A stretch of 64,000 nt of DNA from Rothia sp. SD9660Na (GTDB lineage: Bacteria; Actinomycetota; Actinomycetes; Actinomycetales; Micrococcaceae): contig NZ_CP125946.1 in assembly GCF_030064065.1 (NCBI RefSeq), positions 1,860,001 through 1,924,000 of the forward strand, given 5' to 3'. Positions within the stretch are counted from its first letter, which is position 1. Each line of letters opens with the position of its first letter. Shown one piece after another: positions 1 to 64,000 of the stretch. Made by a program: the position numbers and the translations under genes. The notes below the pieces were generated by a model. The model was not told the origin of the DNA. It saw only the letters and a list, made by a program, of their open reading frames with translations, and searched no databases.

Positions 1-1
1 C

Positions 2-2263
2 GAACGCGCCCTGCCCGCTAGCTTCTCATCCCGTGTTACCTGGCGCACCAGCCCTAACAGTGGCACCGGCTCCACCAGTGAACTCAACACCCGTGTGCAG
101 GCCATTAACCAGTTGGGCGATACTGTCTTCACCGGCGGCGACTTCGCCTACGTTGAGCATGCCACTACCGGTGAGAAGGTCCAGCAAAAGTTCATCGCAG
201 GCTACAACGTCAACACCGGTGAGCTGGTGCGAACCTTCACCCCCCAGCTCAACGGTCAGGTCAAGGCAATCTCCCCCCTACCCAACGGCAAGCTGGCTGT
301 AGGTGGCGAGTTCACCCGCGTCAATGGGCAGCCCTCCAATGGCTTCGTCATTCTTGATCCCGCCACCGGCGCAACCGACACTTCCCTGGGCTGGGATGTC
401 GTGAACCGCAACGCCAGCGGTGTCTCCTTCGTCAAGTCCATTGATGTGCAGGGCAACTACGTTTACATCGGCGGTAACTTCACCCACGTTAAGGGTGCCA
501 CCTCTGATACTTACGCCTACTCAAAGAACGTAGCCCGCTTCCGTCTGAACGACAACTCGGTGGACTGGTCCTGGCGCCCCACCACCAACGGCACCGTCAA
601 CGGTATTGCTGCAAGCGACCAGGGTGTTGCCCTGGCCGGTTACTTCTCTACCGTCAACGACCAGCGCTCTTGGAAGCTGGCCTACCTGAACACCACCGAT
701 GGTGCCCTGGCGCAGCAGTGGGAGTGGACCCTGTCCCACCGTGCTTCTAACCCTAACCCCCGTGACGGCTTCCAGTTTGATGTGCAGGACGCCGGTGCGA
801 CCGTCTGGACCGCCGGTGCAGAACACCTGGTAGCCCAGTACGACAAGGCCAACCTGAAGAACCGCCTGACCACCGCTATCACCAAGAGCGGCGGCGACTT
901 CCAGGATTTGTCCATGGACAACGGCGTGCTCTACGCTGCCTGCCACTGTGGGGACTGGATTTACTACGGTGCCACCACCCACGATATTCCCTGGGACGCC
1001 CCTACCTATAACGGTGTGAACACCATCCGCCTGATCGCGGCTTTTGATGCCCAGACCGGTGAGATCCTGCCCCAGTTCAACCCCAGCCTGCAAGGCCAGC
1101 GCGGCCATGGCATCTGGGCCTCCTTCACCGACTCCACTGGCACTCTCTGGGTCGGTGGCGATATTACCCGCTCTCAGGGTTACAACGGGGTACAGCAAAC
1201 TGTTGGCTTCGCCCGCTATGCCCCTGCTGACTCAACAGCACCGGCTACCGCCTCTAACCTGGCTGTGACCACCGATGGAACCACCGATACCCTTACCTGG
1301 ACCGGTGTTTCTGAACGCGGTGTGACCTACCAGATCCTGCGCGACGACCGCGTTGTTGCCTCGACCTCAGACACCAGCTACAAGCTGCCTACTACTGAGG
1401 ACGCCCGCTACTTCGTTCGCGTGGCAGATGCTGCCGGTAACGTCTCAGCCTCTACTCCTGTAGCTGTAGCCGCTAAGCCCGCTCCCAGCCCGGAGCCCAC
1501 TGTAGATCCTACGACCGAGGCACCGGTAGAGCCGTCCGCTGAGCCCACGGCGGAGCCCACCACTGAAGCTCCCGCTGAGCCGACCGCTGAACCTACTACC
1601 GCAGCGCCGTCCGCTGAGCCCACGGCTACCGCTGCCGAGAGCGTCAAGCCCATTGAGGAAATTACCGAAGAGCCTGCTCCGCCAGTTGTAGAAGAGAACC
1701 CCGCGCCTGCTGAGCCGGTGGCCCCGGTCGAGCCGGTCAAGCCTGCTGACCAGAAGGTTGTTGCCTCGGGCGATAACTGGGACGTTGCTTTCGTACTCAC
1801 CAATGAGTACGACAAGACCTGGCGCAACACCAACTACGCCTACAACACCGCCCGCCAGTGGTACATTGCACCGACCTCAATCGGTTGGGGCGAGTTCTCC
1901 CTGGCAACCCGCATTCAGTTCGCCTACTACGATCAGCCCATGTCGATGTTCCTGCGTAAGGAACTGCAGCTGACTCCGCAGGCTAACCAGGAGCTGGTTC
2001 TGACCACCTACGCAGATGACGGTATGGCTATCTACGTCAACGGTCGCGAGGTGAACCGCACCAACCTGATGGCGAACGCGGCGCCCAATACCCCGGCGCG
2101 GAAGGCAGTAACCTACTCCCTGGCGAAGGCAACCCCGATTACCGTGGTTGTTCCTGCTAGCCAGCTGAACCAGGGTAAGAATGTGATCGCTGTTGAGGTT
2201 CACTCTTACCGCCGTTCTGAGAGCGCTACCTTTGATATGGAAGCAGTTCTGCGCACCAAGTAA
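2..2263 (+). CDS. Surface beta-propeller/FN3/Pro-Thr-rich protein, 5' end outside window
   Basis: The frame is open from base 2, so the gene begins upstream; 753 codons are visible. The first ~400 residues are repeated beta-strand units rich in Gly, Asn and Trp (VGGEFTRVNG, YIGGNFTHV, VGGDITRSQG), as in propeller-type secreted proteins. One fibronectin type III-like domain follows (about 1240-1465). Next is a low-complexity Pro/Glu/Thr/Ala linker (about 1471-1755). The last ~160 residues look like a jelly-roll carbohydrate-binding domain (DDGMAIYVNGREVN). There is no LPXTG motif or C-terminal membrane anchor, so attachment to the wall would be non-covalent or via the missing N-terminus. The Thr/Pro linker is a plausible target of the protein O-mannosyltransferase at 48019 (inference). 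The exact family is not recognised. Confidence 0.75.
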   Translation, partial: ERALPASFSSRVTWRTSPNSGTGSTSELNTRVQAINQLGDTVFTGGDFAYVEHATTGEKVQQKFIAGYNVNTGELVRTFTPQLNGQVKAISPLPNGKLAVGGEFTRVNGQPSNGFVILDPATGATDTSLGWDVVNRNASGVSFVKSIDVQGNYVYIGGNFTHVKGATSDTYAYSKNVARFRLNDNSVDWSWRPTTNGTVNGIAASDQGVALAGYFSTVNDQRSWKLAYLNTTDGALAQQWEWTLSHRASNPNPRDGFQFDVQDAGATVWTAGAEHLVAQYDKANLKNRLTTAITKSGGDFQDLSMDNGVLYAACHCGDWIYYGATTHDIPWDAPTYNGVNTIRLIAAFDAQTGEILPQFNPSLQGQRGHGIWASFTDSTGTLWVGGDITRSQGYNGVQQTVGFARYAPADSTAPATASNLAVTTDGTTDTLTWTGVSERGVTYQILRDDRVVASTSDTSYKLPTTEDARYFVRVADAAGNVSASTPVAVAAKPAPSPEPTVDPTTEAPVEPSAEPTAEPTTEAPAEPTAEPTTAAPSAEPTATAAESVKPIEEITEEPAPPVVEENPAPAEPVAPVEPVKPADQKVVASGDNWDVAFVLTNEYDKTWRNTNYAYNTARQWYIAPTSIGWGEFSLATRIQFAYYDQPMSMFLRKELQLTPQANQELVLTTYADDGMAIYVNGREVNRTNLMANAAPNTPARKAVTYSLAKATPITVVVPASQLNQGKNVIAVEVHSYRRSESATFDMEAVLRTK
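1531..1626 (+). repeat. Direct repeats inside the Pro-Glu-Thr linker
   Basis: A 21-nt block is repeated exactly at 1531-1551 and 1606-1626, within a longer run of codons for AEPT/PEPT-type units. Such in-frame repeats allow length variation of a surface-protein stalk. Confidence 0.7.
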
Positions 2264-2286
2264 GACTGCTAGCTGCCCATAAATAG

Positions 2287-2319
2287 CTGTGGCCCGTGCC
2301 TCTTGCGCGCGGGCCACAG
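2287..2319 (+). terminator. Stem-loop after the surface protein gene
   Basis: Ten-bp perfect stem (2287-2296 with 2310-2319), 23 nt after the stop codon, followed by only a short T run (GTGTTT). It probably ends the transcript of the upstream gene. The rest of the 314-nt gap (2264-2577) holds a second imperfect GC-rich stem around 2334-2375 and the promoter of the next operon. Confidence 0.6.
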
Positions 2320-2542
2320 GTGTTTAACGGGGCAGTAGGGCGGATGCCGGGGCCCGCCTGCCCTATTTCGGTAGGCCGGTTGGGGGCAGGAACATATTGA
2401 AGGTCATAGTTTTGTGGGCTGGTTTTCACCTGTAACTAGCTCACCCGTTCACCTAAAATTAAATACCCGGACTTACCGCCCCGCTGAGACTGCCTCTTTC
2501 ATCGCACGTTGAGGTAGCGCTTACTCTGCCGGGACTTGCCGG

Positions 2543-2571
2543 TTGCACACACGTATTTCAAGGATTAACTA
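2543..2571 (+). promoter_or_regulatory. Promoter of the first polysaccharide operon, probably leaderless
   Basis: TTGCAC at 2543-2548, 17-nt spacer, TAACTA at 2566-2571, then 6 nt to the ATG at 2578. There is no clear Shine-Dalgarno sequence, so the transcript probably begins at or next to the start codon. Confidence 0.5.
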
Positions 2572-2577
2572 GGGTTT

Positions 2578-3324
2578 ATGACGAGCACTCGCACTTTGCC
2601 CCCTCGCGGGTTTAGGGAAACACTGACACAGCTGAACTCTGCCCAGAAGTCTGGGGCTGGAGTGCCTGCCTATACCCGCTGGGTCAACCGCCGTATTGCT
2701 CGCGTTTTTGCCGCTGCTGCGGTCAAGGTTGGGCTGGGCCCCAACGGGGTGACAGCGCTGAGCGCCAGTGTTTCTGTGCTGGGCATGCTCCTGCTGATTT
2801 TCTTCCCGCCTACGCCCTTGCTGGGCCTGGGCGTGGCTCTGCTCTTTGCCTTGGGCTATGCCCTGGATTCGGCAGACGGCCAGGTAGCCCGCGTTACCGG
2901 AGCCTCTTCCCCTGCCGGCGAGTGGCTCGACCATGTGGTTGATGCTATGCGCACCCCCGCTATGCATTTGACCGTTCTGGTGGGCTTTATCAAGTACCCT
3001 GCGGCTTTTCCTTTCACCGGCTGGCAGCTCTGGTGGCTCCCTCTTGCTTTTACGGTGCTGGTCACCGGGCATTTTATGAGCCAGATTCTGGCAGAGCAGC
3101 TGCGCAATAATCGGGGTACCGCTGCCCCGGCTACCGGGGGCACCCTCCGTTCTTTCGTTAACCTGCATATGGACGCCGGTACCTTCTGCTGGATTTTTAT
3201 TTTCTGGGGTACCGGGCTTGGCTTTGTGCTGGTCTACGGCCTGCTTTTTGCGGCCAATGCGGCCACTGTCTTGCTCTCTATACGTCGTAAGTTCCTTACT
3301 CTTGCTCAGCCGGCAGGTGCCTAA
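2578..3324 (+). CDS. CDP-alcohol phosphatidyltransferase family membrane protein
   Basis: 248 aa with four to six hydrophobic segments. The complete family signature is visible: D97-x2-D100-G101-x2-A104-R105-x8-G114-x3-D118-x3-D122. Enzymes of this family move a phospho-alcohol group from a CDP-alcohol onto an alcohol acceptor in the membrane. As first gene of a polymer operon and one base overlapping the following glycosyltransferase (TAATG), it more likely makes a lipid or polymer building block here than a bulk phospholipid; the substrate cannot be read from sequence. The TagD-like cytidylyltransferase at 10052 could supply the CDP-alcohol (inference). Confidence 0.85.
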   Translation: MTSTRTLPPRGFRETLTQLNSAQKSGAGVPAYTRWVNRRIARVFAAAAVKVGLGPNGVTALSASVSVLGMLLLIFFPPTPLLGLGVALLFALGYALDSADGQVARVTGASSPAGEWLDHVVDAMRTPAMHLTVLVGFIKYPAAFPFTGWQLWWLPLAFTVLVTGHFMSQILAEQLRNNRGTAAPATGGTLRSFVNLHMDAGTFCWIFIFWGTGLGFVLVYGLLFAANAATVLLSIRRKFLTLAQPAGA

Positions 3325-4235
3325 TGCAGAGTGTATCCGTCATTATCGCGACCAACGGTAAGCGCCCCGAGCTGCTGCGTACCGCGGTAGCTGCAATTTT
3401 TGAGCAGACCTACACCGGCCCGGTTGAGGTGCTGGTGGTCTTTGACCACGTTGAGATTGACCCGCTCGCCGACGTCCTCGTCCCGGAAAATCGCTCTCTG
3501 CGCACTATCCCCAACGCCCGCCCCCAGGGTCTAGCCGGTGGCCGCAACACCGGTATTGAGGCCGCTGCGGGCGAGATACTGGGGTTCTGCGATGACGACG
3601 ACTACTGGCTGCCGACCAAACTGGCCGACCAGCTAGAGCTCTGGCAGCGCGCCCCGCAGGCAGTTGCGATTTCTTCGGGTATACGTGTGCGTTCGGGCGG
3701 TAAAGACATCGACCGTCTGGCCCCGACCCGAGCTACCTTCACAAATTTTCTCCGCTCCCGCATTACCGAGATCCACCCTTCGGCTATGCTCTACCGCCGC
3801 TCAGATTTTCTAGGACGTGTGGGGCTGGTTGACGAGGACCTCCCGGCTGCCTACGGTGAAGACTACGACCTGCTTCTGCGTGCCACCAAGTTCGGTGACA
3901 TCTACTCGGTTGAAAAGCCGCTAGTACTGATTCTCTGGGACCGTCCGTCCTTCTTCGCCGGCAAGTGGGAGAATATGGCTGCGGGTCTTACCTACCTGCT
4001 GCGCAAGTTCCCCGAGTTTGAAAGCGATCCCAAGGGTCTTGCCCGCATCTCAGGGCAGATCGCTTTTATTCACGCTGCACTGGGAAACAAGAAGCTGGCC
4101 TTGGCTTACGCGCACGCTACCCTGCGCCGTGACCCAGCCCAGCTACGCGCCTGGGCAGCGCTCCCTGTTGCCCTGGGCCTGGTGAGCCCTTCTGCCCTGC
4201 TGGCTGCTGTCAATAAGACCGGTCGAGGCCTCTAG
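3324..4235 (+). CDS. Glycosyltransferase family 2
   Basis: 303 aa, GT-A fold. The N-terminus (VSVIIATNGKRPELL) is the nucleotide-sugar binding strand and the metal-binding DxD site appears as CDDDDYWLP near residue 90. There is no transmembrane segment, so it acts on the cytoplasmic face on a lipid-linked intermediate. The C-terminal ~70 residues are helical and resemble the tail of many capsule GT2 enzymes. Start is coupled to the preceding gene by a TAATG overlap. Donor and acceptor sugars are not predictable. Confidence 0.88.
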   Translation: MQSVSVIIATNGKRPELLRTAVAAIFEQTYTGPVEVLVVFDHVEIDPLADVLVPENRSLRTIPNARPQGLAGGRNTGIEAAAGEILGFCDDDDYWLPTKLADQLELWQRAPQAVAISSGIRVRSGGKDIDRLAPTRATFTNFLRSRITEIHPSAMLYRRSDFLGRVGLVDEDLPAAYGEDYDLLLRATKFGDIYSVEKPLVLILWDRPSFFAGKWENMAAGLTYLLRKFPEFESDPKGLARISGQIAFIHAALGNKKLALAYAHATLRRDPAQLRAWAALPVALGLVSPSALLAAVNKTGRGL

Positions 4236-4239
4236 CCTC

Positions 4240-5526
4240 ATGGCCCTTCTTACCCCCACTCACCGCCACAACCGGTTTTTAACCGCGGTTGCCCCCACCG
4301 CCGGGGCTCCCCTCCCGGCCTGGCCCATCCTGGTCCTGCTCTACGGCTTTCCCTTGGTCTGGGCTTTGGGTCTCATGCAGTTCGCTCCCACTATTCTTGC
4401 TGCCTGCATGATTGTGTTGATGGTCATGCGTCGCCATGTGCTGGTGCACTCAACCATGTGGATCTGGTTTGCTCTCATGTTCTGGGGGCTCATCTGTATC
4501 GTCTCGATCGATACCGCTTCAGAGTTCCTGGGCTGGTTCCAGCGCTACATGAACATCTTTAACGTGGGTATCTACACCCTCTACTTCTTCAACGCCCGCG
4601 AGCGCATCCCTAACCACGTGATGTTGGGTGGTCTGCTGACGATCTGGTTTACGGTGGTCATTCTGGGCTACCTAGCCCTGGCTTTCCCTGACTTCCGTCT
4701 ACCGACCCCGATGAGTTTTATCCTGCCCGGTGCCCTGCTTAACAATGAGCTGGTCAAGGACTACGTGCTGCCGCCCATGGCCGAGGTGCAGTGGCCTTGG
4801 GGTGCTGAGGTGGCTTATATCCGCCCGTCTGCGCCATTCCCCTACGCTAACTCTTGGGGCCTGGCCTATGCGCTGCTGACCCCTGTGGTGTTTGCGGTGA
4901 TGACCGGTGTGCACTCGAGGAAAATTCAGCTGGGGCTGGGTTTTGCGGTGGCCCTGTCGCTGGTGCCTGCTGTGGCTACCTCTAACCGGGGTATGTTCAT
5001 TGGCCTGGGCTCAGCTTTTGCCTACGTGCTCTTCCGACTCCTACTCAAGGGTGACTGGCGGGCGCTGGGTATCGGTGCGGTGCTGGGCGTTGGTGTGGTG
5101 ACCTACCTGCTGGTTTCTGGTGCTGTGGGCGATATCTTGGGCCGCCAGGAGTATTCTGATTCCACCGGTGGTCGCGCTTCGCTCTACGAGCTGACCTTTG
5201 AATACACCCTGCGCTCTCCCCTGGTGGGCTACGGTACCTCGAAGATGGCCGATAGCGTGGGCGTGTCGATGGGTACTCAGGGCCAGGTCTGGGCGCTCAT
5301 GTTCTGCTTTGGTTTCGTGGGCTTGGGTCTTTTCCTGCTCTATGTGCTCTCGGTTCTGATCAACACCTGGAACATCGCTTCGATTACCGGTATGTGGGTA
5401 CACTCGGTGATTGTTGCGGCTTTGGCCGTTGTTTTCTTCTACTCTTTTGACGTGATCCAGCTGACCGTTCTGATGCTGTCGGTGGCGCTCATGATGCGCT
5501 CCCGTATGTACGGGGAGGGTCTGTAA
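4240..5526 (+). CDS. O-antigen ligase/polymerase-like (Wzy-type) membrane protein
   Basis: 428 aa with about ten to twelve membrane segments and a long external loop in the middle (residues ~140-200). The loop-and-helix pattern with SNRGMFIGLG after it is typical of the Wzy/WaaL superfamily (PF04932). It would join repeat units on undecaprenyl diphosphate outside the membrane. Overlaps the next gene (flippase) by one base, so translation is coupled. Polymerase is preferred over ligase because a flippase and a Wzz-like protein follow directly. Confidence 0.8.
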   Translation: MALLTPTHRHNRFLTAVAPTAGAPLPAWPILVLLYGFPLVWALGLMQFAPTILAACMIVLMVMRRHVLVHSTMWIWFALMFWGLICIVSIDTASEFLGWFQRYMNIFNVGIYTLYFFNARERIPNHVMLGGLLTIWFTVVILGYLALAFPDFRLPTPMSFILPGALLNNELVKDYVLPPMAEVQWPWGAEVAYIRPSAPFPYANSWGLAYALLTPVVFAVMTGVHSRKIQLGLGFAVALSLVPAVATSNRGMFIGLGSAFAYVLFRLLLKGDWRALGIGAVLGVGVVTYLLVSGAVGDILGRQEYSDSTGGRASLYELTFEYTLRSPLVGYGTSKMADSVGVSMGTQGQVWALMFCFGFVGLGLFLLYVLSVLINTWNIASITGMWVHSVIVAALAVVFFYSFDVIQLTVLMLSVALMMRSRMYGEGL

Positions 5527-7052
5527 TGGCTCGTTCTCTTGCTCGGAGCGGGGCTTTCTCCTCCCTCTACGTAATGTATGGTTCAGCTGCGGCTTTCGTG
5601 GCTACCCTGATTGTTTCTAACGGGGTGGGCGAGGCCGGCGCTGGTGCCTTCTTCCAGGTCATAGCTTTCTTTGCTATTGCCACTTCTCTCTGCGTTTTTG
5701 GAGCTGATACAGGTCTGGTGCGCACCATGAGCGCCCAGCGTGCGGTGGGGCGCTACTCTACCCTGCCCCAGCTCCTTCGCTTTGCCTTCGGCCCAGCAAC
5801 CGTCATTGCCCTGGTGCTGTCTGTAGCCGCCCTGCTCTGTGCGCTACCGGCTGTGACTCCGAATCTGGGGGCGGACGTCCGCGCCGCAGTTCTCGTATCG
5901 GCCCCCTTTATGGTGGTGGCAGCATGGATGACCCTGTGTTTTGGTGCCCTGCGCGGGCTGGGGTACACGGTTGAGTTCACATTCTTGCAGTCGGCCCTGC
6001 TGCCGACCCTGCGTATCGGTGCAGTGTTACTGGCGGTGGCCTTCTCTGGAGCTATTGCCTACCTGGCGCTTGCCTGGGCTGTGCCTCTTCTGGTGGTTTT
6101 TGTGGTGGCTGCGCTCTGGGTACGCAAATATATGCCCCAGCAGGATGACGTACCCAGCTACCCAGCTCGCCACCTTGCAGTTGAGCAGGTGCCCCCTACC
6201 GCTGTGGCTGCTCCCGAGTCGGCCCGTTCTTTCTGGGCTTTTAGCTCGGCTCGCGGCGTATCGGCTATGGTCGAAGCGGTACTGGAGTGGGTTGATGTGC
6301 TGCTCATCGGTCTCTTCTTGGGGCCCGCTGCTAGCGGCGTCTACGGGGCGGTCAACCGCTGCGTACGGGTGGGCGCCATGGTGGAGCACACCGCCCGCGT
6401 GATCACTGGCCCCGATATCTCAGCGGCTATCGCTACCTGCGACCAGCTCCGGGCCCGCCAGATATTTGTCTCGGCTACCCGTATTCTGGTTGCTGTCGGC
6501 TGGCCCTTCTTCATCACTCTCGCCGCCTTTGGGCCGGTCTTACTGGGTTTCTTCGGTGAGGGCTTTACAGCCGGCGCTCCGCTCTTCTTTATCATTGGGG
6601 CGGCGATGCTGGTGCAGATGGCGGCTGGCGGGGTGCAGTCGGTTCTGCTCATGAGCGGACGCGCCCGATGGCAGCTCTACAACAAGCTTTCGGCTTTGCT
6701 GGTAGCCCTTGTGCTGAACCTGATGCTCATTCCTCTCTGGGGGCTTGCCGGAGCAGCAACAGCCTGGGCGGCAGCCGTCCTCACCGACTGCGGCCTGGCT
6801 ACGGCCCAGGTCTACGGCAGGCTGGGTATCCACCCCCGTCTCACCGAGGTCCTGCCAATTATGGCTCTTGCAGCCCTTACACCGGGTGTGGGGGCAGCGC
6901 TGACCATCCTGCTATGGGGGCAAAGTCTGCTAGCCTTAGCTGCCTATGCGCTGCTTCTTATCCCCCTCTATCTAGCCCTGATCTACCGTTTCCGTCGAGC
7001 AGTCGGTCTTGAAACTCTCGTCGTATCAATCACTCGCAAACTTCGCCGCTAG
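5526..7052 (+). CDS. Polysaccharide flippase (Wzx/MOP superfamily)
   Basis: 508 aa, about 12-14 transmembrane helices in the pattern of the MOP exporter superfamily, with a cytoplasmic loop rich in Pro/Asp near residues 200-230. It would move lipid-linked repeat units across the membrane for the polymerase encoded just upstream (TAATG overlap). The gene contains a 12-bp palindrome within a 21-nt stretch (5867-5887) repeated exactly at 53432-53452. Confidence 0.82.
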   Translation: MARSLARSGAFSSLYVMYGSAAAFVATLIVSNGVGEAGAGAFFQVIAFFAIATSLCVFGADTGLVRTMSAQRAVGRYSTLPQLLRFAFGPATVIALVLSVAALLCALPAVTPNLGADVRAAVLVSAPFMVVAAWMTLCFGALRGLGYTVEFTFLQSALLPTLRIGAVLLAVAFSGAIAYLALAWAVPLLVVFVVAALWVRKYMPQQDDVPSYPARHLAVEQVPPTAVAAPESARSFWAFSSARGVSAMVEAVLEWVDVLLIGLFLGPAASGVYGAVNRCVRVGAMVEHTARVITGPDISAAIATCDQLRARQIFVSATRILVAVGWPFFITLAAFGPVLLGFFGEGFTAGAPLFFIIGAAMLVQMAAGGVQSVLLMSGRARWQLYNKLSALLVALVLNLMLIPLWGLAGAATAWAAAVLTDCGLATAQVYGRLGIHPRLTEVLPIMALAALTPGVGAALTILLWGQSLLALAAYALLLIPLYLALIYRFRRAVGLETLVVSITRKLRR

Positions 7053-7081
7053 GCCTATACACTCCTAGGGAAGGAACACAC

Positions 7082-8287
7082 ATGGAACGCTCCTTACGAG
7101 CCAGAGCCAACGACCAGCAGGCTACCCCCATTTCGCTGGGGGCCGCCGTCCGCCGCATCCTGCGCCACAAAATCGTTGTCCTCATCAGCGCCCTCATCTT
7201 CGCTGCCCTGGGTGCAGTCGCCGGCCTAGCCCTGCCCCACTCTTATGAGTCCAAGGCCGTCATTAACGTCACCCAGCCCAGTGCAGGAGCAACCGGGCTA
7301 CGTTCTGCTCTGAACTCCATCGACATGGACACCGAAGAAGCCATCGCATCCTCCCGGGTGGTTCTACAGGCCGCAGCTGACGAACTGGGTATGGACGTAG
7401 CCGACCTCAAAGACCAGGTCACCGCAGCCGGTCACTCCAACAGCACTATTCTCGACATTATCGTTAACACCGATGACGCCCAGAAGTCAGCTGACATCGC
7501 CAACACCGTTGCCCGCGCCTACCTTGCCCACCGCTCAGACACCCTACGCGCCAGCCGGGAAGAGACCCGAGAGAACATCGACGCTGTCTCTAACGGTATG
7601 GATAAAGCCCTCGTTGACCAGGCAATTCTGACCCTAGAAGCGACTTCTACCGACAGCGGCACCATCATTTCAGAGGCCCAGGTGACCGACGCCCCCTCAA
7701 ACTTTAGCCTGGCCCAGACCATCTTCATCGGCGGCGCCATGGGCCTGCTCATCGGTATCTTCGCAGCCTACGTTGTAGACCGCACCAACCGCACCCTGGG
7801 CTACTCAGAGCGCCTCTCAGAAATCTCAGGGGCTCCTGTCTCCATCATTGCCCGCGGCGCCGAAACCGAATCAGCAACCCAGCTGTTGCGCCGTATCGGC
7901 GTAGCAGACGGCCGCCTCAAGAACGCAGACCTACGCGGAATCACTATCTTCTCCCCCACCCCCCGCACAGCAGCCTCGCTGACCTCCCTGCTCACCAGCG
8001 TCCTCACCGACAGCAACTACAGCATCGCTGACGCCGCTACCTTCAACGCTCTGGGCCTTGAGAACCTCAAGGACCACATCAAGCAGAACTCCCCCGTCAT
8101 CATCGATGCCCCCGCGTCCGCCTCGACCTCAAAGGTCCTGCTTGCCGCCGACCATACCCGTGTGCTGCTGCTGCCCTTTACCTCAAAGAGCACCGTCAAG
8201 AGCGCCCAGCGACTCTTCGACGAGCTCACCCCGGCCAACTCCACCCAGGTCATCCCCGTCTACTTCGACGCACCCACCCAGAAATAA
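7082..8287 (+). CDS. Wzz-like chain-length protein with degenerate BY-kinase domain
   Basis: 401 aa. A Wzz-type domain is framed by membrane helices at about 30-50 and 210-232. The cytoplasmic part aligns by eye with the BY-kinase fold of CapB/CpsD but has lost its active site: where Walker A (GxxGxGKST) should be, the protein reads SPTPRTAAS (291-299); there is no Walker A' DADLR; the Walker B-like strand survives as VIIDAP (339-344). There is no Tyr-rich tail. It therefore probably controls polymer length without kinase activity, perhaps as a partner of the intact kinase at 17715 (inference). Good Shine-Dalgarno (GGAAGGA) before the ATG. Confidence 0.8.
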   Translation: MERSLRARANDQQATPISLGAAVRRILRHKIVVLISALIFAALGAVAGLALPHSYESKAVINVTQPSAGATGLRSALNSIDMDTEEAIASSRVVLQAAADELGMDVADLKDQVTAAGHSNSTILDIIVNTDDAQKSADIANTVARAYLAHRSDTLRASREETRENIDAVSNGMDKALVDQAILTLEATSTDSGTIISEAQVTDAPSNFSLAQTIFIGGAMGLLIGIFAAYVVDRTNRTLGYSERLSEISGAPVSIIARGAETESATQLLRRIGVADGRLKNADLRGITIFSPTPRTAASLTSLLTSVLTDSNYSIADAATFNALGLENLKDHIKQNSPVIIDAPASASTSKVLLAADHTRVLLLPFTSKSTVKSAQRLFDELTPANSTQVIPVYFDAPTQK

Positions 8288-8293
8288 GCAGCC

Positions 8294-8743
8294 ATGAAAG
8301 TACTCCTCACCGCAAGCGCTGGCGGGCACCTGGCCCAGCTCATAGCCCTCGATAAATTCTGGAAAGAACACGACCGTGCCTGGGCCACCTTCGAGCTGCC
8401 CGAAGTCAAAGCTGCTCTAGAGGGCGAGCGCACCTACTGGGTGTACTTCCCCACCACCCGCAATATTCCCAACGCTATTCGCAATATCGGGGTAGCCTGG
8501 CGGGTGCTCCGCAAGGAGCGGCCTGATGCGGTGGTCTCCACCGGAGCCGCGGTCGCTGTGCCCTTCTTTATCATTGCTAAGTTGCTGGGCATCAAGACCG
8601 TTTTCATCGAGGCCTATGACCGTATCACCATGCCCACCCTCACCGGCCGCATGTGCTACCCCATGAGCGACCTCTTCGTAGTGCAGTGGGATGAGCAGAA
8701 GAAAACCTTCCCCGAAGCCGTCAATATCGGCCATATCCTTTAG
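8294..8743 (+). CDS. Alg14/PssD-type glycosyltransferase subunit
   Basis: 149 aa, size and motifs of the N-terminal half of split GT28-type enzymes: ASAGGHLAQL at the N-terminus and VVSTGAAVAVPFF in the middle. In the yeast Alg13/14 and bacterial PssD/PssE pairs this half binds the lipid acceptor and anchors the catalytic half. The partner gene follows after 9 nt. Together they would add a sugar (GlcNAc, Glc or Gal in known pairs) to the lipid-linked intermediate. Confidence 0.85.
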   Translation: MKVLLTASAGGHLAQLIALDKFWKEHDRAWATFELPEVKAALEGERTYWVYFPTTRNIPNAIRNIGVAWRVLRKERPDAVVSTGAAVAVPFFIIAKLLGIKTVFIEAYDRITMPTLTGRMCYPMSDLFVVQWDEQKKTFPEAVNIGHIL

Positions 8744-8752
8744 GAGGTTGCC

Positions 8753-9349
8753 GTGAGAGAAACCCCGTGCCCCGACGTCGCCCAGGCTAAGGCCTACGAC
8801 CTGGTTGTCTCGCTAGGTACCGACCACCATCATTTTGACCGGCTCATCCAGTGGGTTGATGCCTACCTGGCCGACCGGCCAGAGGTTACTGCCCTGGTAC
8901 AGCACGGATTCACCGCTCCTCCCCAGTATGCGGACGCCGTCGAGCGCATGCCACGCGCTGACCTGCTTGAGCTGTATCGAGCCGCCAGGGTAGTGCTGGT
9001 TCAGGGTGGTCCAGGCTCAATTCTCGATGCCCGTGAGGTCGGAGCTATTCCCCTGGCCGTGCCGCGTGTGGCTGAGCTCGACGAGGTTGTTGATAACCAC
9101 CAGGTCGAGTTCTCCCGGGTTATGGAGACCCACGGTGAGGCTATCGTTGTGACCAGCCCCGAAGACCTGAGGAATAAGCTGGACGCGGCCTTTGCCGACC
9201 CCGGTTCGCTCCGGGGCACCTACCGGGTGCCCGGTAGCGACCAGGCCTCAGATAACCTCTCAGCCGAGCTAGAGGCCCTGGGCACAGCCTATAACAGCGG
9301 TTTCTTCCGTCGAACCGCCCAGATTATTGCCGGATTCCGCTCTCAGTAA
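8753..9349 (+). CDS. Alg13/PssE-type catalytic glycosyltransferase subunit
   Basis: 198 aa, matching the C-terminal half of GT28-type enzymes: VSLGTDHHHFDRL at the N-terminus and the donor-binding VLVQGGPGSILDA segment. GTG start at 8753 is preceded by a strong AGGAGG. It is the nucleotide-sugar binding partner of the preceding protein. Last gene of the operon; no strong terminator is evident after it. Confidence 0.85.
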   Translation: MRETPCPDVAQAKAYDLVVSLGTDHHHFDRLIQWVDAYLADRPEVTALVQHGFTAPPQYADAVERMPRADLLELYRAARVVLVQGGPGSILDAREVGAIPLAVPRVAELDEVVDNHQVEFSRVMETHGEAIVVTSPEDLRNKLDAAFADPGSLRGTYRVPGSDQASDNLSAELEALGTAYNSGFFRRTAQIIAGFRSQ

Positions 9350-9438
9350 GCAAGGCTGCCCCGCGCTTTCGCGCCCTCAAGCACACCCCGTAGAATAGGG
9401 CACGACACCTTTATCACTGCCCCTGAAAGAGAGAGCCC

Positions 9439-9945
9439 ATGGCTGTTCAGAGTTCAACCACTATCAACGCTTCTATCGACGACGTCATCCGCGCCTTCGC
9501 CGACGAGAACTTCGCTCGCTTCGCCAGCGAAAAGGTCCGTATCTCCTTCGAGTCCTTCTCTGTTGATGGCGACCCCGCCGGTGCCTTCACCGCCACCACC
9601 GTGCGTGCCATCCCCGCAGACCGCATTCCCGATATGGCCAAGAAGCTCCCCGGCGTCTCCAACGGTGTAACTGTTTCTCAGGTTGACCGTGTCTCAGCTC
9701 CCGCAGCAGACGGCTCCCGCACCGTAGTTTCTGAGGTCACTGTCAAGGGCATCCCCGTCACCGGTAACGCAACCCAGACCCTGACCCCCGCCGGTGAGAC
9801 CACCGAGGTTAAGGTCGATGGTGAGGTCAAGTGCTCCATTCCCCTGGTTGGTAAGAAGATTGCCGCTGCTGCTGAGCCCCAGATTGGCCGCGTTTTCTCG
9901 GCCCTGGGCACCAGCGCCGAAGAGTACATCAAGGCTAACTACTAA
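9439..9945 (+). CDS. DUF2505 domain protein
   Basis: 168 aa, close to the usual length of the actinobacterial DUF2505 family (START/SRPBCC-like fold). It starts with a strand-helix pattern (SSTTINASIDDVIRAFADE) and has no signal peptide. Function of the family is unknown; a small-molecule or lipid-binding pocket is the usual suggestion. Preceded by GAAAGAGAGAG and a possible -10 TAGAAT at 9391-9396; it is a separate transcription unit from the polymer operon. Confidence 0.82.
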   Translation: MAVQSSTTINASIDDVIRAFADENFARFASEKVRISFESFSVDGDPAGAFTATTVRAIPADRIPDMAKKLPGVSNGVTVSQVDRVSAPAADGSRTVVSEVTVKGIPVTGNATQTLTPAGETTEVKVDGEVKCSIPLVGKKIAAAAEPQIGRVFSALGTSAEEYIKANY

Positions 9946-9960
9946 GAGTCTCTAGATACC

Positions 9961-10015
9961 AAGGACGCCCCGCCTTCCGCTCCCCTTTGAAGGGGAAGGA
10001 GGGCTGGGCGTCCTT
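9961..10015. terminator. Bidirectional terminator between convergent genes
   Basis: Outer arms AAGGACGCCC (9961-9970) and GGGCGTCCTT (10006-10015) enclose an inner CCTTCC/GGAAGG and TCCCCT/AGGGGA stem. It lies between the DUF2505 gene (+) and the cytidylyltransferase gene (-). Confidence 0.8.
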
Positions 10016-10051
10016 CGTTATGCCTGGGCTTCGCTCTAGAGCAGGAAGCAG

Positions 10052-10486
10052 TTACGCAGCAGCTGCTACCGGGGTGTTGAGGGCTTCGAGGGCTGCCCGC
10101 AGCTTGGTGCTGGAGGTGTGGGCGGTGTAGGGGAAATAGACTACCTGCACGCCGACCTCAGCGAAGCGGTTTTCTAGGTCGATGCCGCGCTGGGTGCCCT
10201 TCCAGTCATCCCCCTTGAAGAAGGTATTGAAGCGAACCTGCTCCCAGGTTTCGAGCTTGTCGACCACGGTTTCGGCCCGGACTTCGTCTACGAAGTCGAT
10301 GTGGGAGACGATTTCCATGCGTTCAGCCAGGGGCACGATGGGCTTACGCCCCTTGGTGATTTCTAGCATTTCGTCGGAGACCACTCCGGCGATCAGGTAG
10401 TCGCAGTTCTTTTTAGCTTGGCGCAGGATGTTGAGGTGGCCTACGTGGAAAAGGTCGAAGGCGCCGGCAGCATAGCCGATGTTCAT
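10052..10486 (-). CDS. TagD-like cytidylyltransferase
   Basis: 144 aa beginning MNIGYAAGAFDLFHVGH. The HxGH nucleotide-binding motif (HVGH, 14-17) and the C-terminal TSSTKLR signature match glycerol-3-phosphate cytidylyltransferase and related alcohol-phosphate enzymes. Known members make CDP-glycerol or related CDP-alcohols for wall polymers. The internal ATG at 10486 is chosen because it is preceded by GGGGGA and because the family begins there; a longer open frame to 10636 has no family match. A link to the CDP-alcohol transferase at 2578 is plausible but not shown. Confidence 0.82.
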   Translation of the reverse strand: MNIGYAAGAFDLFHVGHLNILRQAKKNCDYLIAGVVSDEMLEITKGRKPIVPLAERMEIVSHIDFVDEVRAETVVDKLETWEQVRFNTFFKGDDWKGTQRGIDLENRFAEVGVQVVYFPYTAHTSSTKLRAALEALNTPVAAAA

Positions 10487-10636
10487 GGGTCCCCCAGGTG
10501 TGTGTGGGCGCGGTGCGAGCGCGCGAGTACGGGTGTGTTTGCCTTTTAACCCTACGTTAAGGTTCGGGGCAGGGTAAGGACGCAGCCGGGGGCGCTTTGG
10601 GGGACACCCCAGGTCAGAGCGTGGTTGGGGTAACAA

Positions 10637-10684
10637 AACCCACCCCGCTACAGCCCGACAGGGGCGGACGCTTTGGGGTGGGTT
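10637..10684 (-). terminator. Terminator of the sufS-sufU operon
   Basis: On the minus strand a 10-bp perfect stem (AACCCACCCC with GGGGTGGGTT) is followed by TTTTGTT, about 50 nt after the sufU stop codon. Confidence 0.8.
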
Positions 10685-10732
10685 CTGTGCGCTGAGCTGG
10701 GGCTTTGATCTGAACTAGGCTTGCATGCTGAG

Positions 10733-11191
10733 TTAGGCGGCTGCTGCTTCCTTGGTGGCTTCTTCGGCTGCAACCCAGGAGAGCATGGCGCATTTCACGC
10801 GGGCTACGAACTTGGAGACACCGGCGAAGGCTGCGGCATCGCCGAGGACTTCTTCGTCGGGTTCGATCTGGCCGCGGGAGCGGAGCATCTCGCGGAAGTC
10901 GTCGACGAGCTTCTGGAATTCCTGGGTGCTCATGCCGGGGGCCATTTCTGAGAGTACGGAGGCTGCGGCCATAGAGATGGAGCAGCCGTCGCCTTCCCAG
11001 GAGATGGAGTCGATGGTGTTCCCGTCGTCGTTGAGGATGACGCGTAGATTGATTTCGTCGCCACAGGTGGGGTTGTACTGGTGGTTGGTTGCGGCGCGGG
11101 TTCCGTCTGGGGGGTCGATGAGGCCCTCGCCGGAGCGTTGCTTGGAGTGTTCCAGAATGATTTGCTGATAGAGCTGTTCGAGGCCGCTCAT
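10733..11191 (-). CDS. sufU: SUF-type Fe-S assembly protein SufU
   Basis: 152 aa. The three conserved Cys sites of SufU are present: NPTCGD, GDGCSIS and RVKCAML, with the insertion that separates SufU from IscU. In Gram-positive bacteria SufU receives persulfide sulfur from SufS (zinc-dependent sulfur transfer) and passes it to SufBCD. The start has GAAGGA upstream. It follows sufS by 45 nt on the same strand, so the pair is one operon. Confidence 0.92.
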   Translation of the reverse strand: MSGLEQLYQQIILEHSKQRSGEGLIDPPDGTRAATNHQYNPTCGDEINLRVILNDDGNTIDSISWEGDGCSISMAAASVLSEMAPGMSTQEFQKLVDDFREMLRSRGQIEPDEEVLGDAAAFAGVSKFVARVKCAMLSWVAAEEATKEAAAA

Positions 11192-11236
11192 AGTCGGTGT
11201 CCTTCTTTCACGGTGGGTGGCTAGTTGCGCTTATCT

Positions 11237-12544
11237 TTAGTCGGTGTAGCCGAAGTAGCGGCGCACCTTAGCGAGTTCTTCGATGAAGCGTTCTACGTCG
11301 TCGGTGGTGTTGTAGATGTAGGCGCTGGCGCGGGTTGAGGCGGTGATGCCAAGAGCCCGGTGCAGGGGCTGGGCACAGTGGTGGCCTACGCGTACGGCGA
11401 TGCCCTTTTCGTCGAGGAGCTGGCCGACGTCGTGGGGGTGCACGCCTTCGACGTGTACCGAGGTGAGTCCGGCTCGGGGCTGACCTGCTGCTGGGCCGAT
11501 GAGGCGGACGCCGGGGATTGAGCTCACGCCTTCGGCAAGTAGCTGTCCGAGCTTGGATTCCCAGGCGTGAACCTGTTTCATGCCCAGGTGCTGGAGGTAG
11601 CGTATGGCTTCGGCCCAGGCTACGGCCTGGGAGACGCGCTGGGTTCCTGCCTCAAATTTGATGGGGGCGGGCATCCATTCAGCTTCGGTCATGGTGACCT
11701 TGGTAATCATGGAGCCGCCGGTGAGGAAGGGAGGCATAGCGTCAAGCAGCTCGTTGCGGCCGTAGAGGGCTCCGATGCCGGTGGGAGCGAGCATCTTGTG
11801 GGCTGAGAAAGCTGCGAAGTCCACGCCGAGTTTTTTTACATCAACGGGCATGTGGGGCACTGACTGGCAGGCATCCAGCACGGTGAGAGCTCCAACTTTC
11901 TTGGCGAGTGAGACCATGAAATCGACGTCGGTGATGGAGCCTGCCACGTTGGAGACGTGGGTAAAGGCGAGGACGCGGGTGCGGTCGGTAACGATGGACT
12001 CGGCAGCTTCGTAGTCAATGAGCCCCTGGTCGGTGACCGGGATGTAGCGTAGGGTTGCGCCGGTTCGGGCTGCCAGGATTTGCCAGGGAATGACGTTGGC
12101 GTGGTGTTCCTGCTCGGTGGTGACAATTTCATCGCCCTCCCCCAGCGCAAAGCGGGTGGCGGCGTCCCCACCGATTCCGGCGGACGCATTGCCGAAGGAG
12201 TAGGTGAGCAGGTTAAGGGCTTCGGTGGCGTTGGAGGTCCAGACCAGCTCGTTCTCGGCGGCGCCGACGAAGGAGGCGACGGTGCGGCGGGCGTCCTCGA
12301 AGGCGTCGGTGGCGTCGACGGCGAGGGTGTGGGCGCCGCGGTGGACAGCTGAATTCGCGCCGAGGTAGTAGTTACGTTCAGCGTCGAGTACCTGGAGGGG
12401 GTTTTGGCTGGTGGCTCCGGTGTCGAGGTAGGCCAGGGGGTGGCCGTTGACCTCACGGCTGAGGATGGGGTAGTCCTTGCGTAGCTCGGTGACGAGTTCG
12501 TTGGTGAGCTCTGCTCCGGCGGGAGTGCGGTAGCTGCTGGCCAC
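11237..12544 (-). CDS. sufS: Cysteine desulfurase SufS
   Basis: 435 aa, PLP-dependent class V aminotransferase fold. The PLP lysine lies in FSAHKMLAPTG and the catalytic cysteine in RVGHHCAQPLH. GTG start with GGAAAGG upstream. It releases sulfur from cysteine for Fe-S cluster building and works with SufU encoded next. sufB, sufC and sufD, usually adjacent in Actinobacteria, are not in this window. Confidence 0.93.
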   Translation of the reverse strand: MASSYRTPAGAELTNELVTELRKDYPILSREVNGHPLAYLDTGATSQNPLQVLDAERNYYLGANSAVHRGAHTLAVDATDAFEDARRTVASFVGAAENELVWTSNATEALNLLTYSFGNASAGIGGDAATRFALGEGDEIVTTEQEHHANVIPWQILAARTGATLRYIPVTDQGLIDYEAAESIVTDRTRVLAFTHVSNVAGSITDVDFMVSLAKKVGALTVLDACQSVPHMPVDVKKLGVDFAAFSAHKMLAPTGIGALYGRNELLDAMPPFLTGGSMITKVTMTEAEWMPAPIKFEAGTQRVSQAVAWAEAIRYLQHLGMKQVHAWESKLGQLLAEGVSSIPGVRLIGPAAGQPRAGLTSVHVEGVHPHDVGQLLDEKGIAVRVGHHCAQPLHRALGITASTRASAYIYNTTDDVERFIEELAKVRRYFGYTD

Positions 12545-12670
12545 TGTCTTTGCCTTTCCGTTGGGTACGCCTGGTATAACGGCATGTTTTTCTAGCCTAT
12601 TCCCTGCCGGGCGGAATTGGTAGTTAGGCTACGCTATACGGATTCCCACCAGCCAGTAGCCTCACCCGTC

Positions 12671-13255
12671 TTAGGAGGCTGCGTGGTAGCGCTGCTGGGT
12701 AGCCAGCAGGCCCTCTTTAATCAGCATCTCAGTGGCATCGGCTGCATTAGAGATGAGGAAAGGTAAATCTTTCTTCTCCGCGGTTGTAAAAGGCTTCAGC
12801 ACAAAATCGGCGGTCTGCATCTGCCCCGGAGGCCGACCGATACCGGTACGCACCCGGTAGTAGTTCTTAGTCGCCAGAGCCTTGCTAATATCGCGCAAAC
12901 CGTTATGGCCGCCCTCTCCCCCACCAATTTTCAGTTTGATGGAATCAAAGGGGATGTCGAGCTCATCATGCACCACGATGATTTTTTCAGGATCGATACC
13001 GTAGAACTGAGCAAGGGCAGCGACGGGCCCGCCCGATACGTTCATATAGGTCAGGGGCTTAGCTAACACAACTTTCGCACCCCCCACACCCAGGCGTCCT
13101 TCTAGAACTTGGGCACGGGCCTTGCTGTGCTTTTTGAAGTTGCCGCCCACAACTACTGCCAGTTCATCGAGCACCATCTGACCGACATTGTGACGGGTCG
13201 CAGCGTACTCGGGGCCGGGGTTCCCCAGACCTACAATCAGCCATGCATCTGACAT
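12671..13255 (-). CDS. pth: Peptidyl-tRNA hydrolase
   Basis: 194 aa. The N-terminal [17 protein letters not shown] carries the catalytic His and Asn. It recycles tRNA from peptidyl-tRNA that drops off ribosomes. The start MSDAWL at 13255 is chosen over an upstream in-frame ATG (13294) because GGAAGG lies 8 nt before it. It follows rplY, the usual order in Actinobacteria. Confidence 0.93.
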
Positions 13256-13316
13256 ATGTTCGCCCTTCCTACGGCGCAAGAATGCGGTAAGCATACAAAG
13301 AGTCTATCGAGTAAAG

Positions 13317-13353
13317 AAGGCCCGCACCGTCGTTAACTACGGTACGGGCCTTA
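13317..13353 (-). terminator. Stem-loop after rplY
   Basis: Fourteen-bp stem with one mismatch (AAGGCCCG.. with ..CGGGCCTT) directly after the rplY stop codon, followed on the minus strand by a T-rich stretch (CTTCTTTA). It would separate rplY from pth or reduce read-through. Confidence 0.7.
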
Positions 13354-13378
13354 CATAGAGGTGGGGTAGCTATAGAGC

Positions 13379-14002
13379 TTACTTAGCTTCGTCTACCTGC
13401 GCGTCAGCTTCTGCGCCCTCGGGAGCGTTCTCGCCTTCTTCGCCAACCTCGGGTACGTCGAGTTCCTCGGGCTCTGAGATGTTAACAACCAGCAGTTCTG
13501 CATCTGCTACGAGGGTTACGTCGGCGGGCAGTTCAACGTCGGAAGCGTGAACGTGGGCGCCTGCATCGCGGCCTTCGATGTTAACAACGAGAGCTTCGGG
13601 GGCCTTCAGGGCGTCTGCCTCAACGAGCAGGACGGTTTCTTCCTGGTTTGCAACGGCGCCAACGGCGGGCTCGCCTTCAACGTGTACGGGAACCTCGATT
13701 TCAACGCGTTCGCCGCGCTTAACGGTCAGCAGGTCGATGTGCTGCAGCTCGGGGCGGATGGGGTGGCGCTGGATGTCCTTGATCATGGCCAGGTGTGAGT
13801 CACCTTCGATGTCGAGGTCGAGGATAGCGTTGGGGACGCGGGCTGCCAGGGTGGTTGCGTGGCCGGGCAGTACGACGTGCTTGGGTTCTTCACCGTGGCC
13901 GTAGATGACGGCGGGGATATCGCCGGCCATGCGGATGCGGCGGGCGTAGCCCTTGCCGAAGTCGGTGCGGACGGTTGCTGAAATCTTGATGGTCTCTGAC
14001 AT
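13379..14002 (-). CDS. rplY: 50S ribosomal protein L25/general stress protein Ctc
   Basis: 207 aa, the long (CTC) form: an N-terminal 5S rRNA-binding domain (ISATVRTDFGKGYARR) and a C-terminal beta domain ending in an acidic tail. The start at 14002 (MSETIK) has AAAGGA 8 nt upstream; an upstream ATG at 14041 lacks this. The leader of about 150 nt contains hairpins (see 14141). Confidence 0.93.
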   Translation of the reverse strand: MSETIKISATVRTDFGKGYARRIRMAGDIPAVIYGHGEEPKHVVLPGHATTLAARVPNAILDLDIEGDSHLAMIKDIQRHPIRPELQHIDLLTVKRGERVEIEVPVHVEGEPAVGAVANQEETVLLVEADALKAPEALVVNIEGRDAGAHVHASDVELPADVTLVADAELLVVNISEPEELDVPEVGEEGENAPEGAEADAQVDEAK

Positions 14003-14140
14003 GAGGGCCATCCTTTCTGTGGTTAGTTGTCGATGCGCCAAGTGGTGTAGTGAACTGGCGCCAGAAATCGCTTTCTAACCAGCCACCGTCAGTTCCGGAC
14101 CTACCGGGGTTCCCCACCGGCATTCCACTGCCTTGGCTTG

Positions 14141-14158
14141 TGCGCTGTGCTCAGCGCA
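14141..14158 (-). other. Hairpin in the rplY upstream region
   Basis: Perfect 7-bp stem (TGCGCTG/CAGCGCA) with a 4-nt loop, about 140 nt before the rplY start. On the minus strand a TTG(C/T)TT...AATAAT pair lies just upstream (about 14165-14195) and could be the promoter. The gap 14003-14255 shows no other gene. Confidence 0.4.
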
Positions 14159-14255
14159 ACCCCTCAATTATTGCGGAGTTTGTAGCTTAAAACAAGCAAG
14201 GACGCTGGGGCACACGGTTGTTGTAGACCACAGCATCCCTGCTGGTTGGGAGGTA

Positions 14256-15667
14256 TTAGGCGAAGTAGGACGCGAGCGCTTCGCGGTGGTTGCGCGGCGT
14301 GAAGCCTGCCTCAATAATTTTCGAGAGGTCCATAGCTGAATTGGTCGGTCGGGGCGAGAAAACCTCGGCCTTCACAAAATACTCAGCTGTAGACACCGGG
14401 GTTACCCGCTCTGCTGAATGCCCTGAAGCTTCAAACACAGTTTTTGCTAGGTCTGCCCAGGTCACGACCTCACCGGTGTTCGAGACATGATAGGTACCGA
14501 ACTCACAGTTCTTTTCCACCAGATGCAGGATTGCGCCGGCAAGGTCCTCTGTAAAGGTGGGGCGACCGTATTGGTCGTTGACGACAGAGGGGTTCACTCC
14601 GCGTTCAGCCAGAGACTTCATAATTTCAATAAAGTTCTTGCCGTCGCCCATGACCCAGGAGGTACGCACAACGTAGTGGCGGCGTACTGACCGAACAGCC
14701 ATCTCGCCAGCAGCCTTCGACTGGCCGTACACGCCAAGGGGAGCCAGCGGGGCGTCCTCTGCATACTCTTCGCCTAAGGGCAAAGAACCATCAAAAACGT
14801 AATCGGTAGAAACGTGTACCAGCGGGATACCGGCTTCGTCCGCCACCCTGGCCAAAGCCGCAACGCCACTTGCGTTGGCGGCCCAGGCGTCCGCGCGCCC
14901 TTCGGGAGTCTCCGCCTGATCAACCGCGGTGTAGGCTGCCGCATTGATGATGCCGCGCAGCGAACGCCAGCGGTAAGCAGAAGCCCAGCTATCAGGACGC
15001 GCCAGATCAAGTTCCGCACGAGTCGCAGCAATATAGGGGGTACCGGATGCTTCAAGCTGCTTGACCAGCTCACGCCCCAGCTGCCCGTTAGCGCCAACCA
15101 CCAGCAGGGGGGCAGGAGCAAGGGGCTCTACCTCAGCAAGCCGGGGGTGGTTCTTGTCCTTCTCAGACAGTTCTGCCTGATCCAGAGAAATCGGCCACTC
15201 AATTGCTACTGTCTCATCAGCAAGGTTGAGGAAGGAATACTCCCCCTGGGCGTCTGCTGACCAGTGGTCATTCACCAGGTAGGTGTAGGCAGTGTTGTCT
15301 TCCAGAGTCTGGAAGGAATTACCTACTCCGCGGGGAACAAAAACAGCGGTATCGGGGCCAAGCTCTACAGTGACGGTCTTACCGAAGGATTCACCGGCAC
15401 GCAGGTCAACCCAGGCACCAAAAATACGACCGGTAGCAACAGAAACATACTTATCCCAGGGCTCAGCGTGAATACCACGGGTGGTACCTGCTGTTGCATT
15501 GAAGGAAATGTTGTTCTGTACAGGGCCGAAGTCAGGTAGCCCCGCAGCAACCATTTTCTCGCGCTGCCAGTTTTCCTTGAACCAACCACGGTTATCACCG
15601 TGCTGGGGAATATCAATAACAAGTAGGCCGGGGATATCCGTTGTGTGAACGGCCAATTCTTTGGGCA

Positions 15668-15668
<1 letters not shown>
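14256..15668 (-). CDS. RmlC-RmlD fusion: dTDP-4-dehydrorhamnose 3,5-epimerase and reductase
   Basis: 470 aa with two enzymes in one chain. Residues ~1-185 are an RmlC-type cupin (HGDNRGWFKE, TTRGIHAEPWDKYV with the catalytic His). Residues ~190-470 are an RmlD-type reductase (VVGANGQLGRELV for NAD(P) binding; VSTDYVFDG; YGQSKAAGE with the Tyr/Lys pair). Together they carry out the last two steps to dTDP-L-rhamnose. Starts within the rmlB stop (TAATG overlap), so the two genes are coupled. Confidence 0.92.
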
Positions 15669-16687
<1,019 letters not shown>

Positions 16688-16736
16688 TCACCCTATTTTG
16701 GGTTTCCGATAGCCCCTAAAAATGTGGTGTTCATGC

Positions 16737-16742
16737 CAGAAT
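16737..16742 (+). promoter_or_regulatory. -10-like element of rmlA
   Basis: CAGAAT ends 6 nt before the ATG at 16749. The intervening GGGGGT could also act as a ribosome binding site, so leaderless transcription is only one reading. Confidence 0.35.
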
Positions 16743-16748
16743 GGGGGT

Positions 16749-17609
16749 ATGAAGGGAATTCTACTAGCAGGTGGCACCGGCTCACGCCTCCACCCCATCA
16801 CACTCGGCATCAGCAAACAGCTCACTCCGGTTTACGATAAACCGATGATTTACTACCCTATCTCCACGCTTATGCTCTCGGGGATTCAGGATATTCTAAT
16901 CATTACTACTCCCCAGGACCAGGAGCAGTTCCAGCGCCTTCTTGGTGACGGATCACAGTTCGGAGTTAACTTCAGCTACCAGGTACAGCCCTCCCCCGAC
17001 GGACTAGCTCAGGCCTTTATCTTAGGTGAGAACCACATCGGGAATGATTCAGCAGCTCTGGTATTGGGCGATAATATTTTTTATGGCCCGGGTCTTGGAA
17101 ACCAGCTCCGTAAATATAATGACGTAGATGGAGCAGCGGTTTTTGGCTACCGAGTTGCGGATCCCACGGCCTACGGCGTAGTAGAGTTCGATGATAATTT
17201 CAAAGCTCTCTCCATCGAAGAAAAGCCTGCAGTCCCTAAGAGTGATTACGCAATCCCCGGTCTTTACTTCTACGACAACAATGTAGTGGAGTATGCCAAA
17301 AATATTAAGCCTTCAGCTCGTGGAGAGCTTGAAATCACTGATCTTAACCGTGTCTATCTCGAGCAGGGAAAACTGCAAGTAGAAGTTCTTCCTCGAGGAA
17401 CGGCATGGCTAGATACCGGCACTTTCGACTCTTTAGCCGATGCCACAAACTTTATCCGCACAGTCCAGGCCCGTCAGGGGCTTTCCATTGGTTCCCCAGA
17501 AGAAATCAGTTGGCGGATGGGATGGATAGATAATGCGAGACTTGAGGAACTTGCGCAGCCCCTCCGTAAAAGTGGCTACGGCGCCTACCTGCTAAACCTA
17601 ATAGCTTAA
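16749..17609 (+). CDS. rmlA: Glucose-1-phosphate thymidylyltransferase
   Basis: 286 aa, the usual RmlA length. The N-terminus [16 protein letters not shown] carries the nucleotide-binding GGxGxRL motif; [10 protein letters not shown] follows. It makes dTDP-glucose, first step of the rhamnose pathway. An in-frame start 27 nt upstream (16722) is rejected because the family begins at MKGI. Divergent from rmlB. Confidence 0.94.
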
Positions 17610-17714
17610 ACCCTACTGGCAGTTAATGTAGCCATAACCATATGAGCATACCTACCTCAGTGGTAGACTCTGACAAAGATTTATCCCGCCTCTTACTCAC
17701 ACCTTAGGTAATCT

Positions 17715-19130
17715 ATGACCATACTTGATGTAGTGCGCATGTTGCGCGTAAACTTCAAAATCCTCTTAACAGGGCTTTTAATCGGAGCATTACTAGGCTT
17801 CGGCTACTCTCTTTTACAGCCCAAAATATACGCTTCCACAGCAACAGGCTATGTAACAGTCGGCGACGGTACTGGTATTGGGGATGTTATCTCAGGCTCA
17901 GCTGCCGCCAAGGAAAAAGCCTCAGCTTACCTAGCCTTTGTTAACAGTGGCCCCGTCGCCGATGAAATCGTTGCCGCAAACCCTGAACTGAATCTTACGC
18001 GTTCTCAAGTACAGAGCAATCTGACTGCAACTGTAGATGCAAACTCAGCGCTGATTCGTGTTTCAGCGACCGGGAACACACCCCAAGCAGCTCAGGCGCT
18101 AGCCAACAGTTCTCTAGAAGCTGTTGCAAAGGTAGCCAACAACCTTGAGGGGAGTAGCACCATACGAGTTATTCCCCTTGAGGACGGCACTATCAGCAAT
18201 ACTCCGGTTAGCCCCGACACTACTAAGTTGGTTGGCATAGGCGCTGCAGCTGGTCTTGTGCTAGTATTAGCCGTCATTCTTCTACGTCGGACTGTTGACA
18301 CCAAACTACGTACACGAGATGACGCCACTAAAGCTACAGATGCAGGTATTCTTGGGGTTCTTCCTGTTTCTGAAGAGCTCACTGAAGAGAACATTCTTCG
18401 CGTCAACAGTGATCATATCTCGCAAGAAGCCATCCGACAGATGCGCACTAATCTGCGCTTCGTCAACGTAGATAACCCGCCTAAATCTCTTATCATTACG
18501 TCAGCTGAGCCTGGGGAAGGTAAATCAACAGTTTCTACCTCTATTGCTAGGGCTCTGGCTGACGCAGGTGAGCCTGTCATTATTATCGATGCGGACCTTC
18601 GTCGCCCTACCATCGCGAAAAAGTTTAAAATCGACTCTAAAATCGGCCTTACCCAGGTGCTTGCAGGCCAGGTTGAACTAGCAGACGCAGTCCGCCAGTT
18701 TGAAGATACCCAGCTCTTTATTCTGCCGGCAGGCCGCATCCCCCCTAACCCTTCAGAACTTCTCGGATCTGATAAGATGCGTCAGTTGATTGCAGAGCTT
18801 TCAGGAGAGTTCACTGTAATTGTGGACGTACCGCCTGTGCTACCTGTGACCGATGCAGCCCTCCTCTCAACTGCTGTAGATGGTGTGGTACTAGTTGGCA
18901 GCGTAGGTAAGACCCGCAAGGAAAACCTGGCTGAAGCAGCTAGCAACCTGCGAAAAGTTAGCGCTAATCTACTAGGCATTGTTATTAACCGGGCTCCTCG
19001 TACCGGCCTTGGTAATACCTACTACGGGTTCGCCTATGCCGCTAACAACGCCTACAGTAGCTACTACGGCTCTGACGAGGAAAAGTCAAAAGGCAAGCCA
19101 AAGAAAAAACGTAAAAAGGCTAACAAATAG
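17715..19130 (+). CDS. Wzz/BY-kinase: polysaccharide co-polymerase with tyrosine kinase domain
   Basis: 471 aa. Wzz domain with membrane helices at ~15-35 and ~172-190, fused to an intact bacterial tyrosine kinase domain: Walker A AEPGEGKST (264-272), Walker A' IDADLRRP (291-298), Walker B VIVDVPP (368-374). A Tyr-rich cluster (436-451: TYYGFAYAANNAYSSYY) is the likely autophosphorylation site, then a Lys-rich tail. Such proteins control chain length and export of capsule-type polymers. The likely phosphatase partner is at 38979. A TAGACT (17664-17669) may be its -10. Confidence 0.92.
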   Translation: MTILDVVRMLRVNFKILLTGLLIGALLGFGYSLLQPKIYASTATGYVTVGDGTGIGDVISGSAAAKEKASAYLAFVNSGPVADEIVAANPELNLTRSQVQSNLTATVDANSALIRVSATGNTPQAAQALANSSLEAVAKVANNLEGSSTIRVIPLEDGTISNTPVSPDTTKLVGIGAAAGLVLVLAVILLRRTVDTKLRTRDDATKATDAGILGVLPVSEELTEENILRVNSDHISQEAIRQMRTNLRFVNVDNPPKSLIITSAEPGEGKSTVSTSIARALADAGEPVIIIDADLRRPTIAKKFKIDSKIGLTQVLAGQVELADAVRQFEDTQLFILPAGRIPPNPSELLGSDKMRQLIAELSGEFTVIVDVPPVLPVTDAALLSTAVDGVVLVGSVGKTRKENLAEAASNLRKVSANLLGIVINRAPRTGLGNTYYGFAYAANNAYSSYYGSDEEKSKGKPKKKRKKANK

Positions 19131-19155
19131 TCTGCCGGTATAGGTAATCTGGGAA

Positions 19156-19189
19156 ATGGGGAGGGGCTTATAGTTCCTCCCCATCTTTT
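19156..19189 (+). terminator. Terminator after the BY-kinase gene
   Basis: Perfect 9-bp stem (ATGGGGAGG/CCTCCCCAT) followed by CTTTT. It separates the kinase gene from the next pair. A TATAAT at 19189-19194 directly after it may be the -10 of the nucleotidyltransferase gene. Confidence 0.8.
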
Positions 19190-19236
19190 ATAATATTTTC
19201 TAAAGAACACGTATTCGACATACAAGCGAGCTTTCA

Positions 19237-20127
19237 ATGACAGAACCCTCAGGAACAGATCATCAAATATCAAAACAAAATCACCAATATAACGATTTAC
19301 CGTTAAATGTACGCATTCATCTAAGTCATGCTCATCTGCAGTATCTTGCGACTGCATCTTCTAGCGATATCCTACATATCAAAGGATATATCTATGGAAC
19401 TGACACATACCCAACGACAAGAGCAAGTTCAGATGTTGACCTATTGGTACGCCCGGAACATGTTGAGAAATTTGTAGAATCCGCAGTAAGCGCCGGGTGG
19501 CAGATTCTTACTACTTTTGAAACTGGATCAGACTATCATCATGCCATGACCATATATCATCCTACTTGGGGCCTAGCAGATATCCATAGAGCTTTTCCCG
19601 GCATCGGTTTGGATGCGACACAAGCTTTTAACCGGCTTTGGGAAAAACGCAGAATAAAAACAATAGCAAATGCAGAGTGTTTAACTACCTCGCTTACTGA
19701 TTCCCGTATTATTGTTTACGTTCATGCTGCTAGATCTACAAGTAAGCATAAACCAGATGTAGAGTATCTTAATGAGATACTCTCCTGGGAGGAAAAGAAA
19801 GAAATAGAAAAAAGAGTCGCAGAGATTGAAGCTGATTTAGCATTTGCCGCCGCTACAGGAACAATTGACAAATATTCAAAGCATCCTGACTACCTTTTTT
19901 GGAAAACAGCTTCACAAGAAACATCGAGCATTACACGATGGTATGCCAGGATTAAAAGCGCACCATCTTTACAACAAAAAATTAAAACAATTTTTAATAT
20001 TTTCCTAGTAAACCGAGATCATTTAGCTATGGAACTTGGGCATCAGCCAACTCGACAAGAAGTGCGACAAAAATTTTTTACCCGCTTCAAAGAATTGGCA
20101 AAAACACTGAGAAAAAAAGGGAAGTAA
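19237..20127 (+). CDS. Nucleotidyltransferase family protein (NTP_transf_5-like)
   Basis: 296 aa, cytoplasmic. The polymerase-beta-like core is visible: KGYIYGTDTYP, then RASSDVDLLV with the metal-binding DxD near residues 65-67, and a later WGLADIHRAFPGI segment with a third acidic residue. This fits the uncharacterised nucleotidyltransferase family PF14907. In lasso-peptide and some other RiPP clusters this family is found next to PqqD-like proteins, and here a PqqD-like gene follows with no gap (stop TAA, then ATG). The target is unknown. The gene is AT-richer than the rml and housekeeping genes, consistent with transfer. Confidence 0.78.
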   Translation: MTEPSGTDHQISKQNHQYNDLPLNVRIHLSHAHLQYLATASSSDILHIKGYIYGTDTYPTTRASSDVDLLVRPEHVEKFVESAVSAGWQILTTFETGSDYHHAMTIYHPTWGLADIHRAFPGIGLDATQAFNRLWEKRRIKTIANAECLTTSLTDSRIIVYVHAARSTSKHKPDVEYLNEILSWEEKKEIEKRVAEIEADLAFAAATGTIDKYSKHPDYLFWKTASQETSSITRWYARIKSAPSLQQKIKTIFNIFLVNRDHLAMELGHQPTRQEVRQKFFTRFKELAKTLRKKGK

Positions 20128-20418
20128 ATGTACCAACGAAGCACATCGACTGCTTTCTTATACAGCTCTGACATGAGTTCAGTAGAGATCGAGAATGAAA
20201 TTGTTTACGTCGCTAACGTAGAAAAATCACAAATCTATACCTTAGATGGAGTTGGCCTAATAATCTGGGAGTTGCTTGAAACCCCACTATCCCTTACAGC
20301 TCTAGTCACAGAAATTTCAGAAATATACGATGTAAGCAGAAAAATAATCGAGGAAAGTATATCATCGTTTCTCATAGCCCTCATAGATCAAGGACTTATC
20401 GAGAAAATGAATGATTAA
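20128..20418 (+). CDS. PqqD-family protein (RiPP recognition element-like)
   Basis: 96 aa. It shows the PqqD-like pattern: an N-terminal beta hairpin (IENEIVYVANVEKSQIYTL), the DGVGLIIWELLETPLSL segment, then a winged-helix-like C-terminal half. PqqD-like domains bind leader peptides in RiPP pathways, and diverged members occur in polysaccharide loci with unknown roles. Good Shine-Dalgarno (AAGGGAAG) overlapping the end of the upstream gene. No precursor peptide, protease or cyclase gene is evident nearby: the next gene is convergent and the gap is only 49 nt. Confidence 0.8.
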   Translation: MYQRSTSTAFLYSSDMSSVEIENEIVYVANVEKSQIYTLDGVGLIIWELLETPLSLTALVTEISEIYDVSRKIIEESISSFLIALIDQGLIEKMND

Positions 20419-20467
20419 TCTCCAATTTACGATTACATAGTCAAGAGACTAATAAAAATTAATAGTC

Positions 20468-21607
20468 CTATAGAGCTTCAATTTTACCCTTGATTTCAGC
20501 TATAAATCGCTCTTCTGAAAATTTTTGAACGTACTCTTTAATAGCGAATGGATCAAAATCTTCGGGCGTGAACCTATCTACAGCCTGACGGATCAGCTCT
20601 GCTGTCGGTGCCTCAATAAAAGTTCCGTTCAATCCTTCAACGATAGTGTCAAGAAATCCTCCGGCCTTTAGAGCAATAGTTGGCTTGCCGAAGGATCCTC
20701 CTTCAAGAGGGGTAATGCCAAAGTCCTCGTGAGAAATAGCCAGTAAAGCTGTAGAATTAGCATACGCATACCTCATCTGCGCATCGCTTATATGAGATGC
20801 AAAAGCAATATTTGAGTCGCTTATGGCTTTAAGATCTTCTTTCATTGGCCCTGCCCCAATGACTAGAAGTTGCTTATTACTCCCAGAAAACGCTTTAACC
20901 GCATGCTGTATATTTTTATATGGCAATAATCGGGATACAATCAAATAATACCCCTGATCCATAAATTCTTCTAGACCTTTTATTTTAGCATGTTCACCAT
21001 CTTCTTTGACCGAAAATGGGGGATAAATAATATCTACTGTTTTCCCATAAACATTATGGATTCTGTCCTTGATCGTTGTTGAATTTGCAACATAATTAGG
21101 CTGTTTTGCGGCGGCCCGCTGATCCCAAAAAAGTAGAAAAGGTCGCAAAATTCTGAGAGCTATTGAGACCAAGGGGTTAGCAGCATCTCCTAAATACTGA
21201 TCAGTAAGATAAATCCAGCGAGCTGGGGAATGACAATAAACTAAAGTTTTTTTCGGTAGATTAAAACCATGCGCCCACCCCGTGGAAGAAGCTATAACGA
21301 TATCCGCTTTAGGACGTAAAAAGCTTGAGAAAAGGGGAAGAAATGGCAGGGCAAGACGGTGGTCTTTTCTAAAGAGCGAAATTCGATTAAGTGGCGACGT
21401 GATTACCTTACAATTTTTAAAATCCGGATAGGTCTTCTCCGGATCATAAAGAGTAGTATAAATCGTTGCCTCTGGAAAAGCATGATGCAAGGCAAGGACT
21501 ACACGTTCCGCACCACCTCGTTGGGTAAGATAATCATGTGCAATAGCGATCTCTGGTATTTTTTCTTGCTTTTTAAAATTTCCAAGTATTCGATTGAATA
21601 GATTCAT
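20468..21607 (-). CDS. Glycosyltransferase family 4
   Basis: 379 aa, GT-B fold. N-terminal acceptor half contains IAIAHDYLTQRGGAERV; the C-terminal donor half has LIVSRLLPYKN and the E-x7-E type site in SHEDFGITPLEGGSFGKP. Retaining enzyme, soluble or peripheral. Last gene of the long minus-strand operon, converging on the PqqD-like gene; no clear terminator could be assigned in the 49-nt gap. Confidence 0.88.
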   Translation of the reverse strand: MNLFNRILGNFKKQEKIPEIAIAHDYLTQRGGAERVVLALHHAFPEATIYTTLYDPEKTYPDFKNCKVITSPLNRISLFRKDHRLALPFLPLFSSFLRPKADIVIASSTGWAHGFNLPKKTLVYCHSPARWIYLTDQYLGDAANPLVSIALRILRPFLLFWDQRAAAKQPNYVANSTTIKDRIHNVYGKTVDIIYPPFSVKEDGEHAKIKGLEEFMDQGYYLIVSRLLPYKNIQHAVKAFSGSNKQLLVIGAGPMKEDLKAISDSNIAFASHISDAQMRYAYANSTALLAISHEDFGITPLEGGSFGKPTIALKAGGFLDTIVEGLNGTFIEAPTAELIRQAVDRFTPEDFDPFAIKEYVQKFSEERFIAEIKGKIEAL

Positions 21608-21621
21608 CAGATATCCCCGAA

Positions 21622-22572
21622 TTAAAAAATGACCTTTGCACGGTTAGGGTATTTAATCCCTGCTAAACTGGCACTCTCGATTATGAGAGCCATAAATTTT
21701 TCTGCAATATTTTGAGGTAGCTTATCAGCTACAGAATCAATTGTAGAACCGAACCATTGCGTTGTTTTCTCAGTGCTCATAGAAGCTAGGAAGCGGACAC
21801 AAATGCCCCATATTCCTTGTGGATTAGGTTCAGGAATTACTCCTTGACCATGTTTTTCTACAAATATTTGACGTGAAGCACCAGAATGCAGAGCACGGCG
21901 CGCTCGGCCAGCAGTTGTTGTTGCTGCGATGAAATGGTTGACCTCTAGATCAGGTGAGAGAACAAGTTCTATCCCTGCTTTATACAGCATGTAGCCCATG
22001 TCAACATCTTCCCAGCCATACCTACGATAACGTTGATCGTATCCACCAATTTTCGCAAAAGTAGCAGCTGACATAGAACAGTTGGCTGCCCAATAGTGCC
22101 AGATTTGATCAGCTGATGCAGTATACGCCTCTTCACGAAATTTTTTATCTCGGTAATAGCCGTAGGCGCGAGCATGAGGGGTATTAGGGAATTTATTATG
22201 CACAAGCCCCATTACACCAACCTCTCTATCCCCCGCGTGGTAAGAGATATGCTGAGCAATGTAATCGGACTTAACTTGAATATCATCGTCACAGCGGATA
22301 ATAATCTCAGCATCAGCTGAATTATATCCAGCGTTAAGAGCGGAAACTCTTCCCTGATTCTCCTCAAAAACAATGAGTTCAATATTTAGCTTACCAGAAT
22401 CAATATATTCTTGAACAATATTAGCAGAATTATCAATATCCCCATCGACTACTACAATAACTTGAAAGTTTTTCTCAGTTTGCTGAGAGAGAGAGTCAAG
22501 CGGGTAATGAAGTTTAGCCGAGCCCCCTCTTGTTGGAATAATAACTGCAGCTTTATACTGATATTGTTTCAT
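21622..22572 (-). CDS. Glycosyltransferase family 2
   Basis: 316 aa. GT-A start AAVIIPTRGG and a metal site at IIRCDDDIQV. A C-terminal GWEDVDMGYML motif resembles the catalytic ED of polymerising and galactofuranosyl GT2 enzymes. Lies 14 nt upstream of the GT4 gene at 20468 in the same operon. Sugar specificity is not predictable. Confidence 0.87.
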   Translation of the reverse strand: MKQYQYKAAVIIPTRGGSAKLHYPLDSLSQQTEKNFQVIVVVDGDIDNSANIVQEYIDSGKLNIELIVFEENQGRVSALNAGYNSADAEIIIRCDDDIQVKSDYIAQHISYHAGDREVGVMGLVHNKFPNTPHARAYGYYRDKKFREEAYTASADQIWHYWAANCSMSAATFAKIGGYDQRYRRYGWEDVDMGYMLYKAGIELVLSPDLEVNHFIAATTTAGRARRALHSGASRQIFVEKHGQGVIPEPNPQGIWGICVRFLASMSTEKTTQWFGSTIDSVADKLPQNIAEKFMALIIESASLAGIKYPNRAKVIF

Positions 22573-22589
22573 TATCAGACCTTCTAAAT

Positions 22590-23678
22590 CTAGAATTGAT
22601 GAATATTATATTTTGTGCTATGTTTTGCGCGGTAGGATTTTCCACGCGGCAGATCAAAAATCCAACTGGTTTGTCGATAAAATACAGTCGCACAGATAAA
22701 GGGAAGCCCTACCCCCCCAATAAGACTTACTGCTCCAATAATCCAGGGGTCTTGAACTCCTACCTTCATCAAAAGAATTCTGAGAGTAGGAGTAAACAAT
22801 AAGTGCATAAGATAAATTTGAAGAGAATAAGTACCTATAACTTCAAGGAAACTCATACGGACACTTCGAGAAAGAAGATTCCCCCAAAGGAGTAAAGAGA
22901 CAATCCCTAAGCAACTTACTAACATGCCAAGAATTTTACTCTCTAGGGTAATTTCAGCATCCAATAACGTTGGAATAGTAAGATGATTAGCAACACTAAT
23001 CAGAACTACAAAAATTATAGAAACAGTTAAAGCCAAAGGAAGAAGCAAAGCGGATTTTACTGAATCCAGGTTTTTAACTCTTTCTGTTCCTATGAGAGCC
23101 CCTATCACTGCAAAAATAGCGATGGCGATACCTCTACGATAAAATTCGGGATAGTCTACTCCCCAAGAAATCCAGCTAATGATTGAGAATAGACAGATTG
23201 AGCTCATTGCCCTTGCAACTGAGCGCCAAGGTTTAAGTAATATAAGTGTTGTATAAATCACTATCATCCAAGGAAGGTACCAAAGATGAGCTAACGGATA
23301 TACAATGTTTAAAACATCAAACCAGCTAGTTTCCCCATTTGAAAAACGAGCACCAAAGACCTCAAAACTGCCCTGGATTAGCGTCCATACTAGGTACAGG
23401 TAAAGAAATAGCCAAATGCGGAGTCCTGCATATGCCCAGCTCTGCCTTTTTTCCCATGCAGATGGAATATTGAGCCCAAAAAGAAAAGCAAAAAGAGGCA
23501 TATGCACTAGATAAAGTAAAGTGTGAAGAGCCCGAAAGAATTCTGGATCTTTATTAGTTAGACCAGCTTGCATCAGACCGATATTAATATGGCCCATCAC
23601 GACAGCAATAATAGCTAGCCCCCGTAAGGCGTCAAGCCAATAGACTCGCGATGTTTCTGTTCGACGGTGGGATGACAT
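22590..23678 (-). CDS. Acyltransferase 3 family membrane protein
   Basis: 362 aa with about ten transmembrane helices. The N-terminal WLDALRGLAIIAVVMGHI matches the acyltransferase 3 family (PF01757), with the catalytic His after the first helix. Members O-acetylate surface sugars or polymers. In this operon it probably decorates the repeat unit. Ends 17 nt before the GT2 gene and follows the GT4 gene by 2 nt. Confidence 0.85.
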   Translation of the reverse strand: MSSHRRTETSRVYWLDALRGLAIIAVVMGHINIGLMQAGLTNKDPEFFRALHTLLYLVHMPLFAFLFGLNIPSAWEKRQSWAYAGLRIWLFLYLYLVWTLIQGSFEVFGARFSNGETSWFDVLNIVYPLAHLWYLPWMIVIYTTLILLKPWRSVARAMSSICLFSIISWISWGVDYPEFYRRGIAIAIFAVIGALIGTERVKNLDSVKSALLLPLALTVSIIFVVLISVANHLTIPTLLDAEITLESKILGMLVSCLGIVSLLLWGNLLSRSVRMSFLEVIGTYSLQIYLMHLLFTPTLRILLMKVGVQDPWIIGAVSLIGGVGLPFICATVFYRQTSWIFDLPRGKSYRAKHSTKYNIHQF

Positions 23679-23680
23679 AG

Positions 23681-24730
23681 TTAGACTAGCTGTTCTAGAA
23701 CTTTCTTAACTCCATTTTTACCAGCTTCTGGCGAGAAGTTTTCATACCAGCGCCAATAGTTATCAGTGACAATTTTTTGAAGACGATTAGAAGAAGAAGT
23801 GAGATTTTGTGCCAAGTCGAGAAGCCCCCACTCAATATCTTTGGCATTGCCTCTTTCAACTATCCAGGGATATTCTTCTCCTACTATAGAAGGTAGCGCA
23901 CCTGAGCGAGTAACTAAAAGAGGTACCTTTGCACTCATAGCTTCAGCAGCGACTAGTCCAAAAGGCTCATCCCATTGAGAAGGCATAGCGACACAATCTA
24001 CCTGAGCAAAAAAGTCAGCGGGCTCAGTCCATCCTAGGGTTACAAGATTGTCTTCCAGTTTCTCTAAAGAATCGGTAACTCTGTCTCTGGTTCCATCACT
24101 CACGAATCGTGCTTCTCCCCCAATGACAAGCTTGAATCTAAAATTATTTTGGCTCTGGTTGAGATGATAAATCGCTTGCGCGAGTAAGTCCGTACCTTTG
24201 ATCTCAGAAACTCGTCCAAGAAAACCCACAGTAATGTTTTGAGGGTCTCTATTATGAGACATCGGAGTTGTTGAAACTTCCGAAACCCAGTTAGGTAAGA
24301 CTATAGTCCCAGATATTTTTTCTGACATAAATTCGCTTGGAACTAGGGTGCCAAGAGCTCCTCGAGAAGAAATTTTTGCTGCGAACTTTTGAAGCCGCTG
24401 CGGTAACTGGTGTAAGTGTACGATACGAGGGCCTAACCCCGCTGTTGCAAAAGCAGGTACTAGGCCATTGCACCATAATAAATTTTGTCTATTTCGGTAG
24501 CGCCATAAGCGGAGTTGAGCCACGTATGATTTACGGTTATGAGCTGGAAGGATAACAGTCGAGAATCCTTCATCCTTCGCGGCTTCGATAAGTTCGTTAG
24601 GAGATGTAGGCCCCACGATGGTGACAGACTTACCCAGAGCACGAAGAGCACGCGCAATGTTGAGGAGCATTACCTCTCCTCCGCCTATATCCCCGTTATT
24701 AGTGGCAATAAAAATATTCTTCATCTTCAT
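23681..24730 (-). CDS. Glycosyltransferase family 4
   Basis: 349 aa GT-B enzyme. The N-terminus NIFIATNNGDIGGGEVMLLNI has the glycine-rich acceptor loop; donor half GFLGRVSEIKGTDLL and the catalytic-region SQWDEPFGLVAAEAM. A strong AAAGGAGG precedes the ATG at 24730. Likely adds one sugar of the repeat unit. Confidence 0.88.
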   Translation of the reverse strand: MKMKNIFIATNNGDIGGGEVMLLNIARALRALGKSVTIVGPTSPNELIEAAKDEGFSTVILPAHNRKSYVAQLRLWRYRNRQNLLWCNGLVPAFATAGLGPRIVHLHQLPQRLQKFAAKISSRGALGTLVPSEFMSEKISGTIVLPNWVSEVSTTPMSHNRDPQNITVGFLGRVSEIKGTDLLAQAIYHLNQSQNNFRFKLVIGGEARFVSDGTRDRVTDSLEKLEDNLVTLGWTEPADFFAQVDCVAMPSQWDEPFGLVAAEAMSAKVPLLVTRSGALPSIVGEEYPWIVERGNAKDIEWGLLDLAQNLTSSSNRLQKIVTDNYWRWYENFSPEAGKNGVKKVLEQLV

Positions 24731-24745
24731 TGCCTCCTTTCTCCT

Positions 24746-25951
24746 CTACTTGGGTAGTCTTTCCTTTTTAGGTATCGCAGTAAGCGATAAAGCATAACCG
24801 ACAGCGAATGCCCAGGGAATCGTAAGCATTACTTCTCCCAGTCGCCAACTACATACAGCAAGGAAAACAGTAGCAGCTTCTGCTGTCAGGTTCCTTTCTG
24901 AAGTTTGTTGTTCGCCCTTCTGCTTCCAAACAAAAACTGCCAAAAAGGTAATCCCCAAAATAGCAATAGTCCATGGCCAGCCACCTTCAACAAATAGCGT
25001 CCAATATGAATTATGGAAGTACATGTCTTCGCCATTTGGCAGAATTACCGTTGCTTGCCCGAAGCCTAGCCCATTCCATGGAGCAGATGATGTTTTTTCC
25101 CAAGCAATAGTATCAATAAGATCTCGATACCAGTCTGTACCAGTACGATCTCCGAACACTTCACTATCTGCAAAATTTGCCTGCATCCATTCGAAAAGCC
25201 AACCGCAGAAAAAACCTAATACAACTTTAACCACCAAGTTAGCTTTTTGCGCAAATAGAATCCAAAGCACGCCAATAATAAAGGCTCCCATACTAGTGCG
25301 TGAACCCGTTTCAAATAGTAGAGGCAAAGCAAATAGTGAAATTATCACTCTCTGCCAATTTTTAGTGAAAATTCCAAATAATATCAATGGGATTATCCCA
25401 TGATACATCCCGGCCACGTTCTTATCGTGCAACCAGCCGGTCAGATTTCCACCGTAGTTATCCGGAGCTATCCCTGCATAAAATGCTGCTGCATTGACCA
25501 ACATGCCACAACTGAGCCCGAGTATAAGAGACTTAAAATGGATTCTCTTATCTGCGATAAGAATCGCTAGCATCAAGACAATTAAAATTCGACTTGCTCG
25601 GCGCATAGCGTCTTCTGAGGTTGATACTCCCACCGTGATAGATGATAAAACTACGAAACTCAGCGCAAGCATGAATGCTGCGATGAAAACACCTAGTTTA
25701 GGAACTTCGTATGCAGATGCTTTAGTAAGTCTTATAACGATTAGTAGAACTGCAATAGCCACATTAAGAGGAAACACAATAACTGGAACAGCTACACCAG
25801 CAGTCACCATCAGCGAACCCAAGATAAATTCTAGAACTACAAGTGACCCAGTCCCCTGAACCGTTAGTTGGGTTTCCCGAGAGAGACTTTTCTGAAATCT
25901 GTTAATTCTCTCTTCTAGAGAATCAGCTGGTTGGTGAGTTGTACTAACCAT
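24746..25951 (-). CDS. O-antigen polymerase/ligase-like (Wzy) membrane protein
   Basis: 401 aa with about eleven hydrophobic helices and a large extracytoplasmic loop (residues ~265-315, GLGFGQATVILPNGEDMYFHNS) that fits the Wzy/WaaL superfamily. The HN after the loop and the upstream ETGSRTSMGAF are typical. It is the candidate polymerase for the second polysaccharide. Its start overlaps the stop of the upstream GT4 gene by 8 nt. Confidence 0.8.
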   Translation of the reverse strand: MVSTTHQPADSLEERINRFQKSLSRETQLTVQGTGSLVVLEFILGSLMVTAGVAVPVIVFPLNVAIAVLLIVIRLTKASAYEVPKLGVFIAAFMLALSFVVLSSITVGVSTSEDAMRRASRILIVLMLAILIADKRIHFKSLILGLSCGMLVNAAAFYAGIAPDNYGGNLTGWLHDKNVAGMYHGIIPLILFGIFTKNWQRVIISLFALPLLFETGSRTSMGAFIIGVLWILFAQKANLVVKVVLGFFCGWLFEWMQANFADSEVFGDRTGTDWYRDLIDTIAWEKTSSAPWNGLGFGQATVILPNGEDMYFHNSYWTLFVEGGWPWTIAILGITFLAVFVWKQKGEQQTSERNLTAEAATVFLAVCSWRLGEVMLTIPWAFAVGYALSLTAIPKKERLPK

Positions 25952-27089
25952 CCGCTAATACCTCCCCATATTTTTGGCTAATGTTTTTTGTCATCTGGGA
26001 AGTAGAATCCCATGAGAAGGAAGTATCCCTTACACTCAGGTTTTCACGGTAACCAAGAATTTTATCAGCCGCTGCTTCTACTATCTGCTGGCGGTTTTCA
26101 GAGGTTAAAGCAGGAACCATCTCAGCAGGAGCTAGCTGCTCGGGGTTTCCTCCCATAGCAGTCGCAAGTACTTTAAGTCCACCAGCCTTCGCCTCCAACA
26201 AGGTATAAGAATTATTCTCGGCAATTGAGAGCTGTACTAGGACGTCATTGCGGCCCATGACCTCAAAGGGGTCATTGAAGCCTGAAAAGAAAACGTTCGA
26301 TTCAATACCTAGTCGCTTAACCTGTTCTTTAAGATCTTCTAGGCATTCACCCTTACCAGCAATTTCAAGCTGTGCGGTGGAATCCTTTTCAAGTACCAGT
26401 GCAAAGGCATCGATGAGTACATCAATTTTTTTCTCAGGAGCTAACCGTGCCATTGACACTACCCGTAACACGCCGGGCTCCCCTGGTACTCGCTTTTCCT
26501 CGACCTTTTGAGCAACAGTATCTAAGTCAACACCATTAGGAATCACCGTCACATCTTTGGCGCCCCACTTCTTACCCATTTGTACAGAGTTGAAACGCGA
26601 AACAGCAATTTTGCCATCAGTAAACCATAGACGTACGCGGTGTACTAATTCCATTATTTTCTGCTGACGTACAGTTTCGTGGTACACAAGATCGTCAACT
26701 GCGATTCCATGTTCCGTGCTAATAAGCTTGGGTGCACAAACCTTACCTTGCACGACGTGCCGCGCTTTGCGAGCATTCACTACGGCAACAGCAATAACAT
26801 CTGCATACGCAAGATGAGTATGAACTATCGCAGGCTGGATTTCCCCAATAATACGGTCTAGAGCAACGAATGACTTCTTAAAACCAAAGTCAGGCCCAAA
26901 TTCACCGGTTCGTACGTCTACACCCATGTTTACTAGGTGCTCTGACAGCTCACCTTCTGGGCAGAAAAAGACCAGGTTATACCCGGGGATTCCATTACGG
27001 GCAATATCTACTAGATGCCGGGCCACACCTGCAAAGTCAGGCACCGGCATACACAGTAGAACAGTCGGAGGAGTCGAGTTTACAGCCAC
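25944..27089 (-). CDS. Glycosyltransferase family 4
   Basis: 381 aa. GT-B features: ARHLVDIARNG near the N-terminus, HTHLAYADVIA, donor half VSMARLAPEKKIDVLIDAF and SIAENNSYTLLEAKAGG. GTG start lies inside the end of the NeuB-fusion gene, so translation is coupled. Position right after the nonulosonate genes makes it part of the same repeat-unit assembly. Confidence 0.88.
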   Translation of the reverse strand: MAVNSTPPTVLLCMPVPDFAGVARHLVDIARNGIPGYNLVFFCPEGELSEHLVNMGVDVRTGEFGPDFGFKKSFVALDRIIGEIQPAIVHTHLAYADVIAVAVVNARKARHVVQGKVCAPKLISTEHGIAVDDLVYHETVRQQKIMELVHRVRLWFTDGKIAVSRFNSVQMGKKWGAKDVTVIPNGVDLDTVAQKVEEKRVPGEPGVLRVVSMARLAPEKKIDVLIDAFALVLEKDSTAQLEIAGKGECLEDLKEQVKRLGIESNVFFSGFNDPFEVMGRNDVLVQLSIAENNSYTLLEAKAGGLKVLATAMGGNPEQLAPAEMVPALTSENRQQIVEAAADKILGYRENLSVRDTSFSWDSTSQMTKNISQKYGEVLADG

Positions 27090-29323
27090 TTTTCGAGCCT
27101 ATCGAGTGCGGTGAAGAAGCCTTCGCCGTTGTTGACGTGACCCTGCCAGATTTCGGGGATGAAAGAGGACTTAGGGGTCAGTTCGCGTAGCTGCTTGCCG
27201 AGGGCTGCCCAGTCCACGTCGCCTTCACCGACCTGTACGCCTTCACCGTCCACGCCGATGCCGTCTACCAGGTGCAGGTGGATGGAACGGGGGGCCAGCA
27301 GCTCAACGGCCTCGGAGAGAGGAATCTTGAGGAAGTTGGCCGCCAGCATGGTGTGGGAGATGTCCAGGCAGAGGGCGGTGTTGTAGGTGTCTGAGAAGTC
27401 AGCAGTGTCCTTGGGGTCAAGGAAGAGGTTGTGGTACTGCTGACCGCCCATGAGCCAGGGGTAGGGAGGCAGGGTCTGAGCCGCGATACGCACGCCTGAG
27501 GTATCGAGCTTGGCCAGGGCCTCGCCGATACGCTCATACTTGTCGGCGCGGGCGGACGGTGCGATGTGGCCGTCCTTGGTGAAGCCACCCATGGTGACGA
27601 CCATGACCGGGTCGTCATCCACGGTGAAGTAGCGGGTCAAATCGCGGGTAATGTCGATGGTGCGCTGGACCTCTGCAATCGAGCGCTCCCAGGTTTCCTG
27701 GTCGCGAGAAGCCAGATCTACCAGGAAGTCACCGGCGAAGAGGTCGGGCAGGTGGGTGGTGAAGGACATGTCGAGCTTACGATCGAAGACCTCATCGATG
27801 TCGACTTCAAGATCCTTGTAGGAGAAGTGGAACTCCAGGAAGTCAGGCTCGGCGTCCTCAATCAGGGGCTTGTAGTCGTGGTAACGGACGGGCAGGCCCC
27901 AGGGGCGATCGAATGTGAAGTCGCGGCGGGTCACTAGGTCGTCCTTCAGATCCCCTTCGAAGAAGAAGGTGCCGGCTTCAACCTCACGCTGCATGGTGCG
28001 GCCCAGAAGCTGGGGCAGGTAGTTGGGCTGCAGACCGCGGCCGGGTGACTTAACCTCGACGTCCGCCTCGGTCACAACTTCACCCTTAGCAATGGTGCGC
28101 GTAGCAACCAGTGACTTAGCAAGGTTGACACGGTTCATGAGCTCACCGGTGGAGACCTCGCGGGGGGCTGAGGTACCGATAGATTCCTCTACCTCACGAA
28201 TCTGCTGCACCATAGCCTTGAACTCGTCAGGCAGCAGGGAGACGGTGTGGTCATTACCTTCGAGGGTCTTATCGACGGTGAAGTGCTTTTCAATAATCTT
28301 GGCACCGCGGGCAACGGCCGCAATGGGCACGTGGTAGCCGCGTTCGTGGCCTGAGTAGCCCACCAGACTCTGACCGATTTCAGCCAGGCGGTCCATGTAA
28401 GCCAGGTTGACGTCCTTGAAGGGCGCGGGATAGGTGGACTGGCACTGCAGCAGGGCGTAGGAGGCACCCAAGGAGCGCAGCAGGTTAACCGACTCGCGGA
28501 TTTCTTCTTCACGGCTCATACCGGTAGAGACCAGCATGGGCAGGCCGCGGGAGGCCATATCGCGCAGTAGCTCGTGGTTAGTCAGGTCGGCTGAGGCAAC
28601 CTTGAGACCCTGAATACCGTAGTCGACCAGAGCCTGGACCGAGGGGCCGTCCCAGGGGGTGCACATGATGTCCATATCGTGCTGCTTGACATGGTCAAAG
28701 ACCTCGTACATCTGATCCACGGTAAAGGAGAAGCGGGAGAGTAGGTCGAGGGTGTACTGAACACCTAGGTCTTCGCCGGCTGACTTTGAGCCCTTCTGGC
28801 GGTAGAGGGCGTCCATGTCGCGCAGCTGGAACTTAACAGCGTCTGCACCTGTGTCAACAGCCAGGTCCACCAGGCGCTTTGCCAGGTCAACATCGCCCTG
28901 GTGGTTGTTGCCGATTTCGGCGATGATGAAGGAGGGCGAGTCTTCGGTGATTTCGGTGCGGCCAATACGCAGCACGTTCTGCTCGTCCATGGCGATAGCA
29001 ACCAGGTGGCCTCGCTCGTCCACCAGGGGAAGAAGGCTGATACCCTTGGCAAATTCGCCCTGTAGCTCTGCCGGTTCCGAACCGATGGGGGCAGTCTTGA
29101 CGCCCAGGTTAGCCACCTCAAGGGCACTGGTTTCAAGGGGGGCAGCGGGGTTGGCAATCAGCCAGCGGCGGAAGTCACCGTCTGACAGGGAGCCCTTAAG
29201 CACACCTGACTCGTTGACCAGGAAGATTATACGCTGCCCGTTAGCAGAAATCTTCTGTAGGGCAGTCAGCACCGGATCCTCGGAGAAAACGATGTACGGG
29301 GTGATATTGCGTTCGATAATCAT
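27080..29323 (-). CDS. Four-domain NeuB-type nonulosonate synthase: CBS-NeuB-SAF-TIM barrel
   Basis: 747 aa, about twice the length of a plain NeuB. Residues ~1-118 are a CBS-domain pair. Residues ~130-385 are a NeuB catalytic barrel: AEIGNNHQGD (135-144), KFQLRD, and EKHFTVDKTLEGNDH (345-359). Residues ~395-455 are the SAF/antifreeze-like domain (LVATRTIAKGEVVTEADV). Residues ~465-747 are a second TIM barrel of the sugar-phosphate isomerase/AP-endonuclease-2 type (DISHTMLAANFLKIP, HLHLVDGIG). NeuB enzymes condense phosphoenolpyruvate with an amino-sugar to give a sialic-type nine-carbon acid. The barrel may be an epimerase or isomerase feeding the synthase (inference). Followed by the GT4 gene and preceded by neuA. 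Confidence 0.9.
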   Translation of the reverse strand: MIIERNITPYIVFSEDPVLTALQKISANGQRIIFLVNESGVLKGSLSDGDFRRWLIANPAAPLETSALEVANLGVKTAPIGSEPAELQGEFAKGISLLPLVDERGHLVAIAMDEQNVLRIGRTEITEDSPSFIIAEIGNNHQGDVDLAKRLVDLAVDTGADAVKFQLRDMDALYRQKGSKSAGEDLGVQYTLDLLSRFSFTVDQMYEVFDHVKQHDMDIMCTPWDGPSVQALVDYGIQGLKVASADLTNHELLRDMASRGLPMLVSTGMSREEEIRESVNLLRSLGASYALLQCQSTYPAPFKDVNLAYMDRLAEIGQSLVGYSGHERGYHVPIAAVARGAKIIEKHFTVDKTLEGNDHTVSLLPDEFKAMVQQIREVEESIGTSAPREVSTGELMNRVNLAKSLVATRTIAKGEVVTEADVEVKSPGRGLQPNYLPQLLGRTMQREVEAGTFFFEGDLKDDLVTRRDFTFDRPWGLPVRYHDYKPLIEDAEPDFLEFHFSYKDLEVDIDEVFDRKLDMSFTTHLPDLFAGDFLVDLASRDQETWERSIAEVQRTIDITRDLTRYFTVDDDPVMVVTMGGFTKDGHIAPSARADKYERIGEALAKLDTSGVRIAAQTLPPYPWLMGGQQYHNLFLDPKDTADFSDTYNTALCLDISHTMLAANFLKIPLSEAVELLAPRSIHLHLVDGIGVDGEGVQVGEGDVDWAALGKQLRELTPKSSFIPEIWQGHVNNGEGFFTALDRLEKWL

Positions 29324-29332
29324 GGTATTTAT

Positions 29333-30052
29333 TTAACCTTCGTTTTCTTCTGATGCGAGTGTGGTGAGTAGCTGGTGTTCTGCGACGGAGAAGTCGATGG
29401 GGGCGTCAATGTCTACGCCTTCGACCTCATCAAGCATGAAGAGCTCAATCTCGCCGCCCAATCGGTTGTGCAGAGTTTCATAGAGCTCGGTCTTGGTAAT
29501 ATACATGGAGCCGTTTTCGCGGTAGCGGAAAGTCTCACGGGTGAGTTCCTGACGCCGAGGGCGAGCCATGACCTCATACTGGGCAGTCGGTGGCTCGGTG
29601 GCAGCCCAGATAAAGGGGCCGATGGGGATAACGCCCACCATAGAATCCGATGCAGAGACAGCGAACTGGCGGATAGCGCGGGCCAGGGTGCCGGGCAGGC
29701 GGACGGGCGAGGTCGCTTGCAGGAGCATGACGGCGTCCGGACGTTTGCCCGCAGCTGTGTAGAACTCGATAGCGTGCTCAATCACCGGTTCGGTAGCGGT
29801 GGTGTCTTCTGCCAGGTGGGGCGGGCGCATGAAGGGTACCTCTGCCCCGTGCTGGCGGGCAATATCAGCTAGCTCAGCGTCATCGGTTGAGACCAGCACG
29901 TCAACCAGGTGCTCGCCTTCCAGCTCAGCCTTTGCGGCAAGGGCCTGCTCAATGGTCCAGGCGACGAGGGGCTTACCAGCGATGGGTTTGAGGTTCTTTC
30001 GGGGGATTCCCTTGGACCCGCCGCGAACGGGTATCACGCATAGAACGCGCAT
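29333..30052 (-). CDS. neuA: CMP-nonulosonate (acylneuraminate) cytidylyltransferase
   Basis: 239 aa. N-terminal CVIPVRGGSKGIPRKNL carries the CTP-binding loop; SPVRLPGTLARAI and the LDEVEGVDIDAP end match NeuA/PseF/LegF enzymes. It activates a nonulosonic acid as its CMP derivative for transfer. Whether the acid is sialic, legionaminic or pseudaminic cannot be told from this protein. Placed 9 nt upstream of the NeuB fusion and directly after the candidate transferase gene. Confidence 0.9.
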   Translation of the reverse strand: MRVLCVIPVRGGSKGIPRKNLKPIAGKPLVAWTIEQALAAKAELEGEHLVDVLVSTDDAELADIARQHGAEVPFMRPPHLAEDTTATEPVIEHAIEFYTAAGKRPDAVMLLQATSPVRLPGTLARAIRQFAVSASDSMVGVIPIGPFIWAATEPPTAQYEVMARPRRQELTRETFRYRENGSMYITKTELYETLHNRLGGEIELFMLDEVEGVDIDAPIDFSVAEHQLLTTLASEENEG

Positions 30053-31126
30053 CTATTTAAGTTTCTCCTCTAGGTATTGTGCGATTGCCTTTGCTGGAGG
30101 TGTTGAAGGCACAGTCGGTGCAGGCGTGGGGGCTTCGCCCCACTGGCTAAGACCATACCTATCCCAAAACTCTCTGACCCACGCAGGCGGCTTGGGATGA
30201 TAAACCCAAGCAGGGATTCCCCTAATTGCCGCTTCAAGTACTCCTGTAGAAAAAATTGATACTACAGGGTTGGTCAGCGTGTTGAGGGGCTCGCGACCTC
30301 GGTCAATCTCTATACCCATTTTGTCCCATAAAGCATGGGTAAGTACAGACAGTTTGTCCTTTTCGTTAGGGTGAGGTCGGTAACGGGCCCCCGTCTCCTT
30401 ACAGAATGTGTACCCTGCTTGGGCGTAAGAATGACGGGGTAGTTCAGCTCCGTGCATTTGGCCTAAGAAAATAGGTTGAGCAGTCTCATCTGAAGCCTGC
30501 ATAGCAGGTAGCTGCGCTGCTTCCCAAAAAAGCTGGGAACCAACCACATCATAGGTAATATCTGTACGCCCTGAAATCCAGAATTCAGCATCTGCTTGAC
30601 TAAAAGCTAGTAGATGAGCGGAAGGGGCCAGGGGGGGCGCAAACGGCGTGTTAAGACCGTGCTGAGACACTACATAGTCAGCATCTATACGGAGAGCAAG
30701 CTCGAAAGTAGCCGAACCTAAATCTAGGTAATGTCCAGCCGATAGTACGACCTGAGGATTCAGCTGTTTTATGGCTTCGGAAAGCAAAAGTTCTTCGACG
30801 CACCAATTCTCACCAGGAAGATGATGAGTAATATCATTATGCGATAAGACTGTGGCTGCGACATCAGTGTAAGCAAGAGGTTCGATAAGCGCTTTGAGAG
30901 AGGTTGCTCCGATACTATCTAATGCCACTACCAATTGACTGGGTCTAGAGCCTCTGCTACTAAAGAATATACGCGGAGGAGCAGATATATGAGAAGGTTT
31001 TCTCCAAGAAGCTACTTGTTTAACTGTATGTTTGACGTTGCCTATACGATTCGCAGAGCGCTGCCAGGCATACCACTGATTTAAATCTTCAGGAAATAAG
31101 AGTCCAGATTTATTCTCTATGTCCAC
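30053..31126 (-). CDS. Unassigned GT-B-like protein, candidate CMP-nonulosonate transferase
   Basis: 357 aa, no signal peptide or membrane helix. I do not recognise the family. Visible elements: VVSQHGLNTP (153-162), RPHPNEKD (250-257) and SIFSTGVLEAA (290-300). An HP motif followed by a Ser/Thr pair after a strand is the arrangement seen in bacterial sialyltransferases and in CDP-alcohol polymer transferases of GT-B fold. Its stop codon directly abuts the neuA start (30053/30052), and its own start overlaps the upstream gene by 10 nt, so it is tightly tied to CMP-sugar production. Transferase function is an inference. Confidence 0.6.
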   Translation of the reverse strand: MDIENKSGLLFPEDLNQWYAWQRSANRIGNVKHTVKQVASWRKPSHISAPPRIFFSSRGSRPSQLVVALDSIGATSLKALIEPLAYTDVAATVLSHNDITHHLPGENWCVEELLLSEAIKQLNPQVVLSAGHYLDLGSATFELALRIDADYVVSQHGLNTPFAPPLAPSAHLLAFSQADAEFWISGRTDITYDVVGSQLFWEAAQLPAMQASDETAQPIFLGQMHGAELPRHSYAQAGYTFCKETGARYRPHPNEKDKLSVLTHALWDKMGIEIDRGREPLNTLTNPVVSIFSTGVLEAAIRGIPAWVYHPKPPAWVREFWDRYGLSQWGEAPTPAPTVPSTPPAKAIAQYLEEKLK

Positions 31127-32121
31127 AGATCCTCCAGCATTTTAACACGTTGATCAAAAGTATGCTCAGACAAAGTACGCTTCTGTCCAGCCACGCGAAT
31201 TGTATGTGCCCACTGAGGGTCAGCAAAAATACGCTGACAAACTTCAATTAGTTCTTCTTCAGATCCGTAGACAAGCACTTCTTTACCTGGATCGTAATAA
31301 CGTTCAACTTCAACTCGGTCAACAATTTGCAACCCACCCACGCCTGAAGCTTCAAAGGTACGCATTGTAAATCCATCCTGATCTCCATGGATATTAAGCG
31401 TTGCTGGCGATCCCGCCATAACACCGTATGCATGAGGTCGATCGAGGTCCCGCCCTGAAGCAATACCTGGATTCTTGAAATTACGTGTGCGGGCCATATC
31501 CCACCAGTGGCGTGACCACTGTTTACCGAATGCCTTAACTGGAACTCCAGCTTGATGTAGAGCTAGAAGCATTGCTTCGCGTCCAGGATAGCGGGCACCA
31601 ACGAATGTGATTTCACTGCCCTGGACTGGAATAATATCTATATCTGTGTCGTACGCTAAAGGAACTTCTGTTGCTTTATAACCGCGAGCAGTCAGATTAG
31701 CGACGTCCCCGGGGCTGTAGCTAGCAATCTCACCTAGTAAGTTAAGATCGAAATTCTTGTCTGAATATCGCATCCTGCGGAATTCGTCATACATCCAGGT
31801 CACTAAACGCACCTCGGAAGTGCTAACAGCGTCCCACCAAGAAGAGCCCAATTGATCGCCCTTTACTACTAGGACGATATCAGGGTTCACTTCCCGAAAG
31901 CGGGTGAGGGCCTGCTCTGTCACCAAATTTTCGAAACGAGCAGGGCGCAAGTATTCGGGCAAATCGTGCAACGCTTTATTCCGGAGACGTTCAAGCAAAG
32001 TACCCGGTGCATCGTATACATGGGTAATAACTTGATAGCCGCGTTTGGTCAGAGAACGCTCAATAGTCCTCCAGTACCCGTGGAAAGCGGGAGAAACGAG
32101 AAAAATTTTAGGCTGAGCCAT
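31117..32121 (-). CDS. CgeB-like glycosyltransferase
   Basis: 334 aa. The C-terminal third (GVGGLQIVDRVEVERYY, EELIEVCQRIFADP, LSEHTFDQRV) matches the glycosyltransferase family 1-type domain of CgeB/DUF3880 proteins, which act in spore coat or capsule glycan synthesis. The N-terminal half has the matching VVKGDQLG and TWMYDEFRRMRY. Abuts the SDR gene with no gap. Specificity unknown. Confidence 0.8.
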   Translation of the reverse strand: MAQPKIFLVSPAFHGYWRTIERSLTKRGYQVITHVYDAPGTLLERLRNKALHDLPEYLRPARFENLVTEQALTRFREVNPDIVLVVKGDQLGSSWWDAVSTSEVRLVTWMYDEFRRMRYSDKNFDLNLLGEIASYSPGDVANLTARGYKATEVPLAYDTDIDIIPVQGSEITFVGARYPGREAMLLALHQAGVPVKAFGKQWSRHWWDMARTRNFKNPGIASGRDLDRPHAYGVMAGSPATLNIHGDQDGFTMRTFEASGVGGLQIVDRVEVERYYDPGKEVLVYGSEEELIEVCQRIFADPQWAHTIRVAGQKRTLSEHTFDQRVKMLEDLWT

Positions 32122-33135
32122 CTATTCAGCCAGTCCTCGCTCGGTAAGTTCTTCTAGTGCTGTATCCCAGGTTTCGCTTTTAGCTCCGGGGACTTCCCAT
32201 GATTTAACAATGAAATCTGCAATAGACTCGCGAGCATTCCAGCGGGCTTGAGGAGCTCCCAGGGAATATGCATAAGTCATATCTGCAAGTGCATGATCAA
32301 TATCCCCGGCACGTCTAATATCAACGTGCTCGATGACAGCGTCAGAGCCACCAGGGACTGCATCAATAGAGAACTGAGCTAGCTGATCAAGAGTAATTCG
32401 TTCACCAGAACCGAGGTTCAGGGTGCGGGGAGACTCCTCGAGCCCAGGCTGATTATTTAAGGCCCAAATAATGAAGTCAGCGACGTCTTCCACATGAATA
32501 AAATCGCGAGTTGCAGTACCATCACCATATACAGAGAGATTTTTGCCTTCTCGCAGACGCGCTAAGAAAGCTGCTAGCACACCGGTATAGGGGTTGTGTA
32601 AGGCTTGCCCTGGGCCAATAACATTCTGAGGTCGGATAATGATGGCAGGTATTTTACCCTGGGTTACTTCCGCTACAACGTCCTCACCAACTGACTTAGT
32701 CTCGCCGTATACAGAAAGTGGAGCATGGATATCTTGCTCAGTAGTTCCACGATCCTCAAAGCCTTCACCGTACACAGCACGAGAGCTCAGTGCAATCAGA
32801 GGGACTCCCCATTCGACAGCTTTCTCAGCGGCGTAGCGAGTACCGTCGATATTAACTCGTCGGTAGCGGTCAGTTTCATACATAGACTGAGCAGTACCAG
32901 TTTCTGCTGCAAGATGGATAATGGCTTCAGCCTGAGGTAAGTTGCTCCAAATATCTGGGTCAGATACATCTCCAACGATAATCTCGCCGGGGAACTGTGC
33001 CTTTTCAGCCTCAATATTTTGATGTACCTGTTCAAGCAAACTGTCAAGTGCATAAACAGAATGACTCTGGTCAACCAGCTTACGAGCAAGTTTGAGGCCG
33101 ATAAATCCAACACCACCAGTGATAAGAATTTTCAT
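32122..33135 (-). CDS. NAD-dependent epimerase/dehydratase (extended SDR)
   Basis: 337 aa. GGVGFIGLKLA (7-17) binds NAD; SSRAVYGEG and VYGETKSVGED supply the Ser/Tyr/Lys catalytic set. Closest in outline to UDP-glucose 4-epimerase-type enzymes. It would make one nucleotide sugar for the repeat unit; the substrate is not assignable. Confidence 0.87.
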   Translation of the reverse strand: MKILITGGVGFIGLKLARKLVDQSHSVYALDSLLEQVHQNIEAEKAQFPGEIIVGDVSDPDIWSNLPQAEAIIHLAAETGTAQSMYETDRYRRVNIDGTRYAAEKAVEWGVPLIALSSRAVYGEGFEDRGTTEQDIHAPLSVYGETKSVGEDVVAEVTQGKIPAIIIRPQNVIGPGQALHNPYTGVLAAFLARLREGKNLSVYGDGTATRDFIHVEDVADFIIWALNNQPGLEESPRTLNLGSGERITLDQLAQFSIDAVPGGSDAVIEHVDIRRAGDIDHALADMTYAYSLGAPQARWNARESIADFIVKSWEVPGAKSETWDTALEELTERGLAE

Positions 33136-33143
33136 AGTTTTCC

Positions 33144-33695
33144 CTAATTTATTTGAGTGCGATTAATTGGTTGAGCGGGGACACCTACAACAACGGCCCC
33201 ACTTTCTACGTCCTTGGTAACAACAGCTCCGGCACCAATAATTGCCCCATCGCCGATAGTTACACCGCCAAGAACGATAGCGTTCCTGCCTAGGAAGACT
33301 TTGTCGCCAATAGTAATTGGCCCACGGTGAGTCACTTCATCCAGCTTCCCGGGGACATGGACACCTGTGTTAACCATTACATTGTCTCCGAACAAGCAAT
33401 CGTTACCGATAGTCACGTCAGCTACAGCATGGATGTGTCCATGATGGCCAAGGTGAAAGTGTCTGCCTATCCGCAATACCCCGCCAGACTCGGTCTGTAG
33501 CCATACGCCCTCCCGGATAAGCACATCATCATCAAAATACATGTTCTCAGTACCGACAAGCTTGAGCGGAGAAATAATCTTGAGAGATTTACCAGAAGCA
33601 CCTAGGGCCCGAGAGTACAGGTATTTTGAAAGTGCTGAGCCAACATGCCATCGAATAGACGGAGGTACTTCAGTTATCTTACGTGCGAAATTCAT
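33144..33695 (-). CDS. Hexapeptide-repeat acyltransferase
   Basis: 183 aa left-handed beta-helix protein. Imperfect hexapeptides such as VTIGNDCLFGDNVMV and VTIGDGAIIGAGAVVTKDV run through the C-terminal two thirds, with GHHGHIHA as the likely active-site region. Similar to WbbJ/maltose O-acetyltransferases of polysaccharide loci. Probably O- or N-acetylates a sugar in this locus. Confidence 0.87.
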   Translation of the reverse strand: MNFARKITEVPPSIRWHVGSALSKYLYSRALGASGKSLKIISPLKLVGTENMYFDDDVLIREGVWLQTESGGVLRIGRHFHLGHHGHIHAVADVTIGNDCLFGDNVMVNTGVHVPGKLDEVTHRGPITIGDKVFLGRNAIVLGGVTIGDGAIIGAGAVVTKDVESGAVVVGVPAQPINRTQIN

Positions 33696-33700
33696 CTTCT

Positions 33701-34636
33701 CTAACTTAGTTGCTGAAAAGCAGTCTGAATCGTGGAAAGTTCAGTTTGGCGAACCTCTCGAGGCTTGACTGCTGAGTTGCGGACTCTTCTAACTTGATTA
33801 AAGAGATAGTTTACGTGAGTCACTGCGGTTAGAGCCACTCTAAGCTTTTGTGGATGCCCCCACTTTTTTTCGTATAAGAATCGTGAGTTAGTTACCCATT
33901 GACGCCTGCGAGCAGTATCTCCTGATGAGCCGCCACCCTCATGCGCAACTGTAATATCACCTCGGAACACACGTGGTACGCCTTGCAGCATCAAACGATA
34001 CTGTATATCTACTTCTTCACTATTCATGAAGAAGGATTCGTCCATACCTCCAACCTCATTGTAAAGAGAACGGGGCATCATGAGGCAGGCACCCATAAGC
34101 CAGTCAGGTTCTGCCCGGTTATCAGCTATGCAAGCTAGATTATGGCCAACCATGTGATGCCAAAAACGAGTCGGACGCAAACGTGCAGCTGGGGTAAACC
34201 ATTCCCAAGCATGATGACGAACACGGGGAAAGGCACGACCGACCCATTGTGAATCCCCCTCATGCCCTACAATATGCGGAGCAAGCACTACCCCCTTTCC
34301 ACCTGCAAGAGCATACTCTGCTTCTGCTGCCTTGTACATGTCGTCGATAAAACCACTCGACAGAGTCAAATCACTGTTAAGAATAAGTATCCATTTACCT
34401 TCAGCTGCAGCGACTCCTGTGTTGACGTTAGCACCAAACCCACCATTGGTGGCTCGACGCACAGTAGTCACCCCACCAACTTCGGGAAAAGGTTGCGGAG
34501 AAGCATCGTCAGAAACAACAATCTGCACCGAAGCCAACGCTTCTTGCGCCTGAATCTGATTCACAAGATTCAAAGTATCTGCTGGATCCCCATAAAAAGG
34601 GATAACAACCGACAAGTCCGTCATATTTTCACCCAT
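33701..34636 (-). CDS. Glycosyltransferase family 2, rhamnosyltransferase-like
   Basis: 311 aa. GT-A core: LSVVIPFYGD, VVSDDASPQ, NGGFGANVNTG and NSDLTLSSG, with GGMDESFFMNSEEVD downstream. This pattern (NxGF, E-E-x-D) is shared with WbbL-type rhamnosyltransferases, which fits the dTDP-rhamnose genes nearby (inference). GGGGGAGAG precedes the ATG at 34636; an alternative start MTDLS is four codons in. Confidence 0.86.
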   Translation of the reverse strand: MGENMTDLSVVIPFYGDPADTLNLVNQIQAQEALASVQIVVSDDASPQPFPEVGGVTTVRRATNGGFGANVNTGVAAAEGKWILILNSDLTLSSGFIDDMYKAAEAEYALAGGKGVVLAPHIVGHEGDSQWVGRAFPRVRHHAWEWFTPAARLRPTRFWHHMVGHNLACIADNRAEPDWLMGACLMMPRSLYNEVGGMDESFFMNSEEVDIQYRLMLQGVPRVFRGDITVAHEGGGSSGDTARRRQWVTNSRFLYEKKWGHPQKLRVALTAVTHVNYLFNQVRRVRNSAVKPREVRQTELSTIQTAFQQLS

Positions 34637-34734
34637 CGCACTCTTCTCTCCCCCAAATTACTAAACTACAGAAAAAATGAAATTTAAAAGTATTCTACCA
34701 CAATTCCAATAGATTTTTCTTATAAACATGGTTA

Positions 34735-36186
34735 CTATTTGTTTAAAGATTTTGCGAATTCTAGAATCTGCATGTAATCTCTCCTTACTGCTGGAATAAC
34801 AGCACAGATAGCGGCTAGCGCCAACTGTAATACAACACCAAGAAGGATTGACGCAATCAAGTCCACTGCTAGCCCCTGGAGGATGTAATAATTCAATGCG
34901 CTAGAGAATAGCACAACCGCAAATATTCGATAGGAGTTAACTAGCAAACCTTTAGTAGAAACTCCTGTTGAACGTTGGACCCAAAGCAAAGACAACGGCC
35001 ATTGAATCATCACAGCCACGGCTTGCCCCACCACGGCCCCTAGGGGGCCCAGCACCAAAGCACCTATAATAACAAAAATAGTTCTATTAATCGAGCTGAA
35101 GATCGTTAGATTCATAAGTCCTTTAGACTTGCCTCGAATAAGAAAAATCCATCCCGCTGTCATCGCAAGGCAGTTAAGCCCCTCGGTAATCGCAATCCAA
35201 GCAAAAAATGGCGCAGCTGCTTGCCAACTTTCACCCAGAAAAAAGACAACCAGTGATGAAGATGCGGCAGCCAAGCCACCTGCGATTAAGGCTAGAGGGT
35301 AGGCCAGAAGAATCTGACCTTTTTCTATTGAAGTAGCGATTTCTGCATTAGATGATTGTTTTTTCGACAAAGTAGAAAAGGCAACATTATTTAGTGGTGA
35401 CCTCAAACTATTCAGTGGCGTGCGAACAGCCTGAGAAGATCTGTTGAAATACCCGAGCACCTCAGGCCCCGAAACATGACCAATCATATAAACATCAACT
35501 AAACCTGAGAAATAGTTTAGCAGATTAGAAAACATGAGAGGCATCCCAAAATTCAAGAATCTACGCATAGATACTGACCTATCGTAGCCTCTAGGAATCC
35601 ATCTGGTCTGAATAATAAAGATCAACAAACTGGCGATAGCTATTACTAACCCTTGAAATACTAGAGACCAGACCCCAAATCCGTTTAAAGCCATGATCAC
35701 TGCAGCAATCAATCCAATTATATTGGAAATAATATTATTCACTGCAATTTTGCCAAACTGGATCTCTCGCTGAAGGTTTGCAAAATACTGAGTTGACATC
35801 CCAGAAATAACAAAATTTAGTGACATTACAAGAGTTATTAAAATCAGCCTATCGTCGCTATATATTGCTGCAACAACAGGGGCAAGAAGTGCTATAGCAG
35901 CAGCAACTACTACTCCCATTGTGGTATTTAGCCACCATAAATTGCTTCGTTCCTGAGGCGAAATCGTTTTTGCTTGGATGGTAGCTGATGTTAGACCGAA
36001 ATCTCTAAATACATCAGCTATTGCCATTACAGCCATAACCATAGCAACCAGCCCATACTCTTCAGGACTGATAAGTCTTGCCAAAATTGCGAGTGAAACA
36101 AGGTTAATGACAATTTTTGCCAGCTGACCGCCAACAGCGTTAACCCCTCCACGCGCACCTCTCTGAGCTAAAGTTCTTTCAGCCAT
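34735..36186 (-). CDS. Polysaccharide flippase (MOP superfamily, WzxC-like)
   Basis: 483 aa, about 12-14 helices. The N-terminal VNLVSLAILARLISPEEYGLVAM is typical of lipopolysaccharide/teichuronic-type flippases. First gene of the second polysaccharide operon. The start at 36186 (MAERTLAQRG) is chosen because AGGAGGGGGA lies directly upstream; an in-frame start 33 nt earlier lacks this. Exports the lipid-linked unit for the polymerase at 24746. Confidence 0.88.
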   Translation of the reverse strand: MAERTLAQRGARGGVNAVGGQLAKIVINLVSLAILARLISPEEYGLVAMVMAVMAIADVFRDFGLTSATIQAKTISPQERSNLWWLNTTMGVVVAAAIALLAPVVAAIYSDDRLILITLVMSLNFVISGMSTQYFANLQREIQFGKIAVNNIISNIIGLIAAVIMALNGFGVWSLVFQGLVIAIASLLIFIIQTRWIPRGYDRSVSMRRFLNFGMPLMFSNLLNYFSGLVDVYMIGHVSGPEVLGYFNRSSQAVRTPLNSLRSPLNNVAFSTLSKKQSSNAEIATSIEKGQILLAYPLALIAGGLAAASSSLVVFFLGESWQAAAPFFAWIAITEGLNCLAMTAGWIFLIRGKSKGLMNLTIFSSINRTIFVIIGALVLGPLGAVVGQAVAVMIQWPLSLLWVQRSTGVSTKGLLVNSYRIFAVVLFSSALNYYILQGLAVDLIASILLGVVLQLALAAICAVIPAVRRDYMQILEFAKSLNK

Positions 36187-36211
36187 TCTCCCCCTCCTAT
36201 AGGTACGGTGA

Positions 36212-36238
36212 GGGGTCATGCACTAAGTGCATGACCCC
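36212..36238 (-). terminator. Perfect hairpin between prs and the flippase gene
   Basis: 12-bp perfect stem with a 3-nt loop, 24 nt after the prs stop. There is no T run after it on the minus strand, so it may only attenuate read-through from prs into the polysaccharide operon or protect the prs mRNA end. Confidence 0.5.
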
Positions 36239-36261
36239 AGCGTCAGTTGTATTTCTGAATG

Positions 36262-37245
36262 CTAGTTTGCTCTACCATCAAACAAACTAGTGACAGAGCC
36301 CTCATCAAAGACTTCCTTGATAGCACGAGCTAGCAAGGGAGCAATTGACAATACAGTCAGGTTGTCGAACGTCTGCTCGGGCTTGAGTGGCAGAGTGTTG
36401 GTAACAACGACTTCGCTAGCCCCGCAGTTAGCCAGACGCTCAGCAGCAGGGTCTGAGAAGACAGCGTGGGTGGCTGCGATGATGACGTCCTTAGCGCCGT
36501 TTTCCTTGAGCACACGCACAGCACCGGCAATAGTACCACCGGTATCAATCATGTCGTCAATCAGCACGCAGGTGCAGCCCTCGATATCGCCCACCACGGT
36601 CTTAGATACAGCCTGATTAGGCACGTTGACATCGCGAGTCTTATGGACGAAAGCCAGCGGGGCCCCGCCAAGAAGTTCAGCCCACTGCTCAGCAACGCGT
36701 ACACGGCCGGTGTCGGGTGAAACCACTGTAACGTTATCGGTATCGACCTTGCTTGCTACGTACTCGGCGAGCAGGGGGATAGCCATCAGGTGGTCAACGG
36801 GGCCGTCAAAGAAGCCCTGAATCTGAGCGGTATGCAGATCAACGCTCATCAGGCGGTGGGCACCAGCGGTCTTGTAGAGATCAGCAATCAGACGAGCTGA
36901 GATAGGCTCACGGCCCTTGTGCTTCTTGTCCTGACGGGCGTAGGGGTAGAAGGGGGAAACTACAGTGATGGAACGAGCCGATGCACGCTTGAGCGAGTCA
37001 ACCATAATGAGCTGTTCCATGATGGCATCGTTAATCGGTGCCGGGTGTGACTGGATAACGAATGCGTCCTTCCCTCGTACCGATTCGTTGAAACGTACGT
37101 AGGTCTCACCGTTGGCGAAGGTGTAGGCGGATGAAGGAAGAACTTCGTTCCCCAGTTCCGCTGCGATTTGTTCAGCGAGTTCGGGGTGGGCACGGCCTGA
37201 GACCAGCGCCATCTTCTTTTCACCTGGATTCGTAATCTCAGTCAT
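36262..37245 (-). CDS. prs: Ribose-phosphate pyrophosphokinase
   Basis: 327 aa, normal family length. SVDLHTAQIQGFFDGPVDHL is the PRPP synthase signature and VLIDDMIDTGGT the PRPP-binding loop; KGREPIS carries the catalytic flexible loop. Makes PRPP for nucleotides, His, Trp and, in Actinobacteria, decaprenyl-phosphate sugars. Directly downstream of glmU (5-nt gap), a conserved pair. Confidence 0.95.
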   Translation of the reverse strand: MTEITNPGEKKMALVSGRAHPELAEQIAAELGNEVLPSSAYTFANGETYVRFNESVRGKDAFVIQSHPAPINDAIMEQLIMVDSLKRASARSITVVSPFYPYARQDKKHKGREPISARLIADLYKTAGAHRLMSVDLHTAQIQGFFDGPVDHLMAIPLLAEYVASKVDTDNVTVVSPDTGRVRVAEQWAELLGGAPLAFVHKTRDVNVPNQAVSKTVVGDIEGCTCVLIDDMIDTGGTIAGAVRVLKENGAKDVIIAATHAVFSDPAAERLANCGASEVVVTNTLPLKPEQTFDNLTVLSIAPLLARAIKEVFDEGSVTSLFDGRAN

Positions 37246-37250
37246 TACTG

Positions 37251-38726
37251 CTATTCGCTTTCCTTAACTGAGTCGGTTGACTCCGCACCGAGTGCAGCCT
37301 GGGCTGCCTCTGCGGCTTCAGTACCGGCTCGCTTTTCAATGACCCAGCGTTCGATGTTACGCTGAGGGGCTTCGTTAATTGCTAGGGCGCCTGCGGGGAC
37401 GTCCTTGCGGATGACGGTTCCAGCTCCAGAATACGCGCCATCTCCGATATGTACGGGTGCGACATACATGTTGTCGGACCCCATTCGGACATTGTTACCT
37501 ACGGTGGAGCGGTGCTTGTTCACACCGTCGTAGTTCACAAAGATTGAGGCTGCACCGATATTAGAATTTTCGCCAATGGTTACATCCCCGGCATAAGAGA
37601 GGTGAGGCAGCTTTGAACCGGCGCCAATTTCGGCGTTCTTGGTTTCAACAAAGGTGCCAATCTTGCCCTTGGGGCCAAGCTTAGTACCGGGGCGCAGGTA
37701 AGCGAAGGGGCCAACGGTAGCACCGTCAGCGATTTCTGAATCAGAGCCCTCGGTGCGGGAGATAGTCACGTTCTCCCCTACCTTGACGTTGGTCAGAGTG
37801 GTGTCAGAGCCGATGACGGAGCCAGTTGCGATATGGGTGGTGCCGCGCAGATGGGTACCGGGCAGAATGGTTACATCGTTTTCGATAGTTACAGTAACGT
37901 CAATCCAGGTGGATTCGGGGTCAACAATGGTGACACCAGCAACCATGTGAGCGTGGGTCACACGGTCGTTGAGCTTGCGCCCCAGCTGGGCCAGCTGCAC
38001 GCGGTCATTTGCGCCTTCAACTTCCCAGCGATCTTCAATATCGAGTGCACTGGTGCGGTAGCCGTCCTCACGGGCGATGGAGAGAACGTCAGTGATGTAC
38101 TTTTCGCCCTGGGCATTGTCGGTGGTGACGCGGGTGAGCGAGTCACGCAGCACCTTTGCGTCAAAGGCATAAATACCGGAGTTGATTTCAGTGATGGCGA
38201 GCTGCTCAGGGCTAGCGTCCTTGGCTTCGACAATGGCGGTTACTTCGCCGGCCTCGTTACGGACGATACGGCCGTAAGAACCCGGCTCGTCAATGTGGGT
38301 TGTCAGGACAGTAACAGCGTTCTTACCTTCTTCATGGAAGGCAATGAGCTTGCGCAGGGTCTCGGTCTTCAGCAGGGGAACGTCACCGTAGGTCACCACA
38401 ACGGTACCTTCAACTTCCCCGGCCTCTGCGTCCAGCCCCAGCAGTCCAACCTCAACGGCGCGACCGGTACCGGGAATCTCGTCCTGGTCCACAATCGTGA
38501 CATCGGCGTCGAACTCAATGACGTGAGCAGCTACCTTATCGCGCTGGTGGCGCACAACAACAGCCAGGTTCTTGGGGTTAAGTTCACGAGCCACAGCTAC
38601 TGCATGTTCTACCATGGAGCGCCCACCGATAGAGTGCATAACCTTGGGGGTGGAGGACTTCATACGGGTTCCAGCTCCGGCGGCTAGAACAATAACAGCG
38701 GACGGAACTGAAGCAGTAGCAGTCAC
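37251..38726 (-). CDS. glmU: Bifunctional GlcNAc-1-P uridyltransferase/GlcN-1-P acetyltransferase
   Basis: 491 aa. N-terminal uridyltransferase domain (VLAAGAGTRMKSSTPKVMH) and C-terminal left-handed beta-helix acetyltransferase domain with hexapeptides and the LSYAGDVTIGENSNIG active-site region. GTG start with AAGGAG upstream. Supplies UDP-GlcNAc for peptidoglycan and for the glycosyltransferases of this window. Confidence 0.95.
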   Translation of the reverse strand: MTATASVPSAVIVLAAGAGTRMKSSTPKVMHSIGGRSMVEHAVAVARELNPKNLAVVVRHQRDKVAAHVIEFDADVTIVDQDEIPGTGRAVEVGLLGLDAEAGEVEGTVVVTYGDVPLLKTETLRKLIAFHEEGKNAVTVLTTHIDEPGSYGRIVRNEAGEVTAIVEAKDASPEQLAITEINSGIYAFDAKVLRDSLTRVTTDNAQGEKYITDVLSIAREDGYRTSALDIEDRWEVEGANDRVQLAQLGRKLNDRVTHAHMVAGVTIVDPESTWIDVTVTIENDVTILPGTHLRGTTHIATGSVIGSDTTLTNVKVGENVTISRTEGSDSEIADGATVGPFAYLRPGTKLGPKGKIGTFVETKNAEIGAGSKLPHLSYAGDVTIGENSNIGAASIFVNYDGVNKHRSTVGNNVRMGSDNMYVAPVHIGDGAYSGAGTVIRKDVPAGALAINEAPQRNIERWVIEKRAGTEAAEAAQAALGAESTDSVKESE

Positions 38727-38789
38727 TAGTTAGTACTCCTTGAGCGAGTGAAACCCCGAATAATGTTGTGAGATGTATGGGGTGTTGAG

Positions 38790-38861
38790 CTCCGCCACAA
38801 GGACTCGAACCTTGAATAACGGCTCCAAAGGCCGCTGTGTTGCCAATTACACCATGGCGGA
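38790..38861 (-). tRNA. tRNA-Gln (anticodon UUG)
   Basis: 72-nt cloverleaf on the minus strand: acceptor stem TCCGCCA/TGGCGGA, anticodon loop CTTTGGA (TTG at positions 34-36), T arm CAAGG-TTCGAGT-CCTTG and discriminator G. CCA is not encoded. It sits just upstream of glmU, the usual place in Micrococcales. Confidence 0.95.
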
Positions 38862-38864
38862 TTG

Positions 38865-38899
38865 TCGTCCCACCTACTTCAGTGAAGTAGCACGGACGA
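38865..38899 (-). other. Palindromic hairpin just before tRNA-Gln
   Basis: Inner stem CTACTTC/GAAGTAG (loop AGT) and outer stem TCGTCC/GGACGA, separated by symmetric CAC/CAC. It ends 3 nt before the tRNA 5' end. It may be a terminator for the phosphatase gene upstream or a processing signal in the tRNA precursor. Confidence 0.55.
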
Positions 38900-38978
38900 A
38901 TCTAGATATTACCAAGTCTCATGCCCAGAATGAAACGCGTGGAGTGTGACTCTTGGTAAAAATTCATTAGGAAGTGGC

Positions 38979-39569
38979 CTAAGCCCCTAACCAGGGGATA
39001 ATTTTCGTTAGGGCAAGCTCAATTTCTTCTACTGCGACTCGCGCGGCTTCTGCTCCCTTGCGGTAAGGGTCAGCGATTCTGTCTTCTTTAGCTGGAGGCT
39101 GGTCTAGCGCATGCATAAAGGATACTGGATTAACACGGCGACCAGCTTGTTCCTGAACTCGCGCCATTTGTTTTAAAAGATGTATTTTTGAGCGGTATTG
39201 GGGCCACTCACGCACAATCCAGTTTAGGTGTTCTTTCTCCATCACTAAGACTAGTGCAGATTCTTCCAACAACTGGGCAGTAATCTGTTTAGCCTGATGG
39301 CTGTGAAAGTTTACACCTCGCGATTCCAGCTCCGAGTCGATGAAAGGAGCTACTCCTGAGCCTACGATAGCCCCAGTCCCCGCGCTATCGAAAGTCCACT
39401 CTGAATCGGAGCCTGAAAGTTGCTCAGCGATGTACTGTGCCGAGGCGCTTCGGGCAATATTACCTGTGCAAACAAAGAGAATCTTCTTGGACATCGGGGG
39501 ATACCTGAGCTCTTCTTCCTCTACTCTTCTTCTTTTTTTAAGGAGAGCTCCTACGTTGAATTGTGTCAT
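38979..39569 (-). CDS. Low-molecular-weight protein-tyrosine phosphatase
   Basis: 196 aa. The phosphate loop CTGNIARS (Cys34) and the C-terminal general-acid ADPYRKG define the family. In capsule systems such enzymes remove phosphate from the BY-kinase tail; the kinase at 17715 is the obvious partner, 20 kb away (inference). Start at 39569 is supported by TAATAT exactly 7 nt upstream (leaderless), which adds a 25-residue basic/acidic extension before the usual family start at 39494. Confidence 0.88.
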   Translation of the reverse strand: MTQFNVGALLKKRRRVEEEELRYPPMSKKILFVCTGNIARSASAQYIAEQLSGSDSEWTFDSAGTGAIVGSGVAPFIDSELESRGVNFHSHQAKQITAQLLEESALVLVMEKEHLNWIVREWPQYRSKIHLLKQMARVQEQAGRRVNPVSFMHALDQPPAKEDRIADPYRKGAEAARVAVEEIELALTKIIPWLGA

Positions 39570-39576
39570 GCCGTTT

Positions 39577-39582
39577 ATATTA
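39577..39582 (-). promoter_or_regulatory. -10 element of the phosphatase gene
   Basis: TAATAT on the minus strand, 7 nt before the ATG at 39569; no Shine-Dalgarno with good spacing, so leaderless transcription is likely. Confidence 0.5.
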
Positions 39583-39686
39583 CCTCTGTGCAGAACTTGT
39601 AATGACTAAGCGCTGGTGCTGCCAAACAAGAATCGCTCGAAACGGCAAAACGAGGTTTGCAACTGACAGACCTACTATGCACCTTG

Positions 39687-39692
39687 TAGCCT
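39687..39692 (+). promoter_or_regulatory. -10 element of the ABC-F gene
   Basis: TAGCCT, 6 nt before the ATG at 39699, with CTGACA 18 nt upstream (39663-39668) as a possible -35. Confidence 0.5.
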
Positions 39693-39698
39693 AAAGAG

Positions 39699-41525
39699 AT
39701 GGCACATCTACTTGGCGGCGAAGACCTGCATATTGAATTCCCTACCCGTACCATTTTTGAGGGCATCACGGTTGGCCTGAACGAAGGCGATCGCATCGGT
39801 ATCGTGGGCCGTAACGGTGACGGTAAGTCGACCCTTCTCTCCCTTCTCGGCGGGCGGCTTACCCCCGATTCAGGCAAGGTCACGGTGCGATCCGGCACCC
39901 GTATCGGCTTCCTTGATCAGGCTGACGTGCTCGATGATTCGCTCACTGTAGGCCAGGCTATCGTTGGTGATACCCCCGAATACGAGTGGGCTTCAGACTC
40001 TAAGATTCGCGATGTTATTTCGGGGCTGGTGCCGGACCTCGACTGGAATGCGTCCGTCTCTTCTCTCTCAGGCGGCCAGCGCCGCCGCGTTGCCCTTGCC
40101 GCTCTGCTGGCAGGTGACTGGGATGTCCTCATGCTCGACGAACCCACCAACCATCTCGACGTTGAGGCTATTACCTGGCTTGCTAACCATCTCAAAACCC
40201 GTTGGTCCAAGAACGCAGGTGGCCTACTGACCGTCACCCACGACCGCTGGTTCCTTGACGAAATTTGTACCGACACCTGGGAAGTTCACGATGGCATCGT
40301 AGAGCCCTTCGAGGGCGGGTACGCTGCCTACATTCTGCAGCGTGTTGAGCGTGACCGTCAGGCTGCTGCCACCGAGGCAAAACGCCAAAACCTCATGCGC
40401 AAAGAGCTCGCCTGGCTGCGTCGTGGGGCCCCCGCACGCACGTCCAAGCCCAAGTTCCGCATTGACGCTGCTAACGCCCTCATTGCCGACGTACCGCCGG
40501 TGCGCAACAAGGTTGAGCTATCGCAGATGGCAGTGTCTCGCCTGGGTAAGGACGTCGTGGATATTGAGGACGTCGATGTCAGCTACCCCGATGCCAGCAC
40601 ACCCGGTGCAACCAAGGACGTGCTCAAGAAGGTTACCTGGCGCATCGCCCCGGGTGAGCGCACCGGCATCATGGGGGTCAACGGTGCTGGCAAATCAACC
40701 CTGCTAGGCCTTGTGACTGGTTCGGTAGAGCCTACCCGAGGGCGGGTTAAGCACGGTAAGACCGTAAAGGTCGCTACGCTGACCCAGCAGCTCGATGAAC
40801 TGCGAGAAGTCGAGAATGACCGAGTTTCAGATGTTATTGGGCGCAAGCGCACCTCGTATGTGGCTGGTGGTAAGGAGATGACTCCCGGCCAACTGTTAGA
40901 GCGTCTGGGTTTTACCTCAGCCCAGCTTTCCACCCCGGTTAAGGATCTTTCTGGCGGTCAGAAGCGCCGCCTTCAGTTGCTGCTGATTCTCTTGGACGAA
41001 CCCAATGTGCTCATTCTGGACGAGCCTTCAAACGACCTGGACACCGACATGCTGGCGGCTATGGAGGACCTTCTAGACACCTGGCCGGGCACCCTGCTGG
41101 TGGTTTCCCACGACCGCTACCTGATGGAACGTGTCACCGACCAGCAGTACGCCCTGATCAATGGCACTTTTAGGCACCTGCCCGGTGGGGTTGATGAGTA
41201 CCTGCAACTTTCAGCTTCTGCTACGGCTTCCCCCTCAACCAAGGCAGTTGATTCCTCACCGCTAGGTAAGCAGGACGCCGCTAGCAGCTCGGCTGCTAAG
41301 GCTAGTGGGGCTGAGGTTCGGGCTGCCCAGAAGGAAATTAATCAGATCGACCGCAAGCTGGCTAAGCTGGCAGATCAAAAAGCCAAGCTGGAAGAGAAAA
41401 TGGCCAGCCATGACCCTTCAGATTATGAAGGTTTGGCTGCTCTCTCTGCTGAACAGCAGGGCATCCAGGCGGAAGTTGATGAGCTGGAAATACGCTGGAT
41501 GGAACTCAGCGAAGTAATTGCGTAA
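39699..41525 (+). CDS. ABC-F family ATPase (Uup-like)
   Basis: 608 aa with two ABC domains and no membrane helices. Walker A sites GRNGDGKST and GVNGAGKST, signatures LSGGQRRR and LSGGQKRR, and both LDEP Walker B boxes are present. A linker joins the domains, and a C-terminal coiled coil (KEINQIDRKLAKLADQK) follows, as in Uup/Etta-type ribosome-associated proteins. Likely a translation factor rather than a transporter. Located between the phosphatase gene and ispE as in related genomes. Confidence 0.9.
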   Translation: MAHLLGGEDLHIEFPTRTIFEGITVGLNEGDRIGIVGRNGDGKSTLLSLLGGRLTPDSGKVTVRSGTRIGFLDQADVLDDSLTVGQAIVGDTPEYEWASDSKIRDVISGLVPDLDWNASVSSLSGGQRRRVALAALLAGDWDVLMLDEPTNHLDVEAITWLANHLKTRWSKNAGGLLTVTHDRWFLDEICTDTWEVHDGIVEPFEGGYAAYILQRVERDRQAAATEAKRQNLMRKELAWLRRGAPARTSKPKFRIDAANALIADVPPVRNKVELSQMAVSRLGKDVVDIEDVDVSYPDASTPGATKDVLKKVTWRIAPGERTGIMGVNGAGKSTLLGLVTGSVEPTRGRVKHGKTVKVATLTQQLDELREVENDRVSDVIGRKRTSYVAGGKEMTPGQLLERLGFTSAQLSTPVKDLSGGQKRRLQLLLILLDEPNVLILDEPSNDLDTDMLAAMEDLLDTWPGTLLVVSHDRYLMERVTDQQYALINGTFRHLPGGVDEYLQLSASATASPSTKAVDSSPLGKQDAASSSAAKASGAEVRAAQKEINQIDRKLAKLADQKAKLEEKMASHDPSDYEGLAALSAEQQGIQAEVDELEIRWMELSEVIA

Positions 41526-41526
41526 A

Positions 41527-41563
41527 AAGACGGGGTAGATAGAAACTATATCTGCCCCGTCTT
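41527..41563. terminator. Bidirectional terminator
   Basis: 14-bp stem with one wobble pair (AAGACGGGG.. with ..CCCCGTCTT), A run before and T run after, between the convergent ABC-F and ispE genes. Confidence 0.88.
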
Positions 41564-41571
41564 CGTACCAC

Positions 41572-42486
41572 TTATGTGTTGTACATACGCACTATGGTAG
41601 GCCCTGACCCCGACACAAAGCCTGCCGCTACACCGAACTGGGATTCGGCCTGTTCCAGTGTTTCTACCAGTTCGGGCAACAAGGCAACAGCAGGAGCAGC
41701 CAGGTCATTGCGCAACAGCCCGGCGATAGCCGGCAGGCGCCTCTGCAGCGGCTCGGCCGAGGTCAGCAGGTCTAACAGCTCCTGCGGAACTTGCAGGGTG
41801 GCGTCCGGAGCAGGGTAGCGCCCCTCAGCCCGGCCAGCGTCCAGCTCCCTGAACACCGCGGGAGTTGATAGCCCAGCCGTTGAAGGCATAAACCCGAACC
41901 TCAGCGGCTCCACACCCTCGGGCACCTCAATCGGAGTGAGCTTATCCCCCACCCCGGTACCCACGGCCAGGCCGCCCAGCAGGGCGAAAGGCACATCGGC
42001 GCCCAGCGGAGCGGCCAGCTCCAACAGGCGCTCAAGCGCAAGAGGCTCAGTTGCCAGACCTGCCTGTACCAGGTAGTCGTTCATAGCCTTCATGGCAGCA
42101 GCAGCGTCAGCTGAACCACCGCCCATACCACCGGCAACCGGCACAGCCTTATCAATATGAAGCTGGACAGCGACGTCCGCGGGCTCCAGGCCGCTCTCCG
42201 CCAGCACCGCTGCCGCACCGCGGTAGGCCAGGTTAGATTCGTCGAGCGGAACCACAGCCGGGTCAAAAGCCCCGGCATCAACCTGCTCCGCAACCGGGGA
42301 GCCCTCAGCAACGCTCATCGACTGGGCGATACCCGGCTCTTGAGCCGAAGAAATCGTCACGCGCTCCAGCACATCGGTAGCGGCGTAGAGCGAGGCAACC
42401 TCATGGTAGCCGTCCTCCCGCAGGGGCCCCACCGCAAAATATAGGTTGACCTTGCCGGGGGCGGTAGCAGAAACGCTCAGAGTCAT
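41572..42486 (-). CDS. ispE: 4-diphosphocytidyl-2-C-methyl-D-erythritol kinase
   Basis: 304 aa GHMP kinase. ATP-binding [15 protein letters not shown] and the N-terminal [12 protein letters not shown] are clear. Step four of the MEP route to isoprenoids, including the lipid carriers used by the polymer loci. Its ATG overlaps the rsmA stop (ATGA), a conserved pair. Confidence 0.94.
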
Positions 42487-43391
42487 GCGGACGCCCCCTC
42501 CCCGCTCTGGTCGGTAGGGGCAGGTACCTGCCGGGCGGCTTCGGCAATCTTGATGAAATCAAAAATATCGAGCTTCTCACCGCGCAGCTGCGGGTCAATA
42601 CCGGCGGCTTCAAGAATCTCACCGGCACGGGCAGCAGAACCGGCCCAACCGGCCAGGGCCGCCCGTAGGGTCTTACGGCGCTGGGCAAAGGCAGCATCGA
42701 CAATAGCAAAGACCTCTTCACGAGGCAGGTCAGATAGCAGCTCGGGGCGGCGCTTAAAAGCCACCAGACCCGACTTAATCTTGGGGGCAGGCCAGAAAAC
42801 GTTAGTACCGATAACTCCGGCCTTCGACACCTCAGCGAACCAGTTAGCCTTGACCGAGGGCACCCCGTAAATCTTTGAACCGGGCTTGGCTGAGAGGCGG
42901 TCGGCAACCTCGTCCTGAACCATCACCAGGGCGTGCTCTATGGAGGGGAAGGTCGCGAACATGTGCAGGAGCACCGGCACTGCCACGTTGTAGGGCAGAT
43001 TAGCCACCAGGGCGGACGGGGTGCGCGGCAGCTCGGTGACCTTCATAGCGTCGGAGAGCACCACGTCGATGCGGTCTTCTGAGCCGGGGCGGAAGCGGGC
43101 AATCGTTGCAGGTAGCTGCTTGGCCAGGGGCGGGTCAATCTCAACAGCAACCATGTCGCGTGCAACGTCCAAGATACCCAGGGTGAGAGAGCCCAGGCCC
43201 GGGCCAACCTCAACCACCGTCTCATCGGGGCTAATACCGGCAGCAGTGATAATACGGCGAATCGTATTGGGATCAATCACGAAGTTCTGCCCCAGGGTCT
43301 TAGTGGGGCGGATGCCAAGCTGGGCTGCCAGGTCACGAATTTCTTGGGGGCCCAACAGGGCATCGGGCGCGGGAGATTGCTGTTCAGTCAC
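42483..43391 (-). CDS. rsmA: 16S rRNA adenine-N6 dimethyltransferase
   Basis: 302 aa. [15 protein letters not shown] is the family start region, [11 protein letters not shown] binds SAM, and NLPYNVAVP is the catalytic motif. GTG start at 43391 is chosen because TAGACT lies exactly 7 nt upstream and the family begins near here; longer in-frame extensions to 43610 have no support. Also called ksgA. Confidence 0.94.
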
Positions 43392-43398
43392 GCTTCCT

Positions 43399-43404
43399 AG
43401 TCTA
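43399..43404 (-). promoter_or_regulatory. -10 element of rsmA
   Basis: TAGACT on the minus strand, 7 nt before the GTG start. AT-rich alternating TATATACA runs lie further upstream (43413-43438). Confidence 0.5.
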
Positions 43405-43506
43405 CCGGGTCTGTATATACACATATATACATATAGGTTTCCATACTCCCAGAACACCCCCGGTAGAATTACTGCTCGTACCAAGCCACCCAACCCCGGG
43501 AACCCC

Positions 43507-44751
43507 ATGCCTGTAGCACCTACCGCCCACCAGCGTCCGCCCATCGCCGCCCTTGCCCGAGCACTCACCAGCACACCGGCCTTGGTCACCGCCCTGGCGC
43601 TGACCCTCATCAGCGCCTACCCCTTCCTCTGGGACGAAAAAATGGTGGCCCGGGAATTCTTCGACCTGCAGGTCTATTACGGAGGGGTGGCCCACTGGCT
43701 AGAAACCGGCCAGCTCTACAACTGGGCCCTACCGCCTGAAGAAATCTACGGCTTTACCTACCCGCCCTTTGCTGCCCTAGTTTTCACCCCCTTTGTGCTG
43801 CTCACCAGTGCAGATACCGCAGGGCCTATATTCCTGCTACTCAACATTGCCGCGCTGGTGGCCCTGGTCTATCTCTCCTGCCGAGGTATGGGGGTGGGCA
43901 AGCACCCCGCCTTAGCTGCCGGGCTCTGGCTCACTCCCCTGCTGCTCAAGTTCTTCCCCATCAGCTTCAATATGGAACTGGGGCAGATCAACCTCTTTTT
44001 GGTACTGCTCATTCTCACCGACGTCATCTATCTCAAGAACACCCGCTGGCACGGGGTACTCATTGCTCTGACCGCCTGCATCAAACTCACCCCGGCTATC
44101 TTCGGCCTGCTCTTTCTTACCACCCGCGATTGGAAGTCCCTGGCCCGGTTCGTGGGCACCGGTCTGGCCTCTATCGCGCTGAGCTTTGCCGTCGATTTTG
44201 AGGTGGCCCGCGAATACTTCACCGAGAAAATCTTTGAATCCTCCCGTGTGGGGTCAATTACCGGGGCCTTGAACTATAACCTGCTGGGCACCTGGGCTAT
44301 GCTCTTCCCCACCTGGCTCACCGGCGTCTTCTTTGCCATCACCGCCCTGGGGTCGGTGGTGCTCACCTACCTGGCTGTGCGCAGACTGGCAGGGCAGGAC
44401 GTCCGTGGCGCCTACCTGGGGGCGGCCTCCTGCGTGGCGGTGCTGGGGCTGCTGCTCTCCCCCATCTCCTGGACCCACCACTGGGTCTGGTTCGTCACCT
44501 TCCTCGTCTTCGCGGCCCTCTACGGCTGGCGCACCGCGCACACCGGCTACCTTTACCTAGCCGCCACCGGTGTGCTCATCTTTGCCATGCCCTTTGCGGT
44601 CTGGTTTGGCGGGCACGACTGGGGCGGCAATGAATGGCCCGAGCACCTGGCTCTCCTCCATGCTCTGCCGGTGGCCTGGGCGGTCGCCTACCTGGTTCTC
44701 GGGGCTAGAACCCCTCAATCCCCCAGCTCCCGTAGGCAGCCAGGGAGTTAG
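43507..44751 (+). CDS. GT87 (DUF2029) polyprenyl-phosphomannose mannosyltransferase-like
   Basis: 414 aa with about ten transmembrane helices. The first external loop [18 protein letters not shown] with its Asp, and [10 protein letters not shown], match the GT87 family, which adds alpha-mannose (or arabinose) from a polyprenyl-phosphate donor on the outer face. Start at the ATG at 43507; the reading frame upstream is only antisense to rsmA. Its end overlaps the convergent tatD gene by 47 nt. A TAGAAT at 43464-43469 may be its -10. Confidence 0.85.
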
Positions 44752-45781
44752 CTCGGATATCCCGGCAGAGCTCTTCCAGGTCGGCGCCCAGGTGGTCGGC
44801 CATAAAGCGAACGGTGTAGTTGGTCATGTAGCTGGCATTAGGACGGCCCCGGAAGGGGTGGGGGGTCAGGAAGGGCGCATCGGTCTCAGCCAGGATAAGA
44901 TCCCGGCGGGCTAGCTTCAGCGACTCTTGAATACCGTGCGAGTTCTTGAAGGTCACAGTACCCGCAAAGCTCATGTACCAGCCCTGTTCGTTACAGATTT
45001 CAGCCAGGTCGGGCCCGCCTGAGTAGCAGTGGAAAATCACGCTCTCGGGTGCGCCCTCATCGAGCAGGATGCGGACAACGTCCTCGTGCGCGTCGCGGTC
45101 GTGGATCTGCACAGCCTTACCGTGTTTCTTCGCCATACGGATATGGGCGCGGAAGGACTCTTCCTGGGCGCCCTTCCCCTCCTCACCGGTGCGGAAGTAG
45201 TCCAGGCCGGTCTCACCCAGGGCACGGACGCGCGGGTCAGCTGCCAGGGTGTCGATAGCGGCCAGGGCCGCCTCCAGCTGACCGGCTTCTGCCAGCTTGG
45301 GGGCTTCATTGGGGTGCAGGGCCACAGCGGCCAGGACGCGGGGGTCGGCCTGGGCAGCTCGCACAGCGTAGAGGGAGCTGGACACATCACAGCCCACCTG
45401 CACGATCGCGCCGATTCCCAGGGCTTCGCCGGTGTCGAGCGCATCGCGGGCGGTCACGGCAACCTCACCGTCCAGCAGGTCCATATGGGTGTGGTTATCG
45501 ACAATGGCGTAGGGCAGGGGCGCGGGAGCCGGCGGGAAGACCAGGTTGCGGCGGCGTCCGTCCTCCCCCTTCTCGCCGCGGCGGCGGGTGCCCTCCCCAC
45601 TGGGCTCACCCGCAGTGTTGTAGCGGTCAGCCCGATAGGCCGGGGGTACTTCGCCCTCAAAAATCGGTTCGGGGGTCTCAAAGATGGTGGCGGTCTGCTC
45701 GGCCTCACTGGGCAGGTAGGAGGCAAATCGCTCGGCAAGTTCGCGGAGTTCGGCGTCGGTCAGGGTGTGGTCGGTACACAT
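44705..45781 (-). CDS. TatD family hydrolase
   Basis: 358 aa. Metal-binding motifs: DNHTHMDL, HPNEAP, GLDYF, QIHDRDAHEDV, FHCYSG and ETDAPFL, all as in TatD nucleases. The first ~100 residues are an extension before the usual start, including a Lys/Gly/Arg-rich linker (GTRRRGEKGEDGRR). Start MCTDHTL at 45781 follows the rsmI stop by 4 nt. Acts on DNA or RNA 3' ends in known members. Confidence 0.9.
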   Translation of the reverse strand: MCTDHTLTDAELRELAERFASYLPSEAEQTATIFETPEPIFEGEVPPAYRADRYNTAGEPSGEGTRRRGEKGEDGRRRNLVFPPAPAPLPYAIVDNHTHMDLLDGEVAVTARDALDTGEALGIGAIVQVGCDVSSSLYAVRAAQADPRVLAAVALHPNEAPKLAEAGQLEAALAAIDTLAADPRVRALGETGLDYFRTGEEGKGAQEESFRAHIRMAKKHGKAVQIHDRDAHEDVVRILLDEGAPESVIFHCYSGGPDLAEICNEQGWYMSFAGTVTFKNSHGIQESLKLARRDLILAETDAPFLTPHPFRGRPNASYMTNYTVRFMADHLGADLEELCRDIRANSLAAYGSWGIEGF

Positions 45782-45785
45782 AGGT

Positions 45786-46670
45786 TTAGCTTTCTGAATC
45801 TTTGACGGCCAGGGTCGCCTGGTAAAGGTCGCGTTTAGAGACCCCGTGAACTTCAGCCACCTGGGCACAGGCGGCTTTCAGGCGGACGCCATCTGCCACA
45901 AGCTCCAGGACGAGGTCGGTCAGGTTCTCTGCCTCTTCTGCCTCGGGTTCGGGGGCGCCCTCAACCACGATGGCGGCTTCGCCCTTGATCTGCTTAGATT
46001 CGGCCCAGGTAATGAGTTCTTGCAGGCTGCCGCGGGCAACCTCTTCGTGCAGCTTAGTCAGTTCCCGGCAGACGGCAGCCCGGCGCTCTGCCCCGAAGGC
46101 TTCGGCAAAATCGTGCAGGGTCGCGGCCAGCCGGTGGGGGGACTCGTAGAAGACCATGGTGCGCTCTTCGGCTGCAAGGGCCTTGAGACGGCGGGAGCGG
46201 TCTGAGCCCTTGCGGGCCAGGAAACCCTCGAAGGTGAAGCGGCCCGAGGGTAGGCCGGACACGGCTATGGCAGTGACGACGGCTGAGGGGCCGGGCAGGG
46301 CGGTGACAGTCAGACCAGCGTCAGCTACGGCTGCTGCCGCCACATAGCCTGGGTCAGAAACCGCTGGCATACCGGCATCCGACATGAGTAGCACGGTCTG
46401 CCCGGATGCCACAGCTTCAACGATTTGCCGGGCGCGGGCTGCCTCGTTGTAGTCATGGTTAACCAACACCCGCCCCCGGGTCGTGACACCCAGCCCGGCG
46501 GCTAGTTTACGCAGGGTACGGCTGTCTTCAACGGCGAGTACGTCGGCGGACGCGAGCGCCTCACGCAGGCGCGGGGAGGCATCGGCTAGGTTGCCGATAG
46601 GGGTTCCGCCAAGGATGAGGGCGCCGCCTTCGGCCGGCGCGGCGGGCGTGGTATGAGGGGAGGGTTCCAT
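45786..46670 (-). CDS. rsmI: 16S rRNA (cytidine-2'-O)-methyltransferase
   Basis: 294 aa tetrapyrrole-methylase-fold enzyme: LGGTPIGNLADAS at the N-terminus, VEDSRTLRKL, MSDAGMPAVSDPG and GLPSGRFTFEGFL. Methylates C1402 of 16S rRNA. ATG at 46670 follows AGGG with 9-nt spacing; an AGGGTT/AACCCT imperfect palindrome spans the start region. Confidence 0.93.
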   Translation of the reverse strand: MEPSPHTTPAAPAEGGALILGGTPIGNLADASPRLREALASADVLAVEDSRTLRKLAAGLGVTTRGRVLVNHDYNEAARARQIVEAVASGQTVLLMSDAGMPAVSDPGYVAAAAVADAGLTVTALPGPSAVVTAIAVSGLPSGRFTFEGFLARKGSDRSRRLKALAAEERTMVFYESPHRLAATLHDFAEAFGAERRAAVCRELTKLHEEVARGSLQELITWAESKQIKGEAAIVVEGAPEPEAEEAENLTDLVLELVADGVRLKAACAQVAEVHGVSKRDLYQATLAVKDSES

Positions 46671-46703
46671 AGGGTTAAACCCTACTACTTTTGTTCCCCT
46701 ACA

Positions 46704-46724
46704 AGTAGGGACCAGATTCCTCCC
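46704..46724. repeat. Left copy of a 21-nt perfect inverted repeat
   Basis: Its exact reverse complement is at 47927-47947. It contains one GGACCAG heptamer (46709-46715); a CTGGTCC follows at 46762-46768, just past the 3' end of the enclosed gene. Confidence 0.85.
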
Positions 46725-46772
46725 GACGTCCTTGTCCACCACACATACAATCGTTACTTTCCTGGTCCATTG

Positions 46773-47699
46773 TTACCTGAGCGCCGTAGTTCTACTACTC
46801 CCGTTTTTCCTTTGCATGGTGGCAAGAACTTCACGAACGATTTTCTGCGGGTGGTTCACAACGGTAGACCAGTCACAGCGCAGCACATCCCACCCCGCAT
46901 TTTTCAGCAGCTTCTCGCGTCGCACCTCGTTGAAGAAAACCTCATCGCGGCTCTGAGAATCAAGGTATTTCACCCGTCCATCAAATTCGAGGGCAATCAT
47001 TTCATCTTCGTAAGCAAAGTCGAGCCGGAAGTGTTCGTTTTCAACCCAAACATCAGCCTGCTGGGCTGGCAAAGGCAAGGGGCTCATGTGTAAGACCCAT
47101 TTCAGTTTGCTTTCACCAGCACTCTCACTTGAAGAACTCATGAGGCCGGCAACCGTCCGCATCTTCTGAACTCCACGCCCCCTCTGACGCCCCAAATACT
47201 CCGCGATTTCTTCAACCGTGCAGGCTCCCTGATAAAGCGCTGACTCAACCGTAACTAGTGCTGAGGACGGATGCAGGTAGCGGCAACAATCAGCTAAAGT
47301 CCGCAGGCAGGTAGTGAGGTGGAAGAAGCCGTGCACTGACGTTATATCGGGAACTGTAGACGAATAGTGCTTTGCGATACCTTGAGCACGCCCCCGTGAA
47401 CTAGGGTGGCACTGTACATCTACCAGCTTCTGATCTACCACGGCTAAGCCGTGCAACCAGGCAGCGGTTTGGTGAGTGAAAACAGTTTGAGGGTTCCTCT
47501 TGTAAACAGCAGAAATAAAGTAAGGGTACTGCTGATAATGAGGAAGCTGACGAAAATTTGACTGGGTTGTATAAACACCTGGAATGAGACGGGCCAGCTC
47601 CTGTTGTCTAACCCGGCGAGCGATAACGCTAGAGCTCATGCCCAGCCGCAGCAGTTCCCTGTAGGTATAAACGGTTTGAAGGCTATCGAGAATATCCAT
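46773..47699 (-). CDS. AbiEi-like winged-helix/PD-(D/E)XK endonuclease-like protein
   Basis: 308 aa. The N-terminal part (YTYRELLRLGMSSSVIARRVRQQELARLIPGVY) is the winged-helix domain seen in AbiEi-type antitoxins. The C-terminal part (RLDFAYEDEMIALEFDGRVKY, then RREKLLKNAGWDVLRC) fits DUF559/Vsr-like PD-(D/E)XK nuclease folds. The start at 47699 is preceded by CAGAAT with a 6-nt spacer (leaderless); a TTG 75 nt upstream is the alternative. No partner toxin gene is adjacent. Function unknown; DNA repair, defence or regulation are all possible. It is bracketed by a 21-nt inverted repeat. Confidence 0.78.
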   Translation of the reverse strand: MDILDSLQTVYTYRELLRLGMSSSVIARRVRQQELARLIPGVYTTQSNFRQLPHYQQYPYFISAVYKRNPQTVFTHQTAAWLHGLAVVDQKLVDVQCHPSSRGRAQGIAKHYSSTVPDITSVHGFFHLTTCLRTLADCCRYLHPSSALVTVESALYQGACTVEEIAEYLGRQRGRGVQKMRTVAGLMSSSSESAGESKLKWVLHMSPLPLPAQQADVWVENEHFRLDFAYEDEMIALEFDGRVKYLDSQSRDEVFFNEVRREKLLKNAGWDVLRCDWSTVVNHPQKIVREVLATMQRKNGSSRTTALR

Positions 47700-47705
47700 A
47701 ACAGC

Positions 47706-47711
47706 ATTCTG
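47706..47711 (-). promoter_or_regulatory. -10-like element of the nuclease-like gene
   Basis: CAGAAT on the minus strand, 6 nt before the ATG at 47699. The rest of the gap 47700-48018 holds DnaA-box-like 9-mers (47748-47756, 47831-47839), the right inverted repeat and the heptamer cluster. Confidence 0.4.
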
Positions 47712-47882
47712 TTGTGTAGGAGCTACATTTCTAGAACTGATGTTTTCTGTGGATAAAGTTTCTCCCAGTCTCAACGGATTGCGCCAAAAAAGATTTTTTT
47801 ATCGGTCAGGTTATTACAGCGCATATACAGGTATCCACAGGGTAGCTTCACCACCCCGTAGGTAGAGCCCCGCCCCTCGTAA

Positions 47883-47972
47883 GGACCAGAAAAATACCAA
47901 TTGTAGGTCATGGCATGAAGTATTTTGGGAGGAATCTGGTCCCTACTAGATAGGACCAGAGGAAGCTGGTCC
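47883..47972. repeat. Right inverted repeat and GGACCAG/CTGGTCC heptamer cluster
   Basis: Four heptamers alternate in direction: GGACCAG at 47883 and 47953, CTGGTCC at 47936 and 47966. They form two small stems, 47935-47960 and 47953-47972. The 21-nt inverted repeat copy is 47927-47947. Could be operators shared by the nuclease-like gene and the divergent mannosyltransferase gene, or ends of a mobile unit. Confidence 0.7.
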
Positions 47973-48005
47973 CCACGCGTCCGCGCGCGATTCTGCTGCC
48001 CCAGG

Positions 48006-48011
48006 TAGCAT
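48006..48011 (+). promoter_or_regulatory. -10 element of the mannosyltransferase gene
   Basis: TAGCAT, exactly 7 nt before the GTG start at 48019; no ribosome binding site. Confidence 0.5.
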
Positions 48012-48018
48012 AGCTAGG

Positions 48019-49626
48019 GTGACATCTAACCCAACCCCTGCCGTCCTGACCCTCAAAGACGCTTTCACCGAGTCAGCCCTCCGGGCACGGCTAGCCGTAA
48101 CAGCGGTACCGATGCCCCGCTACGGCTGGGTGGCCCCCCTGCTTGTACTGGTACTGGCCGGGCTCATGCGTTTTGTGAACCTGGCTAACCCTAACGCCAT
48201 CGTCTTTGACGAGACCTACTACGCTAAAGACGCCTACTCCCTGCTGCACTTTGGGTACGAGCGCAACTGGTCCGATACAGCCAACGAGACCTTCGTTGCC
48301 GGAGCTCCATCGGGCATCCTTGAAACCGCCGAATATGTGGTCCACCCGCCGGTTGGTAAGTGGATGATCGCCTTCGGTATGGCAATTTTTGGTGACGATA
48401 ACCCCTTTGGCTGGCGATTTGCCGCAGCCCTAACAGGCACCCTGTCGGTGGGGCTGGTCATGCTCGCTGGCTGGCTTCTCTTCCGCTCAGTTACGGTTGC
48501 TACCTTGGCCGGCCTGCTGATTTCTATTGACGGTCTGCACTTTGTGCAGTCCCGTTTTGCCCTTCTCGATATCTTCCTCATGTTCTGGCTGCTGGCCACC
48601 TTCGTGGCTCTGCTGCTTGACCGCTATCAGGGTAGGTGTAGGCTCGCGGCCCGTATAGCGGCTCATGCTAGTGACCAGGGCGGCTCTCCCACCGACGACT
48701 TCATGCGCTACGGCCCCTGGCTGGGTTTCCGCTACTGGCGGTTTATCGCCGGTATCTGCGCGGGTCTGGCGGTTGGTGTCAAATGGAACGCCCTCTTCTT
48801 CATCGCTATCTTCGGTCTGATGACGGTTTTTTGGGATGCCAACGCCCGCCGTATCGCCGGTATCCGCCGCTGGTATATCTCGGGTTTCCTGAGCGACGGC
48901 ATGTTCGCCTTCTTTGCCCTCATCGGTACTGGCCTGCTGACTTATCTGGCGACCTGGACCGGCTGGTTCCTCTCAGATTCTGCCTACAACCGCAACTGGG
49001 CCACGGAGCACCCCGGCGAGGGCGTTCTCTGGCTGCCAGAGTCTCTGCGCTCCCTCTGGGAGTACCACCGCTCTGCCTATGCCTTCCATTCAGGGCTGGA
49101 TTCCCCCCACACCTACGAGTCCCCGGCCTGGCAGTGGCTGATTTTAGGGCGCCCCACCAGCTACTACTATGAGTCCCCTGACCTGGGCGTGAACGGCTGT
49201 ACGGTTGAGTCCTGCTCTGAGGCGGTACTGAATATAGGCAACCCGCTCATCTGGTGGTCCTTTATCATCGTTGCGGCCCTGTCCCTGCTCATTGTGCTGC
49301 TGCGCCGCGACTGGCGTTTTGCGGCCCTTTTCGCGGTCTTTGCGGTGGGCTATTTCCCCTGGTTTGCCTACCCCGAGCGCACCATGTTCTTCTTTTACGC
49401 CCTCTCCTTCGAGCCCTACCTGATTCTTATGCTGGCAGGTATTTTGGGGCTGGCGCTAGGACGCCCCGGCGACAGCGTACGCCGCCGCCGGGCCGGGCTA
49501 CTGGTGGTCGGGCTTTTTGTGGTCTTTGCGCTGTTAGTCTCTATCTACTACTGGCCTATTTGGACGGCCCAGACCGTCCCCTACACCGAGTGGCGCGAGC
49601 GCATGTGGTTTGACGCCTGGATTTAG
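48019..49626 (+). CDS. Protein O-mannosyltransferase (GT39)
   Basis: 535 aa, about ten transmembrane helices. The first loop AIVFDETYYAKDAYSL carries the conserved Asp-Glu pair, and HPPVGKWMIAFG follows, both typical of actinobacterial Pmt. It transfers mannose from polyprenyl-phosphomannose to Ser/Thr of secreted proteins during export. Thr/Pro-rich surface proteins such as the one at 2-2263 are likely targets. Divergent from the nuclease-like gene; rsmI next to pmt is the usual order, here interrupted. Confidence 0.92.
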   Translation: MTSNPTPAVLTLKDAFTESALRARLAVTAVPMPRYGWVAPLLVLVLAGLMRFVNLANPNAIVFDETYYAKDAYSLLHFGYERNWSDTANETFVAGAPSGILETAEYVVHPPVGKWMIAFGMAIFGDDNPFGWRFAAALTGTLSVGLVMLAGWLLFRSVTVATLAGLLISIDGLHFVQSRFALLDIFLMFWLLATFVALLLDRYQGRCRLAARIAAHASDQGGSPTDDFMRYGPWLGFRYWRFIAGICAGLAVGVKWNALFFIAIFGLMTVFWDANARRIAGIRRWYISGFLSDGMFAFFALIGTGLLTYLATWTGWFLSDSAYNRNWATEHPGEGVLWLPESLRSLWEYHRSAYAFHSGLDSPHTYESPAWQWLILGRPTSYYYESPDLGVNGCTVESCSEAVLNIGNPLIWWSFIIVAALSLLIVLLRRDWRFAALFAVFAVGYFPWFAYPERTMFFFYALSFEPYLILMLAGILGLALGRPGDSVRRRRAGLLVVGLFVVFALLVSIYYWPIWTAQTVPYTEWRERMWFDAWI

Positions 49627-49630
49627 GGGT

Positions 49631-50653
49631 TTACTTGGTCAGGAGTTCTTTGAGCTCCTGACGCTCTGCCCGGCGTTTGAGGGCTAGCTGCTTGCGGTAG
49701 CGGGTAGGCCAGGTCATGGCGAGGACGGCAACCGTGATGAAGAGAGTGAGGGCACCTGCGGTGGCGGCGGCGTCCACCCAGAACTGAGGCGGGTAGAGGC
49801 GGATAAGGGTGTCGCTCATGCGGAACTGCCAGTTGCCCTGGGGAAAGAAGACCTCGTGGAAGGTGGTGAATAAGGCTTCCCAGCCGATAGCACCAGCAAC
49901 GCCCATGCCGATAAGCAGGGCTAGGGTGAGCCAGGCACCGGTGAAAAGGGAGGACCGCAGGACGCCCGGGGCCCGCAGGCGCAGGGTTCTAGCTGAGAGC
50001 AGGGCGAGGACCAACATGATGAGGGCAAAGGTCATACTGATCAGCATGACCCGTTTGACGTCGGTCATGTGCTCAACCTCGCTGGCAAGGAAGGCCTCTT
50101 GACCTCCGGTGGTGATATCGGCCAGGTAGGTGTGGGGGGCAAAGTTCAAGATATAGTCCAGCCCATAGGAGCCCAGACGCAGTCTTTCCTGGGTATCGAA
50201 GCCGTAGCTATCTGCCGGGAAACCGGGTCGATGGTATTCGAGCCAGAGGAAGGCGGGGCTGGCGACGGCACGCACAGCCAGCATGATGGTCAGTACGGGA
50301 ACGGCCAGGGCGATGAGGGCCCGACGCAGCCCCAGCAGGCGGGGCTTGTCGTCTACCGCAACTTCGCGGGCTTCGGCGCGTTCTGCAGCCGGGGTAACTT
50401 CGGGAGCGGACGCGTTACCTCCGGGGGCTGCCACCGCAGCCAGGGGCGCGGTCCAGGGGGTAGCCTCGGAGGGATCGTCCGCCCCGGTCTGCTCTGCCGA
50501 TGGGCTGGTGTCGCCTACCTCGTGGGCGGTAGGAGCCGGAATCTGAATACCGCGCTCAGCCCTGCGGGCTGACAGTAGGCTATCGGTCTTAGGCGGGGTG
50601 ATAGCGGGGCTGAGTTTCTTCCACTCCTGGTTCTGGTCGGGCTGCTGGGCCAC
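49631..50653 (-). CDS. TIGR01906/DUF1461 family membrane protein
   Basis: 340 aa. About 110 residues of Pro/Ala/Glu-rich cytoplasmic sequence precede a first helix (ALIALAVPVLTIMLAV), and three more helices follow. The external loop with LGSYGLDYILNF and SEVEHMTDVKRVM is the family hallmark. Function unknown. GTG start with GGAGG upstream. Convergent with the mannosyltransferase gene, 4-nt gap. Confidence 0.85.
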   Translation of the reverse strand: MAQQPDQNQEWKKLSPAITPPKTDSLLSARRAERGIQIPAPTAHEVGDTSPSAEQTGADDPSEATPWTAPLAAVAAPGGNASAPEVTPAAERAEAREVAVDDKPRLLGLRRALIALAVPVLTIMLAVRAVASPAFLWLEYHRPGFPADSYGFDTQERLRLGSYGLDYILNFAPHTYLADITTGGQEAFLASEVEHMTDVKRVMLISMTFALIMLVLALLSARTLRLRAPGVLRSSLFTGAWLTLALLIGMGVAGAIGWEALFTTFHEVFFPQGNWQFRMSDTLIRLYPPQFWVDAAATAGALTLFITVAVLAMTWPTRYRKQLALKRRAERQELKELLTK

Positions 50654-50715
50654 GGTGGGTTTCCTCCCGGGTGTCTAGGGTGCGTCTGCCTGTGTATTCT
50701 ACGCGCTAGAAACTA

Positions 50716-50759
50716 AAAACTCCCGCCCGGGCACCGGGGGTGTTAGGGGCGAGAGTTTT
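50716..50759 (-). terminator. Terminator of the L,D-transpeptidase gene
   Basis: 13-bp stem with one mismatch (AAAACTC.. with ..GAGAGTTTT), followed on the minus strand by a T-rich stretch, 27 nt after the stop codon. Confidence 0.8.
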
Positions 50760-50786
50760 GCAGTCTGTGCCGGTCAGGCTCTGGTC

Positions 50787-52028
50787 TTACCAGTTACCCT
50801 GCCAGGTGGAGTCGTGGTAGTTGGCAAAAGGAATGTTCCAGTCACCGTAGCCGTCGTCGGGGTCAGCCTGGGGGTAACCGGTGTTCACAGTCTCTACCAC
50901 GTCGCCAACACCGAAGGTGTTGTAGAAGAACTTAGCGTCATCGGGCAGCATGCCGATGCAGCCGTGGGAGACGTTCGCGCGACCTACCGAAGCCCAGGCT
51001 GAGGGTAGGGCCTGGTGAACAAAGACACCGCCGGAGGTCAGTCGAGCAGTCCAGGAGGCCCAGAAAGGCTCGTAGTAGTGGGGGTCGTTTTCTGCTAGAT
51101 TAAGAGAACCGGGGTTGAAGTAGTAGCTCTCAGCCTTTTCCATGATGACCAGCTGGCCCACCACAGAAGGCCATTCAGTGTTGCCTAGGGTAATGAAAGC
51201 TTCGCGCACCATGAGGTCATCGATATACATCTTGATGGTCTTAGTGTTGTTATCCGCAAAGGCGTAGCGCTTGTTCCAGGTCTTGAAGCTGCGGGTGGTG
51301 GTGTGGTTACCGATCATGCCGTTACCCACGTCAAGGCCGAACAGGTCGATGGTGACGGTAACAGTGGAGTTGGTAGCCCACTTGTCCTCGGGGCGGTAGC
51401 GCACCATGTAGTCGCTGTACCAACGGAACTTACCAGCCTGATCGCCACCACCCTTGACGGTGATGCGCTTTTCTACCTCGGCCTTGTTCAGGACGGGCTC
51501 AGAGAAGTTGAACTGGATGATTTTACCGATGCCGTAGCTAGCGCCCTCGTCAAAGTTCATGAGGGCATCTACCTCATAGGCAGCAGAGACAGTGGAGAAG
51601 GCACTCTCTCCGGTGCCTGAGGTACCTGCGGCGTCCTCAGCTTCCCACTCCACGGTGTAGTCGCTGTGGAAGAGCATGCGGTCGGTTGAGGCCCAGCTCT
51701 TGCCGTCTGCGGCTAGCTCACCGGCAAGCTCTTCGCCCTTGGCGGTGGTCACGGTGACCTTGGTGAGGGTCGAGTCAGCGGTGGTGACGGTGACGGTCTC
51801 GATGGGGTTAATCTCTACCTCATCGAGGGCGGGGTAGACCTCTACAGTACCGGTGAACTTAGCGGTGGGAGTGGGGCTCGAGCTTGCAGTCGCAGCGGCA
51901 CTTGCGCTGCTGGTACTGCTCTCGGGTGTGGAGCAGGCAGCAAGAGTCATTGTGCCCAGAGCTCCTACGGTCACGAAGGACCGACGGGTAAAAGTGTCTC
52001 GGTTGGCTGCGTTGATGGGGTTGACCAC
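50787..52028 (-). CDS. L,D-transpeptidase lipoprotein with Ig-like domains
   Basis: 413 aa. The signal has twin arginines (RR 15-16) and a lipobox ending at Cys32 (MTLAAC), so it is probably a Tat-exported lipoprotein. A Ser/Ala/Thr-rich linker, two Ig-like domains and a C-terminal YkuD domain follow; the catalytic site is SHGCIGM (Cys357). These enzymes make 3-3 peptidoglycan cross-links. GTG start with AAGGAAG upstream. Domain order matches mycobacterial LdtMt-type proteins. Confidence 0.93.
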   Translation of the reverse strand: MVNPINAANRDTFTRRSFVTVGALGTMTLAACSTPESSTSSASAAATASSSPTPTAKFTGTVEVYPALDEVEINPIETVTVTTADSTLTKVTVTTAKGEELAGELAADGKSWASTDRMLFHSDYTVEWEAEDAAGTSGTGESAFSTVSAAYEVDALMNFDEGASYGIGKIIQFNFSEPVLNKAEVEKRITVKGGGDQAGKFRWYSDYMVRYRPEDKWATNSTVTVTIDLFGLDVGNGMIGNHTTTRSFKTWNKRYAFADNNTKTIKMYIDDLMVREAFITLGNTEWPSVVGQLVIMEKAESYYFNPGSLNLAENDPHYYEPFWASWTARLTSGGVFVHQALPSAWASVGRANVSHGCIGMLPDDAKFFYNTFGVGDVVETVNTGYPQADPDDGYGDWNIPFANYHDSTWQGNW

Positions 52029-52129
52029 GAACTTATCTTCCTTATGTCACGTACTGTGGGCGCAAGTGTGTTGTGTGCTCGTCAAAGTTTATCGGATAAG
52101 GGCTGTTTTTGATATAGGGCCTACAAGAA

Positions 52130-52156
52130 AACCCGTTGGTCATAGACCAACGGGTT
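52130..52156 (-). terminator. Terminator of the whiB-DUF3499 operon
   Basis: Perfect 12-bp stem (AACCCGTTGGTC/GACCAACGGGTT) with a 3-nt loop, followed on the minus strand by TTTTCTTG. Confidence 0.88.
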
Positions 52157-52171
52157 ATACCGAATCTCGCT

Positions 52172-52435
52172 CTAAACAGAACGTAGGGGTGGGTAGGATG
52201 CGTCCGCCTGCTCTTCTGCCGCGGGGCTGGTGGTGGGGGCGTCCAGGCGCACAACATCCCAGCCTTGGGGGGCGGTGAGTCGGTCGGCGTGGAATTCGCA
52301 CAGGTCGTAGGCGTGGGGCTCCCGGTGTACCGAGAGGGGGCCGATCACAGCGGTTGACTGGGCGTAGGCATAGGTGAGCGTGAAAATAGCCTCACGCTGG
52401 CAGGTCTGGCGTGAGCACTGGCGGGTAATTGCCAT
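52172..52435 (-). CDS. DUF3499 family protein
   Basis: 87 aa. CSRQTCQREA at the N-terminus and the AYDLCEFHADRLTAPQGW segment give the Cys/His pattern of this actinobacterial family, probably a zinc-binding protein. Function unknown. Next to whiB as in most Actinobacteria; Shine-Dalgarno GAAGGG. Confidence 0.88.
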   Translation of the reverse strand: MAITRQCSRQTCQREAIFTLTYAYAQSTAVIGPLSVHREPHAYDLCEFHADRLTAPQGWDVVRLDAPTTSPAAEEQADASYPPLRSV

Positions 52436-52453
52436 GAATCAAGCCCTTCTTTC

Positions 52454-52927
52454 TTAGATAGCTTGCTTGCGGAGGCGGCGGCGTTCACGCTCTGATAAAC
52501 CGCCCCAGATACCGAAGCGCTCGTCGTTTTCCATGGCGTATTCTAGGCAGGCTTCGCGAACAGGGCATTCGCTACATACTCGCTTAGCGTCGCGGGTTGA
52601 TCCACCCTTTTCGGGGAAGAATGCCTCGGGGTCGGTCTGGGCACAGAGGGCATCTGCCTGCCAGGAGAGTTCGCCGTCGTCACCGTCTGTGCTGTAGATA
52701 CCGGCGGCCTGCTGCCAAAGGGAGAGGGCGTCGGAGTCTGTGGAGAACATGTCGGTAGCTGAGCTGCTGGCGAGTGAGTTTGCACGGCCGCGGCTTTTGG
52801 GAGCGGCGGCGTTAAGCAAAGCGGTAGCCTGGTCTTCTAAATACTGGGCAGAGTGCATAGTGTGGTACTGGGCCACATCAGGCGTGCGCCCTGCAGCGCC
52901 CTGAGGTAGGCGGCTGTGGAGGCCCAT
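52454..52927 (-). CDS. WhiB-family Fe-S transcription regulator (WhiB2/WhmD-like)
   Basis: 157 aa. The four cluster ligands are ALCAQTD and VCSECPVREAC (C..CxxCx5C), followed by the G(V/I)WGG turn (GIWGGLSERERRR) and a basic tail. WhiB2 orthologues control cell division and septation; assignment to this subtype rests on the DUF3499 neighbour. Start at 52927 is chosen because AAAGGGA lies 5-6 nt upstream, within a longer in-frame extension. Confidence 0.92.
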   Translation of the reverse strand: MGLHSRLPQGAAGRTPDVAQYHTMHSAQYLEDQATALLNAAAPKSRGRANSLASSSATDMFSTDSDALSLWQQAAGIYSTDGDDGELSWQADALCAQTDPEAFFPEKGGSTRDAKRVCSECPVREACLEYAMENDERFGIWGGLSERERRRLRKQAI

Positions 52928-53128
52928 ATTCTTCCCTTTCATATCCCAAACAGAGGACAGAATAAAAAATTTCCCTGCACCTAATTACACGCGTGTAACG
53001 GCCCGTTCGTCAAGCTGGGATTAAAAAAGTCTTCTTCATACGAGATTCTCTCACAATAATTTGCGTTTCTCTGTGGTATATGCATTTACCTCAACCGGCC
53101 CCTTCTGGCTGCAAAGCGAGCGGTGCCC

Positions 53129-53134
53129 TAGAGT
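53129..53134 (+). promoter_or_regulatory. -10 element of the TIGR03089 gene
   Basis: TAGAGT, exactly 7 nt before the ATG at 53142. The upstream gap (52928-53141) is the divergent whiB control region. Confidence 0.45.
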
Positions 53135-53141
53135 AGGGAGC

Positions 53142-53894
53142 ATGACAGCATCATTTCTCCAGGTAGGTTCTTCTTTCCCACATTTCATGGTCCAGCTGGC
53201 TCAGCGCCAGTCCCCCGCCCTGCTCTGGTATTCGGTACCGGGTGAGCGCATCGAGCTTTCGGGCAGGGTTTTTGATAACTGGGTTGCTAAGACCGCTAAT
53301 TTTTTGGTGGACGAGTGCGAGCTGGAACCCGGCTCCCTGCTGGCCCTGCCCGAGCGCCTGCACTGGCGGTCGCTAGTTTTGGCGGCAGCTGGTCTGCGGG
53401 TCGGGGCAACTCTGGCCTGGGGGCAGCAGGCGGGGGCGGACGTCCGCGCCGCCTTTGATATGTCAGAGCTAGAGGACGCTGAGGAAGAATACCTGTTGGC
53501 TGTCGCCGCCGAGCCACTGGCACCTCGTTTTATGGGACAGTTGCCGTCTGAGGTGCTTGATTATGCCGCTGAGGTGAGGTCCCACCCCGATGTCTATATG
53601 GGCTTAGCTAAACCTACCTCTGAGGGGCAAGCGTGGGCTGGCACCAGCTATAGCCAGCTGATGGAGCAGCTCACCGAGCAGGCTACGGCCCTGACTACCG
53701 AATATGAGCACGAAGTAGCCGCCCTCCAGGTTCCGGGGGAGCATTTTGATGCCACATACCTAAAGCAGGCTCTGGCGGTCATGGCCTCAGGCCGAGCTGC
53801 TCTGGTTCTCGACCCGGCGGTCACTTGGGAACAGGGCCGTCTTAGTCGAGTTTTGGGCGACGAACGGGCCCGGTCTCTGCCTTCTCAACGATAG
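53142..53894 (+). CDS. TIGR03089 family protein
   Basis: 250 aa. The start SFLQVGSSFPHFMVQLAQRQ and RIELSGRVFDNWVAKTANFL match this actinobacterial family, which resembles a truncated AMP-dependent acyl-CoA synthetase N-terminal region. No catalytic adenylation motif is complete, so enzyme activity is doubtful. Its 3' end overlaps the convergent gtrA-family gene by 53 nt. Confidence 0.85.
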   Translation: MTASFLQVGSSFPHFMVQLAQRQSPALLWYSVPGERIELSGRVFDNWVAKTANFLVDECELEPGSLLALPERLHWRSLVLAAAGLRVGATLAWGQQAGADVRAAFDMSELEDAEEEYLLAVAAEPLAPRFMGQLPSEVLDYAAEVRSHPDVYMGLAKPTSEGQAWAGTSYSQLMEQLTEQATALTTEYEHEVAALQVPGEHFDATYLKQALAVMASGRAALVLDPAVTWEQGRLSRVLGDERARSLPSQR

Positions 53895-54417
53895 GCAGGG
53901 AGCCGGTCATAATCTTAGTGGCCTCTTCAATCAGCTCGGCGCGCTTTTCTTCGGAGGTCTTATCGCCGTTATGGCTCCTGCTCTGAGAGAAGACCCAGAA
54001 CTTGTACAGGAAGTAGCGCACGATAGTGCCCAAGATGGTACCGATGATGGTGCCCGAGATAAAGGACGCCCGCGGGCTGGTTAGGCCCAGTACGTAGACG
54101 CTAAAGAGCACGCAGGAGGCCTCAACACCGATGCCGATGGCGTTGACGATGCCGAATTCGATGGCCTCGCGCACCTTGTTGCCGGTGCGTTTTTCGCGGA
54201 AGGTCCACAGGCGGTTTGCTACCCAGGAGAAGATAGTGGCAACGATGCCGGCCACGACCTTGGCCTTGGCGTGCCCGTCGGAAAAGATAGAGTGCATGAG
54301 CGACCAGGTCACCGCCGAGTTAATGATGAAGGCCAGGCCACCGACGCTCAGGAACTGGGCTACTTCCCGGCCGTGACTGTGCCACAGGGTCTCTAGACGC
54401 TGTTTGAGTGCGCTCAT
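53842..54417 (-). CDS. GtrA family membrane protein
   Basis: 191 aa with four transmembrane helices: FLSVGGLAFIINSAVTWSL, VVAGIVATIFSWVANRLWTF, and two more before a basic C-terminal tail. GtrA-like proteins help flip polyprenyl-phosphate sugars. ATG at 54417 has AGGGGAAG upstream. The region 54418-54692 before purK holds no gene I can see. Confidence 0.87.
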   Translation of the reverse strand: MSALKQRLETLWHSHGREVAQFLSVGGLAFIINSAVTWSLMHSIFSDGHAKAKVVAGIVATIFSWVANRLWTFREKRTGNKVREAIEFGIVNAIGIGVEASCVLFSVYVLGLTSPRASFISGTIIGTILGTIVRYFLYKFWVFSQSRSHNGDKTSEEKRAELIEEATKIMTGSLPIVEKAETGPVRRPKLD

Positions 54418-54679
54418 AGTTTCTTCCCCTCGTCGTATGGTGCGGGCCCCTCCCGGCGGGAACTGGTATGAGTTCGGCAAGGAGCGTCTCAACGCACCGA
54501 CTGAACTGGGGAGCAGGTCTTTAATTCTGTTCACATAGTACAGGCGCGGCCTTGTTCCCTGCCTGCTTACCGGGGTAGTGTTTTGCTCACAGATAGCGGG
54601 GCATTACCTAGGAGCTTGCCCAGCCTTGGGGGCCTGTTCAGCATGTAGCTGGGGCTTTTACAAGCACCGTCCACCCAGG

Positions 54680-54685
54680 TAGCCT
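54680..54685 (+). promoter_or_regulatory. -10 element of purK
   Basis: TAGCCT, exactly 7 nt before the GTG at 54693. This spacing is the reason for preferring that codon over GTG 54687 or ATG 54705. Confidence 0.45.
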
Positions 54686-54692
54686 AGTGAAT

Positions 54693-55886
54693 GTGACTTA
54701 CCCTATGACTGGACCCAAAATTGGTGTTGTAGGTGGCGGTCAGCTGGCGCGCATGATGGCGCCCGCCGCTACCGAGCTTGGCTTCGACCTTCGTATTCTT
54801 GCTGAGAGCGAGGACGTCTGTGCCCGCCGAGCGGTGCCATTCGCGCCGGTGGGTGACTACCGTGATTACGATACGCTGGCAGCTTTTGCCCGTGAGGTTG
54901 ACGTGCTCACCTTCGATCATGAGCATGTGCCCACCGATTTTCTGCAACGTCTGATGGATGAGGGTGTCAATGTGCAGCCCCGCCCCACTGCCCTGGTATA
55001 CGCCCAGGACAAGATTGAGATGCGCAAGGCCGTTGACCGTCTGGGTCTACCCAATCCCCGCTGGGCCGAAGTACGTACCCTGGACGAGCTCCTCGCCTTT
55101 GGCAAGGAGGGCGGCTGGCCTGTTGTTCTGAAGACCCCGCGGGGCGGCTATGACGGTAAGGGCGTGATGGTGCTCGATGATGAGCAGGACGCCCGCGAGA
55201 AGTCAGCGCCCTGGTTTGAGCAGCTGCCGGCCCGCACCGACTTTTCGGCGCTCCTGGTGGAGGAAAAGGTTCCTTTCACCCGCGAGCTCTCTGCCCTGGT
55301 AGCCCGCCGAGATTCAGGGCAGGTGATAGCCTGGCCGGTCGCTGAGTCCATTCAGGTGAACTCGGTCTGCGACGAGGTCATTGCCCCTGCCTCCGGTATC
55401 TCCCCAGAGGTAGCGGAAGCTGCCCAGGCCGCCGCCCTCAAGGTTGCTACCGAACTGGGTGTTACCGGTGTGATGGCCGCCGAGCTCTTTGAGGTTCCCG
55501 GTTCTGAGGCGGGCTTCCTGATTAACGAATTCACCATGCGCCCCCACAACTCCGGCCACTGGACCCAGGACGGCTCCGTTACCAGCCAGTTCGAACAGCA
55601 CCTGCGAGCCGTTGCCAACTACCCGCTAGGAGCCACCGGCATCAAGGGCGAGATCGCCCTGATGAAGAACTTCTTGGGCGGCACCAACGACGATATCTTC
55701 GGCGTCTACCCGCAGCTCATGGAAGACTACCCGGCCGCCAAGGTGCACTACTACGGCAAGGCAGTCAAGCCCGGCCGCAAGATTGGGCACATCAATATGA
55801 CCGGTCCCGCAAATGAGCTAGCGGCCCTCCGCCAGCAGGCTATCGCAGCAGCTTCTCTGCTCACCAACGGCCCCTCCACCCCCTAA
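54693..55886 (+). CDS. purK: N5-carboxyaminoimidazole ribonucleotide synthase
   Basis: 397 aa ATP-grasp enzyme. [13 protein letters not shown] at the N-terminus, [11 protein letters not shown] (ATP loop) and [14 protein letters not shown] (metal/active-site region) are diagnostic. Converts AIR, bicarbonate and ATP to N5-CAIR in purine synthesis. Upstream of purE, its partner. Alternative starts are GTG 54687 and ATG 54705. Confidence 0.94.
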
Positions 55887-55957
55887 CTCCGCAGGCCCAG
55901 CCCGGCCCTACCCAGGTGGGGCGGGCGTCCGCACCACCCCTACCTTCAAGGAGCAAG

Positions 55958-56602
55958 ATGACCTCCCCCTACGACTCCAATAACCCCATTGTCGGCATCG
56001 TGATGGGCTCAGACTCAGACTGGCCGGTCATGGAAGCAGCAGCTGAGGTGCTCGAAGAATTTGGTATACCCTACGAGGCAGATGTGGTCTCAGCCCACCG
56101 CATGCCCGAAGACATGATTGCCTACGGGCGTGAAGCAGCAGACCGCGGTATCCGCGTCATCATTGCCGGTGCCGGCGGTGCAGCCCACCTGCCCGGCATG
56201 CTGGCCTCTGTTACCCCCCTGCCCGTGGTCGGTGTGCCGGTCAAGCTCAAGTCCCTCGACGGTATGGATTCGCTCCTGTCGATTGTGCAGATGCCTGCCG
56301 GTGTTCCCGTCGCAACTGTCTCCATCAACGGCGCCCGCAACGCCGGCCTGTTAGCCCTGCGTATGCTCGGGTCAGGGAGTGACGGCTTTGCCCGCCAGGT
56401 ACGGGCCGACCTCGTAGACTTCGCCGCTTCCCTGCGCCAGACCGCCATGGACAAGGGTGCCGCTCTGCGCGCCAAGGTTGAAGACCACAAGGCAGAACTC
56501 GATGGTGAAGGGGCCGCCCCCAGCGCACCCGCACAGTCACTCACCGCCCCTGCCCACAACGACGAGCAAGACGGCCAGCAGAAGACCCCCTACGCTCCCT
56601 AA
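55958..56602 (+). CDS. purE: N5-carboxyaminoimidazole ribonucleotide mutase
   Basis: 214 aa. [20 protein letters not shown] and [12 protein letters not shown] are the class I PurE active-site motifs. Core enzyme is ~165 aa; the extra C-terminal ~45 residues are Ala/Pro-rich and probably disordered. AAGGAG upstream of the ATG. Follows purK by 71 nt. Confidence 0.94.
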
Positions 56603-56682
56603 CCCGATACCGGGCGCTCCGGCCTGCCCCCCCTTCGGCAAGTTCAGGAAGAGCACCCCGGGAGCACCCAGCTTCTTTCAGT

Positions 56683-56731
56683 AGTGTGGTTGAGTAGATT
56701 TCAAGCTACTCAACCACACTCGGTTATTTTT
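56683..56731 (+). terminator. Terminator of purK-purE
   Basis: Perfect 15-bp stem (56683-56697 with 56706-56720), followed by TTATTTTT. Confidence 0.92.
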
Positions 56732-56761
56732 CAGGCCCCACCACACCAGGGAGGCAAACAC

Positions 56762-58327
56762 ATGTCCGGTGAGCGCAAGCGCCCACGCTCCGCAACCCCT
56801 ATCACGGGTATCAGGGGGCGAGGCCAGCACCTGGTAGACCCCACCTACACCGACCCTCTGCGGCACCCCGAAGCGGCGTCGGCCTCCGTCCGTACCCGCC
56901 GGGCCTGGCTCCTACTCCTGCTCACCCTCTTCCTCCCGGGCTCTGCCCAGCTACTCACCGGGCAGAAAACCCTGGGCCGTCGAGCCCTGAAGGTTACCTT
57001 TACCGTCTGGGGCCTTGTGCTAGCTCTGCTGCTACTCTGGACGCTCCGCCGCACCCTGGTGCTTTCCCTGGTCACCAATACCTGGGTGCTGCTACTTGTA
57101 GCAGCAGCTCTGTTGGGCCTAGCTATTGGCTGGGTCTATCTCTTCCTAGCAACCCTGCGCGCCATTCGGCCGGGCCTGCTCGAAGGCCGCTCTAAGCCCC
57201 TGGTTACCCTGGCCCTGGTCGCCTGCATCGCCCTCACCGGCGGCGGGCTAGGCTACGCCGCCTACATCACCTGGGTAGGGCGCGGGGCCCTCGGCAACAT
57301 CTTCGCAGGTGGCACCCCCATCAAGGAACAGGACGGCCGCTACAATATCCTGCTCATGGGCGGGGACGCCGGCGCCGACCGCGTAGGCCGCCGCCCCGAC
57401 TCCATGACCGTGGTCTCCATCGACGCCACCACCGGCCAAGCCATCACCATCTCAGTACCCCGCAACCTACAAAACGCCATCTTCGAAGACGGCTCCCCCC
57501 TCTGGGAGGTTTATCCCGAGGGCTTCAACTGCGGCGACGAGTGCATCCTCAACGCCCTCTACCCCACCGTCACCGCCGACTACGCTGACCTCTACCCCGG
57601 GGCAGATGACCCCGGTGCTGAAGCCACCATGGACGCTGTCTCCGGCGTCCTCGGTATCACCGTTGAGAACTACATCCTCATTGATATGTCGGGCTTTGAG
57701 CAGCTCATCGACGCTCTAGGCGGCATCACCATTGACGTAGGCGGCTACGTACCCATCGGCGGTGGAACCAACGAAATCACCGGCCTACCCAACCCCATCG
57801 ACGGCTACATCGAACCCGGCCTGCAGCACCTCGACGGCTTCCACGCCCTCTGGTACGCCCGCTCCCGCGAAGGGGCCTCCGACTACGACCGCCAGGCCCG
57901 ACAGCGCTGCGTACAGGCAGCCATGCTCAAGCAGCTCGACCCCGCCAACGTACTCACCAAGTTCGCAGACATCACCGCCGCCGGCGAACAGGTCATCGAA
58001 ACCAACATCCCCCAAAACGGCCTGGCAGCCCTGGGTGATGTCGCCCTCAAGTCCAAGAACTACGACCTGATTCAGTTCGCAGCAGGTCCCCCCTACTTCG
58101 ACACCCTCTTCCCCACCTACCCCGACTTCGACCAGCTCCATACCGCGGTACAGCAGGTCATTGCCGACTCAGCCTCAGGCATCCAGCCCACCGCCGCAAC
58201 CGAAGCTGCCGCAGCTACCGGCTCGACCGCGTCCGCCCCCTCAGGGCTCGACGTCATCGAAACCGCCGCCTACCGCGCACAACTCACCTCAGAGCTCAGC
58301 GAGAACGGCACCTGCTCCGTCCCCTAG
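56762..58327 (+). CDS. LytR-CpsA-Psr (LCP) family wall-polymer ligase
   Basis: 521 aa. Basic N-terminal ~50 residues, then four hydrophobic segments (to ~residue 165) and an extracellular LCP domain: NILLMGGDAGADRVGRRPDSM with the diphosphate-binding Arg/Asp, ISVPRNL, YILIDMSGFEQLIDALGGI and WYARSREGASDYDRQARQR. LCP enzymes attach lipid-linked polymers to peptidoglycan, so this is a candidate for anchoring either polymer made in this window. Start at 56762 follows GGGAGG; upstream codons in frame lie in the terminator. The usual single N-terminal helix is replaced by several. Confidence 0.92.
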   Translation: MSGERKRPRSATPITGIRGRGQHLVDPTYTDPLRHPEAASASVRTRRAWLLLLLTLFLPGSAQLLTGQKTLGRRALKVTFTVWGLVLALLLLWTLRRTLVLSLVTNTWVLLLVAAALLGLAIGWVYLFLATLRAIRPGLLEGRSKPLVTLALVACIALTGGGLGYAAYITWVGRGALGNIFAGGTPIKEQDGRYNILLMGGDAGADRVGRRPDSMTVVSIDATTGQAITISVPRNLQNAIFEDGSPLWEVYPEGFNCGDECILNALYPTVTADYADLYPGADDPGAEATMDAVSGVLGITVENYILIDMSGFEQLIDALGGITIDVGGYVPIGGGTNEITGLPNPIDGYIEPGLQHLDGFHALWYARSREGASDYDRQARQRCVQAAMLKQLDPANVLTKFADITAAGEQVIETNIPQNGLAALGDVALKSKNYDLIQFAAGPPYFDTLFPTYPDFDQLHTAVQQVIADSASGIQPTAATEAAAATGSTASAPSGLDVIETAAYRAQLTSELSENGTCSVP

Positions 58328-58350
58328 AGCCACGATAAGCGGCGAGACGG

Positions 58351-58356
58351 TAAGCT
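58351..58356 (+). promoter_or_regulatory. -10 element of the Fem transferase gene
   Basis: TAAGCT, exactly 7 nt before the ATG at 58364. Confidence 0.45.
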
Positions 58357-58363
58357 GGTGCTC

Positions 58364-59383
58364 ATGAGTACAATTCTGCAGTCAGATATTTGGGCAAAGC
58401 TCCAGGAAGCCAATGGTCACCGGGTCTTCCGTGGACAAGGTGAGGGCTGGCGCTACATGGCCACCCTCGAAGGCGGCTCAACCGGTCGCTACCTCTACGC
58501 CCCCTACGGGCCCGAAGCCGACAGCGCTGCCGCTTTCGATGCAGCTATCGCCGATATGAAGCGTGTAGCAGCAGAGAACAAGTGCTGGTTTATTCGTGTC
58601 GAGCCCACCAATAGCGCCATCTGGGAACCTCAGAGCGGTGAAGCCTTCCTCGCAGCCCGCGGGTTTACCCTTTCACCGCGCCAGGTACAGCCTGGCCACA
58701 CCCAAATCATCGACCTAACGCTGACCGAAGAAGAGCTACTCAAAAACATCGGCTCAAGCAACCGCAACCTGCACCGCAACATCCACAAAAAAGGCGTAAC
58801 CTTCGAAAAATCCCAGGACCCCGCAGATATTAAAATTCTGCTCAAGTACCTCGACGAAACCGCCGGTCGAGCAGGCTTCAACCGCCAGCAGGACGACTAC
58901 CTCACCCGCGTCGCCCAGGTCCTCATGCCCGCCGACGCCGCCACCCTCTTCATCGCCAAGGTAGACGGCGAGCCCATCGGCGCCTCCCTCATCTACGATT
59001 CAGACGACACCCGCGTCTACGCCCACACCGCTACCTCCTATGAGCACCGCAAACTCAAGGTCGGCAACCCCCTGCTCTCCACCATCATCCTGGACGCCAA
59101 AGAAAAGGGCCTAACCTACATGGACCTCTTCGGCATCGCCCCCAACGACGACCCCAACCACGAATGGGCTGGCTTCACCAAGTTCAAGAAGTCCTTCGGC
59201 GGCACCTCGGTAGCCTACCCCGGCACCTGGGACCTACCCGTCTCAACCGCTGGCTACAAGGCCTACCAGGGCATCCGCGCAGGACGCGAAGCCCTAGCCC
59301 AGGGCAAAAAGTTCGCCACCGGCACCCTGCTTCCCAAGGCCAAGGACGCCGTCGGTAAGGTTCGCGCGCGTATCGGTAAGTAA
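58364..59383 (+). CDS. FemAB/FemX-type peptidoglycan bridge aminoacyltransferase
   Basis: 339 aa, two GNAT-like subdomains. FRGQGEGWRYMA near the N-terminus, SSNRNLHRNIHKKGVTFEKS and a C-terminal MDLFGIAPNDDPNHEWAGFTKFKKSFGG match Fem transferases, which use aminoacyl-tRNA to build the interpeptide bridge on lipid II. ATG 58364 is preferred over GTG 58358 because of the 7-nt spacing from TAAGCT. A 20-bp inverted repeat follows. Confidence 0.9.
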   Translation: MSTILQSDIWAKLQEANGHRVFRGQGEGWRYMATLEGGSTGRYLYAPYGPEADSAAAFDAAIADMKRVAAENKCWFIRVEPTNSAIWEPQSGEAFLAARGFTLSPRQVQPGHTQIIDLTLTEEELLKNIGSSNRNLHRNIHKKGVTFEKSQDPADIKILLKYLDETAGRAGFNRQQDDYLTRVAQVLMPADAATLFIAKVDGEPIGASLIYDSDDTRVYAHTATSYEHRKLKVGNPLLSTIILDAKEKGLTYMDLFGIAPNDDPNHEWAGFTKFKKSFGGTSVAYPGTWDLPVSTAGYKAYQGIRAGREALAQGKKFATGTLLPKAKDAVGKVRARIGK

Positions 59384-59496
59384 AAGATTGAGCAGGTCTT
59401 CCCTGCACTGACTAACCTTCTTGGGCTCGCGCTGGGCGCTCGCCCAATTCATGCCAGCCCCAGCCAGTCGGCTTTCGGGAAGACCTGCTCAATCTT
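59384..59496. terminator. Large bidirectional stem-loop
   Basis: Perfect 20-bp inverted repeat (59384-59403 with 59477-59496) around a 73-nt loop that has its own TTGGGC/GCCCAA stem. It starts right after the Fem gene stop codon and lies before the convergent glpX gene. Longer and more complex than a normal terminator. Confidence 0.65.
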
Positions 59497-59528
59497 CTAG
59501 TATTCGAACCTACATCTGCTCTAGAGTT

Positions 59529-60524
59529 CTAACGGTTCATGGTTCCGGCGATCATTGCCGAGTAGCGGGAGAGCTTGTGCTCGGCCTCGATCAGGCGCAC
59601 GGTGCCTGACTTAGAGCGCATGACCAGGGACTGGGTCGTGACGGTGTCGCGGCCATAACGCACACCGCGCAGCAGCTTACCGTCGGTAATGCCGGTTGCG
59701 GCGAAGAAACAGTTATCGGTGGTGACCAGTTCGTCAGTGGTCAGTACTGCATCGAGGTCGTGACCGGCGTCCAGCGCCTTCTGGCGTTCAGCGTCATCGA
59801 TGGGGGCCAGGCGGCCCTGGATAATACCACCGGTGGCCTTGATAGCGCAGGCAGCCACAATACCTTCGGGGGTGCCGCCGGTGCCCATCATCAGATCCAC
59901 GCCGGTGCCCTCGCGGCAGGCTGCGATAGCGCCAGCCACATCGCCATCGAGAATCATGCGGGTACGGGCGCCGGTAGCACGGATCTCTTCAACCAGCTTG
60001 GCGTGACGGGGGCGGTCTAACACACAGACGGTGAGCTGACTGATGCTAGTGCCCTTTGCCTTAGCCACCAGGTGCAGGTTCTGCTTAACGGGAAGGCGCA
60101 GATCAACCATATCGGCCGCATCAGGACCGGTAACCAGCTTCTCCATGTAGAAGACAGCGGAGGGGTCAAACATGGTGCCGCCTTCAGCTACCGCAATAAC
60201 TGAGAGCGCGTTATCCATGCCCAGGGCGGTCAGGCGGGTACCGTCAATCGGGTCAACAGCAACATCAAACTTAGCGCCTGAGCCGTCGCCCACCTGCTCC
60301 CCGTTGAAAAGCATGGGGGCCTCGTCCTTCTCGCCCTCGCCAATCACCACGGTGCCATTGAAGTGAACAGTCTTGAGGCGAGCGCGCATGGCATCGACAG
60401 CAGCACCATCGGCCATATTCTTATCGCCTGCACCCACCAGCGGGCCCGAGGCAATAGCAGCAGCCTCGGTTGCGCGCACCAGTTCCAGCGCCAGGTTACG
60501 ATCTTCGTTACTTACGTTTGACAT
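59529..60524 (-). CDS. glpX: Class II fructose-1,6-bisphosphatase
   Basis: 331 aa. [31 protein letters not shown] and [13 protein letters not shown] carry the metal and substrate sites; [13 protein letters not shown] is the GlpX hallmark. Main gluconeogenic FBPase of Actinobacteria. GAAGGTGAG precedes the ATG. Divergent from the DUF4245 gene. Confidence 0.95.
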
Positions 60525-60699
60525 GACTCACCTTCGAGTAGCTTCTAACAGTGCCAGCTGGCTCCCTGCGCGGGGCGCTCAGCCTCCACACTCTAGACTA
60601 CTCGCTTCCCCGCCGTGTTACGGGCCGGTGCGCCCCTACTTGACACAGATGACGCCGGTAATTCTCGCTCGCAAGTGGCATAGGGCGCCCCCTTTAGAC

Positions 60700-60705
60700 C
60701 AGAAT
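60700..60705 (+). promoter_or_regulatory. -10-like element of the DUF4245 gene
   Basis: CAGAAT, 7 nt before the GTG at 60713; no Shine-Dalgarno. Confidence 0.35.
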
Positions 60706-60712
60706 AGAAGGC

Positions 60713-61408
60713 GTGACTTCATCGACTAACCCCAGCAACCAGCCCCTGCCCCAGGCGTCCGCACCTGGAACCCAGGCCCCGGACGCCACCGAGCAGGTAG
60801 TCCCACAAATTACCGAAAAGCAGGCTGCCCGCATCAATGCGCCCGCCCGCAATATGGTGATTTCGATGATCGTCATGGTGCTCCTGCTGCTGCCGGTGAT
60901 CTGGCTGATGCCGCAGCCCAACAAAAACCCCTACCGACCCACCGTTGACCTCCCTGTGATTGCCTACGAGGCCAGCGCCCAGGCAGGCTACCCGGTTGCA
61001 GCCGCCGAACAGGAAGGCTGGCACTACAACTACGCCCGCTGGAACACCGGTCAGGCGGACGGCATCAACTACTGGTCAACCGGCCAAGTCACCCCCTCCA
61101 ACGAATTTATCGAGCTCATTCAGGCCACCAACACCAACCCCACCTGGGTTGCCCAGACCGTAGGGCAGGCTGTACCCGAAGCTACGGTGCAGGCCGGGGG
61201 CGTGGACTGGGACGTGCGCTCTCTCGTGGACGCTGACGACAAGAGCAAGGTCACCACTTTCTACATCGGCGAGGTGGACGGCACCACCGTCATCCTCAAG
61301 GGTGAAGCCGAGGCAGCTGAGTTCCAGGCCCTGGCTGAGGCTACTGTCGCCTACATGGCAGCTCCCTCTTCCACCGCTTCCCCCACCCCCTCAAGCGGAA
61401 TCCAGTAA
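60713..61408 (+). CDS. DUF4245 family membrane-anchored protein
   Basis: 231 aa. A Pro/Gln-rich cytoplasmic N-terminus (~45 aa), one helix (MVISMIVMVLLLLPVIWLM) and an extracytoplasmic domain with WHYNYARWNTGQADGINYW and NPTWVAQTVGQA. Actinobacterial family of unknown function, normally next to glpX and fumC as here. Confidence 0.87.
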   Translation: MTSSTNPSNQPLPQASAPGTQAPDATEQVVPQITEKQAARINAPARNMVISMIVMVLLLLPVIWLMPQPNKNPYRPTVDLPVIAYEASAQAGYPVAAAEQEGWHYNYARWNTGQADGINYWSTGQVTPSNEFIELIQATNTNPTWVAQTVGQAVPEATVQAGGVDWDVRSLVDADDKSKVTTFYIGEVDGTTVILKGEAEAAEFQALAEATVAYMAAPSSTASPTPSSGIQ

Positions 61409-61511
61409 GCCGCCCACCGGCGTCCTTTCAAAAATGTAATTCACCTTACACAGGTCTTGGGGCTGGCAGGTTGCTAGGTTAGACCTAAGCCACTGCGAAA
61501 GGACGTCAGCT

Positions 61512-62135
61512 ATGACCGCTATCGAAACCCCCGTCCAGGCATGGGAACGCCTTGTTGAAGGCAATGCCCGCTTTGTGGAGGGCAACCGCTCCCACCCCCA
61601 TCAGGACGCCGCCCGTCGTGCTGAACTCGTAGCTGGCCAGCACCCCTTCGCCGCCATTTTCGGTTGTGGCGACTCCCGTCTGGCAGCAGAAATTATTTTC
61701 GACCTCGGCCTAGGCGATGCCTTTGTGGTACGTACGGCGGGGCAGGTGCTGGACGACGCAGTCCTCGGCTCCCTGGAATACGCCAGCGGTGAGCTCAAGA
61801 CCCCGCTGATTATGGTGTTGGGCCATGACTCCTGTGGCGCGATTACGGCTACCCAGAAGGCCCTGGTGGAGGGTGAAATGCCCGGCGGGTTTATCCGTAA
61901 CCTGGTGGAGGGTATTTTGCCGTCGGTGATTTCCCCGGCCCTGCCCGAGGGGGCCACTATCAACGATATGGTGGTGGAGCATACCCGTCAGACTGCGGCC
62001 CGTATTGCTGAGCAGTCCGGGATTATCCGTGAAGGTATCGAGGACGGCTCCCTGGCCGTCATTGGCGTCTTCTACCACCTGGCCGACGGCAAGGCCGACC
62101 TGGTCTACTCATCCTCACCACTGATTACTATCTAG
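61512..62135 (+). CDS. Beta-class carbonic anhydrase
   Basis: 207 aa. Zinc ligands Cys52, His105 and Cys108 with the Asp54-Arg56 dyad ([15 protein letters not shown]). Interconverts CO2 and bicarbonate in the cytoplasm. GAAAGGA before the ATG. Sits between the DUF4245 and fumC genes. Confidence 0.94.
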
Positions 62136-62226
62136 AATCTTCAGCCGGGCTGTACTCCACATTCGGCGCAGAGCCTGCTCTTGCGTCATTTTTACGACGG
62201 GTGCGACAGCCGTCACGGCGGCGTAT

Positions 62227-62232
62227 TAGACT
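62227..62232 (+). promoter_or_regulatory. -10 element of fumC
   Basis: TAGACT, exactly 7 nt before the ATG at 62240, with GCGACA 18 nt upstream (62203-62208). Same TAGACTAGG context as rsmA. Confidence 0.5.
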
Positions 62233-62239
62233 AGGCAGT

Positions 62240-63646
62240 ATGGCTGAAAACACTGAATACCGCATTGAACACGACACCATGGGTGAGGTCCGCGTACCCG
62301 TAGACGCCCTCTACCGCGCCCAGACCCAGCGTGCCGTTGAAAACTTCCCCATCTCAGGCCAGACACTGGAGTCTGCCCACATCCGCGCCCTCGCCCTCAT
62401 CAAGAAGGCCGCCGCCAGCGCCAACGAAGAGCTCGGCGTCCTGGACTCAACCCGTGCCCAGGCGATCCGCGACGCAGCAGACCTCGTTGCCGCCGGTGAC
62501 TACGATGAGCACTTCCCCATCGACGTCTTCCAGACCGGCTCCGGCACCTCCTCCAACATGAACACCAACGAGGTGCTGGCAACCCTGGCCAACAAGGCCC
62601 TGGAGGGTCAGGACGTCGAGGTCCACCCCAACGACCACGTGAACGCCTCCCAGTCCTCCAACGACGTCTTCCCCACCTCCGTGCATGTGGCTGCCACCGA
62701 GGCCCTGCTCAAGGACCTGGTCCCTGCCCTGGAATACCTGGCCGATTCCCTGGAGCGCAAGGCTGTGGAGTTCAAGGACGTCGTCAAGTCCGGCCGCACC
62801 CACCTGATGGACGCCACCCCCGTGACCCTGGGCCAGGAGTTCTCCGGCTACGCAGCCCAGGTGCGCTACGGTGTTGAGCGTATCCACGCTTCCCTACCGC
62901 GCGTCGCCGAGGTTCCCCTGGGCGGCACCGCCGTGGGCACCGGCATCAACACCCCCGACGGCTTCTCCGCCCGCGTCATTGAGCTGCTGGCTGAAGAAAC
63001 CGGCCTGCCCCTGACCGAGGCCCGCAACCACTTTGAGGCCCAGGCCAACCGTGACGGCCTGATCGAGGCCTCCGGCCAGCTGCGCAATATCGCCTACTCC
63101 TTCATGAAGATCAACAATGATATTCGCTGGATGGGCTCAGGCCCCAACACCGGCCTGGGTGAGCTGCACATTCCCGACCTGCAGCCCGGTTCCTCCATCA
63201 TGCCCGGTAAGGTCAACCCCGTCATCTGTGAAGCAGCCATTATGGTCTGCGCCCAGGTTATCGGTAACGACACCACCATCGCCCTGTCCTCCACCAACGG
63301 TGCCTTCGAGCTGAACGTGGGTATCCCGGTCATGGCCGCCAACTTGCTGCAGTCCATCCGCCTGCTGGCCAACACCTCTCGCGTGATGGCCGACAAGATG
63401 ATTGACGGCCTGGAAGCCAACGTGGAGCGTGCCCGCTTCCTGGCTGAGGCCTCCCCCTCAACCGTGACCCCCATGAACAAGCTGATTGGCTACGAGGCAG
63501 CGGCCAAGATCGCCAAGTACTCGGTGGCTAACAAGACCACCGTGCGCGAGGCCGTCATCGCCCTGGGTTATGTTGAGCGCGGCGAGGTCACTGAGGCCCA
63601 GCTCGACGAGGCCCTGGACGTCACCAAGATGCTGGGTAACTTCTAA
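62240..63646 (+). CDS. fumC: Fumarate hydratase class II
   Basis: 468 aa, normal length. [13 protein letters not shown] is the fumarase/aspartase signature; [14 protein letters not shown] and [17 protein letters not shown] contain substrate and catalytic residues. TCA-cycle enzyme. Start at 62240 (MAENTEY) fits the family and the 7-nt -10 spacing; an upstream in-frame start at 62201 is rejected. Confidence 0.95.
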
Positions 63647-63685
63647 ACATACCGAGCGAAGGACGCTCTGGTCGTCCGAGCCTAC

Positions 63686-63723
63686 AAGGGCGGGCTTCCC
63701 TCTACGGGAAGCCCGCCCTTTGT
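63686..63723 (+). terminator. Terminator of fumC
   Basis: Perfect 15-bp stem (63686-63700 with 63706-63720) with 5-nt loop and a short T run. The gap to 63849 shows nothing else certain. Confidence 0.92.
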
Positions 63724-63849
63724 GTGCCTCTCTTGTGAACTAGCGCTCAGGGGCACGTGACCACATAGATAGTCCAAGAATAAACAAAAGCTAGACCAAA
63801 AGGAGTAGACTAAGAAAAGTAAGGGTACAGATTATTGAAAGGTTGCCCC

Positions 63850-64000
63850 GTGAAACTCGCTGATCAACTCATCCAGCAACTCATAGACGCCGGCGTAGAA
63901 CGTATCTACGGTGTCGTAGGAGACTCCCTTAACCCCATCGTCGATGCAGTCCGTGCCAGCGGTGGATCTACCAAGGGCGGCATCGACTGGATTCACGTAC
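63850..64000 (+). CDS. Pyruvate oxidase/thiamine-diphosphate enzyme, 3' end outside window
   Basis: 50 codons visible from a GTG with AAAGG 8 nt upstream. The start LADQLIQQLIDAGVERIYGV followed by VGDSLNPIVDAVR is the N-terminal Pyr-domain of PoxB-type pyruvate:quinone oxidoreductases. Too short to exclude other ThDP enzymes, but the GDSLNP stretch favours PoxB. Confidence 0.8.
   Translation, partial: MKLADQLIQQLIDAGVERIYGVVGDSLNPIVDAVRASGGSTKGGIDWIHV

Follow-up and report, generated by a model that had tools for sequence, protein, structure and literature searches.

A nucleotidyltransferase-PqqD pair in a Rothia capsule locus as the probable arm of an RRE-guided kinase/nucleotidyltransferase system for tagged Tat-exported proteins

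The nucleotidyltransferase (NTase) and the PqqD-like RiPP recognition element (RRE) encoded side by side in a capsule locus of Rothia sp. SD9660Na are probably the NTase arm of a three-part, RRE-guided kinase/NTase system acting on Tat-exported proteins that share a tagged signal peptide. The evidence comes from protein families and folds, from the linkage of the genes, from the joint phyletic distribution of tag and kinase, and from the fixed geometry of the tag.

The pair occupies positions 19237 to 20418 of the window, by which we mean the whole analyzed stretch of 64,000 nucleotides. The NTase gene (19237..20127, plus strand, 296-aa ORF) and the PqqD gene (20128..20418, plus strand, 96-aa ORF) abut with 0 bp between them, and the flanking gaps are 106 bp before the NTase and 49 bp after PqqD. 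Upstream lies a gene for a fused Wzz/bacterial tyrosine kinase (BY-kinase; 17715..19130, plus strand), identified by TIGR01007 (175.5 bits) and by synteny, and it is separated from the NTase gene by a terminator-like hairpin of 13 pairs followed by a T run (19156..19184, plus strand). One such hairpin was counted in the stretch against a shuffle mean of 1.4, so that the number by itself does not exceed chance, and it is the strength and the placement of the hairpin that speak for a terminator. Downstream, a convergent GT4 glycosyltransferase gene (20468..21607, minus strand; Pfam and synteny) forms the pair-facing end of the capsule operon. The ORF calls, the hairpin, and the strand of the GT4 gene bear out the original prediction of an abutting PF14907 NTase and 96-aa PqqD-like protein, preceded by a terminator and converging on a capsule operon. 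Like its capsule neighbors, the pair is AT-rich (GC content 0.39 for NTase and 0.38 for PqqD, vs. 0.56 for the window). Its closest protein match, with 95% identity, is found in Rothia nasimurium, and plasmids gave no NTase match in a tblastn search. Further along the window, the region 27080-30052 encodes a 747-aa protein and a second protein which we take to be NeuB-like and NeuA-like, respectively, suggesting a nonulosonic-acid capsule.

Both family assignments of the original prediction hold, and both proteins lie inside their families, since the NTase scores 33.9 bits against PF14907 (curated cut-off 31.2) and the PqqD gene product 48.5 bits against PF05402 (cut-off 23.4). The top NCBIfam model for the latter is the lasso-peptide PqqD chaperone NF033536, at 48.4 bits where 80 are required, and its relatives in the PDB are PbaB1 (9x90, 5e-7), LppB (9x8z, 1.6e-6), and TbiB1 (5v1u, 4e-6). 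Multiple alignment of 84 NTase sequences revealed eight invariant residues, H47, K49, G50, D66, D68, H102, D115, and H117, of which D66, D68, and D115 are read as the putative catalytic acids of the NTase fold; the predicted structure of the window protein has this fold. The genome contains one PqqD match at E<=0.001 and 0 matches to the lasso protease family PF13471, and an Asn-synthetase-like cyclase is encoded neither by the 7 Pfam-scanned neighbors nor by 6 further genes of the locus, in agreement with the earlier statement that a lasso cluster is absent nearby. A PqqD gene adjoining a PF13471 protease gene, away from the NTase, is observed in two of 35 Rothia genomes (G001:C1:694615-695221 and G009:C6:23218-23828), and because of this adjacency the two sites are probably true lasso clusters.

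The NTase gene is present in a single copy in 31 of the 35 Rothia genomes, which argues against a chance arrangement of the pair. PqqD is encoded just downstream in all 31, being detected in 30 by Pfam at E<=0.001 (with two matches under the curated Pfam cut-off) and by BLAST in one (G033). Synteny was analyzed in 30 Rothia loci of 15-20 kb each, taken from 30 genomes other than that of the window. A convergent GT4 gene lies 3' of the pair in all 30, the BY-kinase gene is immediately upstream of the NTase gene in 27, and the order RmlA - BY-kinase - NTase is conserved in 24, whereas three loci (L055, L058, and L059) retain the pair without an adjacent BY-kinase. Identity to the window proteins drops fast for the pair (median 48% for NTase and, in the 24 loci with a match, 36% for PqqD) compared with the slower-changing neighbors RmlB (median 89%) and BY-kinase (66%). 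The BY-kinase gene itself carries an in-frame TAA in one Rothia genome and is broken in another (G031:C121:8748-10151 and G001:C1:1027562-1029095, respectively).

A wider search with the NTase profile yielded 80 loci, including 69 from outside Rothia as judged by title, 55 of which extend over at least 15 kb. In these 55 loci, PqqD was detected in 44 and not detected in 11, BY-kinase was present in 41 and an HprK/PEPCK-type kinase in 32, and 47 contained at least two EPS families. The NTase with PqqD is therefore found in capsule/EPS loci of other actinobacteria as well, and one protein (P0038) is a natural NTase-PqqD fusion. The Sinomonas gene preceding the NTase gene was considered as PqqD-like and rejected, having no Pfam match and not being convincing by eye.

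The original prediction described the pair as an orphan; this description has to be abandoned, because a partner HprK/PEPCK-type serine kinase is encoded in the same genome (G000:C4:2017480-2018682, minus strand), approximately 138 kb from the pair and about 93 kb past the right end of the window. A profile search of the PDB with this protein returned Walker A-type proteins among the matches listed (best 60), and the assignment needed a fold search; the protein has both the kinase fold and the Walker A motif. The kinase has an RRE-like domain of its own, which scores weakly (14.2 bits against PF05402, cut-off 23.4), so that an HprK-like kinase, an RRE, and the NTase occur together in this genome. 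Among 38 kinase ORFs from loci L062-L141, the RRE is fused to the kinase in 29, a separate PqqD gene follows directly in 8, and neither is seen in 1. In Cutibacterium (L111 and L128), the gene order is kinase - PqqD - NTase - PqqD. Since each kinase thus tends to have its own RRE, and in view of the Cutibacterium order, the most plausible role for the PqqD protein encoded next to the NTase is that of the NTase's own recruiting subunit, and we infer, as was originally proposed, that it brings a protein to the NTase.

The kinase gene is preceded by a gene which we presume, from homology, to be dcd (dCTP deaminase), and a gene for a MauE + thioredoxin-like membrane protein lies nearby on the opposite strand; kinase, dcd, and MauE genes span G000:C4:2017480-2019288 and 2019680-2020759 (L185, 9481-11289 and 11681-12760). 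In Agromyces, dcd homologs are instead found near the NTase gene (7 loci), and MauE homologs occur near the NTase in 4 of the 55 loci. In Agromyces and Propionibacteriaceae (L087, L086, and L099), MauE-like genes share a locus with PqqD/NTase and a tagged Tat protein.

The candidate substrates came to light close to the module, in several genera, as Tat-exported proteins sharing the signal sequence [ST]RRx[VLI]xxGxAWxxPx[VI]x6PAxAAS. An initial scan for this tag picked up some VanZ-like and other membrane proteins besides. A profile (A6) was built from eight tagged proteins encoded near the module, and 88 matching reading frames were reduced to 79 distinct ones with two basic residues followed by W..P; five repeats were dropped, four other matches are incomplete (one without RR and three from G199 with L or I for W), and one of the 79, in L244, is a chance frame. 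Relative to the Trp, proline occupies position +3 in all 79 (by selection) and position +12 in 77, alanine occupies +15 in 77, and serine occupies +17 in 74, past which the sequences diverge. As the tag profile itself includes this serine, frames were also counted with Ser left out of the selection: 45 of 72 have it at W+17, and of the remainder four look like true tags by eye (L234, L235, L240, and L245), the rest resembling wrong frames. A comparison set of other Tat signals has 11 members, mostly not real signals, and shows nothing. With the presumed AxA cut placed directly after position -1, the register of the tag is W -16, P -13, [VI] -11, and Ser +2. Across the 83 complete tagged ORFs, LPXTG-like ends are absent, and so are transmembrane-like segments outside the signal.

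At least seven tagged proteins are encoded in the genome under study, none of them inside the window, and all seven have Ser at W+17. One, at L227 (G000:C4:2167500-2171500), carries a Peptidase_M26_C domain, while the other six gave no Pfam match at E<=0.1. The three tag-like signals from G199 in which Leu or Ile replaces the Trp (L246) belong to a genome that has the kinase and NTase with no PqqD match; here tag and RRE possibly co-vary.

The tag and the kinase co-occur. The tag profile matches 51 of 248 sampled genomes; at E<=1e-6 the tag is found in 45, the kinase in 45 (with two weaker kinase matches, G057 and G069, left aside), and both in 40 (Fisher p 5e-35), a genome-level count that ignores relatedness, for which only the genus-level count allows (tag in 17, kinase in 18, and both in 17 of 85 genera; p 6e-17). 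The exceptions are five genomes with the kinase and no tag and five with the tag (E<=1e-6) and no kinase; weak tag matches occur in a further six genomes, which likewise lack the kinase. Among the matches listed, 142 of 150 tag places fall in module-bearing genomes, and 58 of these 142, in 25 of 39 genomes, lie within 15 kb of the NTase or kinase gene, a 25-fold excess over the approximately 2.3 expected from approximate genome sizes. For the seed loci this clustering arises partly by construction, because the profile was seeded from eight module-neighboring proteins; co-occurrence in genomes outside the seed loci is free of that effect.

A prediction set beforehand also held: the three Rothia genomes without kinase and NTase (G009, G017, and G022) have 0 tags among the matches listed, compared with 2-15 tags in each of the other 32. 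These three genomes may represent one loss event. Another genome (G004) has the kinase and, among the matches listed, two tags, but neither NTase nor PqqD, and a motif scan of 20 NTase-carrying Nocardioides loci of 12-21 kb each found no tag. In Rothia the tags are scattered over the genome, and the kinase gene is far from the pair and the capsule locus. In other genomes the components form one gene run. The order NTase - PqqD - BY-kinase - kinase - RRE - tagged proteins is observed at L234 (seven tags) and L235 (five), and its mirror image at L236 (six tags) and L237 (five). At L243 the run is NTase - PqqD - BY-kinase - kinase - two tagged proteins, with no separate RRE seen, and at L196 it is tagged protein - PqqD - kinase - BY-kinase - NTase. 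Together with the 27 Rothia loci described above, these runs uphold the earlier association of the pair with BY-kinases.

Comparison with the structure of LppB revealed that the window PqqD keeps six of 13 leader-contacting positions (L32, V35, I56, Y60, F74, and L83), shows hydrophobic substitutions at C39, V67, and M78, and departs from LppB at T30, N33, V63, and D70; in 21 of 28 Rothia PqqDs the V35 position is filled by Ser or Pro. These departures weigh against the binding proposed below. LppB D70, which hydrogen-bonds the leader Tyr, corresponds to Ser in the window protein, and Asp occurs at this position in 0 of 28 Rothia PqqDs and in 31 of 63 others. In PMC13381572, this Asp is tied to Tyr leaders, and Gln takes its place in the Trp-binding PbaB1. 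The absence of Asp fits the presence of Trp instead of Tyr in the tags, a correlation that is suggestive only.

These observations can be combined into a putative order of events. An RRE would first bind the W-x-x-P-x-[VI] segment of the signal peptide in the cytoplasm, much as lasso and LPP leaders are bound, and the near-invariant Ser at W+17 would be phosphorylated by the kinase. Recruited by the window PqqD, the NTase would then add a nucleotide- or sugar-derived group onto the phosphate, and after Tat export and signal cleavage at AxA the modified residue would lie exposed at the N terminus of the mature protein. Twin-arginine redox-enzyme maturation chaperones of the NapD/TorD type are small cytosolic proteins that bind Tat signals until modification is done; by analogy, a small cytosolic protein would here hold the Tat signal until the modification is complete.

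The proposed system is related to lasso and LPP tailoring. In lasso peptide biosynthesis, a Ser of the precursor is phosphorylated by an HprK-like kinase, and PsmN, an NTase, transfers one or two hexoses onto that phosphate, or nucleotidylates it first (PMC9266682 and PMC8498205). A 2026 paper (PMC13381572) describes linear polyphosphorylated peptides (LPPs) from capsule loci of Bacilli, with a gene set of kinase, RRE, NTP transferase, SipW-like peptidase, and exporter. There, LppK phosphorylates S3 of the core, deletion of lppN caused no detectable change, and LppN was without detectable activity in the published test; the authors state that the biological roles of LPPs are unknown to them and that the clusters are Bacillota-restricted and extremely patchy. 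Since that work describes the kinase/RRE/NTase combination in Bacillota capsule loci, the claim of an undescribed system does not stand in full. Among the papers listed in searches of the open-licence PMC literature, none links Tat signals to RREs or describes this module outside Bacillota, and a search aimed at Rothia listed no paper that names the genus.

The LPP system of Paenibacillus (LppA/K/B/S/D/N) resembles the Rothia module in combining an HprK-like kinase, a discrete RRE, and an NTP transferase in capsule/EPS loci, and in having a [Y/W]xxPx[VLI] leader motif, a Ser near the mature N terminus, and signal-peptidase-like processing. In lasso and LPP leaders, RREs grip the motif [Y/W]xxPx[LVIFA], and the LPP leader has Y-16, P-13, and V-11 ahead of the cut (PMC13381572), so that the aromatic residue at -16 and the Pro at -13 are close to the register of the Tat tag. 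Only [Y/W]xxPx[V/I] and the Ser register are common to the tag and the LPP motif YxxPxVLxHQxIxFETxxS. As described in the same source, LPP precursors of 35-200 residues are encoded in the cluster together with LppS (SipW-like) and an MsbA-like exporter, whereas neither a SipW-like SpI nor an MsbA-like exporter was found among the scanned neighbors of the pair, and the Rothia module belongs to Actinomycetota, is nearly genus-wide, and has Tat-exported, often dispersed substrates and an RRE per enzyme. The paeninodin and pseudomycoidin systems (PadeK, PsmK, PsmN; PMC8498205 and PMC9266682) share an HprK homolog, an NTase, and a PqqD-type B1 protein, but the genome studied here lacks a B2 protease, the scanned neighbors lack a cyclase, and the acceptor proposed here lies toward the N terminus rather than the C terminus. 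The NCBIfam HPr-rel-A system (TIGR04352 kinase and TIGR04353 PqqD) comprises the same kinds of protein, and TIGR04352 is the top NCBIfam match for three kinase relatives; nevertheless, the scores are far under the cut-offs (26.6-29.3 of 200 bits for the three relatives and 15.6 of 35 for the window PqqD).

A rival explanation is an LPP- or lasso-like system whose small dedicated precursor peptide is encoded elsewhere, the Tat tag being unrelated; in its favor, the tailoring of paeninodin/pseudomycoidin and of LPPs is built around a kinase, an RRE, and an NTase, and LPP clusters likewise sit in capsule loci. We consider it unlikely: PF13471 is absent from the genome, the gaps around the pair measure 106, 0, and 49 bp, and the co-occurrence and clustering of the tag would be left unexplained. 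ORFs of 25-260 aa with [YW]xxPx[LVIFA] near the start were collected from 114 loci, and the 20 most widespread clusters look by eye like pieces of known genes or out-of-frame readings of them, so that these clusters gave no precursor candidate.

The original prediction had placed the substrate in the capsule machinery, naming the BY-kinase tail or a polymer intermediate as examples; PqqD would then dock the BY-kinase or a capsule intermediate for modification by the NTase. That explanation is quite improbable, given that the three Rothia loci noted above keep the pair with no BY-kinase gene next to it and that the RRE family, the paired kinase, and the link to the tag all point to a peptide substrate; the tagged Tat-exported proteins are better substrate candidates than the BY-kinase tail. 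The nearest solved folds to the NTase are MenT nucleotidyltransferase toxins, as would be expected of a toxin-antitoxin or defence pair, yet neither protein was matched in PADLOC, the pair is kept across nearly the whole genus, the PqqD fold binds peptides, and neither the partner kinase nor the tags would be accounted for, which makes such a role highly implausible.

The modification of tagged Tat-exported proteins by the kinase and the NTase is the reading we favor, and a capsule link is suggested by the position of the genes. A bolder extension, which we put forward tentatively and as doubtful, is a dispersed actinobacterial system for sorting or anchoring proteins, directed from the capsule locus, in which the Tat signal would double as the RRE leader and exported proteins would be tied to the capsule polysaccharide through a phospho-linked nucleotide or sugar on the N-terminal Ser. 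Such a system would be an N-terminal counterpart of LPXTG/sortase or PEP-CTERM/exosortase, in line with the absence of LPXTG-like ends and extra transmembrane-like segments from the tagged ORFs, and with the presence of a BY-kinase/Wzz gene inside the module in several genomes.

If the favored reading is true, RiPP tailoring machinery would have been turned to the N-terminal modification of many Tat-exported proteins, with part of that machinery kept in capsule loci. This would provide a function for PF14907-PqqD pairs outside RiPP clusters and name their substrates among unannotated Tat proteins. It would also bear on why Bacillota phosphopeptide clusters occupy capsule loci, a question left by PMC13381572, and would point to an unrecognised route of surface-protein labelling in capsule-making bacteria.
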